Shown: piece by piece, positions 1-64,000 of the stretch
How positions within the stretch are numbered: the stretch's first letter is position 1
Layout of the letters: every line of letters begins with the position of its first letter
Assembly: GCF_036785885.1 (NCBI RefSeq)
Contig: NC_092320.1
Coordinates: 13,827,557-13,891,556 of the forward strand
Source: Coffea arabica
Lineage: Eukaryota > Streptophyta > Magnoliopsida > Gentianales > Rubiaceae
Direction of reading: 5' to 3'
Length of the DNA: 64,000 nt
Made by a program: the position numbers and the translations under genes
Notes under the pieces: model-generated
What the model was told of the DNA's origin: nothing
The model's input: the letters and a program-made list of their open reading frames with translations, nothing else
The model's database searches: none

Positions 1-425
1 AGTAAAAGCTTATCTGGTGAGCTCTTAAGGAGGTAAAAGACAAATCTAAATAACCCAAAAAATACCAGAGCCTCGGGGATCCCATAGCCAGAATCAAGGA
101 AGAAAAACAAAAATCATACATATAACACAGCCAATGAAAGTTCTGAACCTACCACCCAAGAACAAGTTAAAACTTCTCAAAATTTTAATATATGCGCAAA
201 TTCTAGAAAAACCCAGAGGCTGACCTCCAACAATACCTAAACCTTGTTAAATTTGTAGCACGCATTTTAAAAAAAATAAATTAAAAAGCCACAATATGAG
301 AATTGAGCTATCAAACAATGAACATAAACCATGTCAAAGAAGAAAAACAAAAACAAATTTCCATTAATGCAGGAAAATATCAAAGATATTTAAAGGATGA
401 AAAAGAATCTGTAAGACGAAATTAC

Positions 426-3400
426 CCCTTGGTTGGAAGAGATTTGAGCTCTTGCAAACTGTGCATTTAACTGCTCTTGCCGATTGTATTGATTCACTTC
501 CTGCTGTCTGGCACCAAACTCCCTATTCTCTCGAATTGTATCCCAGGATCTCTCTTCTGTAGGTGCAGAAAATTGAGTAGACCGACTGCGCCAGTCGCGA
601 TTATCCGGCTCTGAGTAACGACTCAGGGGCTGATTTTGTGACTATTGACAGAAAGGATCACATAACATCAGATAAGCCAATGACAACCGTTCCAAAAGCC
701 AGTTAACACAAAACATCTCAAATTAAAACAACTATCCAAAACAACTAGTTGACGCTATAGAATGCTGCTGGAGTATAGTTGAAATCAGACAAGGCACTTA
801 CAGGGCTTTCCACATGACCCCAGCTTGGATCTTCACCAAAAAATTCAGCTTCAACATCTTTTTTGACTTTCAGAATGTTTTCTGCAATGCTGACCACCTA
901 CAATATATTAAGCCCATCAGATGCATGCAAAGCTTTATAGAGGTTTGAGAAATCATCCTTTTCTGGTGGCTTCCAAGATAGTCCACATGAAGTTCAATAC
1001 CAAAAGAAAAACACTAATGGTGAAGTCTTGATTCTTAACCATGAATCACAATAAAGTCAACAACAGATATACTAGTCTAGTAGCTAATCTGCCCAAAAAA
1101 ATAAATAAATAAAACCGCAACTTCATGTGCTTGCCAAAATCTGGCAAAAGAGATTTCTGAACTATGCTTCTTCCTACCAACATCAAGGTGTTGATTTAGT
1201 GAATTAGAAGCAGTGCACAAAATAATTACTATCTATCTAGCTATGACCCAAAAAAAAAAAATCTTCGTCCAATCCTATACAAGGGTACAGCACACAATAT
1301 AAGTTAGACTACTTCACCTCAAAGCGAATCAGTTGTATCAACCACTTTTCACACTCCCAAAAAAAAATCACACGTATCCAGATTGACACTGGGTCAAATC
1401 ATCAATACCCATTTTAAATACAGAAGATCTATTTAATTCAAAACCTCTATCACCATTGACAACACTTGGTAACATTTCAAAATTTAATTGAATACTTATG
1501 CAACTCAGTATGCACTGAGAATAAAACAAAGCGAACGATGTGGAAAGAATACCTCTCTCAACTGCAGCAGCTGGTCCCTGGTATATCGAATACGTTCCCG
1601 CCCCTCAAATCGAGTCTCTCCAGTCTACAATGGAAAATTAAGAACAGATCAAAAAGATCAGCAAGAGCAAAAATAGCCCAATGGAACAAGAAAACAGATG
1701 TGATAAACTAGGGTGGCGATTGAAATGAAACAAGAATACAGATGATAAACTAGGGTAGCAATTGAGTATCACATAGCCAGCACAACATTACTTACAAGAT
1801 AACAATTGCTTGCTAAGTCATTAAAACCTAAAAACCAGGGCACTAAGTTGGTTTAGAAATTTGACATTAAAAATATAAACATCACTTATCAGTACATATT
1901 CAACCAATGGTGCAGAAGCTTCCTTGCAATTGCCCCGTCTTAAAACAGAAAATAATTCAAACACATGTAGAGTCCTTACTTTACAAAATATTCTTTGGTA
2001 TAAAAGTAAGAAGTAAGATCATAAACATTCACCACCATGTAGTAAGGAAACCGAGTGCACACAGAGTCGCATAAGAGGCAACTAGAGGAAGGACACAGAA
2101 TGGCAATTCTCAATTTCATTATCCTTAATTATAAGAGAAGAAAGAAAAAGGACGCAATTTCGAGGAGGCCAGGTCTCAAAGGAAGCATCAGTTTTTTCTC
2201 CTTGAAACAATCTACTGGAGCTTTCATGTAAGTAGGGTTCTTTATGGGCTACAAGATACTCATTGAACGCCCACCTAAAGCCTACTCATTATTTTATGTC
2301 CATATTTACAGCAGATACACATCTTAAATGCACTGCCAAGAATTAGGACAATCTTTATCAGTCTCTTCACAGGCTCAAAAATGGTAACTACGTACAATGA
2401 GATTTCAATAGCAACACACCCTGTCAAGAAACAAAAGCTGTATGATTTCATTAGGCACAAAAAGCAACCAAGGTCCAAATTAGAGAAATTACAGAGAGGC
2501 ATATCATATAAGCACCCCAAGAATGTTTAAGGAAAAAGATCAAATAAAAAAAACCAAACTGTCCGAATAGAAATAACTGATTTTGAGGAATGATAAACCT
2601 AAGACGAGAACTCCACAATTAGATTTTTTTTTTTTTGGCTTATAAAACTCCAGATAAGCAAGTTAATATCAGCTCCATCAAGGAATCAATATCAGCTTTC
2701 TCAAATCAAAACTATTCTCAAGCAATAAAGGTCCGCATCCCAGTGTTACTACAAAAAATCAAGAATTCTTAATCACCTAAAGGACTGGCTTTTGCATATA
2801 AAGACATCTTCAACTGTCAAAAAAGCTCCATATACATAAATGAACGAGATTTCCATGATCCAACCACATTATCTATGTTACTTGATACAGATTAAACACA
2901 TGCTTCTTCAAAAACAATTACCTTCTGAACATAGCAAGCAAAATGACATTCTCAGAATCAGAATACAAATACCTCACCAAACCTAACGCACAAAATGACA
3001 TTCCACACACGCACGCACGCACACGCACATATATAAATATATATATGCACATATCCATGCAAATATACATTTTCCCACACATACAAATGGCCATGTTAAA
3101 TTCCAATAACACAATTGCTACAATGTTTTCCGCACTAGTAAGTCTGCCAAACATCAAATTTAAAAATTTGACAGTCAAGACCAGCTCGAACACAACTCAT
3201 GCCTTCCATAATCACTTGCAAAACTTTAGCTAAAAAATGCAAAACCCAAAAAGTATCTTTATCCCTAACATACGAATTAAATCCAAAACTATGTCAAAAT
3301 ATACAAAACTTGTTAAAGAATCATCACCGAACAGCTTCACTTATACCTGGAACCATAAAAATCCCAAAACTTTCTAATCAGTCCACTAAATTAACTCAGA

Positions 3401-3785
3401 ATTAGGCACAAATTCACCACACATTCGACATACTCCTAAAACTTAACAAGCCCAGAAAAATAAATTTAAAAAATTAGTTGTATGCACCAAAAATCCAATC
3501 TTAAAGCAATGAACAGCTGGACAATTCAGGTAAACATGGACAGAAACCACAAAACCCTAGATCTGATATTTGAAAATTTCTAAATAGATAAAATTAGACC
3601 TTGAAGGAAGAAAGAGGAGCACCGCCGGCGCCGGCGCCGCCATGAGGCCGGAAAAAGGGGAGATCAGAAGAATTGGCGTTGCTGTTATTGATTGAAGAGG
3701 TTTCAAAGCGAGGTCCAAGCACTCTGCTCCCTCCTCGGTTTCCACCTCCAGGTCTTAAACTTATCACCGTCTGATCAGCCTGCAT
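426..3785 (-). CDS. eIFiso4G: eIFiso4G translation initiation factor, N-terminal part (partial, runs off left edge)
   Basis: This is the scaffold subunit of the plant cap-binding complex eIFiso4F, which bridges eIFiso4E, eIF4A and eIF3 in the cytoplasm. Four coding exons can be read on the minus strand: 3785-3600, 1624-1553, 897-802 and 641-426. All join in phase 0 with GT-AG junctions and give 190 residues. The start MQADQTVISLRPGGG matches the eIFiso4G amino terminus. Residues 76-82 (YTRDQLL) form the canonical eIF4E-binding motif Y-x4-L-L. Exon 4 (residues 119-190) is rich in R, S, Q and E, with the block SWDTIRENREFG. The MIF4G and MA3 domains are not in the window, so the gene continues to the left. 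The first intron is about 2 kb. The family is recognised from memory of the Arabidopsis protein. Confidence 0.9.
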
Positions 3786-4040
3786 ACCTCAATCAAAAGC
3801 AATCTCCGCCGTCTAAAAAATTTTTCGAATCGAAAAGATTCAAACTTTATTGATATATAGATATGTATGTATCTATATACTCTGAAAGATAGAAGAGAAG
3901 GAGAGATAAGGGAAAGACAGAGATATGAAGCTAGTTTTATAGCGAGAGAGAGAGAGAGAGTTTTATTGTTTCCTCTCTCTACTGGGAAGAGGAATGAGGG
4001 GTGGAAGGGGTAAGAGTGAGTTATATAAGGTAGGAGCAAT
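3786..4040 (-). promoter_or_regulatory. Putative core promoter and 5' UTR of eIFiso4G
   Basis: Reading the minus strand, CTTATATAAC at about 4029-4020 is a plausible TATA box. Transcription would then start near 3990. The leader down to the ATG at 3785 holds a CT dinucleotide run at 3961-3942, a common feature of plant 5' UTRs. No transcript evidence is available. Confidence 0.45.
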
Positions 4041-4180
4041 ATGTTTATGGGGAGAGGGATGGGAAGGGTAGAGAAGGTGGAGAGAGAAAAACCCTTTCTT
4101 TGTTAGGATTAGGAAATTTTCCCCTTTTTATTTCTCCTTTTTTGTTTTTATGGTTTTGTTTTTCAAATATCTTAAAATCA

Positions 4181-4435
4181 CCGATTTGGATTGCTGAATT
4201 TTTTTAAAATTAATTTTTCAAATACTATTAAAATTTTAAAAAGTACTTTAGAAGGTATTTTAAAAAATAATTTAAATTTTTTTAATATTTAAAAAATATT
4301 TTAAAATATATCCTAAAAACTCTTCTACTCTTAAATATTTTAAAATATTTTTTAAAAATATCTCAAAATATACTATAAAAAATCTGTTACAGTAAAATTT
4401 TTTAAAAATACTCTAAAAAATGGCTAATCCAAACG
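4181..4435. mobile_element. AT-rich MITE-like element upstream of eIFiso4G
   Basis: The stretch is bounded by inverted ends: CGATTTGGATTGC on the left and TAATCCAAACG on the right. The inside is very AT-rich and contains a TTACAGTAA motif. The same end type (TTTGGATTG) and the same internal motif recur in other short elements in this window, which supports a MITE call. No clear target-site duplication was found. Confidence 0.5.
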
Positions 4436-4790
4436 CTTTCAATTTTCACCGACGAGTGTAGCAGTTAATGAAGTTAATGGACTAAGGGGATGATTAGTGG
4501 CTTTTTTTTTAAACCGGGTGTTGGCAAATTGGCAAAACATCAATTATTTAAAGTGGCTATTTTGCCCCTTGAAAATTGTTGGCTTGGGGGATTTGGCGCT
4601 CATGTAGTAGTATTTAGCTTTTTAGCGCGTTGATGTCCTTGTTATTTTTAGTCTCACATGCGAAGGTACAAGAACTCTAGGTTAAGTTGTTTACTTGGTA
4701 GCTGTTTTGTTTTTGTACTATCATGAATGCAATTATGAAACCTTTTGACGTATTTTGATCTTGTTGCGTGGTAGAATATTGTAAGAATTA

Positions 4791-6028
4791 GGGCAAATTA
4801 TCCAATTGGCCCTTGAACTCTTTGCTTAGGTAAAAATAAACCCCTCATCTATTTTTTGCTGATTTTAAGCCCTCGAACTTGTAAAATTGGGCACCTATGA
4901 CCCTTTTAGCCAGTTTCTCCGGTTTTGCAACCGGAAGGCCAATTCACACGAATGTCGGTGTGCTTCTTTAAAGGGCATTTTTGTCCGCATCTTCTAAGCA
5001 AAAAGGGAAACTCCTCCTTCTTCCCTCCATTTCTGCAAAACCCTCGCCGTAGCTTTCTCAATCGCCGCCCATATCATTCAAACCCACTTCAGAGCCTTTC
5101 TGGTTCGCAAATCGAGAACCCTCCGGCAGCTCAAGGACCTTGCTTCCATCAAGTCAACTTTCAACACTCTCAAATCTTCTGTCTCAAAGAATCTTCATTT
5201 AGATCCTCAACTTTTGTTCCGCAAAGCCTTAGGATTGCTATTCAAACTCGATTCCATTAAACCTGAAAAAATAATTTCTGGGTTAATGCTCTCAAATGCT
5301 TTTTCACTAGTGCGTCTTTCTCGAAAGTTATCGGCTCAAATGAGGCAAACAGGGAGAGAGTGGGATTTCTGTAAAGGGTGGTTGCCCCCTCTCTGTTTTA
5401 AGCCTAAGATTTCAAACGCAAGCAAACCAACAGCCCTTTGATTTAGCAGACTGCAGAAATAATTCTTGTACTTCCATTGAGGTTTCTGACAATTTCACTT
5501 TGCACCCCCCCACATGCTGAGCGCTTACTACCTCCTCCTGCTGTGGATCATGCTAAATGGCTGTCCTGTATTTACCATGAAAAGAGGCTGTGATGATTTT
5601 ATTTATTCGCAGAGCCGAGTTGGGTCAGGCAATTGAGCAAAATTGACCCGTATCTTGGCGGGGCAACCCCGGATGGCAGAATTGTTGGTACCAACCCTGA
5701 CATGCAACCGGTGCTGCAGCCATGGCGGTGTCAAAGTCTTTTGCTGACATTCCAAGGAAAGCTGAAGAAGTTGGGGGGATTTTGCAGAAATGGAGGAAAG
5801 AAGGGGGTTGTTCCTTTTTGCTTAGGAGATGTGGACAAAAATGCCCTTTGAAGAAGCACACTGGTATTCGTGTGAATTGGCCTCCCGGTTGCAAAACCGG
5901 AGAAACTGGCTAAAAGGGTCATAGGTGCCCAATTTTACAAGTTCGAGGGTTTAAAGTCAGTAAAAAATAGATGAGGGGCTTATTTTTACTTAGATAAAGA
6001 GTTCAAGGGCCAATTGGATAATTTGCCC
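4791..6028. mobile_element. Pack-MULE-like transposon with BAG-domain gene fragment
   Basis: A 1,238 bp non-autonomous element with terminal inverted repeats (TIRs) of about 250 bp (4791-5042 and about 5780-6028). The ends begin GGGCAAATTATCCAATTGG. It is flanked by a perfect 9 bp duplication, TAAGAATTA, at 4782-4790 and 6029-6037. Long TIRs plus a 9 bp TSD are the signature of Mutator-like elements. The TIRs contain the small palindrome CCGGTTTTGCAACCGG. The core carries host-derived coding sequence (see 5040-5270) and an unidentified segment at about 5570-5780. No transposase is encoded. Confidence 0.88.
5040..5270 (+). pseudogene. Captured fragment of an IQ/BAG-domain co-chaperone gene (BAG8-like)
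   Basis: One open frame inside the transposon reads through an IQ-like calmodulin-binding segment (IIQTHFRAFLVRKSRTLRQL). It continues into a helix beginning KDLASIKSTFNTLKSSVSKN and then LFKLDSIK. This order and these residues resemble the IQ plus start-of-BAG region of plant BAG-family proteins such as BAG8. There is no start codon or ending of its own. After about 5270 the frame loses recognisable similarity, and the right end of the BAG domain is missing. It is probably a transduplicated exon piece rather than a working gene. The family call is from memory; a blastx search would settle it. Confidence 0.6.
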
Positions 6029-6037
6029 TAAGAATTA

Positions 6038-8150
6038 ATATAAGCTTTGAGCTTTAAAATTTAAGATAAACGTAGCTATACTTTAAATTACATCTATTAT
6101 ATGTCGAACAAGTATAATTCATTGCGATACATCACAAATATGGTAATGGTATGATAATAATTTCGATAAAGTTAGAAAAGCAAAATATCGTAGGCCACCT
6201 TATTATTGGTTGGGCAATTAATTTTTTCTTTTTCACCTTTTGATTGACGCAAATTGAACCGAAAAGATACAATGAGAATATGTTAGGGTTCTAAATAATT
6301 AAAATGGTGTTCAAACGACATGCCCTCAAGTCTATATTATAAGCTCATACAATTTAAAGAGTAAATATTTATATATTATTCATGTGGATTCAAGTTCTCC
6401 TGCTTACACTTAACAAAAAAAATTATATATTGTCCACGTGTATAAAAAACATGAGCTATACTCATTGGATTTAATTCAAGTCTTTTTTATATTTTGCTAA
6501 TTCAATGAACTAAATTTATGATAATTTTGTGTCGTACTTTGCGTGCTAGTAAGATACGTGAATTTTATAACATTATAAACTTCAACAAACTTCTATCTTC
6601 TTATACATCACTTGATAGAATTTTTCGATCATATTTATGCTTTGCCTTTTTCAAAAAAAAAAAAAAAACAATGCCATAACTACATACTTTGTTTTTCCGT
6701 ACTACGTTCAATTCTTTTCTTGATATAAATATAGCCTCCTTCTAGAAACAATAACATGCTTTTTGCAGAATAGTTGAATTAGAAAAGCTAAAGCATATGT
6801 TTGTATACATCACAAGCTGCGTAATTGTATAGAAACAAATAGTACTATAATTAGGAGAAACTCATTTAAAGCCAAATAGATAAAAGTTTTTAGGCTTTTA
6901 CAACTAATAGATAAAAGTTTATTTTCTATTTGGGTAATGAAATAATCATTTTAAATTAACAAGTGTAAATCCATAAACATTTTCAAAATGATTACAACTA
7001 AAAGCTAGTCAATAAGGAATGTATGTTTAATTACATATGATAACTCAAATCTTTTTTTTTTTGGAAGAATTATTTCATTTTATGTAATAGTATATCTTTT
7101 ATATGATCAATCGTAGGTAATGACAAATTATCAATTAACATAGGCAAGTCTCGATTTGACATTAAAATCAAGATGAGTGTGCATCAAATGCATTCTTATT
7201 AATATACTAATATCAGTTGAATGTACAAATCCTAAATTGTGAATTACATAAACTCGTAATTTAAAGTAAAATAATTACAAAATAACATTTTTGAGCTTCT
7301 TAAAACAATGTGTATTTGGTATTATGGCCCAAAATCTTAAGTTTGTTAGTTTTATACTCACAATACAAATTATAATTGGTGTCTAGAGACCATGAATTCA
7401 TTTCTTACCAATATAAGAATATTGGAGGGGTCAATATGAGGAAAGTGAAGCATTATGGGGTTGAAACTTGGAAGTTAGTATCCTGCCCGAGGCCATTAAA
7501 GTAAACTCAAAGGCCATTTCTCAGTTTTTAACTTTATAGGTGGAGCGATTTTGTACCTTCCAAACAACAAATTTGGGACTCTTGGATTTGCCCTCCTTTT
7601 TATCGGTCACCGGTAGGGTGTGTAAGTGTAACATTTCAGGTATGGGAAATTTAGCAGCAGATGGCGCGTCAGTGTCTTCGGGTGACAGGCACGTGGCAGT
7701 TAATTCGGTATGCGTTCACTTTCTAATCATGACTTTTTGAAATAAAAACAAAAATTAAGAGTGTGCCACGTCAACAATTGCGTCACGCTCTTTTTGCCCT
7801 TTTCTGTTTTGGGTAAGATTTCTGCAAATTTAATTTTTCACTTTCTGCCAGAAAAGTTATTTTTCTTTGGTAAGGAAATTAACAATAAAGGAAAACTTGT
7901 TATTCTACGTACATGGTTGTAAAATTTATTTTAAGTTTTAGTTAGAAAAATTCGATTTATTGCTATATTCATTTGAATTTACTGCATACTATGTTATTGA
8001 GATTTAGATAAATTTAAACTTCATTTCGAGACTGTGTTTATTAAAGTGTTTTTTTTTACAACACATTTATGCTAACTACATTTTAAAAAAATCTAAAAAT
8101 ACTAAAATGATACATCAAAACATGCTTAAAAAATACATCACCAAAAATAT
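6038..8150. other. Gene-free AT-rich intergenic stretch
   Basis: No exon chain or conserved protein frame was recognised. The stretch holds short homopolymer runs (for example poly-A near 6653-6668) and AT-rich DNA. The small open frame at 7540-7740 has no family resemblance and is probably chance. Confidence 0.6.
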
Positions 8151-8954
8151 GGTCCCGTTTGACAAACGAATTTTTTGCCAAATTTTTTTTTCTGTAAGCT
8201 TTTTTGCAATTTTAACAACAATAACCTAAAAAAACTCCCCAATATTTTTGTTATACACATCTTACAATATCCAAAAACACACAAATCCCTTCTTTCTATT
8301 CTTCTTCTTCCTCCCGCTACCTCAACCCTCCACCGCCAGAGCCGTCACCTAGCGTCGATTGGCAACTCTACCAACACCGGCCGCTGGTGACCATGTTTTT
8401 GTTTTCTTTCTCTCTTTCCTTCCCCTCTCCCCCTTTCTCCACTATCCCTTCCCTTCCACCAGATTGACATAGGGAAGAGGAGGGTGGCGGGGAAAGGGAG
8501 AGAGGGGATGAGGTGGGGGGAAGAGTGGGGAAAAGGGGAGATGAGAGGGGAGGAGAAGAGGAAGGAGGAGAAGAACGGAGAGAGGAGGGGAGGAGAGAAG
8601 AAGGAGGTGGCGGGGAAGAAGGGAGGAGATGGGGAGAGGGAAGGAAGAGAGAGAGGAAGGAGGAGAGGGAGGAAGAGAGAGAAAGAAAAAAAAGAGAAGG
8701 TTGACATCGTTGGCGTCGGAGAAGATGAACAGTGAGGTGCGGAAAAAGGAGAGGAGAAGAAAGAAAAGGAAAATGAAAGAGAAAGAAAAAGAAAAAGAAA
8801 TGGAAAAAAAGAAAAAGGAAAAAAAAGGAAAGATTTTTTTTTTGGCTAAAAAGGAAAGTTTTTACATAATTCAAAAAGTTTTCTTACAAACTCTACAATA
8901 AGTATAATAAAATATAAGACAAACGTTCAAAAAACTCATTTATCAAATGGGACC
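8151..8954. mobile_element. Short-TIR element with purine-rich core
   Basis: The left end GGTCCCGTTTGACAAACGA and the right end, read inverted as GGTCCCATTTGATAAATGA, form a TIR. The flanks share TAT (8148-8150 and 8955-8957), compatible with the 3 bp TSD of PIF/Harbinger-type elements. The core from about 8465 to 8835 is almost pure purine on the plus strand. That composition gives long meaningless open frames on both strands. The segment 8310-8400 is GC-richer and may be captured DNA. No transposase is present. Confidence 0.6.
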
Positions 8955-9229
8955 TATATTTTTAAAGATGTTGTCAACACCAATGATCTTGTTTTATGGT
9001 AAATTAAATGAAAAGGTCTTAAATCACAAAATATTTTTCCAGTTAAAAGATAATTAAAATTTAAACAAAAGATTAATTTAAAAACTAAATGACAACAATC
9101 GATAAACAAATTTGTGATTCTTTAAGTGAAATTAATTTGATAAGCAAGAAATTGGAAAAACCCTACAGTCCTTTAGGGCCCTGAAAAGCCAGTTGAAGGA
9201 CTTCACAATCCAACCTTGCTTCCCACCTT
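8955..9229. other. Short AT-rich stretch, nothing recognised
   Basis: No gene, repeat structure or motif that I can support. Confidence 0.5.
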
Positions 9230-10540
9230 ACCGGTAAACACGGATGAGAGCCATCCTTTCCTCTTCATGCTCAGCCTTTGCATCTTTTCCAAGCAACTCC
9301 TCTTCAGTTTTACTATCACTACTAACTAGCAGTCTCCTCTGTGTCCACCATATTCTCTCCATGACCCATGCTCGTCCAAAACAGCTACATTCTCATCCTA
9401 TTCTCGCCGAGTGGATCAGTAAATTCTGGCCTTCTCTTTTCTTCATTTTTGACACCCCTTGTTTGTATCCTTAAATAGCAGCAGTGCTAATTTTATGTCT
9501 AGATTTTTTTTCCATGCATCTTCTTCAGCATTATCTTCACTGAAAGTCCCACTGATCATAGTCTTGTTTTCTTTTCCATTAACATTAGCAAAACCACTGA
9601 CTTCTCCACTCTCGAGTCTTCAACTCTAAATAGGTTCGCCTTTGGACTCACAATCTTGAATACCATGGCCTTTTGTTGTATTACTACTACAGTACTACCA
9701 TCCTTGTGACCTGCAGTCCCTTCTCATCACTACACTTTTTCTCAATAACTCCATCAAATTAAAACAGCTTGTCACATTCCTTATAAAAGATATTCAGTCC
9801 ATTCGAATAGAAGTTAAGACGGGTACTTTTACATGCCGTGTCCTTTATATGGGAATTCGAGGCCAGGGGACCATTCCCTCCACAAAAATTTGAGTCCATG
9901 AGAAATCGAACAAAAGGCTGCTGAATTGGCTGATTTTTTACGTGTACCAATTGAAGTATTTTGAGAAATGCGTAAAAAAATAGATGTTTTTTCAACAAGA
10001 GGGATATTTTTAGGTTGCTCTAATGCCTTCATATTTTCTGCAAGATCATCAGCTTCCTTCTCAAGCTCCTTAAATATATCATCGAAATTGTTCTGAACTG
10101 CTTCGGTTCATAACTTCTGCAAAACTCCAGCTTAATGTTCTCTAGTAACTCATCCACGTACAAGGCAAGGAGAAAGCTGCGAGTACAAACCCAAGATCAT
10201 GTTGTCAGATGCATGCATTTTAGACTGACTAAACTTGGGAGTACCAGGTGCATCTTAAGTGTAGCATGTAGCTGCTGGTCGATCGCTTCCCCGAATCCCC
10301 ACGAGGCAAGTACTGATCAGGTCATCAATGGCTAGAGTCCTCAAGAGACGCCTCTCCAAGCCCTCCAATTTGTACAGAGGATCAAACTTACTCTGCTGAA
10401 AATCAATAACTGGTCCAACATGTTCTTGCCGGGAACCGACTAACAGATATTTGTTGAAGAAATTAGCAAGAGAAGAACGCATGGATGGATTTTTTTTTTT
10501 TTTCCCTACTGCAAAATAGATGGATGGATAATAAGCCAAG
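9230..10540 (-). pseudogene. SRP receptor alpha-subunit pseudogene (5' half)
   Basis: On the minus strand, blocks scattered over three frames follow the order of the plant signal-recognition-particle receptor alpha subunit. A block near AIDDLISTCLVGIRGSD is followed by YVDELLENIKLEF and then FKELEKEADDLAENMKALEQP (SRX domain). Next comes the acidic linker with FANVNGKENK, EFTDPLGEN and SDSKTEEELLGKDAKAEHEE, ending in KGWLSSVF. Stops and frameshifts separate the blocks. The GTPase domain (NG) is absent. An intact gene would anchor ribosome-nascent chain complexes at the ER; this copy cannot be functional. Assignment rests on remembered family sequence. Confidence 0.62.
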
Positions 10541-10600
10541 TTGCTCGGTACTGCCAGGCATAGGATTCGAATCCTATATCTTATAGGAGAGAAAACTTAA

Positions 10601-11034
10601 CAACCCTTCCTTATCATTTGGCTCGAGCTTGGTTTGATTGGTATAAATTTGAATTTTATATGTAATAATTTCAAGTTTTTCAAGCTTGACTCGAGTTCGA
10701 TTAGATAAAATCTCGTCTGAATTCGATTTGACAAATAAATAAGTCAAACTTAAAAAAAATTTTAAGTCCATTAAAATAATCAAATAAGTATGAACATTAG
10801 GGTGTTTGGCTTAATTTCAACCCTTCCTTATCATTTGGCTCGAGCTTGGTTTGATTAGTATAAATTTGAATTTTATATGTAATAATTTCAAGTTATTCAA
10901 GCTTGACTCGAGTTCGATTAGATAAAATTTCGTTTGAATTCGATTTGACAAATAAATAAGTCAAACTTTAACAAAATTTTAAGTCGATTAAAATAATCAA
11001 ATAAGTTTAAAGATTATGGTATTTGACTTAATTA
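10601..11034. repeat. Tandem duplication, two units of about 217 bp
   Basis: The segment starting CAACCCTTCCTTATCATTTG at 10601 is repeated from 10818 with only scattered substitutions across the unit. Each unit contains GGCTCGAGCTTGG and CTTGACTCGAGTTCGATTAG, the TCGA-rich vocabulary also seen at 23.1-23.5 kb and around 42.6 kb. It is therefore probably a duplicated piece of that dispersed repeat. Confidence 0.8.
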
Positions 11035-11040
11035 AGCCAG

Positions 11041-11211
11041 TTTACATCCCTATTGATAATACTTCGACTTAAGGTGTATTCCTTTTATTTCCTAAATGCA
11101 TTTGGATTTAAGATTAGTTTAAGAATTCAATTATTTGCGATCATACATCTTTTTGTTTTGATGTAAATGAGATAAAAAAAAGTGTTTAGAGAATTTTATA
11201 TATATAAGCAG

Positions 11212-11256
<45 letters not shown>

Positions 11257-11863
11257 ATAGTTTACATATCTAACTATTATATTTCCAATAAAATCAGGAT
11301 GAAACATGTCCATTCCAAATTAGGAAATAGTTGCTTAGCACTCTAAAGTATCTTATTTAACATTTCTTTGAATTTCCAGTTATATTAGACAAATTAACAA
11401 AGCATATCTTCCACATTTTTTCGTTCTTCTTAAATTACGTGCCCAAAATTACCTAAGAAATCATACTCATTCTCTTTTATCGCAAAATGTAAACATTGCA
11501 ATTTTATCATTGAAAAGAAGAAGTACATGCATATGTGTAACTAATGACAATCAAATTGATGGATCAATTGAATCCAAGACGACATAAGCTACTAATTAAT
11601 AAACCATCTTAGGAATGTTCTATAGAATTAACTATAGGCTTACAATATCGTTAATTTATATATATATATATATGTATGTATATATATGACTCACATTTGA
11701 GTCGATCCAGTTTTTAAAAATTCAACGGTCCAATTCGATCATTGGTCTTTAAAGATCGGATTTATTCAAATTATCGCCTTATACATATATATATATATAT
11801 ATATACAGTATGTTTGTATGTATATGTATATATATAGTGTCATTCCCTTAGCTCCCGCTCAAA
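11041..11863. other. Intergenic region with TA microsatellites upstream of MPS1
   Basis: It contains (TA)n tracts at about 11212-11248, 11658-11672 and 11786-11804. It should include the MPS1/PRD2 promoter. TATATATAG at about 11827-11835 could act as a TATA box but lies very near the first ATG, so it may only be microsatellite sequence. Confidence 0.5.
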
Positions 11864-14800
11864 ATGCAAGAGAGGGGAAAAATGGAGACAGAGAACTCGA
11901 AGAAGAGCGAGAGCTCTGAAAAGCTGAAAATGGCGATAGCAGTGGCGCTTTTGAAATCAAAGCTTCTTCTTCAGAAAAATAATAGTTCAAATAATCATAA
12001 TACTAATAATGGGGCTGGTGCTGTTTCATCTTCAGCCGATCCTCCACCTCCAAATTCTCGATCGGACGATCATGATTCACTCAAATGGAAACGCAAGGTA
12101 ATATTTAATCGAAGCATTTCCAGACTTCATTTAAAAATTGAATATCATAAACCCTAACTTAGAGATTTTGCCGAAAATTTTCAGGCTAAAGAGCGTAAAC
12201 GAGAAATTCTGAGACTTCAGGAGGACCTGAAACTTGCTGAAGGCTAGTCTTCTCTTTCACTCTCTCTAATGGACGGTCAATTTATGACTCAAATGCAATT
12301 TTGTTTATTATTTTTCTGAAATTATTATTTTTTTTGTAAATATTTAGACGGAATGCAATATGATTTATTTCCTCAAAATGCGGCTTGCAAGTGCTATTTC
12401 TATGATAATATGGGAATATTGAGCGATAAGCAACTGGAGGACAGGAGGTTTAATGATGTCCTGCGCCGTAGATTTCTCAGACAAGGTCTGTTTGTTTCTT
12501 TGGATTAAATCTTTGTTATTCAACTTTTGGTATCAAATTTAAAATGCTGTTCTTGTTTGTGAGTAATTTATGTAGTTTGTGTGTTTCCCTCAGTGAGGAT
12601 AAAGGAAAGAAAGAGAAGACGAGATGCCAGCTTCAAACAACATGTTCCAGGTAAGCATATTTCATGTTTGCTGTGCTTCCTGATGCACGGAAATGATTCG
12701 TGCGCGTCAGGAAAATTTTCTGCAAGTTTTCCTTGATTTTACTTTTATTTGCAGAATGGTGCTATGTAATGAAAATGACCATTTATTTTAGTCAAAGTAA
12801 AGTCGGGAAAAGCGTTGGTACTTATAGGCCATTTTCTGAATCATATATTGAAAAATGAAATTCAAACAGTGATTTATGAAGAAGATGTTTTTCGATAACT
12901 TAGTTTCTGATTAATTTGCCAAAGTGATGCCGAAGAAAGAAAGTAAAACAGACATAGATGTCTTGATTTCTGTATACTCCATCTACGGATGACATGCAAA
13001 TGCCATGTTTTCCTTTGAGTAATGACATTCAAGTTACTATGCCAAAATGGATAGATGCAAATTTCTTTCTGTTTATTTAGCAGTCATTAAGTTGATCTTA
13101 GAAATTTTTATGCTTTAAATTGTTTGGTTGGGATTCCAAGGGTTCATTCTTTAACTTGGTAAAAATACTATTTGTGTTGTTTTTGTTGGATTGTTTCACT
13201 TAAACACCTAGTGATACTCTCCCTCCACTGGTGCAGGGACTAACAGTGATAATGAAATTGAGCAACTAAGTTCTTCAGTTGATTTTCTTGTGGAGCTTTG
13301 TGACGCAATTTCTCCCACTAATGTACATTGCATTTTTCCAACCTCTTGCTGTGCATGTGATAGTTGCCTGTAGAGTTGTTTTTTCTGCCTGTTTTGCAGC
13401 AACTATAAGGTTTGCTACATTTTGTGCTGTAGATTCATATTTGAATTCTGTTATTGTTTTTTTCTTCTTTGCAGGTGGAGGACCAAGCTTTCAAAAATTG
13501 GTCACACCAAGCTGTGGACTTCATTCTCAGTAATCATCTATTTTGAAATTTTTTTTTATGGAGTTAGTTGATAGAATTGTAGTTTGTTTTATTTGTCAGT
13601 TAGTTTAAACTCTGTAAACCAATTTGCTTACGGCAGATTTCCTGGTCCTATTACATTGAATTACGTCTCGTCCTTGTACTGAAATCTTACTCTAAGAGTA
13701 TTTGCTATCAACCAAAAACCAGAAGTGGTTGTTAGATAATGTTCTTCTTGGGAATCTTAGATAGTATGATAATATTTTGGAGGAGCATGTCCTTTTTTCT
13801 ATTGTCTCACAATGAATAGTAAATGGGAGTGAGATGGAGTCCATGACCTTGAGGATCATCAAAAGTCCCCATTCATTGGAGCCAACTGCATGTCAACGCC
13901 AGTAGTCTCCTCCAGTTAATGAATAAAGAACCTCAATTTGTGACATTGTTGCATCAAACATCATGCTCTTTTAACCTCCTTTTGTCATAGATAGACCATT
14001 GCTTATTTCTGCTTTATTTTCTTTTGATGTCATTTTTCATGGTTTTTATGTGTATAATTTTCCTCTTTGCATGTGGAAGTGACACTAAAGGCTATGCTGC
14101 CAGTGGGAGATAACAGAGAAATTATTGAAGGCATTATCAGCGGTTTAGTCATGCGTTTGCTGAGAAGGATGTGTAATGGCTCGCATGCAGATGGTAACAG
14201 CTCAGTCATACTTATCTATGTTACTTCATCTTTAACATGCTTGCTTCAGGATGTTCAGTTTGTCCTTCTATTTTATCAATCTGCAAGTGGTTCATCTTTA
14301 GAGGGCTGGGCATCTTAAATTTGCTCAATCAAATATGCTTGTTAGGCAACTAGATGAGACTATATATGTGTGTGTATGTGTGGGGCTTGTCAAACACATC
14401 AAATCATTCGCTTGATTACATCTTTTGCAACCATAATTGCTTTTATTTGCTGGGTTTATTTTCTGTTCTTTGTGGTCAAGAAAATGAAGCTACCTTAACC
14501 TTGCTTAATGTTCATAACTAAACAGTTAATGTTCTCGTCTTTAATAGCTGATTTGGTAATAATTACTTTCCTAATTATGGTGATGAGCTTCTGATTCAGG
14601 ACTATTCTCAATGTATCTTGGAAATTTATATCTTAAGTATATGGTTGCCAAATACCAAAGATGAAGGAAACTTACGAGTGAAGGCTGACTAGGTATGCTT
14701 CATGAATCTTCATGGTGGGAGATTTCTTGATTAAGATAATATCTTTAATCAGTAGGCAACAGACATGGCTGATCTGTCAAACTTCAAATATGTTGGTACA

Positions 14801-16205
14801 CAAAATGGCACACATTTTAGCTTGGACTCTACGTTGAACATCTTAAAACGTTCTATATATTTTGACAAGTTGTTGGTTGCTTGGTGAACTGAGAAAATGC
14901 ATTTTAGCTAGAGTTACCTAAATACTGTGAGGTAATATGGAAGAATTGGTGCCATTTGAATTAGTATCGTAGTAATTCAGAGGCACAGTTTATAGGCAAG
15001 GCAGCAGTGTGAGATTCAGCAAATCATGGGAATCAGATTGTTTCAATCATCCCATAAACAAATTACTCTTTTTGCTATTTGTTTGCATAACTATGAAAAA
15101 ACAGCTAATGCCATGTACAAACAGATGGCTGAAAATTTCAAATGCTTTTCTTTTATCTCATTGTTTGCTGATATTCCCAACTCAATCAATCTATGCAATA
15201 ACTAAGTTTTTTTCTTATTTCAGATTCACAACACACTGAATCTAACGCCTGCTTCTATGTTCAACACTTAATCCGTAAGCTTGGAAGTGAGGCTTATGTG
15301 GGGCAGCGTATTATCCTCTCAGTTTCTCAGGGGATTTGCACAGCTGCAGAAAGTTTGCTTTTCATGGACCCATTTGATGACGCCTTTCCAAATATGCACA
15401 ACTGTATGTACATGATGTAAGTGCCATTGTATTCATGAACAGTAAATGATCACTTCAACAGATGTGTTTTCCCTCTTAAAATATTTTCTGTAGAATTTCA
15501 TGTTTCAATACTTTCCATTATACAAAGAATATTATTTTACCATGTCAGGAAAATGACAAAATGGAGCAGAAGTTCCTCTATTGAACTGCACTGTGTTGGT
15601 CCAGTACTGGATGTCGTATAAACACATCATTCTATCACTGAAATAGCTTGTCTCTAATTAAGAGGTTTTCAGCAGGCAGTTGTCTGTTCTTTCTGCATTG
15701 ATGTTTTATTCATGTATTACATTTTGTCATTATGAACATGCTCTTTACTACACTGATTGAAGATAGTTATTGGTAGACTTAATAACCGTTTGGTATCCTC
15801 ATATTAGCCTTGTCGTATCTACTGCATTGCAGGATCCAGCTTATTCAGTTTCTTGTTTCAGATTACTTACTGAATTGGTCAGAAAAGGAAGATCTAGAGA
15901 TGGGTATGTAACCTCCAATAATTTCAAATCACTACTTATCTGTCCAAGCTTGATGAATAGTACCAGTCACAGAATTTCATCTTCGTGCTTATGATTGGGT
16001 AATGAATGATGACCCTCCAGGACTTTTTGAAGATTGGGTTTCATCCCTTCTGCATGCTCGGAAAGCGTTAGAAATCTTGGAAAGTAGGAATGGACTATAT
16101 GTTCTGTACATTGATCGCGTGATTGGTGATGTAGCCAAGAAAGCAGGTCAGTCCTCGCTTTTGCAGAGGCTGAAACCAAATGTCTGTTTTAGTCTGTTTA
16201 GCTAA
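11864..16205 (+). CDS. MPS1: MULTIPOLAR SPINDLE 1 / PRD2 (meiotic double-strand-break protein)
   Basis: In plants this protein (MEI4-related) is needed for meiotic double-strand-break formation and bipolar spindles. Ten exons can be traced: 11864-12097, 12185-12242, 12348-12485, 12594-12650, 13237-13322, 13475-13529, 14080-14193, 15224-15416, 15833-15903 and 15961-16205. All phases agree, and the 1,251 nt total encodes 416 residues. Recognisable blocks are KMAIAVALLKSKLL near the start, LKWKRKAKERKREILRLQED (coiled-coil-like), QYDLFPQNAACKCYF, YVQHLIRKLGSEAYVGQRI and LYVLYIDRVIGDVAKKAG. Intron 2 appears to use a GC donor (12243-12244); all others are GT-AG. The start may instead be Met7 at 11882. 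It lies divergent to eIFiso4G, as expected from Arabidopsis gene order. Confidence 0.87.
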
Positions 16206-17641
16206 CTGCATCGTTAGAAAATTTTTCATGGAAAGCTGGGAAATATGCTGCAAGTATGTTGCTTTCTTTTGTTGTTGCAAGGCTGAAAGCTTGTGTGATT
16301 GCTTCAAACCTATGTACATAAACACAAAATGAAGCGTAGACACCAATATGATATCTGCTAATCTTTTTCCACTGTCTTTCACTCCATTGACCAGTTTGGA
16401 ACGTCTCCCTTTTTAGTTCTCTTTTCTCTCTCTAATTTGAACGTACTGACGTGCAATCATTTGGAAATATACTGGACTAGAAACAGGAGGGACTGTTATG
16501 CAGGCTACCGATGATTGTAAGGGACTTTACATTCTACTTCTGTAATATTGACATCTTATCAAATTTTCATGGTGGACCAACTAGAAAATAATTAAGCTTG
16601 CAGATGAAGACTGGACAGGAATAGCGAAGATCAATCTTTGCGCATTTCATTTGTAGGCACGAACGTAGGAATGAATAGTAGGCGTTGCATGTTTGGTCAA
16701 TTATGTCGGCTAAAAGGATCAGAAGTTGGCCGGTTTTGGACTTCAACGCACAAATGGCAGGAAAGTATTCAACTGGTTAATACTCGTGGAGGATCTGGAC
16801 AAGGTCCGTAGTTTTGCTTTCACAAGATTCTGATTCGCTCTCAATCTGGTCAGTAGTGTTAACGCTGCAAAGATCAAATGCACCAATTGCGATAGAATAA
16901 TAGTTGTAATTTACTACTAGTTATTCCAGAAGCTCTCGTTTTTTAACTTGAATTAGGAAAAATCCCGTTTGTCTCTAAACAGACTTAGTGACAAACACGC
17001 GGCTTTGACAGCAACTAGAAGATTTAAGGTGGAGTGCGGTTCTGAAGGGTACACCAGAGTTTTTTGTATCGTTCCTTCAATTTTACCTTCTACTCTACAT
17101 GGGAAATAATTGGAGAAGAAAAAAAAGTACTTAGTACCGAAAGTATTCACCTTTTCAGTTTTCACAGGCTGCTAACAGGTGGACTCTTAAGTGGCACGAG
17201 TGATAACTAGTCCAAGTTTGTGTCCAATTCTTAGGCAGACAGGTGATCAGGTCGACGGTGCATTGACTCATTGTTAACTTGTAGTGAGTCATGATTTCAT
17301 GATTTCGACTTGTTTATTGTAGATATGATATGGCTTTGCCCAATAGGGCTACTTGCAGATTCTGAATATCGATGTCTCCATTTGCCTTTCCCATTTCTTC
17401 TACTACTATTATACTTCTTTTGTATTTTTATGCTAAACTCCACCTTTTTTTTATTGAATCAATAAAAGAAATTATGAAGAAATCCATCAATAAAGAAACT
17501 CAAGAAAGAATATGCTGTAGACAGAGAATTTTAGGTTCTCAACTATATTTTACTTGTCTGACGTACGCATGTTAAATTTTTAACTTATCCATGTCCCCAG
17601 CAACCGATTCCCACAACTGCCATGGTCCCTAATGCATATTC
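16206..17641. other. Downstream region of MPS1, no further gene recognised
   Basis: It presumably contains the 3' UTR. An acceptor-like site before 16657 opens a phase-compatible 50-codon frame to 16811 that could be an alternative last exon, but without family support. The rest is unremarkable. Confidence 0.45.
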
Positions 17642-17841
17642 CTTTTTTTTTTTTTTTTGTCGACTCAGGGGTGTTCGGGTCAATTCTTACAGGACTTAAC
17701 TAATCCCTTGCGGCCCGAACCCGGCGCCCCAACCCGACCAAGGCACGATAAGTGCACAGGTGTCTCCACAGCGCAGTTTCGAATCCGGGACCTGAATGTC
17801 CCAAGGGAATGCTGCTATCACGTGGCTAAACCCGTGGGGGC
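17642..17841 (-). mobile_element. tRNA-derived SINE (family 1), copy 1
   Basis: On the minus strand it has an A-box-like TTAGCCACGTGA, a B-box-like GGATTCGAAACT, and a poly-A tail (plus-strand T run at about 17643-17659). A perfect 15 bp duplication CCCTAATGCATATTC flanks it at 17627-17641 and 17842-17856. It shares its body, including the 3' end that reads GGGGTGTTCGGGTCAAT on the plus strand, with the copy at 31.2 kb. Confidence 0.85.
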
Positions 17842-17856
17842 CCCTAATGCATATTC

Positions 17857-19379
17857 TTTCGTTGTACGTCTTTTTTTGCAAAGACCGGCTGAGCCGATCA
17901 GCCAGCACAAAAGAAGCTGCAACTTTGGCCAGGATAATTTATGTTAGAGGGTCTTCATCAATTGACAACTCTCACCTGTGTGTGTTAAACAGAGAATCTA
18001 TCCAATAGCAACATTTCCTGACTCAGCACGAATTGGTACAACCATCTTTGCAAATATTCAATGCCTTGTCTGGTTTCCAATCTCCGCCCTTAAAGAATCA
18101 ATGCTCTGCCTATAGGATAATATCATATGGAAACAGGGGGTTCTTGAAACAACTCTCATTTGATAACCGACCATGTAGCTTTTGGCGACCGAACCGAAAG
18201 TTAAAAGCAACTCTTAAGTAGCATCTTATTCTTGCCATTGGTCAAAATGTTGGTTAATTCCTTAATATATTGTTGAGGAAAAAATAGCATGATTGTGACT
18301 TTATGACAGGACTATTTTCTGATTATATGCCTACTAAGCTGACTTAGCACGACAGGCAAAACTAGTTTTTTAATATAAGTATAAACTATTGTTGTGCTGA
18401 CTCAGCACAAGAATTAAAAAAAAAAAAAAAAGTAAACTTGTACTCTCAGAGCTACAATTGTGCAATTTTTTTCAACAATATTTTAAGGAATTAGCCCAAA
18501 CAATTGAGAAGCGGTCATCTTCTTTTATCAAATTGCGTCCTGGCTTTGGTCCATCTGATCGATTTCTTGATTGTTGTTCTTGCCCTAGTACTCTTGCCCC
18601 GTTTGCACAATTATACAGGCTCTGCATTTGCTAAAAAGCTTGAAATTTTCTCCAATTTTGTACTAAGAACAGCAGCAAAAAATAAAAGCCATCTTGTCAC
18701 TGGATTACTTAAAATTGCTCCAATTTTGTATTAAGAACCGCAGCAAAAGATAAAAGCCATTTGTCACTGGATTACTCAAATTTTACATTTTTATATGTTG
18801 GGTATCATTAGATTCTCTCGCATTTATCTAACACTCTTATCCCTTCCACAATAACCAACAACTGAAATGGGATACCCTAAACAATGCCCCTCAATACATT
18901 GGTCCCTAGGTTGGATTAGATCAACATTGGATCCAAAAGTTCTTCTTGATGGGATACAAACGGTCTACATATGATTGGACTCTCTCACCCAAAATTTAGT
19001 TGAAGGGGTAAACTTTTCCTTATCCTTTTCACAATTGATATGACATAAAGGTACAAAACCAACAGAAGAATCAAGGATACTAAAAGGGGTGCTTTTGCCA
19101 TCAAATTTAGAATTGATCAAATTCACGTTAAAGAAGCACAAGACTCCTTCCAAATTGTTTCGTGGAATAGACGAAACTACCATTTCATTTAGCAATTTCA
19201 ATCGTTTACATATCTATACAGAAAGCTAATTGACCAGACACCAACAAGGCAAGAAGAAGCCGCTGTCTCACGCCATCCCTATCTATATTAAGCCGACACT
19301 AACGTTAGTCCACCCCACCACTTCGTGTATTTCATTGAAAAGAATTTCTGCAGCAAAAGTTCTTCTGGGCTCACCAAAA
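17857..19379. other. Intergenic region with a small tandem duplication
   Basis: A unit of about 68 bp beginning CTCCAATTTTGTA occurs at about 18650-18716 and again at 18718-18784 with a few differences. GCTGACTCAGCAC-type motifs recur at about 18018, 18339 and 18395. No gene was recognised. The last part should hold the promoter of the peptide gene at 19380; TCTATATTAAG near 19281-19291 is a plausible TATA box. Confidence 0.5.
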
Positions 19380-19736
19380 ATGACTCAAATCATGAAATGT
19401 CTTGCATCTTTTTCACTCTTCCTATCAGCACTCATATTATCCCTTTGCTCTCCAATCTCATCAGTTAGCCTTGATGGAGCTGTGTCAAGTACATCTTCTC
19501 TGGAAGTCCAACAAGGGAATCATCTTGCAGCATATGAAACTAGCAAAGTCTCATTCTTTGCAAACCGGAAGTTAATACAAGTTCAAAGCAAAAGAAGAGG
19601 GCGTTCTGTAAGACCACCGGTCGGTGCTGGTTCCAGAACAAGATCATCATCTGCGAATAGGAAGCAAGCATCTTCGTCCCAGTTGAATGCTCTGCCGGTT
19701 TTCTCCATTTCATGCATCTTCTTCTTCTTGGTTTAG
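19380..19736 (+). CDS. Small secreted, possibly GPI-anchored, basic peptide precursor
   Basis: The gene is intronless and encodes 118 residues. The open frame extends upstream to 19230, but a TATA-like TCTATATTAAG near 19281 favours the ATG at 19380 (or 19392). Residues 1-30 form a signal peptide: a Met-Lys start, a hydrophobic core FSLFLSALILSL, then a small-residue end near SSVSLDG. The middle is Ser-rich with LIQVQSKRRGRSVRPP, strongly basic and with possible processing sites. The C-terminus ALPVFSISCIFFFLV is a hydrophobic tail that could be a GPI signal or membrane anchor. Plants encode many short precursors of this design. I do not recognise the family, so no function is assigned. Confidence 0.6.
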   Translation: MTQIMKCLASFSLFLSALILSLCSPISSVSLDGAVSSTSSLEVQQGNHLAAYETSKVSFFANRKLIQVQSKRRGRSVRPPVGAGSRTRSSSANRKQASSSQLNALPVFSISCIFFFLV

Positions 19737-20987
19737 TTAGTACTAGCTACTACCATTGCAAATGTTATTTATAGAACTAAGGATATTCGTGCAGCTATTC
19801 TTAAAAGGTGAAACGTCTCCTCTTTACAATCCATGGAAGCTTCATCATCCTAGAAAACTCTCTGCCTGTGTGCTCGTTGGAACTTGTTTGTAAATTGCGG
19901 AATTCCTTTGCACATATCATTTCAGTGGATTGAATTGCTAGTGAGTGATTTGTGCTTTATTTGCCATTTCCATATATGTCAATTAATTCATTGAAGTGGA
20001 ATTGTTGCACAAGTTTTTTTTCCCTTTTTTTTTAATTAAAGAAAATGACATACTGAGCTGTTTTTTAGAAGGTATATAGCTTAGATAGGGGGGCAAAAAA
20101 AAAAAAAAAGAAAAGGTCTTTGCTGAGACCATATTAAATTTTTGTGGAATCTTACTGAAAACATTAATTTATTTCAGGCAGAAGCAGATCATGCCTAATC
20201 TAAAAGTATTGCAAGGATTTTTTTTTTTTTTTTTTTTTTGGCGCAAATGACTTCATACTTGCGGTATAATCATCAGTCAAGGAAGCTGAGAAAGGCATTA
20301 AATATATCTAAAGGCTATATGATTATATCCCAGACAATGACCGCCATAAAATGTTCGGGTTTCTCTTGTAATTCGTTCGTTTTCAAGAGAGAAATAGCCT
20401 TAGTGGATAACAAAAAATGAGTTGAGGAAAGTCTTATCTCCAATAATTTTAACTGCCTGGTGGATTTGGCATTTCTTGAGGCTAAGAAGGGTATTGGCAA
20501 CTTGGAAACTATAACTGGAATTCAAGTTAACTGAGATTATGAGCTATGTGTAAGGAGGCCCTGAACTTGTATCAAATGTTGATCCAGCAAGGATACTCAC
20601 TGTGCTAATGCCTTAAAATGTATATATAATAATATAACTGAAATATTATTGATTTGACTCGTGATACAAAGAAAAATAATAATAATAATAATAATAATGA
20701 AGCCCCTGCTGGTTTACAACCAAATTTATTTCATAAATTAAATTTAAAAGTTGAATAGATGGAAATAGACTTTTCAAATGACGTGCATGAACATAACATC
20801 ACCAAGTTCCACAAGATTTGGTACAACTTTCTAATTTTTCTAAAAAAATAAAATTTTTGATGAATTTGGTAGGCGTAGAAAAGTTGTTAGGACATTTTTG
20901 TCGTGCAAAACTGCAACGGTTTGCTTGAGTTTGGGTTATCGAAAAAATTTGAGGCTAAGTGGCAGCTATATATAGAAGAAGAGACAT
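19737..20987. other. Gene-free stretch with (AAT)n microsatellite
   Basis: It holds the 3' UTR of the peptide gene, poly-T at about 20219-20240, and an (AAT)n tract at about 20673-20697. No gene was recognised. Confidence 0.5.
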
Positions 20988-20996
20988 TAAAAACAA

Positions 20997-22133
20997 GGGA
21001 AAATCGTCCAAAACGTCCCTCACATTTTATAAAATAACTTTTTTCGTTCCTCACTTTTAAAAGTGTAATTTTATATCCCTTACATATTCACATCGGACAA
21101 ATTTAGTCCCTAACTAGGTTTCCGATCATTTTTTGGCGGGAATCCATTGTGTGCAAGGCACGTGATCATTTTTGAAGGGTAAATTTGTCAAATTATATTT
21201 TACATAATCTGATTTATAGTTCTCCACATTTTATAAAACAAATTTTTTCGTCCCTCACATTTTATAAAATGATTTTTTTCATCCCTCACATTTCACAAAA
21301 TAAATTTCTCCATCCCTCACATTTCAAAAAATGAATTTTTCATTTCTCACTAATTATGTGTGTGAATACATTTTTTTAAACACATGTATATGTTTATTTG
21401 ATTTTGCTTCATAATAATAGTATAAACACATGTATGTAATTGGCCCCAACTTGCGGGCTATCTTCTCTTTTTGTACGATTATGACTAATATTTACCAATA
21501 GAATCTTAATTTGCATATTCTTATTGTATTTTGACCGAAAATAGCTTTATTGCCTAACTTAACAATGAATGCAAGATTATTTACTAACTAATACCAGATG
21601 AAATCAAATGATCACGTATAATATATGGTATTCGTATTGTTAAGTGAAATCAAATAGACACATACATATATTTATGCTATTTATATTATTAAGCAAAATC
21701 AAATAGACATGTACATGTATTTAAACAAAATGTATTCAGACACATTTTTTTTTAGGGTTTCCCTCACATACATAATTAGCGGGGGATAGAAATATTCATT
21801 TTGTGAAATGTGAGGGATGGAGAAATTCATTTTGTGAAATGTGAGGGATGAAAAAAATCATTTTATAAAATGTGAGGGACGAAACATTTTGTTTTATAAA
21901 ATGTGGAGGACTATAGATCAAATTATGTAAAATATAATTTGACAAATTTACCCTTAAAAAATGATCACGTGCCTTGCACATGATGGATTCCGGCTAAAAA
22001 ATGATCGGAAACCTAATTAGGGACTAAATTTGACCGATGTGAATATGTAAGGGACATAAAATTACACTTTTAAAAATGAGGGACGAAAAAGGTCATTTTA
22101 CAAAATGTGAAGGATGTTTTGGACGATTTTCCC
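20997..22133. mobile_element. Long-TIR foldback MULE-like element
   Basis: It is 1,137 bp long with TIRs of about 410-440 bp (20997-21409 and 21691-22133) that begin GGGAAAATCGTCCAAAACGT. It is flanked by an exact 9 bp duplication TAAAAACAA at 20988-20996 and 22134-22142. Each TIR contains several copies of a TCCCTCACATTTTATAAAAT-type subrepeat. The unique centre is only about 280 bp and encodes nothing, so the element is non-autonomous. Confidence 0.87.
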
Positions 22134-22142
22134 TAAAAACAA

Positions 22143-23100
22143 ACACTAATTTGGAAACAGTAGATTTGAAGCAGCTATTTGAGTATTCAGATACATATGA
22201 CCGATGCCTTTAGAGGCCCAAAACATGGCAACGGCCTTCTACGCTTAGTTTTGAAACCCACAAAAGGTAAAGCCGCCCGTTCTTTACTTACTGGACGCGG
22301 CTATGAGCCCGTCAGTCATCCCTTCAGATCCAACCCGTTTCGTATGCCTGATTCCTTCAGTAGTTATTGCTTACTTTGTGTTTGTTGTGATTATTATGAG
22401 ATTATCCATACGCTTGATTAATGTTTCACACAACTTCTAGTTTTCCATCATAAGATTGTGGGAAGAAGAAACAATTATTTTGCATCATAATATCAAGCTC
22501 AAGCTCGAGCTCGACTGAAAAACGCCTTTTTATTATTAATTTTTCAACCCCCATCCAGGCATGGAGTTCAAATGCTTCACAGAAAACACCAAGGAGATGC
22601 ATTTCATGTATGTGTTTAAGGCTTGAGGGATTAAAGAGAAAAAAAAAAAAACGCAAAGAGACAAACTATTTATGACTCCATATTCTATGTTAAAACTTAT
22701 CAACAAAACCTAGTTCAATATTTTTTTTCCTGCAATAGATTGTAAAGTGTAGAATTTCCCAGAAGTCGTGTGTTGCATACACGAGCTTTTCGAGAATTCT
22801 ATCAGATAGCCGTCTGTCAGGACGAATCGACACCTATGGTGTGATTACTTCAATATTAGAGACATATGATCTAATTAAGTTACTGATGTAAAGAATTTAG
22901 CTTGATTTTTGTCGGTCCATGCAGCTTCTTCCCTGTCAAGTTCACCTGGGCAGTTAAGAAATATGAAAGCAGATTTTTTTTTTTATATATATAAAAAAAA
23001 AGGGCAAACCTTATGAGGATTAGAAGATTTGCATGGAAACATGCACCCAAAAAAAGGAAGTTTTGCATAAGAAATGTGAATAGGTTGCAAGCAAATTGAA
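22143..23100. other. Stretch with no supported gene
   Basis: Open frames at 22179-22421 and 22426-22656 show no family features. A CTCAAGCTCGAGCTCGA run at about 22498-22513 recalls the TCGA-rich dispersed repeat. Nothing else was recognised. Confidence 0.45.
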
Positions 23101-23520
23101 TAGGTTGCATAAGAGTCGATTCGGTCAAATCTTGATTTGAATTTGGTCAACATCGAATTTGAGTCGAATTTGAGCCAACTAATTCAAGCTATCGAACTCG
23201 AGTTGAGTACAAAGAAATTCAACTCGTTATTTCGCTAGTCGATTCGAATATATATATACATATATGTGTGCGTGTGTATTATTTTTTATTTTAATAGTAA
23301 AATTACTTATATATTTTTATTATTTATTAAGAAAAATGACTATTTTATTTATTTTTTTAAAATAAAATAATTATTTTTTATTTTTTAAACTCGAGCGGGT
23401 TCAAGTTCGAGCTTGACTAGGCTCAAATTTGAGATCGAACTCGAACTCAATTTTTACATTGAAAGTTCGTCGAGACTCGATTCAATTAGGACAAAACTTG
23501 ACTCATTTGCTGCGGTCCTA
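23101..23520. repeat. TCGA-rich dispersed repeat
   Basis: It is dense in TCGA, GAACTCGAGT and TTGAGTCGAATTTGAG words at both ends (23115-23250 and 23385-23490), partly inverted to each other. The centre is AT-rich with a TATATA tract. The same vocabulary is present at 10.6-11.0 kb and either side of the element at 42.8 kb, which suggests one old repeat family. Confidence 0.55.
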
Positions 23521-24065
23521 AACCTGAGGAACCACGTTCATGGAACACAAGTTGTTTAAAACAACACTAAAAAGAAAGTGGGGGGGAAATTATATCACCA
23601 AACAAGTCCAGTCCTCAATCTAAGCCGATAATGAGCATGAGCATGTGCAGCAGCATTTCCTGTTCCCTATTCTACACACATGTAGAGTTCTGCAATGCTA
23701 CTTGTTGATGTTGAATGCAATAGCAATCGAACTTAGTGGTTCCAAGTCAAACACCTCAATGCCTATCCATCAGAAGCCTACTGTAAAGCCACGATTATTG
23801 CCAAAATTTCAGCATGCTCTAAGTCTAAATCAATAACATTTTGCTAAACCCCTTGGATTAGACAGCCAGTACTCCCCTATATCTGTACATATCATCACGC
23901 GCTAGTGCTTCAACCTTCGCCTTCCCTCTCTTCCAAGACTCATCAGCATTAAATCTCAACCCTTTCTCAAGTGGCTTTACCCATGTCCTAATCAATTTAT
24001 TCGGTGTCTGAACTCTAGCAGCCATCCCTCACGTAGCGGTTTTGATTTATTTTTTTTTGGTAAGT
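23521..24065. other. No supported feature
   Basis: The open frame at 23645-23836 has no recognisable domain. No repeat structure was seen. Confidence 0.4.
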
Positions 24066-24215
24066 ATTATTTGAAATAATTACTGTAGTACTTTTTATGA
24101 TGTGGTGTATGTGAGATAAAATATAAATTGAAAATATAAAAAGATGAATTAAAAAATATGTTTACGATGCAAGTAAAATATTATCTGAGATAATTTGGCA
24201 ATCCAAACAAACTCT
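24066..24215. mobile_element. Degraded MITE of the TTATTTGAAATAATTACT type
   Basis: Left part TATTATTTGAAATAATTACT and right part TATTATCTGAGATAATTTGG, followed by CAATCCAAACAAACTC. The same order of words, including TGATGTGGTGTATGTGAGAT, is found at 28.9 kb and 44.7 kb, and inverted at 39.8 kb and 57.8 kb. Confidence 0.55.
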
Positions 24216-25005
24216 TTTATTCTGCAAAAGTACTTAATTCAAGGATTACGTGATAATTTTAAAATTTTAATAGTAGATTCTTGATATGCTTATCGCGTGC
24301 CACTAAATATAAACAACCTTTGCACAATGATGCTATTTAGCCTCCTAAATGTACCTTTATTTTTTTAAAAAAAAAAAATCTCAGAATCTATAATAATGTT
24401 TGCAGCTCTTCTTGAAGATGTCATGCTAATTATCAAGTCTAAAGCCAAACTGATTAACATAGTCGAGAAACCAAACCAACTAGTGATTTCAATTTTGTAG
24501 CCGTCCCAGGCAGGAAGATCCCCTGATTTGTGGGTCGCTGTCCTCTTATAATTATTACTGGTTTACTGGTGACTGTCTCGACATGCAAAACCATCATTTG
24601 TGAGTATGGGGCCAAATCTTATAGGACATGTGGCTAAGATTGGGATCAAATCCAATGAAACCGCCTCAAAAGTCCAAGCACGTTTATGCTACCCATTCCA
24701 AAAATTTGTTCTGGAAGCAAAAATTGGATCAATTGCTGATCAGCCATTTATGCCGGGCATCTCAGTCAATAATGATAAAATACAAATATCCTTTAGTAAC
24801 TGGATGGTGTCTTACTCTCAAACTACAAGGTTGAAAAAGCTAACAAAGAATTATACCCATTCATCTTAAACCATTTAGACCCTTGTTAAATATATTCTTC
24901 ATGGGTTGAAGTCTCAAATTGCAATTTCTTGGACTACTAGAATTCATCATTTCTGAACTTGATGGATACGTCTACACGGTTGGAGTAAAAGTTTGCACCA
25001 ATATC
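24216..25005. other. No supported gene
   Basis: The 89-codon frame at 24600-24869 has no recognisable domain. It may be chance or an old gene remnant. Confidence 0.4.
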
Positions 25006-25207
25006 GGGCTTGTTTGGTAGATAAGTTTTTTATCAAGTTTTTTTGTTACAAGTTTTTTAAAAATTATATAGCTACAGTAATTTCAAAAAAAATTTCAAAA
25101 ATTTTAAATTATACATTTCAAAATATTCAAAAAAAAAATACACTTTAAAGATTTTTTTAAAAACTTTTACAGTAAACACGTGAAAAATTCACTTGTCAAA
25201 TGGGCCT
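25006..25207. mobile_element. MITE of about 200 bp (TTGTTTGGT/ACTTGTCA family), copy 1
   Basis: It starts GGGCTTGTTTGGTAGATAAG and ends CACTTGTCAAATGGGCCT. Internally it has CTACAGTAATTTC and several AAAATTT(C) words. ATC flanks both sides. A second copy with the same ends and interior is at 35394-35615. Confidence 0.75.
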
Positions 25208-25247
25208 ATCATTATATGCTTTTCCTGGAATGAAATCATGAGGTGCC

Positions 25248-25421
25248 AGCTACTTGCCATTTGGTCCAGTGATCATCACCATTATGGTGATGCTGGAGGG
25301 CAGGGGATCAACCCTGCCTCTCACAATTTAGCCACAATATGTCCCTGCCCGTTCCCTTAGACTTTCCTTAGACTAGATTAGAGTATGTTATATAACATCT
25401 CCCGTTGCCGGGAAAAAAAAA
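25248..25421 (+). mobile_element. tRNA-derived SINE (family 2)
   Basis: The A box TGGTCCAGTGATC is near 25260 and the B-box-like GATCAACCC near 25306. A poly-A tail ends at 25421. It is flanked by a 15 bp duplication AAATCATGAGGTGCC at 25233-25247 and 25422-25436. It lies only about 40 bp from the preceding MITE. Confidence 0.85.
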
Positions 25422-25436
25422 AAATCATGAGGTGCC

Positions 25437-28400
25437 TATTCGGTCATGAACGGGAAGTCGGTAACAAGCACGTGATTTGTGGGGAATTGAATCAATGAAG
25501 ATATTAAAATAGGGGACCATGGCATGATTGTTCGTAGAGTATATATTTTGTGATCCATGCAAGGTATACGTATGTACATATTTAGTCACGGGTAGGGTAC
25601 AGCCATACCCTACTTGCAAAGCGATCGCTCTAGAAGCATGGCCACGGTTGTCCAGACCATCACAAATTGAGCAGCTTTTCTGGTAATAGAAATTTGTTTT
25701 CTGTTTGGATTTGGATTTTCTTAGTTTCGATGTAGTTTGATGCCTAGTTGGGCAGGTTTCTTTTTTATTTTGCTAAGACAAATTTTGAATGGATTCAATT
25801 CAGATCACCGTCACGAAACAGAATATACATTCAGAATCATAGATCTCTTGTAGAGATTCTTATGTATCATTCACCAATATAGTTCTCGCACAGACAGCGG
25901 CTAATCTTTCAATTATGGCTGCATAGCATGGCGAGTCTAGAACGTCCCAGGGATGTTGTAGTACAACAATTATTGTCTTCCCGTCTGTGGTTCATACAAC
26001 AATTATTGCCATCGGCTTGCAATATGAACATCTGTGCTTTTTTGGACTTTTCTTTGACGTTAATAATGTCACATCCTTCAACTATTCTATAAGGAGTGTA
26101 GAGGGGACAAAGACAAAAGCCAGCCAATTCTGAGAGATTGAAATTTTGTGGTGAAAAGGGTGGAAAGGCATGTGAATTGTGCGGTGCGGTTGAAAATTTT
26201 ATGATGTTTTTGGTGTTGAATGCTTCATGATTGTACTAGCATCAAATTTTATTTCATTTTTTTTTATCTATTACCTAATATGCAAATCAACTTGATTGCG
26301 AAATGTACATCTTAACCTAACCAACATTAGATTGTGCAATTGTATATATACATGTATATTTACTGTTTTTAGTTGCTTTCAAATTCTCTATATCATTGAT
26401 CGTTTATGCCATCAAAGCAAATTCCAATGGGCTTTAAGAGGTACGTTCTTTAATCAATTTCAATTCCTTTTCAATCGTTTGTATTCTACAATCCAATCCA
26501 CGATTCATAAGTATGGACTACAAGTCTTCTTGGTCTTCTATTGAGAAACAACTTTTTACGGATCTTGACAAGTTAATTTGGTGTCATTGAGTTTCAAGTG
26601 ACTTGTCTTCTTCTAGCGGTTAAAATTGAGAACTCAGAACTTAAAAATTTTTAAAGATTCTGAATTCAAATCTCATTTCGCCAACTTATACGCAACATTG
26701 AACTTTAGCAACAAAAGAACGATACATTTCATTCCCTGTGTAATTGTCCAAATTGAAACCACAGAGCAAACAGGAAAACAAAGCAGAAAATCACATTAAC
26801 ATGGCCTACAACCTCAGAATCTGTCTTAGAATTAGACTTGGAAGGTATTGCTCATTAAAGACCCCCAAAAAAAAAATTTAGCCCCATTAAAGACCTTTGG
26901 ACAGCAATTTTTCTAAAAAAAATTACTATATTTTCTGCGAACACATTTTTCTGGAACCCTTAGGACCCCAAACTGGAAAATAATTTCTAGCCTTTCGTCC
27001 AATCATCTTCTCACTAGATGTGCTCGGTGGCGCAAGGTCTTTCGCAAGTTCGGTATCATTTTCTATATATTATATATAAAAGTCTAGTGGGGTGACACAT
27101 GCAAAGTTGAATCTAGCTTTTAAAATTAAAAAACGTTGTCTTTGATTTCATGCAGAGCAAAATACCTGCTCTTTGATTTTTGTCTTGGTATAATTATTGT
27201 GTAAGGTTGATGAATCAAAAAAACCTAGTGGCTGCTAACTTTTCCATGATCCACGTTTTGATTTTTTTTCCCCGCTAAAATATTGTGCACGCCCGAAATG
27301 CTTCGGGAGCAGCCATCGTTACAGTCAGCTGCCCATGAACACCCAAGGCGCACAATGACAAGGGTTAGGTGCCGATTCCTTTTCAGAAACTGAAATAAAC
27401 TCACACCCACTTAATTAGACTAAGCACGAAAGTTAACAGTTAAATCGATCCGAAAACAATACAAGAAGAGATCCACAAGAAACATACATCCAACCAATTG
27501 GTGAAGACGGTGCTTCTAGGGTTAGGTGCCGATTACGTTCTCACGGATTGGGTGGTCGGTGCCAAATGATGGGATGTTGCATTTATTGCTCTGTCATGGC
27601 TGGGACCAAAAAACTTCTTGTTTGAATAGTAGGTTTTTGCGAAAATTTTTTATATTTTTTATAAACATATTTTTTAATTATATTTTTACTTTATATATAT
27701 CAATACAATATATATATATATTTTTTGTATATAAAAATTTCTAAAAATAATAATTCAAATGGGTTTCAAGGGTGCCAAATGATGGAACTTTTGTCCCCTC
27801 GCCAAAAATTTAGATTTATAAAGACACATTTTTAAAATTTTTTAATTTTTTAAACGGAGCAAATCAAAACCTAGGCTCCTAAGACTTTGGATTGTTAAGG
27901 AAAAAGTGACATCACTTTGCTTGATAATAGTCAAGTTAAAATATACTAAAATTTATTGAGAATATGCTCAAACTATTGCTTTTGGGCATATAATTCTCAC
28001 TGCCCACAAACCTTGAAAGACAAGAAGTTGGAAAAATAGTCGCGTGACCTTTGCTCAAACTGACATTTCAAAGTGGTGTTGTAATTACACGTACCTATTT
28101 TATTACGTAGGAATTTTGAGCACAAAACCTTCTTTTCAACTCTCAATTTTTTTTTTTTTTTGTTCCTTTCCTTAAGGGCACTGGCACAAGTTGAGTTGAA
28201 TTAATCTAGTTTAGTAGCTTGCCGGATGATATTTGTGTTCAGCAGTAGACAATTAATATGAGAACCGTGTTCGTCGTTAATATATAAATATTTTATAAGC
28301 AAAATATGGCACCAAGAATATGTTCTGATTCATGACGATTTGAGGGAAAATCAAACTGACTTTTAAATATGATTAAAAAAAAAAAGTAGACAATTGATTG

Positions 28401-28900
28401 GGATCGTACCCTTTCTATACCCAAAAAAAGAAAAAAAAAATCACAATTCTTGATCTATAATTTGGAGCAAACGCTCCTCAATTAAGATAGATGTGCCGTT
28501 CCCATACCCAAAAGTCTCGAATTTTTCTTTGCAGCTGAACCTCGTTTGAACGTTGGGTGATATCTAGTTAATGATTAGACTGATTCCTTCTAGAACAAAT
28601 TATATCTCACAAGTTCAAACCACAACAGCAAAAGAGCATACGGTATATTTGCTGAAATAAGCATTCATATCATCTTTATTTATGCTTGTTTTAGTCTCGA
28701 CCAGTTAATTCAATAGGCTCCAGAGCCCTTTGGCTGTTTTGTTCTTGCACGTTTCCTCGGAATTTGCAGATACTTGTCGGTTCAGACTTTTGGCACAGGA
28801 ATTTCCGCTCACGTTTTGACCTAGACTGCAGCGTTGACAGTCAAACTAGCAATAATTATCGTGGAAAATATAAACAACTCATCTCTGTTAGGTTTGGTTG
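25437..28900. other. Gene-poor AT-rich intergenic region
   Basis: I read both strands for exon chains and found none. Open frames such as 25909-26127, 26296-26544 and 27526-27744 are short, hydrophobic or low-complexity and lack family features. GGGTTAGGTGCCGATT occurs twice (27363-27378 and 27520-27535), a small dispersed repeat. Nothing else is supported. Confidence 0.45.
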
Positions 28901-28905
28901 GATAG

Positions 28906-29040
28906 GAGTTTATTTGGATGATTTATTTGAAATAATTACTATAGTACTTTTTATAATGTGATGTATGTAAGATAATAAGATGATTGAAAAAATAAAAAGA
29001 TAATTAAAATTTGTGAAGTAAATTATTTTATCTGAAATCA
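28906..29040. mobile_element. Degraded MITE of the TTATTTGAAATAATTACT type
   Basis: It contains GGAGTTTATTTGGATGATTT, TTATTTGAAATAATTACT and a TGATGTATGTAAGAT block. It ends in TTATTTTATCTGAAAT, parallel to the copy at 24.1 kb. Only about 50 bp separate it from the MULE at 29095. Confidence 0.5.
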
Positions 29041-29094
29041 TGTCAATCGTTGTGTGCCAGAATTATAACCTTGGCAAATCAATCATGAAATAAA

Positions 29095-30066
29095 GGGTTA
29101 ATCACATTTTATCCCCTTAAAGATTATCCAATTTCTTAGTTTACTTCCTAATCTTTAATTTTGCTCATGTAACCCTCATTAGGACAAAATTGTCCTTACA
29201 CTATTTTGACTTTTCATTGACCTTGTTTTCCTTTCTTTTATTTTTTCTTCTATTTCTTCTTTATTTAATTCTTCCTCTTTCCCTAAAAAATTTTCACTTT
29301 AATGATTGAAATTAAAAAAGAGGAATTGCAGAGGTCTATCTTTTCCTTAAATGATTAAAAAAAATATTCAAATCACTTTTCTAAAATACAATTTTTTTAG
29401 CATTTCAATTCTTTTAATTTTAAGTTTTCCTCTTTCCTTTCTAGTTTCTCATTTTATTCTCAAGAAAATATTATAAGATGAAATTGTTTTCCTTTCTATT
29501 ATTTCTTTTTCTCTTTCTTCTCTCTTTCATCCTTCCCAATAGAAATTTCATTTCAACAAAAATTTTTGTTTTGAGTTTGTAATTGCATATTTCTGGGTGA
29601 AGGTTTAAAAGGCATCAAAAACTAATTTTGATTTTTTATATGATGCCACGTGTCATAAATTTCAATTGATGATTATTAATCAGGTCACAAATTCATTTTA
29701 AGATATTTTCTTGGGAATAAAATAAGAAACTAAAAAGGAAAGAGGAAAATTCAAAATTAAAATAATTGAAAGGCTAAATTTTAGGAAAGTGATTTGAATA
29801 TTTTTTTAATCATTTAAGGAAAAGATATATCTTTGCAATTCCTCTTTGTTAATTTCAATCATTAAGGTGAAGATTTTTGTGAAAAAAGGAAGAATTAAAT
29901 AAAGAAGAAAGAGAAAAAGAAATAAAAGAAAAAAATAAGGTAAATAAAAAGTCAAAATAATGCTAGGGCAATTTTGTCCTAAAGGGGATTAAGAGAACAA
30001 AATTAAAAGTTAAGAGGTAAACTGAGAAATAAAATATTTTTTAAAAGGATAAAATGTGATTAATCC
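29095..30066. mobile_element. Foldback MULE-like element with long TIRs
   Basis: It is 972 bp long. Ends are GGGTTAATCACATTTTATCC and, inverted, GGATTAATCACATTTTATCC. The arms of about 380 bp each (about 29095-29483 and 29690-30066) pair imperfectly along their length. It is flanked by a 9 bp duplication TGAAATAAA at 29086-29094 and 30067-30075. There is no coding capacity. Confidence 0.85.
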
Positions 30067-30075
30067 TGAAATAAA

Positions 30076-30866
30076 ATTTAAAAAAAAAGAATTATACCTT
30101 CACCCACCTAATTAGTAATTGCAGGCTTATTATTCCGTCCTTAGAATATTCATCACCTTTAACATGACTGATGATGCAATACCGTGTCCAACGAAATCTT
30201 TTACTATTGGGGGCCTGAACCTTCAATCAAAGAAATGGTTTTTTTTCCAAAGTATACTGTCAATCAAAGAACTTTTTTTTTTTTTTTTTTTTTTCCAAAA
30301 GTTGTGCCTTCTGGCGTGACTAGCAAGCACATTGAACGTCAAAAATCAGGAAAAGCAGACTTGACCCAACAGTTGGAAAAATACACAAACCTTCCCCCGG
30401 TGGAGAAGCGTAATGGAGAAAAAGACACCGCATGGGGTAATTTATTGACGTAAAACAAAGGTTCAAGGCTGGACATGCACGTTTCCCCCCTCTTTTTCTC
30501 TGCAAATATCTTACTTCTAATTATCAACAATTTTTCCTCCAATTTTTCTTGACGTTTTACCAAAACAATTATTGTTGCTCTGGTTTTGCATGTTTTAGTC
30601 CCTCATGTTTCATTTTAACATGTATTTGTTTCCTTAAGTTGCAATATTTACCAACAAGTTTAGTTTAGTCCCTTAATTTTATAAAATTTACACTTCTGGT
30701 CGGTTATCTTGAATTCTCAAATAGCAATAAATGTGTCAAACAAATCTTTTGGGTTAATTTCTGGATAGGTGGCCAAAGACGTATAAGAAATGCAACTGTC
30801 CAAAACACACGGAATAACGATGAAGGGGAAATAGTTTTAGCTTACTAATCCTCGGCAAGAAAGTCG
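30076..30866. other. No supported gene
   Basis: It contains a long T run at about 30271-30293 and AT-rich DNA. Overlapping open frames at 30184-30563 show no recognised family. Confidence 0.4.
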
Positions 30867-31013
30867 GCCTTGTTTGGATTGCTTGTTTCCGTCGGAAAAT
30901 ATTGTCGTTTTCTGTGATCACATTTTTCTATCACCTTTTTTCCTCACATATATCAAATCGCTACAGTAATTTTTCTATGAAAAATGATGGAAAATGCAAT
31001 CCAAACACAACAA
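30867..31013. mobile_element. Short MITE
   Basis: The left end CTTGTTTGGATTGC and the right end GCAATCCAAACAC are inverted repeats about 147 bp apart. The interior contains CGCTACAGTAATTTTTC, as in the related short elements of this window. Confidence 0.65.
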
Positions 31014-31188
31014 ACTTTCGTTGAAATAGTCAGGTCAACTAGCAGATTTCTAATTTTTATTTCTTCAGCAGAATAAAATTTAACTTTCACTAATATCTAC
31101 TATACTTAATTTAAATAAGCCTTCGTCGCCTAAACTTTATTTAGTCAAGGAGTGATAAACTGGAATTGGAGTGTCGGCATAACTCCCT

Positions 31189-31401
31189 TTTTTTTTTTTG
31201 TCAATACAGGGGTGTCCGGATCAATCCTTACGGGGTCCGACTAATCCCCTGCAACCCGAGAGAGGAGGCCCCACTCCATACCAAGCACGTTAACAACGAG
31301 ACTCGAACCCTAGACAAGTCAGGAAAGTCGCTATACCCTAAGAAGGGGAAGTGGACCGCTCGAGCTACCCTGTGAGACAGAAGACCAGCCACGTATAGTG
31401 C
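31189..31401 (-). mobile_element. tRNA-derived SINE (family 1), copy 2
   Basis: On the minus strand it has an A box TAGCTCGAGCGG, a B box GGTTCGAGTCT and a poly-A tail (plus-strand T run 31189-31199). A perfect 14 bp duplication CGGCATAACTCCCT flanks it at 31175-31188 and 31402-31415. Its body is shared with the copy at 17.6 kb. Confidence 0.88.
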
Positions 31402-31589
31402 CGGCATAACTCCCTGTCAGTCATTTTCAAACATTTATTTTTTGTAACTGTCAAATCACTAAAATGTAATTATGGCTGCATCCTTGCTATTAATTAAAAC
31501 TTCCCTTTTGTTGTCTTAGTATGGTAGTAATTAGCAAGAAAGAATGCAATCGATGTAAACAGTAGGAACAGGTGATAGATTAAAAATAA

Positions 31590-32096
31590 GGGCAAACTAC
31601 ATTTTAGCTCTTTGTGATTTACTAATTTTTTACATAACCCCCTACAGTTTCAAAAACTATACACAGGCTCTCGTGATTTGGATTAAATTGCTAAAGTGAC
31701 GAATGCAATTTATAACGGAGTCAACTAAAATGTCAAAAATGCCCCCGTATAAAGTTGAAAATTATTTATTAATCATGGGGGTTTATGTATATGTTTTAAA
31801 AATCATAAGATAGTCATATGGTAAATCACTAAACTATAAGGGGGTTATATGATAAAAAATATAAAATCATATTGGGTTATATGCATGTTATGCTTATATA
31901 TTTTGATCACTTCAACCATTTTAAATTTTAAACAATGGTAATTTCGATATTTGTATATGTTCCATTATGAATGATTATTTTCGTCATTTTGACACTAGAA
32001 TACAAACTATGATAGATTATATATAGTTTTTAAAACTATAAGAGAGTTACGTAAAAAAATAGCTATATCATAGAGAGGTAAAGTTTTTTTTTGCCC
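31590..32096. mobile_element. TIR element of about 507 bp, MULE-like ends
   Basis: The left end GGGCAAACTACATTTTAGC pairs imperfectly with the inverted right end GGGCAAAAAAAAACTTTACC, and similarity continues for about 90 bp. I could not see a 9 bp duplication; the flanks share only AATAA. The family is therefore less certain than for its neighbours. Confidence 0.6.
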
Positions 32097-32946
32097 AATA
32101 AGCCACTCACAGATTCACCATCTAACACCTATTTTTGCACTAATCTTCTGTACTTAAGCTTATTTTAGTCAAGAAAGAAGTTATCTTTTGGGTATGCAGT
32201 GCTACATAGATAACTCCTAGTCCTTGTCATCCATTTTCATCATTTTTTGGGTAACAGTTTGGCGATTAAAACATAATTAATCCTTGTTATGAATTATTAA
32301 TTAAGTTCAAGTGCTGTTTTATACAGTAGTGTTATTTGTATATTATATAGGCCACATATTCCTCCATCAAATTTACAACTTCAAACTAATCCGCCCTTAA
32401 TCCTTGAATAGTTAATGCTAGTTGTAGGATAATACAATTATTCATCCTTAGTGCACGGTTTCTACACAGCCATCAATCGGACCACAAACTATGAAGGAAG
32501 AAAAATAATTTGATTTAGTATGATGCGCTGGAGTGTAATGATTGGGTACGACCTCGCGTAACTGTCAATTACCATAATGCTATTGCTAAATAACAACGCG
32601 AGAGTATATTGTGAGATATCTTTATGGAAAAAAAATGATGACAAATTATGACTTCAAAAGAGTGAAAAAAAAGGGGGAAAAATGAGTGGGATCCTTTTCA
32701 TAATGTTTTAAAATTTAAAATTTAAATCCATTAAATTATTAAATTGTAAGTACTAAATTTGATATATATGAGTGTATATCACATTAAAATTTGATACATT
32801 TGAATGCATATCGCATTAAGTGATTAGTGGATAGCCCATCATTTATTTATTAAAGCAAGTTTTGTATAAAAAATTCTGCCTCACTTAATTAATATATTTT
32901 AGTTTTAATTATCAAAGGCATCTGAACATGTTAAGATCTGAATCCA
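32097..32946. other. AT-rich intergenic stretch, nothing recognised
   Basis: It includes two partial copies of a TTGATAYATNTGAGTGTATATCACATTAA-type sentence (about 32759-32788 and 32790-32820). There is no gene. Confidence 0.4.
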
Positions 32947-32955
32947 TTAAATTTA

Positions 32956-33772
32956 ACAATAATTTTAGAAACCTTCCCTGACGTTTCTGACTATTTCACT
33001 TAGTTCTTTTGAAATTTTTAAAATTACACTTACCTCCCTTGATTTGACACTTTGATAATCAAACCTTAAAATAAGGTCAAAAAATTAATGAATACTGTAA
33101 AATACCCTTATCTTATAATGTTCAATTCATTCTTCTAAACAATTGTAAATAATTTGACGCAATTATAAAAATAAAAAAGGAGATTCAAGTTTTTCATACC
33201 AATATTTATTATTTAATAGTCAACTATAACAATAAATCTTTTGTTATGATAAGCTATTTTTTATAGTGCTTTATTGGGAATATAGATTCTTTTGAGATAG
33301 AGAAAAAAATGCTACCTTGTGTTTTTTAAGTTCATGGACTATTTTTTTAATAAAAGTTTATGGACTAGTTTAGTGATGGAACAACCATAGTTTGGTAGTG
33401 ATTGTGGGCCATTTGTTTTTAATTATTGTTGATTTTGATACAAAAAAAGAGCTACAAAAAAATTGGATGATATGAAAGTCATAAACAAAAATTACTAATT
33501 TAACGTTTGATCTAGATAGATATTGGCGACAATATTGATAATTCTTCTATACTTGTAATGAAATATTAGAGAAATGAATAAGAAGGCAAAACGAAAAAAA
33601 ATTATAAAATTCATCCTCAGTATAAACATGGCAACAAGAGAGTTTTATTAAAATATTAAAGTTAATATTATTGTCATTTTAAATGGGTAAGGAAGGTAGG
33701 TATAATTTTTGAAACTTTAAGAGAGCCAAGTGAAATTATAAAAATCTCAGGGAAGGTTTCTGAAATTACCTC
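32956..33772. mobile_element. MULE-like TIR element
   Basis: It is 817 bp long. The left end ACAATAATTTTAGAAACC pairs with the inverted right end GAGGTAATTTCAGAAACC, and TIR similarity runs for about 110 bp. It is flanked by an exact 9 bp duplication TTAAATTTA at 32947-32955 and 33773-33781. The inside is AT-rich and non-coding. Confidence 0.82.
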
Positions 33773-33781
33773 TTAAATTTA

Positions 33782-35393
33782 AGTGCTGAATTAGTTTATC
33801 AAGTAATGCTACTTTGTTGTGTTTATCAATTTTCATAAGGATAAAGAAATTTCGTGGGAAAAAAAAAACCTTCTAGTGCTTCTCATGCCTCCTTGTTTGA
33901 TCCATTTTAGTGACCTAATTCATGTTACAACAATATGCTATACTTTGTGGTTCCTTTTCCTTTTTTGTTAGGCAACAATTTCATGGTATCTGAATCATTC
34001 GCTGATATGATTGGTATCTACAGTTGTAGCGCAATAACACAGAATGTTTGATCACACACTTCTCGATATTTGAATTTAAAACGAATGGCTTTATCCCAAC
34101 AGCGAAAACTCATGCCTGCTTTTTCTTTTCCTTTTGGCCAAATGAATTATGAGATGATATGATATGTTCCTATTATTAAAGTTTCAAAAAGCGACAAATA
34201 TCTATTGCACCTGATTGTACGTGTATATCCTGCGGCCCCGTGGCTGGCAATGCAACACCATAACAAAAGCCATGTGGTTGGCTGCTTTGAAGCTTCAACA
34301 GGCTTAAAGTTTAAACCTGATTTTGCATTCTTGTGAATATATGAATTTCTACAAATGCAGCTTCCAATGTGTAAACAGCTTGTAAAGGACCCAGCAGCCC
34401 AAGGCCTAGCAAGATAAATCCCCTTTCCATATTTATGCCAGTAACCATCTTAAAATTCTTTATTGATATCCAATGAACGTATTACTAGAGAATATGATAC
34501 GAAGTCATTATCCAAATTAAAACTCCGTTGGAGTGTTTGAATTCTTAATTATTTGGAAAAAAAATATTGTAGCATTCCCTCAACACATTATCCTCCAAAC
34601 TAAAACATGTGGGCGTGTTTAACTTCTTCGTTATTTGGAAAAAGAATTTTAATATTTTCTAAACACAATTTCTAATTATTTTTTTTATTTTTTCTATAAA
34701 TTTTTTTATTTCATACATATCACGTTACAGAAAAGATTATAGTAAATAACAAAAATGAATTTTTGGAATAATTTTCAAATCGAGACGCCCTTGGAACCCA
34801 TAAATGTTCCAAAGTCAATTCAATTCAACATTTTAAATAACCAATACACATCTTTTTTTTTTTTTAACCTTTATTTGAGGATGTGGCATTATCCATCTTT
34901 TAAATGTCTCCGCCAATGAATTTCTTAATGAATTGGGCCAGAAGAGAAGTTGATTGTGCATAATCACAAGGGACCATGCCCGGGTAAATCTAGTTAACAT
35001 AATGAAACCCTGTGGGCAGAGTAGCATCAACTGAAACCTCATGGGTGTTGGACTGCAAATAGCACTTTCCTTAAACTAATTTATTGAACGTGAAAGGTGA
35101 TCCATTAAATTGAAATAAATACTTTATGTTTCAAGTCAATAAAGAACGAAGTAAATACTTTGTGTTTCAAGTCAACAAAGAATATATATATATATAAAAA
35201 TTTAGGGTATGAAATCATAAAAATGGCTTTTTGCTTTTGCCGGGACAGGTACCATGTGACATCCACGTATATTCTTTCCTGTGATTGCCATTGGAAAACT
35301 TTATTCAAAGTTAGAATGAAGAGAAGTAATTTAATTAAGGATAAATTGTTTCTTTCGTCAGAAGGAAAAAATGCAACGAAAGGGGAAAACATC
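33782..35393. other. Gene-poor stretch
   Basis: It holds AT-rich DNA and a degraded MITE-like region at about 34530-34790, with TTAATTATTTGGAAAAA repeated in variant form and GTTACAGAAAAGATTATAGTAA. A duplicated sentence of about 30 bp with TACTTTGTGTTTCAAGTCAA is at about 35120-35180. No gene was recognised. Confidence 0.4.
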
Positions 35394-35615
35394 GACCTTG
35401 TTTGGTAATCAAGTTTTTGATCAAGTTTATTTGCTATAAGTTTTTTAATAACTTTATTTATAGTAATATCAAAAAATTTCTCAAAATTTTTAAACTATAC
35501 ACTTTAAAATATTCAAAAATTTACACGTTTCAAAATTTTTTTTTACAATTTCTACAATAAATTACAGTAAAATTTTAAATAAACATCCAAAAAAAACTTA
35601 CTTGTCAGACGGGCC
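35394..35615. mobile_element. MITE of about 220 bp (TTGTTTGGT/ACTTGTCA family), copy 2
   Basis: It starts GACCTTGTTTGGTAATCAAG and ends ACTTGTCAGACGGGCC. ATC is duplicated at 35391-35393 and 35616-35618. The interior order of words matches copy 1 at 25006-25207. Confidence 0.75.
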
Positions 35616-35660
35616 ATCTTCCTTGCCAATGTGTTTTCCTTGTCATTTCGCTAGCAAAAA

Positions 35661-35961
35661 GCCAGGAAAAAGTGGACCTGGCTACTACATTTGTTGTGGT
35701 GTGAAAAACATGGGCACTTTCACAAGTGATAATTTCTCATTCAGCTTTGTGAAACGTTAGATAAGCCCTGTGCGGCAGTCGGATACTATCATTTCGGCCA
35801 GCCAACAATAGCTGTGTTTCCTTGTCATTTCGCTGGCAAGAAGAAATGGAAAACAGTTCACATAGCTGGATGAGAAATTATCACTGTGAAAGTGCCCATC
35901 GTGTTTTTCACACCACAACAATGTAGTACAGGAGTGGCCGGGTCCATTTCTGCAACACATG
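35661..35961. repeat. Long imperfect hairpin
   Basis: The left arm, about 35661-35758, pairs with the right arm, about 35853-35961. Matched blocks include TTGTGGTGTGAAAAACA and TGGGCACTTTCACA with GTGATAATTTCTCAT. A direct repeat, TTCCTTGTCATTTCGCT (about 35634 and 35817), lies outside the left arm and in the loop. The open frame at 35757-36170 on the minus strand overlaps this hairpin and shows no family. Confidence 0.7.
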
Positions 35962-36485
35962 TTCAATTGTACGTGTTTTTTTAAATCTTTCTCTACGTTA
36001 ATGCAATCCTCAAGAGTGCCAACACATTTTCGTGCCGAGACTAGAAGTGGCCAAGTGAAAGTGAAGCAGAACTCTTGAATAGCAAAGAAAGGATTGAAGA
36101 ACACTTGTGAAAATTGAAGAGCAAAGACGCGACAAGGTAAGTGCCAAGACTGAAAGAAAATGTAGGACATTTGATTTGGTATTCTATCGTGTTTAAATTG
36201 CTATTTTTAGGAGTTTTTTTTGTAGAAAATATATTATAGCGATTCGATATATATATATATATATATATATGTGATAAAAGGGTGGTTGAGAAATGTATTG
36301 ACGTCTTAACTTAGTTCAATTGCATTTGAATGAGACCCACTCTTAAATATTAATGGCTCAAATTGGACATTAATGCAATTTCATTCGAAATCTGATTATT
36401 AGGCTAACCATTTTATTTAATGGCTCGAATTTGACCCTTTTATTCATCTAATAAACAAAAAAAAAAAGAAGAAAGAAAAAAATAA

Positions 36486-37924
36486 GGGTAAAATACAAGG
36501 AACCTCCTTGTGGTTTCGCGAAAAGACACCTCACCCCCTTATCGTTTAGAAACCTACACATAAACACCATAAACTTCATAACTAAAATGGAAATTACCTT
36601 TTGAACCGGCTTAGTTACCGGCAGAAGGTCAAATACCTTGGCAGGCTGTCCAATTCCTTCACAAAAAAGAAAAAAGCTACTGTCCAGGGAAACTAATTTG
36701 TACAACGTCGACCAAAGAGATATCTGCGATTCGACTTCACTCTCCCACCCGATATAAGCATACAGAAGAGAGAGAAGGCAGAAGCGAAGAGATCCGCAAC
36801 ACTCCTCCTTTCTCCAGTCTTGCAATGGTATCAGCAGCATGCGACACCACCAAAGCAAATTTGCTATGAATCAGATCTGCCATACAGATTGACAAGAAAC
36901 GAGCTTTGTCAGGAAAATTGGTGCTGATAATCACGTGAATGCAGATGTCGAAAAGAAATGTTTGCCAAGCTTGAGAAGATTGAAAATAAGAGATTGCAGT
37001 TGTTACGGACTTCGAATCTGAGGAGAAGAAAGTGCAGTGAGGCTTGTTAAAACAGAGACCCAATGCTTCAGGTCTGTAGGAACAACATTGATGAAAGAGG
37101 GAATATGGTATCGCAAGATTTTCCATCCAAATTTTTTATTCTGAGTTTGAATATCCTTCAGAACACTCTGCAACATGAGACGACCTTTAGTAGTGAAGAC
37201 ATACCTTTCATTGTTCAGAAACGGGAGAGTTGAGTTCTAGCTTTACCATGTCTGTCATTGAATGGATCCTCTGGTGAAAAATTGCTAAAATACATAACCA
37301 GTTCAATTTCCATATATGGCAAGCAAATTTAGTCAATGAAATTCCATCTGGAAGTTGTAAATTTTTAAAAACCAGAAGACACACGGATCAAACACTTTAT
37401 CCAAAACCTGTGCCCACTTAAAAAGCAAAAAGACAAAAAAAAAAAAAAAGGAATTAGCAGAAGTTGAAATACTGGTCCTGCGGATTTATTAACTATTTGT
37501 ATTTGTAGCCCTGGGTTAGTTCTTCACTACATTAATTTCGAAGAGATCGGTTAACTTTGGCTCAGATCTGCTTTAGCCTTTGGAATTTGTTTGAACCTTG
37601 CCTGAGTGTAGCAGTCAATGAAATCCGATGTTGTAATTTCGATTCTTTAATCTGTAGTGGATTACTCTCCATTCATGGGGATCGAGAAGGGTGCTGTTCT
37701 GCAGGAAGCGAGGGTCTTTAATGATCCTCAATTGGATCCTAGGAGATGTTCACAGGTCCAGTTTTCAGCCTGTCTTGTTACCTGGTATTCGACCAGCACA
37801 TCCGGTTAAAGGTCAATTTTCACTTTAGTAATGAAGTTTAAGGTGTTTATGTGTATGTTTCTAAACGATAGGGGAGTAAGGTGTCTTTTCGTGAAATCAC
37901 AAGGGAGTTTTTTGTATTTTATCC
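36486..37924. mobile_element. MULE-like element with unidentified core
   Basis: It is 1,439 bp long with TIRs of about 165 bp. The left end GGGTAAAATACAAGGAACC pairs with the inverted right end GGATAAAATACAAAAAACTC. The shared inner block is GAAAAGACACC followed by CGTTTAGAAAC. It is flanked by a 10 bp duplication AAAAAAATAA at 36476-36485 and 37925-37934 (A-rich, so slightly weaker evidence). The core holds a 129-codon minus-strand frame at 36737-37126 that I cannot identify and that may be captured host DNA. It ends about 470 bp before the HCT-like gene. Confidence 0.8.
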
Positions 37925-38253
37925 AAAAAAATAAAAAGGAAGAGAGAGAAAATTCAACGTAGCTGTACTATAAATATGTACAGCCAGCGGCAATTACAGT
38001 CGTTGCCTGGAAAAGAGAAGCCTCCCTCTTTCACAAGACACTTTTGTGGTCATCTTTCAATAGCCGCTCTTCCTCATCACATTCCACCAAGGACAAAGGT
38101 ACGGGTACTTATAGCCAAGCAAAATTGCACAAAGTCATTTTCCAATTTGCTTCTGAAACGTCAGGACAAAAAAAATCTGTAACTCTAACACATAAATTTT
38201 CAATTGACTTCCAATTCCTCTATCTCATCTGCCCTGCACTTCTATTTATCTAG

Positions 38254-42191
<3,938 letters not shown>

Positions 42192-42580
42192 GAAATTTTG
42201 AAATATCAACAACAATCAATAATCAAGCTTCTGGAAGAGAATGGATGGAATTACCATTTTTAGATGGTACAAATCAAGGCAGCCTCGTGACACTTGTGAT
42301 TGGATTGGGACTCTCTTTTTTGTATTGGTGTTTTGCTTAGTGATTTTCCCATTTTCTTTATCATGGCCAGAGCATTAATTAGCTGGATAGAAATGCTTGA
42401 TTGCTTGTTCCGCTTGCAAAATAGGGCATGCCGCAGATGATGCGTATTATCAAGGACTTGTTGCTATAAGCCTTTGACTGGTTGCCTATTGCCTCCTATT
42501 TGATTGTTGATGTGTGTCATTATCCCTTCGCGAATCTTTACATCATGAACGGTTGAGAGTTCAGAATTAGTTAAATCTAA
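42192..42580. other. 3' flank of the HCT-like gene
   Basis: It presumably holds the 3' UTR. No other feature was recognised. Confidence 0.45.
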
Positions 42581-42814
42581 GGTGCATTCGAGTCGAGGGG
42601 ACCGTGTGTAGTGTGACTTGAGGTAAAATAATTGAATTTGAGCTCAATATCGAACTCGTCGAGCTTTTTTAAAAGTCGAGTTCAAACTCGAGTATGATTT
42701 CAGTTTATCTTATTCGAGTTTGAATTTGAGTTCGAATTTAATTAAATTTAATTGAGTCTAATCAAAATCAATCGAATTTAATTCGAGATTAATCAAGTTC
42801 ATCTAACAAAATTA
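42581..42814. repeat. TCGA-rich dispersed repeat, left half
   Basis: It is rich in TCGAGTTCAAACTCGAGT and GAACTCGTCGAGCTTTT words. It is interrupted by the transposon at 42815, and the matching right half resumes at 44269. Confidence 0.6.
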
Positions 42815-44268
42815 GGGAAAATTGTCAATTTAGTCCTCAAACTACTTTACTAAAGCCGATTTGGTCTCTCAACATTTTATTGCATGAATTAAGTCCCTTA
42901 ACTAAAATTCTTGTGCCAATTGAGGACCTTTATGGTGTCACCACCCAAAACACATGTTTCTGTACAGAAACCAACGGCAACGCAAGGGCTTTTTTGGAAG
43001 TACACAGTAGGATTTCTGCGGGAAGCAAGACAGAAATCATTTTACATCCAAATTGGGGGAAACCTTTAAGTAACGAGAAAATAGAGGATTCAAGTGAAGA
43101 GAAATGCTGGGGGTGGTGGTGATGCTGCTGTGGGTGCAAGGACTGCTGCTTCTCCTCGTGCTCACTCTCCTGCAAGGGGGAATGTTAAAGTTTTGAATGA
43201 GAGCTAGAATCAGAACCAGCAACAACCGATGTCACTCAGTTGAAGCAATTCCAAGAAGGCAGAACATTCTCCCTACAGGAGAAATCCCTCGAGTGAGATT
43301 GACACAATTGTGGTTGCTGAAAATATGTTTTTGCCTGGTAGCAAGGCCTCTAACAGTATCATCACCCAGGTATGCATGCTCAGAGCACTATTTGGTGGCA
43401 TCAAACATTTTTTTTTTGTTTAATTGCTTCTATTTTGTTAGTGAAGCCTACTTATTACTGTTTTTCTTTATACCACTGTTGCTTGAGTTTAGTGATACAT
43501 GAAAAAAATAATGTGGGATATATTAATGATTTCATTCACATTAGTCTCTCTTGTCTACAATACCCAAATTGGACAGCATTGTATCTCCAATGTTGTGTGG
43601 ATTAAGGCTAGTCTATATTGTCTCTCTTGATGCTTTAGATTGAGGTGAACGATCATTAGTAAAGCTATTTCCATATCTTTGAATAACAAATCCTAGGACT
43701 AGTCTAATACTGCTTGGTATACTCTAGCAGGCACCCATTCAGAAGCCAAATTCTGATTACACAACGAACAATAAATTTGCAGTCCAAGGGGCTGAGAACA
43801 AAATTAGCAGCAGTAAAGGTATTGCAGACCACAGTGCGACCAATCCGAACTTAAAATATAAGGAGCAGCAGCATCTGATATCTGAAGTGGCCAAGGCTCC
43901 GCAAGCAATCACCTCCAATGTCGCAGTGAACACGGTCAAACCCCATGGCTCCGCAAGCAATCACCACCACCCGCAGCATTTCTCTTCACCTGAATCCTCT
44001 ATTTTCTCACTACTTAAAGGTTTCCCCTAATTTGGATGCAAAATAGTTGCTGTCTTGCTTCCCGCAGTAATCCTACTGTGTACTTCCAAAAAAGCCCCTG
44101 CGTCGCCGTTGGTTTCTGTACAGAAACATGTGTTTTGGGTGGCGACACCATAAAGGTCCTCAATTGGCACAAGTATTTTAGTTAAGGAACTTAATTCATG
44201 CGATAAAATGTTGAAGGACCAAATCGGCTTTAGTAAAATAGTTTGAGAACTAAATTGGCGATTTTCCC
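42815..44268. mobile_element. Pack-MULE-like transposon with At1g65710-like gene fragment
   Basis: It is 1,454 bp long with TIRs of about 308 bp (42815-43123 and 43960-44268) beginning GGGAAAATTGTC, or GGGAAAATCGCC on the right. It is flanked by a 10 bp duplication AACAAAATTA at 42805-42814 and 44269-44278. The core is host-derived (see 43124-43962). A 19 bp direct repeat, GGCTCCGCAAGCAATCACC, sits at the right core/TIR junction (43895-43913 and 43947-43965). It has no transposase. Confidence 0.87.
43124..43962 (+). pseudogene. Captured two-exon fragment of an At1g65710-like gene, with intron
   Basis: Exon-like block 1 (about 43124-43369) reads AASPRAHSPARGNVKVLNES, then NQNQQQP, then SNSKKAEHSPYRRNPSSEID and ends IITQ before a GTATGC donor. 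The intron runs to a TCTAGCAG acceptor. Block 2 (from 43731) reads APIQKPNSDYTTNNKFAVQG and continues to TVKPHG. The order and residues match my memory of the uncharacterised basic, Ser/Arg-rich plant protein At1g65710. Two in-frame stops in block 1 show that it is a dead copy. Retention of the intron indicates capture from genomic DNA, not from mRNA. Confidence 0.65.
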
Positions 44269-44480
44269 AACAAAATTAATATTTTATACGTAATTTTAAA
44301 TAAAGGATATTATTGACATTTTATAATAATAAATATAAAAATTAAAAAATTTGATTAAATTCGTCGAGCTTTCGAGTATAAGAATTTAGGGATTAATCTC
44401 GACTCGTGAGGTCAAACGAGTAACTTAAACTCGATCAAAGTGAACTCAAGTCGAACTATTGATTGAATAGCTTTCAACCT
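44269..44480. repeat. TCGA-rich dispersed repeat, right half
   Basis: It resumes after the 10 bp duplication with ATTCGTCGAGCTTTCGAGT and AACTCGATCAAAGTGAACTC. Together with 42581-42814 it forms one repeat copy split by the later transposon. Confidence 0.6.
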
Positions 44481-44699
44481 TTAAGTCAAATTATTTGGTT
44501 CAGTATCCCTTAGTTACATGTACAAGTTGATAACGTTCAATTCCTGAATTGGGTCCCCCCCAACACATGCTTTGATAGGACCCGTGCACGGCAAAGAGTT
44601 CAACTCATAAATCCCTTTCAAAAAGATAAAGGATAAATCACTGAGGGACAGATTTCTTACTGGACGTCTTTCACTGTCATCTCCAATTAGTATTTTTCT

Positions 44700-44925
44700 T
44701 GTTTGACAGTAAGAAAATTTAAAACATATTATTTGAAATAATTATTATAAGAGATTATTTGAAATATTATTTAAAAGAATGATTGTAACGCTTTTTATGA
44801 TATAATATATGTGAGATAAAAATTATGTGATTTAAAAAATAAAAAAAAATTATTAAAAATGTGTTTGTGAAATAGACAAATAAATTTGTAAAATAATACC
44901 AATCCAAATACACCCATTGAATAAA
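44700..44925. mobile_element. Degraded MITE of the TTATTTGAAATAATTATT type
   Basis: It contains TATTATTTGAAATAATTATT, then a partly duplicated inner block, TTTTTATGATATAATATATG with GAGATAAAAA, and ends AATACCAATCCAAATACACC. It is related to the elements at 24.1 and 28.9 kb. Confidence 0.5.
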
Positions 44926-47900
44926 TCCAGTGGGCTCCAACAAAAGGAGGCGTGTAATGGTATCCTACTAGATATATATAGAAAGCAAGGACAGTTACAG
45001 AATTTCGAGAAGTGACTGAAAGGTTGAATTTCTATGTTGATGGGATTAACATCCAAGTGAAGCACATGTTTAGCAGAAAATAATAATGGTTTGTCTAGCC
45101 AGAGCTTTAACTCGTGGTTTAAGCGTTAGTTTTATGAAAAAAAAAAATTGAAGTTTACTAGAGGTTCTTATTTACCTAAACGTTAGTTTATAAACCAAAA
45201 TAGATCGAACGTGTTGTCTAAATGTGCAATAGATGTAATTATGGCTGTGTTTAGTGTTGATGAAATCATAAAATAATAATCAACAGATTGATAAGAAGTT
45301 AGTCTTTATGTTGGGATACTGAAATTTCAGTCTAACTACCAACTAAAGTGTTTTTAATTAGTAGGCTACTTCTCAGAACCATTGTAAAACCATCTAACGT
45401 ATTAGTGATATGTTCTGACCTTAGAATGAGGTGAGCTTTACCCCTAAACTTTTTTTACTGACTGAAAAAGGGGAGAAATAATGAAATGATATGTGTATCA
45501 ACCAGTGTAACACTCATTGGAAAAGGGTTTTTTTTTTTTTTTTTTTAATATCAGATGCAGATAGTTAGTCCCCCTATTAAACACCTCTCCGTTAAACAAA
45601 AGCTTAATTATTCATATTGATTCTCTCAAATTGATTTTAAACACTTGATTTAACTGTAATTTACCAAAAATATTAACACACTTTACACCTTTATCAAGTA
45701 CTAATTGAACACCAGTTAGACAAACTCGTAAAATCTACATAAAAAATTTCACACATAAATCTTGGGAGACTGATAATTATATGCTTTTATGGCTAGCTGC
45801 AAGTTTTATTTTTTTTTCCCGAATACTAATATCATGTGCCCTCATTAATGTTGTTTGGCTGTAGTGATTATCATCATACCCTCTCGATATTATGCCAAAA
45901 AAGGTCGCGTGATCTAAGAGCTATGCGTGCATCACAAATCACAATCTCCAATTAGGATTAAAGTTCCGTTTTCCACAGAAAACTCTTTGTCAATCAAAAT
46001 TTATTGGGTAAAGGAGAAAGAAAAAAAAAAGAAAATTGCATTTATAGGATGAGAAATGTAATTAATATCAGCTAATTATAATTGCTTGTCAAGAAGAAAA
46101 ATACAAATAGTCTTAGCGTGGATAGATAATTACATATGAGTGGAAACTTAGGCGTTCAATTATTGTGATGTTAACACCATTAATACTATGCAGTATATAG
46201 CTGCAGAAATCGACTTCATTCCAGTCCACAGATAGTTTTTTTTTTTTTGGTCGAAACGATAAGTTTCTTTCAGCCCACTGATAGTGCTCTAGAACTTTAG
46301 GAATACTGCCAATATGCATTTACTATTGCATTATTTTGGAGTCGCTGTGGAACTGTGGAAGAGATTTGGATTAAAGTCGTATGTGTCGATTGTCAATTAA
46401 TCAATAATCATACTGAGTAATAATCACCTTTTGTTTTGTTTCTTTGCAGGTAAATGCAAAAGGTTTGGCGACCACCAAAGTGTTGGCAGGAAAGATGATT
46501 AGTCTTGATTGTGAAAGATAAAGGTTAGGATTAGATGATTAGTGAAAGATACATTATTTTGAAAATGAGTTGTGGTGGCTTTTCCCCTAACAGCCATCTC
46601 CCAACCCTATGTACGAAACCACCACTACATTTGCGGAATTTACCTAGCACGAAACAAAGTTTTATTTTATTTTATTTTCTCTTCTCTTCTCTAGGGTGAG
46701 ATTTAAAGAGCGGAACGGGGGAGAAGGAATCACAAAACAATAAGATGCTATTTCTTTTTGTACCTTTCTTTTATTTTAATTAGAGCTGTCAATCGACTTT
46801 TATGAATTGAATTTTAACAAGTTCAAACTCGATTCACAAAATAAATACAACTTTAGAACTCGGGCACAGATTAAATGGTACACCTTCTGCAAACATAAAA
46901 ACCTTGTCGTATAAGAGCCTAAAATAAGTTCAACTCACAATGTTACGGGTATAAGCAAGAAAAAGAATACTCCGCAGCCTACATTTCAAGAGACAAGTAG
47001 GGAAGCTTGTTTAATTACTGACATCAACTGTGGCCTTCTTTCTTCAAGCCACAAGTGAATAGCAATAATGCAAAGACAAGTTTTCAGTATTTAATTCTTA
47101 GACCCTTGCTTTTCTTGAGGATAGGTCTTGCCATAGCAAAATACTTGTGGTTAGAACAAGACATCAATGTATGTAACCAAGGTATTGTCTACAAACCATA
47201 ACTGTCTAATCTTAGACTTCACATTGCTCCGGAGGAAAATCATTTGAACTCACACAATGTGGTGTCCGCATCATAGTCTTTAGTACATTCTCACGAATCT
47301 ACGGTTTCACCACTCAAAATTAGGCCTAAGCCTAGGTTCATATTATAGATCTTCTCTGCCCTTCTTCCATGCAATCTTTTCTTTTTTTTTTTTTTTTTGA
47401 GAAGGTTTTAAGCATGCATGTATATTAGACTCTCATGCGTTGTTGTCTAGTTGATAACCTTATTATGATGCATGGGATCTGAATTCTTTAATAAAGAAGG
47501 GCGAGAGAAGGTTTCATGATTATAAAAATTGACTTGTTTACACGCATCTGAAAAATGGAATCACATTATATGGAATCACATTATAGTACTCCCTCTGTTC
47601 CAAAATTTTTGTCATACTTTTTATTTTTGAGATATTCTAAAATACGGCGAATTTCTCGAAATAATGTTAAAATAAGCCTTGAATCAAATACAGAAAAGCT
47701 ACCAATCAGGACACAGTAAAACCTAATCAGAATAATATCGTGCCTGTTTCATTTTTTTTCTGTCATACAAATATCTTCTGCTCAAACCCAAAATTGTAGC
47801 AGTATATCCTTCGTCACCACCTTCAAGCATTATTCTACAAAGAACAAAATCCGTTTCAGTCAGTTTAGGGAAAATATAATTAGATTTCATGATATATATG

Positions 47901-48177
47901 GCAAAAGTTCAGCAAGATGAGTGATTCAAATAGAAAATACTAGTAACAATTAAAGCACTAAAAAGACAACACCCCTACGCTAAATTTTCCCATTTGGATC
48001 TGTGCCGAAGTAGTACTAGCAGTAGTTGTCTGTTGGAAATTCAATTCCAGTCCAACTCAAAGATGGTTCACAACCCAAGAAACATTTCTAATGATGTTAA
48101 TCGACACTTCAACAATGGGTAATACTCAATGAGGTGTTAGTGTTCCACAGTCAAACTAGGTAGATAGGTAGGTATCA
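44926..48177. other. Intergenic region, no supported gene
   Basis: It contains homopolymer T runs at about 45526-45546 and 47380-47398. A Stowaway-like terminus, TACTCCCTCTGTTCCAAAAT, lies at about 47586. No exon chain was found. The right edge should hold the 3' UTR of the ankyrin gene. Confidence 0.45.
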
Positions 48178-51100
48178 TCAAATCCTTCTCTTGATAGTAA
48201 GGGCACGAAAGGCCCAATGAGTAGCCCAACAAAGCCTGGACCCAGGTTGCATGCCTCTGATTATTTTCTGAGTTCCCCTTGGTGGCGCTGGCACAGGCGC
48301 AGACCTGGGCATGAATCTTAGACATGTATGGAATGATTTCAACGAAGAAACCGAGATTCCAGCAGGGAACGGGGAATTCATTTGAATCTGCCGCTGTCCC
48401 CCATCACCATTTACGGAGTTCTACATGAAAACCAAGATGCTTTGTCAGTGCACTTCAAGGTTGGATCACACAAATAATAGGAAATTGTGACAGGAAAGCA
48501 CCAAAGCATGAGCAGCAACTAATAGCCCGACATCAAAAGCCATAGACACAAATGGTACACAGAAAGCAAACCAAGCCTACAAGAGGTAGGTAAATTGATC
48601 CCCCATTGTTCTTGTACTAACCAAACATAATGAACTTCCAAAGATAGCCTGATAGGGACTCAAACAAGTACCTAGTTGCTTCAGTAAAACAACAGCAATG
48701 TTGATACTGCCTGCGTCTGAATATTAGTCCACAGACAATTGCATTGTATTTTACCCAAATGACTTATGCGGTGTGTCATAGCATAAAGATCAACCTCGGG
48801 CTGTATCAGAGTGCATTGAGATACTTAACTAAAGTACACATCTGGGCAATCCGGGTTGTGGCAACTACGCAATAAAGTCTAATAACATAAAAGCAATTTC
48901 AAAACTAGATCACCATCGCTTTTGACGATCATGTGATTTAAGAGTACCTTAATTAATCTAACAATGTTCTGAGCATAAAAGCGTTCAATAAGAAATGTAG
49001 TAAAGAAATCTTTGTTGTAGCACAATGTAATGTATAAATAGCCTTATACCTTAGTCTGGGGTTATAGCATGTTAAAGCTCCTCTCATGCAAAGATTAAAA
49101 ATGCTTTCACAACCTTGTTTGATGTCTCTTTTGATATATATAGGCCAGAATTTTTGGGATAGTTTCATTCTTGAAAACATGGAACATGCAAAAGGTTGAG
49201 AAAAAGAATGTATCTTTTAAGTCAATTTACTAGAATTTCAGTTTTTAATCCAAATGGTCACTATTAACAGAAGAAAAGGAGATATTAGTTATTTATGCGA
49301 TTCCAACCTATCATCCAGTTGACACCAGTCAATTGGAGAATGTTACCTGATTGAAGTCAGACCAGCTTGACTTGGGCTGCAGTATATTGTCAAGAGCCAT
49401 ACTGAGTCTTGCTGTTACAGGGGGAAAAGGAAACAATTTAGCAATGATCCTTTTGCCCAATTGAACTCTTTCTTCACATCCTTTTGTTTAATTTAATTTC
49501 CAGTTTATCTTTCACAATCACTAATAAGTGACCAAAAAACATGTAGATGTTGACCATTTACCTGATTCCTGGAGGTTCAATCTGGTCACCATGCTTGTTC
49601 CGCCACATTGCCAGTATCAATTCAAGAACAAATAGGGTGAAGGTCAGTGATAGCTAGTATTGCATCAATACTTTATTACATTTCACAATTCACACCCTTG
49701 CGTTTAGGCAATATTTCTGCTAGATCCCTCAAATTATAAAATAAATTACATTAAGAGCCTCTAACAGACAATGGAGGACAACCTAGGCTCACCTCAGAAA
49801 AGGTTCTAGCCTAAATACCAACTGCATGGAGTAGGGAGGATGTTGTATTGCAAGATCGTGGTGGAAGCTTTGGTTTTTCACGCCCTTGATGTGGTAGCAG
49901 AAAAAATTTAATAGGAATAGTTTCACGAACTAATCCAAAAAACAAATCAGGAGTTGATACATGATAGTACCCCAAAAGGAAAACCAAGATTCAACAAGAA
50001 TCCCATCTAGATTCAACAAGAATCCAACCTTGTAAACACTCAAGAAAAGGAAAAAAATCCAATGCAGAAGTATTAAAATTTTAATAATAATGTCAAAAGC
50101 TGTCCAAATAAATCCTAGGAACACTTATTTATGGGCCTTAAGTATTATAAATTGAAAAGGAAAGAAAATACACTTGAAATCGGCAAAAACGAATAAAATC
50201 AGAATAGCAGCCACCTTAGAATTTCTTTAGTGTGTTGCAGATCTGCATAGCAGATCCAAAAGGGGAGTCTCAGCCCCCAATCTGCAGCTGGACCTGATCT
50301 GCATGCGGATCACTTTTAGAAACAGATCCTGCACTATTTTTCCTTCCTTCTTCCTTCATGTACTCCTTTGTCGACAATTATAGCTAATAATAGGAAAACT
50401 AAATAAAAATAACTAAAAATACTAATCAAAACTATGAAAACTACCCTAACTAAGAATCCTAAAACGGCACCTTGGGCGGCTTTATTGATACGGACTACGG
50501 ACAACGGATTAATGAATCTAGGATCCTTGTTCGGGATCAGCCACAAGTGGCCCCCTCGAGGGTGATGGCTTTTGGGCCCATGGCAACATTTTAATTTTCC
50601 CCAAATTTCAGATCTTACTACTTTTGTCATTTAAAACTTTCCAGAAAAAGTCCCAAAACTTACATAGGCGCAATTATTTTCTCAATGGAGGCCAATTGGG
50701 TAAAACTTCAGGGGTAAATACTGTGAAAAAAAATAAAAATGGTAATCTTACCAAACACAAGCTAGGTGATGGCACTAAAAAGAACAAGAATTTTTCATAG
50801 AATCATGAAAACGAAGAAGCATATAAAACTACCTATATAATGCTTGCCAACTTATATCAGACACATCAATGTCCTCCGTCTTCAAAGCAAACCCCAAATC
50901 TGAGCAAACAAATCACATTTCGTACAACGATGTGTGGTGGTATATCATTCTGAAAGAGAAAGAAAGCTTACTTAAGTTCAAGATGAATAAGAAAAAGTAG
51001 TGGTACCAAAATAAAGTGCTGGAAATGCATACCCCAAGTGCAATGAAGTAGCGAAATCTATCAATGGGACCGCCAGCCTTATCAAAAACATTAAGCATCA

Positions 51101-53366
51101 ATCCCATAGAACCTATTGCATCTTTCATTTGCCTGCACCTGTTCAACTCCTCATTATGGGCAGTACCCATTAACTTAACCTCTTGATCAAGTAATAAAGC
51201 TAATTCTTTTAGGATGCACTGCCCAATAAAGGATCCATCAACACTGTTATCAATAGCCGGAGCAAGTAATTTTTCCCTAGCAACCAACAATAGAGCAACT
51301 AGCTCAACAAGTCTCCCCTCATGAACATTTGAGGAACTTATCACCTGCAACTCTTCAGTATGCAAGGCCAGCAGTTTTAAGGTCTCCAATGGCTCTGCCT
51401 GTCAAAAGGGATAACCGATCAAAAAGGTGAACAGCATTCCTATACTAGTTTAACGACATACAATTGTGACAGGTGAAAAGGTTTAAAGAAAGAAGGGAAA
51501 GACGGAAGCACCATTTCCGGCAGGCAAAAAATATAAATTAGCTTGAAGATCGATTTATTGGGACTCCAATCACGCAGGAATGGATGACAGCCTATTGCCT
51601 CAAGTGCCACACTTAGGGGAGCTTTCCACTATATCTTGACCCATGAACGCTGCAAGGAAGGGAAGTTAAAGCTCCATGCTTCAGAAAAACATCTGTAAGG
51701 CCGCAACATAAATTTTCAGCTGCATAGTGCAATGGGTAAAACCCACATTTGAGCGTCACATTAAGATCCACAGATAGTCCAGTCTTTCCTTCCAGCAATG
51801 CCGTGGCACAAGCTAATGCTTGGTGGGAACATATCCACATCAGCACATCCTTTGAGTCAAGTACACTTTCGTTAGTCACAAAATTCTTCTTTTCCAACAC
51901 CCTTCTAACCAACGAAACAAATCGAGACTTATTATCAATCCGAATAAGATCTTCAACTTGCTTATGCAACCTAAGTGCTTTCTCACAGTTGTATTTCTGC
52001 CATATCAACAGAAGCTGGTAAAGATACAAAAGGGGGAGAGAAACAAAGGAAAAAAAATGACCAAGGAGTACTTTATTTGCACATAGTATTCTACCACCAT
52101 CCAAGATGAATAAGAACACCTACCTACTTCAAAAGAATTTTGTAGATGTCATTGCATATTCAAAACCATGCAAGAAGTCTTTACACTTTTGAAACGGCCT
52201 ACTACCTAAACATCTTGCACATACTGGGGAAAAGAAAAACTAGGATGCAACAGAAAAGCTACACTACATTCCTAACAATGCAAATAGGTTCAACAAGAAA
52301 GCAGAACTACTGAGGACAACAACCCACTCATTCGCTAACCTTGCCAACTCATTGGAACCAACAAAAGTATGACTAGGAAAGCAATCAGCAGATGACACAA
52401 ATAACCTCACGAAGGATCAGAAATGATATCATCTCAAACATATATGTTCCTAACTTACAAAGTGAACTTCGGTCTTTTATTTCTTTCAAGGACACCTGTT
52501 ACACACTCAAACATATGCTTATTTCCATGTTTAGGTTACTCTAAATTCCAAATCATGGATAGCTTATGAAGACCACAGCATATAAGTGCAAACAATGCTC
52601 GTACCAGTAGTACAGAGTTGTGGACAGATCCATTATATAGATTATACAAGAGTACGTAAATTAATGCGCCTGAGCAGGAATTCAGTTACCAAAAGCAAAT
52701 TGAAGGCGAAACATGATAGTGAGACAAAATCAAGATTTAAAACACGTGCAATTAACACGAAGTTTGATGCCAAAATCAACACATGATCTGCAGTAGTTGG
52801 CAAAAAAAATAACCAGAGTTCTGTCTTTAATAGTATACTCTTCTTGGGAGAACAATTTAGAATGACTTTTTTCATAACGTGCTGCTCTGGAAATTGAACC
52901 CGGAGAAATTCTGTTCTAAATAGATTTTCTCTTCTGTTGTCCCAGAAAAATAATAGAAAAGAAAAACATTAAAAGTAACTTTTTTTCCACCCAATTCAAT
53001 GTACTGCCCTGAAAATTGAATTCGAACAAATTTTGCCTAAACAAATCCTCTTTTCTTTCTTTTTTCCATACACAAAAACAGAAAACAAAAGCGTGAAAAA
53101 TTACATCTTTTTCAGCTAAAACTACAGAAGCTAATTGCAGCATTTTTTTTTTAAGCACACAAAAGGTGGGGCTGGACAAACAATTTCCTTTTTGTTTCTC
53201 AAGTGTCTTGAAAGCATATTATTTCTCCATTTTTATTTTTTCTGTTCCTCAAAAGAAATTTAGCAATAGACAGAAAAACAGAAAATAAGGAAAGCAAGAG
53301 AGTGAAAATACCACATAATCAAGCATGTTGACCTCTCAGACTTAAGACTCAGCTCCTGTGAAGCTC
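48178..53366 (-). CDS. Ankyrin-repeat family protein gene, with frameshift (possibly pseudogene)
   Basis: Exon blocks on the minus strand: 53366-53312 (start MLDYV at 53326), 51996-51512, 51398-51033, 50899-50833, 49653-49562, 49407 to about 49346, and 48420-48178 (stop). Block 2 includes EDLIRIDNKSRFVSLVRRVL and the ankyrin-type GFYPLHYAAENLCCGLTDVF with LKHGA. Block 3 is helical and Leu/Glu-rich. The last exon ends in a basic tail. Block 2 is 485 nt, one base short of the phase its neighbours need, and the frame breaks at a run of four G at 51616-51619. Beyond it a conserved-looking frame resumes (SVALEAIGCHPFLRDWSPNK). Phases of blocks 4 and 5 also do not fit perfectly. The protein would be cytosolic with unknown role. 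It resembles Arabidopsis ankyrin-repeat family proteins. Confidence 0.6.
49680..50640 (-). repeat. Possible retrotransposon-derived segment in an ankyrin gene intron
   Basis: On the minus strand, 50400-50440 and the flanking bases read like the T-rich TTTTTAGTTATTTTTATTTAG 3' portion of plant LTR retrotransposons. A GC-rich stretch (50520-50580) precedes it. AGATTCAACAAGAATCC is tandemly repeated at 49988-50026. I could not define LTR ends or a TSD, so this is tentative. Confidence 0.25.
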
Positions 53367-53674
53367 CTAAGGAAAAAGTGAAAAATCAGGGTGTTCTATG
53401 TTATCAGAAAGCAAACCTCAAAGAAACAAGGGCAGAAGACTGAAAATAAGGGCAAATTATCCAATTGGCCCTTGAATTTTTTGTCTAAATAAAAATAAGT
53501 CCCTCATCTATTTTTTTGTTGACTTTAAGTTCTCGAACTTGTAAAATTGGACACCCGTGACCCTTTTAGCCAGTTTCTCCGGTTTTGCAACCGGAAAACC
53601 AATTCACAAGAATGCCAATGTGCTTCTTCAAAGGGCTTTTTTGTCTGCATTTTCTAAGCAAAAGCGAACAACTA

Positions 53675-54458
53675 TGCTTAATCCGGAGATCCTGCGCCCT
53701 ACTCCCGCTATCAGAGCCAGATCCAAACGATGAGTTATGCTTAACCCGCCTCAGTGAATCCCTTCAAGACCCATTAAAGAACCTCCAAAACTGGAGCAAA
53801 GCTACCTTCAGTAAGTCTTGCCAAGGCTTCACCTCCTTCCTCCAAGGCTCCACCTGCAACAACAGTCGGGTTTACAAACTCTCCCTAAAAGGCTCCATCT
53901 CCCCCAATATCTCCAGCTGTACTAATCTCCAAGCACTCGGCCTTTCCTCCAACGCCATCTCCGGCCCTATCTCCCTTGACCTCCAATACCTCGTCAATCT
54001 TGCTGTCCTGAACCTCTCCTCTAACCGCCTTTCCGGCCCAATCCCTCAACAGCTCACTCTCTGTGCCTACCTTAATGTGATCGATCTCCATGATAACCAA
54101 CTTTCCAGCCTCATCCCTCAACAGCTAGGATTGCCGGCCCACCTCTCGGTTTTTGATGTTTCGAATAGCAAGTTGTCGGGTCCGATACCCTCGTCCTTAG
54201 GAAATAGGAGTGGGAACCTGCTGAGGTTTAATGCGAGCTTCTACGAGGGGAATAAGGATCTGTACGGGTACCCATTGCCGCCGATGAGGAGCAAAAGGCT
54301 ATCGGTTCTGACCATTGTGGGGATCGGATTGGGAAGTGGGAAGTGGGTTGTTGAGTCTGGTGCTAAGCTTTACAGCTATTTACGTATGGTTGAAAATTTT
54401 GAAGCAGAAAATGGATGCTGAAGAAGGCAAAATTAGTCAACTCATGCCGGATTACTGA
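53675..54458 (+). pseudogene. RLP44: Captured RECEPTOR-LIKE PROTEIN 44 copy, frameshifted
   Basis: RLP44 is an intronless leucine-rich-repeat receptor-like protein of the plasma membrane that links cell-wall pectin state to brassinosteroid signalling. This copy keeps part of the signal-peptide end, then [20 protein letters not shown], LRRs with [26 protein letters not shown] and [17 protein letters not shown], and the juxtamembrane [18 protein letters not shown] frameshift near 54335-54345, beside a GGAAGT duplication, moves the transmembrane segment ([16 protein letters not shown]) and the tail KISQLMPDY into another frame, ending at 54458. The upstream ATG at 53585 lies in the TIR, so a chimeric 278-residue protein lacking a membrane anchor could be read. 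Assignment is from memory of RLP44; the match is strong. Confidence 0.85.
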
Positions 54459-54519
54459 TTCAACCTCTTTTTTTGTTCTCTCTTGAATTCTTCTTTTTGT
54501 TAAAAAAATATATTATTAA

Positions 54520-54907
54520 TGGAGCTGCCACTAAGAATCAATGGCTGGATAGGATTGGATGGAACTTACAGGTATGTTTAGGGAGATGGTGTTAGTATTG
54601 GTAGTAAGTTAGCTGTAGTAGTAAATTTTAGTGGCGATGATTGTGGCGGTGCTGACTATGGAATTGTCCCCCGGAGACAACTATGGCGGTCTCGCCGAGA
54701 CCAACGGCTGCAATGGCATTTCCACTTGGAGGTTTGGACGAGAATAGTGTTTTAGCGGCTAATTTTGATAGGACTGATGTCCAGAGTGGGGGAGAATTGG
54801 GTAGTCGAAGGAATAGCTATGACTATGCTAGTGGGGAGATTCCTAAGAGCGGTGGTATCACTCTCCTGCAGAGAATGAGGAGAGAGAAAGCGGCGGCAAC
54901 GAGGGTT
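54520..54907 (+). other. Unidentified core segment of the RLP44 transposon
   Basis: It is GC-richer than its surroundings. The frame at 54683-54979 begins MAVSPRPTAAMAFPLGGLDE and runs into the right TIR. It may be a second captured fragment, but I do not recognise the donor gene. Confidence 0.4.
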
Positions 54908-55163
54908 TTGCAGAAATGGAGGGAAGAAAGAGGAATTGTTCCTTTTTTTCTTAGAAAATGCAGACAAAAAAGTTTTTGAAGAAGCACACTGACATTCGTG
55001 TGAATTAGTCTTCCGGTTGCAAAACCGGAGAAACTGGCGAGTCACGAGTGTCCAATTTTACAAGTTCGAGAGCTTAAAGTCAGCAAAAAAATAGATAAGG
55101 GACTTATTTTTATCTAGACAAAGAGTTCAAGGGCCAATTAGATAATTTTGCCCCTGAAAATAA

Positions 55164-55710
55164 TAAGAGATTAAACCAGGATTTTCTCCACCTTTTTCCC
55201 TTCAGAGTTTTAGGCGAAAAGAGACTGAGCAAAGGTCTCACCTTTAATCTCTGGCGTCCTGGTGTGGTAGATCATAGATGGGAAGGCACTCCGCCGCAAT
55301 TCAGAAAGTTTTTTTTTTCCTTTCGGGTAGGGGGCACGGAGTTTTTAATTAAGGCAACGATTGAAATTGAAGGGAAGGAACGGAAAGGAGCTGATCTAGT
55401 GGAAAGGAAAAGTAACGTGCATTTTTTTTTTTATTGAAAAACACATAATGGGAGGAAAGCAAAGAAAACTATCACACATGTTTTTATCCAAAAACACATG
55501 ATAGGAATTTTAGAAAATTTAAAATTTTCAATTTTGATATTCTTTTTCTCCATTCCCACCCACTGTCGAAACCTAACCAAAAATAGTGAAACCTTACCCC
55601 TCATTTTTTTCTTCCAATTCTTTTTTTTCCCTCCTTAAAAACCAACATAAACGTCAAAAAATCTTATTACTCCATTTTCTTTCCTATCCTTTCCTTTCCC
55701 TCTCATTCCC
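55164..55710. other. Region upstream of the ankyrin gene with possible 5' UTR exon
   Basis: On the minus strand, GAGATTAAAG followed by GTGAGACC at 55242/55241 is a strong donor-like site. The start exon at 53366 is preceded by a good acceptor. An untranslated first exon near 55242-55330 is therefore possible, which would put the transposon inside the first intron. This is inference only. Confidence 0.35.
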
Positions 55711-55870
55711 TTAGGGTCTGTTTGATTCAGGGATGACATATAATTAGATTAATTATCCTGTGTGATCCCATATTTGATTGCATTTTACGCTTAAGATGAC
55801 ACATTCTAATTAATAGAATTAATCCCCCATTCATGGGATAAAATAATACCACGAGGGAGATAGTCATCTT

Positions 55871-57901
55871 AGATTCCGTTTGATAAAACTGAATCTGAAT
55901 TCTGAAGTCTGAATACTGAAACAATGAATTTGCTGAATTTTAAACACTGAAAAAAAATTTGTAAATGTCTGAATTTTAATGTTAAACTTATTTATACTGT
56001 TTAATAAATATTTATAACTGAATGTTTAATAAGTTAAATTTGACAATTTTGCCCTTATATCTTTTCATCCAAAAAAGAAATAGAACCTATGATTTAATTA
56101 GCTAAAAATGTTAGGTATGAAAATGACAATATTTACTTTTAAATCAAATTAATATAAAAGATGAATTATATTATATAAGGAGTATGAAGAATAAGTGAAA
56201 GTCATTCAAAAGGGAGAAAAGAGAAACAGAAAATCATTAGATAGAGAATATTAGATTATTTAATTATATAAGAATTTTGAATATAATTAAGAAACAAGAG
56301 TAGATTTGGTAGATAAGATAAGGTAGTTAAAGTAATTCTATTGATTTAAAATTAAACATTCAGTTAGGATTCTTGTGCTGAAAAAAATACACAAAAGTTC
56401 AGCACTACTTAATAAGTTCAGCAAATGGATTTTTGTGCCTGTTTGGAACCTAAGTTTTTTGGGAGTTTGTCTAAAACTTTACTATAGTGCACTGTAGAAG
56501 TTTTTGAAAAAAATTTGTAGAAGTTTTTGTAAGGTGAAAAACTTTTTTGTAGAAGTTTAAGATAAAAAACTTTTTTGTAGAAGTTTTTGTAAGATAAAAA
56601 ATTTTGTAAAAGTTTTTGTAAGGTGAATTTTTTTTTCCTTTCTTTTTTTCTTTCTTTCTTTTTTTCTTTCTCTTTCTTTTTCTTTTTTTTCTTTTCATTT
56701 TTTTCTTTCTCTTTCTTTTTCTTTTCTTTCCTCTCTTTCTTCTTTTTCTTCTTCCTTCCCTCTCCCGCCACCCTTCTCCTCCCTTTCCCCTTCTCTTCTC
56801 CTCTGCATTTCCCCCGCCAGCTTCCTTTCCCCCCCAGCCCCTCTGCCCCTTCCCCCTCCCCTCTGCACGCCATCTCCTCTGCCCCGCCAACCCTTCCCCC
56901 GTCAGCCCCCTTCCCCGGCCAGTCCCTCTGCCCCGCCATCCCCTCCCCCCGGCCAGCCCTTCCCCCGCTGCCACACCACCCCCTCCCCTGCTGCCGCGCC
57001 ACCCCCTCCGCCCCTTCCCACTCCCCTCTGTACTCCACCCCTTCCCCCCGCCAACCCTTTCCCCGCTAGCCCCTCTGCCCTGCCTCTTCCCCTTCCCCTG
57101 TGCCCTTTCCCCCGTTGCCCCACCACCCCTCCCCCTCCCTCTCCCCTCTGCCCCCGCCACCTCCCTGCCCCTTCCCCCTCCCCTCTGCCCCTGCCACCCC
57201 CCTCCCGTTTCCCCTTCCCCTGTTTCCCTTCCCGTTTCCCACCACCCCTCTTCTTTCTTTCCCCCGTTCCCCCGTCAGCCATAGCATTGGTGTGATTGGA
57301 GGGAGAAAGAAAAATGCAGGAGGAAAGTAACTGTTGCTGTTGCATAGGTCGGGGGAGTTTGGCCAAGGAGAGGAGGGGGAGAGAGGAGGGAAGGAGAGAG
57401 GGAGGAAGAATGGAAGGAAAAAAAATTTGGGAACGCCGGCGCCGGAATAGGTGGCCGCGCCGAAAATGGCGACGGAGGTGGTGGCCGGCGATGAAGGTAT
57501 GGTGGATGGGGTGGGGGAGAAAGAAGAAGAAAGATAGAAGTTTTTTGTGTATTAGATATTTTGAAGTGTGTAGATTAAAAAATTTGATAAATTTTTTTGG
57601 GTTCCTGTAGCTAAAGTTGTTAAAAAAACTTGTAGCTAAAAAACTTGGCCAAAAAACTCACTTCCAAACAGGCCCTTTATTTATCAAACACTCAAAACAT
57701 CTGAATGTCTGAAAAAGTTCAGATTCAGCACTTTTTTATGTTATCAAACAGACTGTTTAAATTAGGAAAATTTGAAATAAAAAATTTTATCTCACAAATT
57801 CCAATCACCTTTTTATCTCACGTACATCATATCATAAAAAAATGCTACAGTAATTATCTCAAATAACTCATCCAGATAAACTCATATCCAAACAAACTAT
57901 T
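55871..57901. mobile_element. Insertion block inside the outer element
   Basis: TAGTCATCTT is duplicated at 55861-55870 and 57902-57911, which marks an insertion of 2,031 bp. The left end starts AGATTCCGTTTGATAAAACT. The matching inverted CTGTTTGATAACATAAAAA with AGTGCTGAATCTGAAC lies at about 57697-57752. It is followed by a MITE-like stretch (about 57755-57900, with CTACAGTAATTATCTC and ATCCAAACAAAC). The insertion itself holds the element at 56435-57675. Confidence 0.6.
56435..57675. mobile_element. Innermost TIR element with polypyrimidine core
   Basis: The left end GTGCCTGTTTGGAACCTAAG pairs with the inverted right end GGGCCTGTTTGGAAGTGAG. TTT flanks both sides (56432-56434 and 57676-57678), fitting a PIF/Harbinger-type 3 bp TSD. 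Positions 56630-57270 are nearly pure C/T on the plus strand. Positions 57295-57530 are G/A-rich with a GC-rich patch (GCCGGCGCCGG). The long open frames on both strands here are products of the biased composition. Confidence 0.68.
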
Positions 57902-58963
57902 TAGTCATCTTGGGATAACTAAGGGATAGGATAATAAAATTTTAAACTAATTTACCCTCACAAATAATATAAATTTATACTCTCATAATTATATAACCTT
58001 ACCCTCACACAGTAATATAACATGAATGGACTAATTTGTCCCTACTAATTAATTTAAGGTTTTTTCACTATTTTGCCCCTACTACCAACATAATAATATT
58101 TGGACTAATTTGTCATTGCGAATAATACAAATGCATACTGAATATTATATAACCATTCTCTCACATAATAATATAATAATAAACAGACTAATTTACTCCT
58201 ACTAATTATATCAAATTTTTTGACTATTTTTTCCCTTTTCATTATTTTAAATTTTTGACAAATTACTCCTATTAATTAATTTAAATTTTTAAGCTAATTT
58301 ACCCCTACTTATATCATAATAAAAGGACTATATTGCCCTTGGACTAAATTGCCCTTACTAATTTATTTTCCCAACCAAATTCTATATAAATACACACCCT
58401 TATCAATTGGGTTTTGCAAATGAGGGTTTCAATAAGCCTAACCTTAATCCAAAGAAAAATTTTCTATACTGACTTGAGATTGGCTCATTTAAAATTTTTA
58501 GGCGAGTTGGATTTTATTAAATTTAATCCTAACTTAGCCAAAACTCAACCTATTATTTAATTGAATTTCAAATTTAGATTGAAAAAATCATGTTAAAACC
58601 TATTTTTAAGGGTTCGAATAGACTGAGTTTTAGTGAATGCAAATTTTTATATGTCAAAACCTCTTATTTGCTTTATAATTCTAAAGTTTCAAATTATTTT
58701 ATTTTAATAAAAGTTATAAATTATTAATTTATTGTATAAAAACAATCCTACAAATTAAGGGGTATTTTGGTCATTGAAATAGTAATTATATCTCATTCAA
58801 TCTCCAACCAAACACAAGATATGATTATTCCTAATGTATCCTATCCAATCCAAAACAACCAAACACTAGATAACTTGTATTAATCCCAAGATGATTCAAC
58901 CCAAGATTAATAATCCGATAATGAGTCATTTCATCTTATCCATTTTGTGAACCAAATGAACCT

Positions 58964-59442
58964 TTAAAACAAATAGTGCATTAAAAAATAGTATATCCAT
59001 CACCAATAAAATGGTAAGGGTTGAAGGTAAGAGTGTTCAGGTAATTGGCGATCTAGTAAAAAAAAAATTTGGGAATTGGTTTTTTAAAATCAATATCCAA
59101 TTACCGTCCAAACTTTTGTTTGCTAAATTAGATCAAAGAATCGATAAATTCAGTAATATCTGATAACCAAAATATCAATAATGAGTTAAAATAATTTTAT
59201 TTTTCTATAAAATATTATTCTAACAGAATAATATCTCATATTTTTTTTAACAAAATTCAATCATCTTAGCACATGATTTGCAAGTTCATAATCTTAAATC
59301 CTAACTCATAGTTTCAATTTTTAAACAACATTGAAATAAATAAGAACTCTAAATTTAATTTTCAACCTAAACTACAACATGTCAATTTCCATCAAAATTT
59401 GACTTCCAAATATAGCTATAGTTAGGTAATTAATAACTACTA
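58964..59442. other. AT-rich stretch, nothing recognised
   Basis: No gene or clear repeat boundary. Confidence 0.4.
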
Positions 59443-59532
59443 TTTTTTTTTTAGTGTAAGCAGGAGGACTCGAACCCGAGACCTCTTGTTTACACTCCCT
59501 CCCCCCGTACCACCCAACCCATCCCTCCCCCC
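59443..59532 (-). mobile_element. Short tRNA-related SINE (family 3)
   Basis: On the minus strand it contains the perfect B box GGTTCGAGTCC and a poly-A tail (plus-strand T run at about 59443-59452). A 15 bp duplication AATTAATAACTACTA flanks it at 59428-59442 and 59533-59547. It is only about 90 bp long and very C/G-biased at its 5' side. Confidence 0.8.
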
Positions 59533-59547
59533 AATTAATAACTACTA

Positions 59548-60157
59548 ATTGGTATATTGTAATAGATTAACATTTACTCTTATATTTAGTGATACGTGTG
59601 TGTGTAAAATAAAAATTCTGCAATTTGATCGATAATTGATAATTCAGTAATGTATTTCTAATATTTGTTCCCGAATCGTTTTACTAAATATTAAATTTGA
59701 TTTTTTCCCCAATTCCATTTTACCAAAATTAGAAATCCAACTTTAGATTGAATCGGCCTGTTTTCCAATTTTTTTCTAAAATATGAACCCCCTAGTTGAA
59801 AGCACTAAGCCACCTCACGTTTGGCACCGTATGCATTTTCCTTATCCAAGCTTCTCATGTCACCCATTTCTAGCGATGTCCAATATATTTCTCTTCTAGT
59901 AATTTCGAATTTTGCTATTATTAAAATATTTCTCCACAAATTATGCCATCAATAAATGAAGGTAAGATACAAATGTGGCAATATGTCTATCTTGCATATA
60001 TCGTGAAAATTTGAATATTTCGACACAAAATTTTCTTGTTAAAATTAAGGATAAAAAATCTGGTTGACTCACAAACTTTTAAATTAGTCAACTTTTAAAC
60101 CTTCAACTATTAAGTATATACTGTTGTTTTGTAAAGGGTATGTTTTTCACCCTGTTT
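59548..60157. other. No supported feature
   Basis: AT-rich DNA without gene signals. Confidence 0.4.
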
Positions 60158-60618
60158 GCTAGAGATAATTTTAGAAACCTCCACTAAAGTGTATGGTAAT
60201 ATCGCTTAGAATTCTTAAAGTTTCAAAATATCATTAACCTCCCATAAACGGTATAGTTTTTATGGGAGGTTTTTTTCCCATAAAACCTATACCGTTTATA
60301 ATAATCTCACCCTTGTATTATTAAAACATTCTTATAATGATTTCAAATTCTACTCTTTTGTGTTGTCTTATATCGATTTTTCTTCCAACTTGATCATAAT
60401 ATAAGATTTACATATTTTGCCTAACAATTTTCTCTTCCATAATGTTTGCCTAAAACTTGTTGAAGTAATGAAGATAAATTTTGTCAATTTGTGTACTATG
60501 CTAGTGATCAACGGTCCCATCTTGTTGATATAGGAGTCAAGTGATTGTTCTGAAACTTCAAGTATACCAAGTGATATTATCATAAACCTCAAGGAAATTT
60601 TCTAAAATTATCTCTAGC
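60158..60618. mobile_element. TIR element of about 461 bp with internal hairpin
   Basis: Inverted ends GCTAGAGATAATTTTAGAAA and TTCTAAAATTATCTCTAGC. The TIR words resemble those of the element at 32956-33772 (AATTTTAGAAACC). No clear TSD was seen. A 24 bp hairpin (60244-60267 with 60276-60299) lies inside. The minus-strand open frame at 60368-60592 shows no family. Confidence 0.6.
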
Positions 60619-61755
60619 GAAAAATGTGAGGAATTGAAGATTATACCGTTTTATAAGTTTAATGGGCAAAAGTATGCACTTAATAGTTTTAAAGCTTAAA
60701 AGTTTACTAACTATATTGTTTGAGGGTAGTTAAGAAATTTTACCCTAAAATTAAATTGTATTTTTCTTGTAATTATTTTAGTATTTTTATTGGAGACATA
60801 TAGTTTTATTTTCGTAAATTTAGAAACATCACCTGATGTCTCTAACAGTATTACTTGGCACCCTCAAATTTTGAAAAATCTTATTTACCTCCATTATTTT
60901 AAGGTTTTTTGTAACATTTGAAATCTATTTCAAACTATAACATTAAAATACTCATTTAGGAAAAAGAGAACATAATCTCATTTTAGATTTACCTTTTTGT
61001 TACCTTATTCTGTAGTGCAAAAACTTGTTTTCGTTAATTCTACATATTATTAATATATAAAAATAAAGAAGGAAAGGGCATTAGACTAAAACTTCAAATA
61101 CATGGTGATTGAAAAAGGAAAAATAAAAGAATAGTACTACTTCCTAACATATATAATAATCTTAACACTTGAGTATACTAATAATAATCTAAACACAAAA
61201 TCCAAAAGCTTGAAGGTTTGATTCTAATGGGATCAAATATAGTGCACTTTTGAAATACAAAAAGTTAATATTTCAAAATTTATTTGAAGTTTTTGCAAGT
61301 GATAAAAGTATTATTTCGTTTATTGTAACGTGTACTAAGTTAATTTAAAGACTTTTATAAATCGTTTTCTTTTTCTGAATTTTTTAGTTCTTTGTCCAAA
61401 TCAATGGTTTGAAAATTATATATAAACTTGTTGTGATGCTTTCAAGTTGGTACAAAATGTTAGTTTCATTATTATAAAATATTTCAAATTATTTTTGCAA
61501 CTATTATAAATTATTTGTAATTTAAAAATTTTTAAGTATCTTAATATTTCTTGTCCAAACTAATGATGTGAAAAACTATTAAAGGATCTTTTGACTCCTT
61601 TATCATCTTTTAAATTTCAATTAAAGAATTATATTGACCAACTTTACTAAAATCAAGAAATAAAATTAATCTATTATGACAATTAAGAGTCCACAAGGAA
61701 AGAGTAAATTTAGAACGAGATTATATTCTATATTTCAAAATGATTTTTTTTAATA
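60619..61755. other. AT-rich stretch, nothing recognised
   Basis: It contains variant repeats of an AAATTATTTGTAATTT-type sequence. No gene. Confidence 0.4.
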
Positions 61756-62116
61756 CTCCCACCCGTCCCACTTTGATAGTTCTGTTTTCCTTTTTCGTCT
61801 GTCTCAAATTGTAGTTTACTTTCCAATTGAAGAATGTAGTTGTCTTTTAATTTCTCTAAAATACCCTTATTTAATGTAAATTGTTATTACTTTAAACTAT
61901 CTTATTTAATATAGATTGTTAGTATTAAATATGACCTATTCTATTTAATGCATTTAGATTTTTCAAATTATATTGATATATGACAAGCCAACTTTATTTA
62001 TTTAATGTAAGAGTATTTTAGAAAAATAGTAATCTAAATTTATTTTTTAACAAAATTAACTTTTTTTTTAAATTATGCGAAAAAAAATTAAAACTATCAC
62101 AATGAAACAGAGAAAG
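61756..62116. mobile_element. Stowaway-like MITE
   Basis: The left end CTCCCACCCGTCCCACTTTG is typical of Stowaway (Tc1/mariner) elements. The inverted right end CTTTCTCTGTTTCATTGTG pairs with it, and GATAGTT follows on both sides. TA flanks both ends. Confidence 0.75.
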
Positions 62117-62118
62117 TA

Positions 62119-64000
62119 TTATATTTTGAAGTGGGCTGCAAAAGTTGGGAAAAAAAATATAAAGCAGGGACGGGATTTTTCGAAGTAGGGTATCAAGTAC
62201 TACATGTTAAACGCCCGTGCATGTCAGCCTCCTCGTCTTCTTCGCCCTTTCCTTTTTCCTTCTCCTTCTCTTGAATCTCTGCCACCCACTTGCTATTTAG
62301 TGAAGAGTTATGAAAGAGAGAATTTTGGGTTAAAGATTGATTTGTTATCTCTGTCTGCAATTTCTCATAAATTGTATACGGGTAAGTTTTTTTTTTTTTT
62401 TTCAATATATTAAAATTTGTTCATACACTAAAAGTCTCCGAGTCGTGCATGGATATCTGATGAGTCAGTACGGGTTGACTCGGATGCTCTTCTGTTCGCA
62501 CCGGTCTACTATCTCCTGTGACGACTCAGCCGGATCTACTGGGGCTCAGCCGAGTCTTTGAACCATGGACTCACGTACATGCCTAATCTGTCATACATGC
62601 ATATTATCCAATTTTTGGGTGAACGGTGCATCAAAAAAAAAGGATGCCCTGAGAAGAGAGCCAGTTTGAAAAGGTGACAAGTCGAGACCTTTGGCAAAAA
62701 AGGACTCACGTCTGCAGCCGTGTGGTTTTTCCAGCAGGAAAAAAAAATCAGGGAATTTTTTCTGGCAGCTGAGCTGATTTTGGATAAGGCAGAATGGAAG
62801 GGGTATGTATGAGTATGATAACTGCCTTGCTGCATCGCATCATCTTAGAACTTTTTTTTGTCTTATATAAAGTTGCTTATCTGTTGCTTCCGGCGGAACA
62901 GGAAGAAGACGCAACGACCTCTCCTTGTGATTCTTTTTTGTGTTCAACCAGCTCACTGGCCAGAGCTGGTCAATATCTGAAAATTTTAAATTTCATCACA
63001 AAGTCAGAACTGGAACATTTGCCGGATGATGGTAAAATGAAACAAAAAAAAGTGCCTCATTGGTAAAAGTTAAACTTTAACTAGTGACACTGAAAAGTTC
63101 CATTATGAAAATTTAAACGAATTAGTGAAAATTTTGTGAAACGAATGCTCGTATCCAACTGACAGGAAAAGTCAGAGAGTGTCGTAATGATGGTGGCGCA
63201 TACATGACCTGCGTCGGTGTCCATAATATTCTTGGAATAGAGGTAAATTTAATTATTATTATTATTATTATTATTAATTAAAAAAGGGGAGCATAGTTGG
63301 TGCATACTGACCGATTGAGTTCGAAATGAATTTGATAATTTGAATCCACTATGATGATAATTCAGTTTGTGCGCTGGATTCGAAATGAATTTCTTGATTT
63401 GAATCCGGTTAACACTATATCCATATATATAATGAATTGAGCTTACCATTATTTTATTTAAAGGACAAAAAGAACATTTAGTGTGTAAATTAAGGAGAAA
63501 GAAGTATTAATATGTGAAATTTTGTATTATTTTGGGCTACAAATTAGAAATAAAAATGATACTATTGAGAAAGATAAGTGATAAAAAGGATTCAGGACCT
63601 AACAAAATTGAATTTGATGACATCGTTTTATTTTATTTTTTATTTTTTGTGAAAACGATTATACGCTTTTTCAGCTTTGAATTCCAAAAGAGGTATAGGT
63701 ACAAGATATTTGGAGCTCAAATAACAGATAGCACCGATTTTATTGTACTGAGGTACCAATTTTGTACCAATTCACACTTCTAAGTAACGATTGTATACTA
63801 CATAGGCATGATACTAACAAAATTGCTGTTGATTATAGTTATTTTTTTTTTTTATTAATTTTTAGATGATATCTTATGCAGCATGTTGGTTTATCAGTAC
63901 GACTTCTGTGATATCTATCTATCCTTTTGAGAACTTGAGATACAATGCAAATATTTAATCACCGGCATGGTCCTAAAGAAAGAAAGGAGATGTGTACTGC
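62119..64000. other. Right-hand region without a convincing gene
   Basis: Positions 62200-62570 and 62870-63060 are somewhat GC-richer and could be exon or UTR of a gene extending to the right, but no family frame was recognised. (ATT)n lies at about 63252-63275 and poly-T at 62386-62402. A short GATTTGAATCC-type direct repeat is near 63337-63408. Confidence 0.4.

Follow-up and report, generated by a model that had tools for sequence, protein, structure and literature searches.

Positions 53450-55153 of the window, by which we mean the whole 64,000-nt stretch of Coffea arabica DNA that was analysed, are occupied by a Mutator-like element of 1,704 bp whose inverted ends measure ~210 bp. The element carries most of the coding sequence of the receptor-like protein RLP44, and its features are collected in Table 1.

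The remainder of the window contains several other features. A probable two-exon BAHD acyltransferase gene at 38254-42191 has the Pfam domain Transferase in both open frames. This is a paralog of the hydroxycinnamoyl transferase HCT, and its best PDB matches are 4g0b and 4g22, which we take to be Coffea canephora hydroxycinnamoyl transferases. The small nucleolar RNA snoR103 is found on the minus strand at 2224-2329 (98.1 bits, against a gathering score of 50). About 1.3 kb to the left of the element there are two long open frames on the minus strand (50913-52119), one of which has an ankyrin-like match (Ank_2, E 6.3e-05, below the curated cut-off). The element may sit 5′ of a gene at this position.

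Table 1. Features of the RLP44-bearing element, in window coordinates.
Feature	Position	Strand	Remarks
Left target site duplication	53440-53449		CTGAAAATAA, same 10-mer as 55154-55163
5′ terminal inverted repeat	53450-53671	+	Aligned with the 3′ repeat; contains the ATG at 53612
Chimeric ORF, 269 aa	53612-54421	+	20 repeat-coded residues, ~7 of junction, RLP44 to the frameshift, out-of-frame tail
Captured RLP44 coding sequence, signal-peptide end to stop	53693-54458	+	Start of homology judged by eye; stop in the shifted frame
In-frame five-residue loss in an N-terminal-side leucine-rich repeat	53877-53893	+	From protein alignments and sequence
Tandem 7-bp duplication	54331-54347	+	GGGAAGT twice; frame shifted before the transmembrane segment
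Internal segment	54459-54883		Perhaps 3′ flank of RLP44 or a different captured fragment; no Pfam match for the overlapping 98-aa ORF and no protein match at E<=1
Subterminal sequence common to the second element (4791-6028)	54884-54947		blastn 85.9% over 64 columns against 5059-5000
3′ terminal inverted repeat	54945-55153	-	Aligned with the 5′ repeat
Right target site duplication	55154-55163		CTGAAAATAA, perfect 10-bp match to the left

The element and its ends

The inverted ends found by alignment agree with the bounds originally predicted for the element. In local alignment 53450-53671 pairs with the reverse complement of 55153-54936, while blastn aligns 53450-53663 with 55153-54945 at 88.8% identity over 215 columns. 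Terminal repeats are present as predicted, with a length of ~210 bp by alignment. A target site duplication of 9-10 bp had also been proposed; it is a perfect 10 bp. Two 10-mers taken at random from the 64-kb window were identical in 10 of 200,000 draws. The ends are assigned to the Mutator superfamily from the length of the repeats and the size of the duplication. For Mutator-like elements (MULEs), PMC4858842 accepts duplications of 9-11 bp, and those of 7-8 bp under stricter matching. No Pfam match to a transposase was found in the two plus-strand ORFs of at least 60 aa within the element, which were the frames scanned; the minus strand has a 68-aa ORF in addition.

A second element, at 4791-6028, shares these ends and is flanked by a perfect 9-bp target duplication (TAAGAATTA). 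One of its frames includes an IQ-like stretch (Pfam IQ, E 0.017, below the curated cut-off) reminiscent of BAG-family chaperone regulators. The K2P distance between the two end repeats of the RLP44-bearing element is 0.099 over 208 columns, with 15 of the 19 substitutions being transitions. This is smaller than the distances between its ends and those of the second element (0.136-0.161); the two ends of the latter differ by 0.076. Provided that the two ends started out identical upon insertion, the element would not be recent.

A second captured gene was considered for 54459-54944 and rejected. The overlapping 98-aa ORF gave no hit in Pfam at E<=1, and the 3′ part of its region is the subterminal sequence common to the second element. 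A padded protein search with this region gave no match at E<=1 among 178 candidates of ~184-586 residues, so that a gene of other size may have been missed.

The captured RLP44 and its probable sister in Coffea eugenioides

The ATG predicted to lie inside the end repeat is that at 53612. It is the earliest ATG of the element on the plus strand and begins the chimeric ORF, the product of which has 269 residues in place of the 278 originally proposed. Of 1,447 candidates in a protein search with this ORF, 642 matched at E<=1e-3, and the top 120 of these are listed. Many of the named proteins among the matches listed are receptor-like protein 44, others being e.g. the inactive LRR receptor-like kinase BIR2. 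The best match, P0001, is annotated as 'receptor-like protein 44 [Coffea eugenioides]' (E 4.1e-128, 85% identity, 88% query coverage). Together with the inverted ends and the 10-bp duplication, this match bears out the proposal of a Pack-MULE with a captured RLP44, and the protein search and alignments confirm that the capture starts where the signal peptide ends and extends to the stop.

Between the repeat ATG and the shift the frame has remained open for ~240 codons. A frameshift just before the transmembrane segment had been predicted, and its cause is the tandem GGGAAGT duplication at 54331. Beyond this point the C-terminus can be read to LMPDY-stop in a different frame. The 7-bp shift also takes away the RLP44 tail from the window copy. 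In PMC8572011, conserved phosphorylation sites in the tail of Arabidopsis RLP44 are described as required for function. The in-frame loss of five residues from a leucine-rich repeat is a further feature, beyond those first listed.

The N-terminus of P0001 is unlike that of the other aligned RLP44 proteins. Its first 20 residues correspond to the repeat-coded peptide (16/20 identical), and the protein alignment has an identical junction after this peptide in P0001 and the window copy. On comparison of residues 1-20 with the window in six frames, the best matches were the four repeat arms of the two elements, with 16, 15, 14 and 11 of 20 residues identical; the next-best stretch matched at 8/20. 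Capture by a Pack-MULE is strengthened as an interpretation because P0001 carries the same repeat-coded N-terminus. P0001 retains the transmembrane segment and tail, and is intact over 285 codons. The best 19-residue hydropathy is 2.22 in P0001, equal to that of P0003 (a close relative on a short branch), compared with 1.32 in the window copy. Since P0001 shares the junction yet keeps the transmembrane segment and tail, we infer that the frameshift that frees the protein of its anchor came later and is peculiar to the window copy; the GGGAAGT duplication would be absent from both P0001 and P0003. Most likely the chimera predates the split of the window copy and P0001, and was originally in frame throughout. 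P0001 is known here from its protein; it is very likely the sister of the transposon-borne chimera and not a true RLP44 gene.

Use of residues 1-48 of P0001 as query returned only P0001 itself at E<=10, among two candidates. This search covered proteins of 0.55-1.75 times the query length that share exact words, so the leader could still be present on other genes. No relatives of P0001 were found in viral contigs.

A frameshifted RLP44-like copy is also found in P0002, a 901-nt ENA contig. It groups with P0001 in the tree (99/92), but has a signal peptide of the native type, with V at the usual position of the start Met. The two signals conflict: the junction unites the window copy with P0001, the substitutions unite P0001 with P0002. 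Possible explanations are gene conversion, a further capture or chimerism of the contig.

Constraint on the protein, and what the copies might do

We defined 123 columns that are conserved in at least 95% of the 118 other homologs among the matches listed. Here 14 substitutions and 3 gaps are seen in the window copy, compared with 0 to 7 substitutions in the 118 homologs; the window copy has not kept the conserved residues expected of a functional RLP44. P0001 has 9 substitutions and P0002 has 19, where the shifted stretch of the latter is counted in.

Differences were then counted relative to P0003. Those of the window copy fall at conserved columns in 12 of 19 cases, close to the chance expectation of 10.8. 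The corresponding values are 8/16 for P0001 (9.1 expected) and 8/17 for P0002 (9.6 expected). By contrast, six control homologs, chosen by hand, gave 0/7, 3/16, 3/23, 1/20, 1/16 and 1/28, although the homologs used to define the columns (118, or 117 for the P0003 comparison) include these controls, which somewhat favours them. Division of the differences by branch gives 8/11 at conserved columns for those private to the window copy (6.2 expected), 4/5 for P0001 (2.8 expected) and 4/6 for P0002 (3.4 expected). Those common to all three are 3/6 (3.4 expected), and those common to P0001 and P0002 are 1/5 (2.8 expected). The pattern in the window copy fits a loss of constraint, on small numbers, while the branch shared by P0001 and P0002 leans the opposite way and leaves room for constraint there.

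The tree comprised 28 rows, i.e. the three focal sequences and 25 chosen by hand from a pool of 118 (117 listed homologs and P0003), with P0002 cut at its frameshift here, though left uncut for the conserved-column count; support is weak for 15 of its 25 inner branches. The window copy has an end branch of 0.086, compared with 0.0054 for P0003, but this branch is not long beside those of the other RLP44 rows (median 0.074).

The original prediction suggested that a soluble LRR fragment, or its RNA, could interfere with the parental RLP44. As a protein this would be the 269-aa product, secreted as a decoy. The reading frame is uninterrupted after the ATG in the repeat, and both anchor and tail are lost through the shift. 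RLP44 interacts with BRI1 and BAK1, according to PMC9571070, and given such partners a free LRR part could compete. The leader was judged by hydropathy; its maximum 11-residue value, over the first 35 residues, is 1.60. For 118 homologs with a start Met the median value is 2.69, and 6/118 are below 1.60. The repeat-coded start of P0001 scores 2.07, and that of the second element 1.02. Moreover, five leucine-rich-repeat residues have gone and near-invariant residues are altered in the window copy, and its differences from P0003 reveal no constraint. A secreted decoy is very unlikely because the leader is weak, the repeat is damaged and no constraint is visible; with the loss of the anchor confined to this one copy, this part of the prediction is not supported.

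Instead, the captured segment might give rise to transcripts or small RNAs that silence RLP44 or its close paralogs. This route demands no protein constraint, and the captured part is close to RLP44 at the protein level. There is also a precedent in rice, where 24-nt small RNAs map to the ends and internal sequence of MULEs, as stated in PMC4858842. However, the end repeats have diverged (by the K2P distance given above), which would weaken a hairpin, and we regard an effect of this kind as quite unlikely.

A different possibility is that the chimera is a working, membrane-anchored variant of RLP44 in C. eugenioides, of which the window holds a dead copy. The uninterrupted 285 codons of P0001, its transmembrane hydropathy equal to that of P0003, a leader more hydrophobic than that of the window copy and the single change in five at conserved columns on the branch shared with P0002 are all consistent with this. 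Taken in total, however, the differences of P0001 from P0003 fall at conserved columns at about the expected rate, near-invariant residues are altered (G69C, S107L and N209K), and a gene model is not proof of a protein. We therefore consider a working variant unlikely. Very doubtful, in our estimation, is the further idea that a MULE end repeat has served in coffee as a ready-made first exon, providing promoter, ATG and a weakly hydrophobic leader for a membrane-anchored P0001. If this were true, P0001 would be a transposon-born receptor-like protein that C. eugenioides still has intact and that the window copy has lost.

A probable decaying Pack-MULE and its relation to known systems

The explanation we prefer, with a probability of roughly 0.82, is that the element is a decaying Pack-MULE without protein function. 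A non-autonomous Mutator-like element would have taken up the part of RLP44 that lies between the end of the signal peptide and the stop, with the ATG of the end repeat in frame with the captured sequence; this anatomy is observed. The same chimera appears, at the protein level, as the C. eugenioides gene model, with transmembrane segment and tail intact. The window copy would afterwards have acquired the 7-bp duplication, lost the five repeat residues and changed at conserved positions at about the chance rate, an order of events that we infer.

The end repeats with their perfect 10-bp duplication, and the second element, which shares these ends and has a perfect duplication of its own, argue for this explanation, as do the identity of the captured gene and the match of P0001 residues 1-20 to the repeat arms. 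So do the excess of substitutions at the 123 conserved columns over the listed homologs, the near-random placing of the differences from P0003 (far lower proportions being seen in the controls) and the end branch that is long relative to P0003. Against it are the ~240 codons that are still open in the window copy and the intact frame of P0001, the low power afforded by 19 differences, the deficit of conserved-column changes on the P0001/P0002 branch, and a window end branch that is unexceptional among RLP44 rows.

We found no paper on this element in the open-access literature, nor any on Coffea eugenioides together with receptor-like protein 44. In a search of that literature for Pack-MULE and Coffea neither term occurred in any title or abstract, and there was no coffee study among the matches listed for Mutator-like and Coffea canephora. 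What is new here is that P0001 of C. eugenioides, on comparison with the window, starts with a transposon-repeat peptide. This provides an example of a Mutator-like end repeat giving an in-frame start to a nearly complete receptor-like protein. The annotation of P0001 as RLP44 could misdirect studies of receptor genes in coffee. Should the chimera be transcribed, it would offer a compact test of whether gene captures gain function.

RLP44 itself is a receptor-like protein that acts in brassinosteroid and phytosulfokine signalling. The captured segment resembles the gene from the end of its signal peptide to LMPDY-stop. Unlike RLP44, the window copy lacks the native signal peptide, has the transmembrane segment and tail out of frame, is missing five leucine-rich-repeat residues and shows no sign of constraint; a functional RLP44 would be expected to have its signal peptide, LRRs, transmembrane segment and tail all in a single frame, and the window copy does not.

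Pack-MULEs are a well-known class of non-autonomous Mutator-like elements that carry captured fragments of host genes. Our element is like them in its ~210-bp inverted ends, the 9-10 bp target duplications, the absence of a visible transposase, and a captured segment that is richer in G+C (0.497) than the ends (0.377 and 0.368). We see no essential difference from the class, and the element looks like an ordinary decaying gene capture. For a Pack-MULE it is noteworthy that almost the whole coding sequence has been captured, and that the end repeat contributes an ATG in frame with it.
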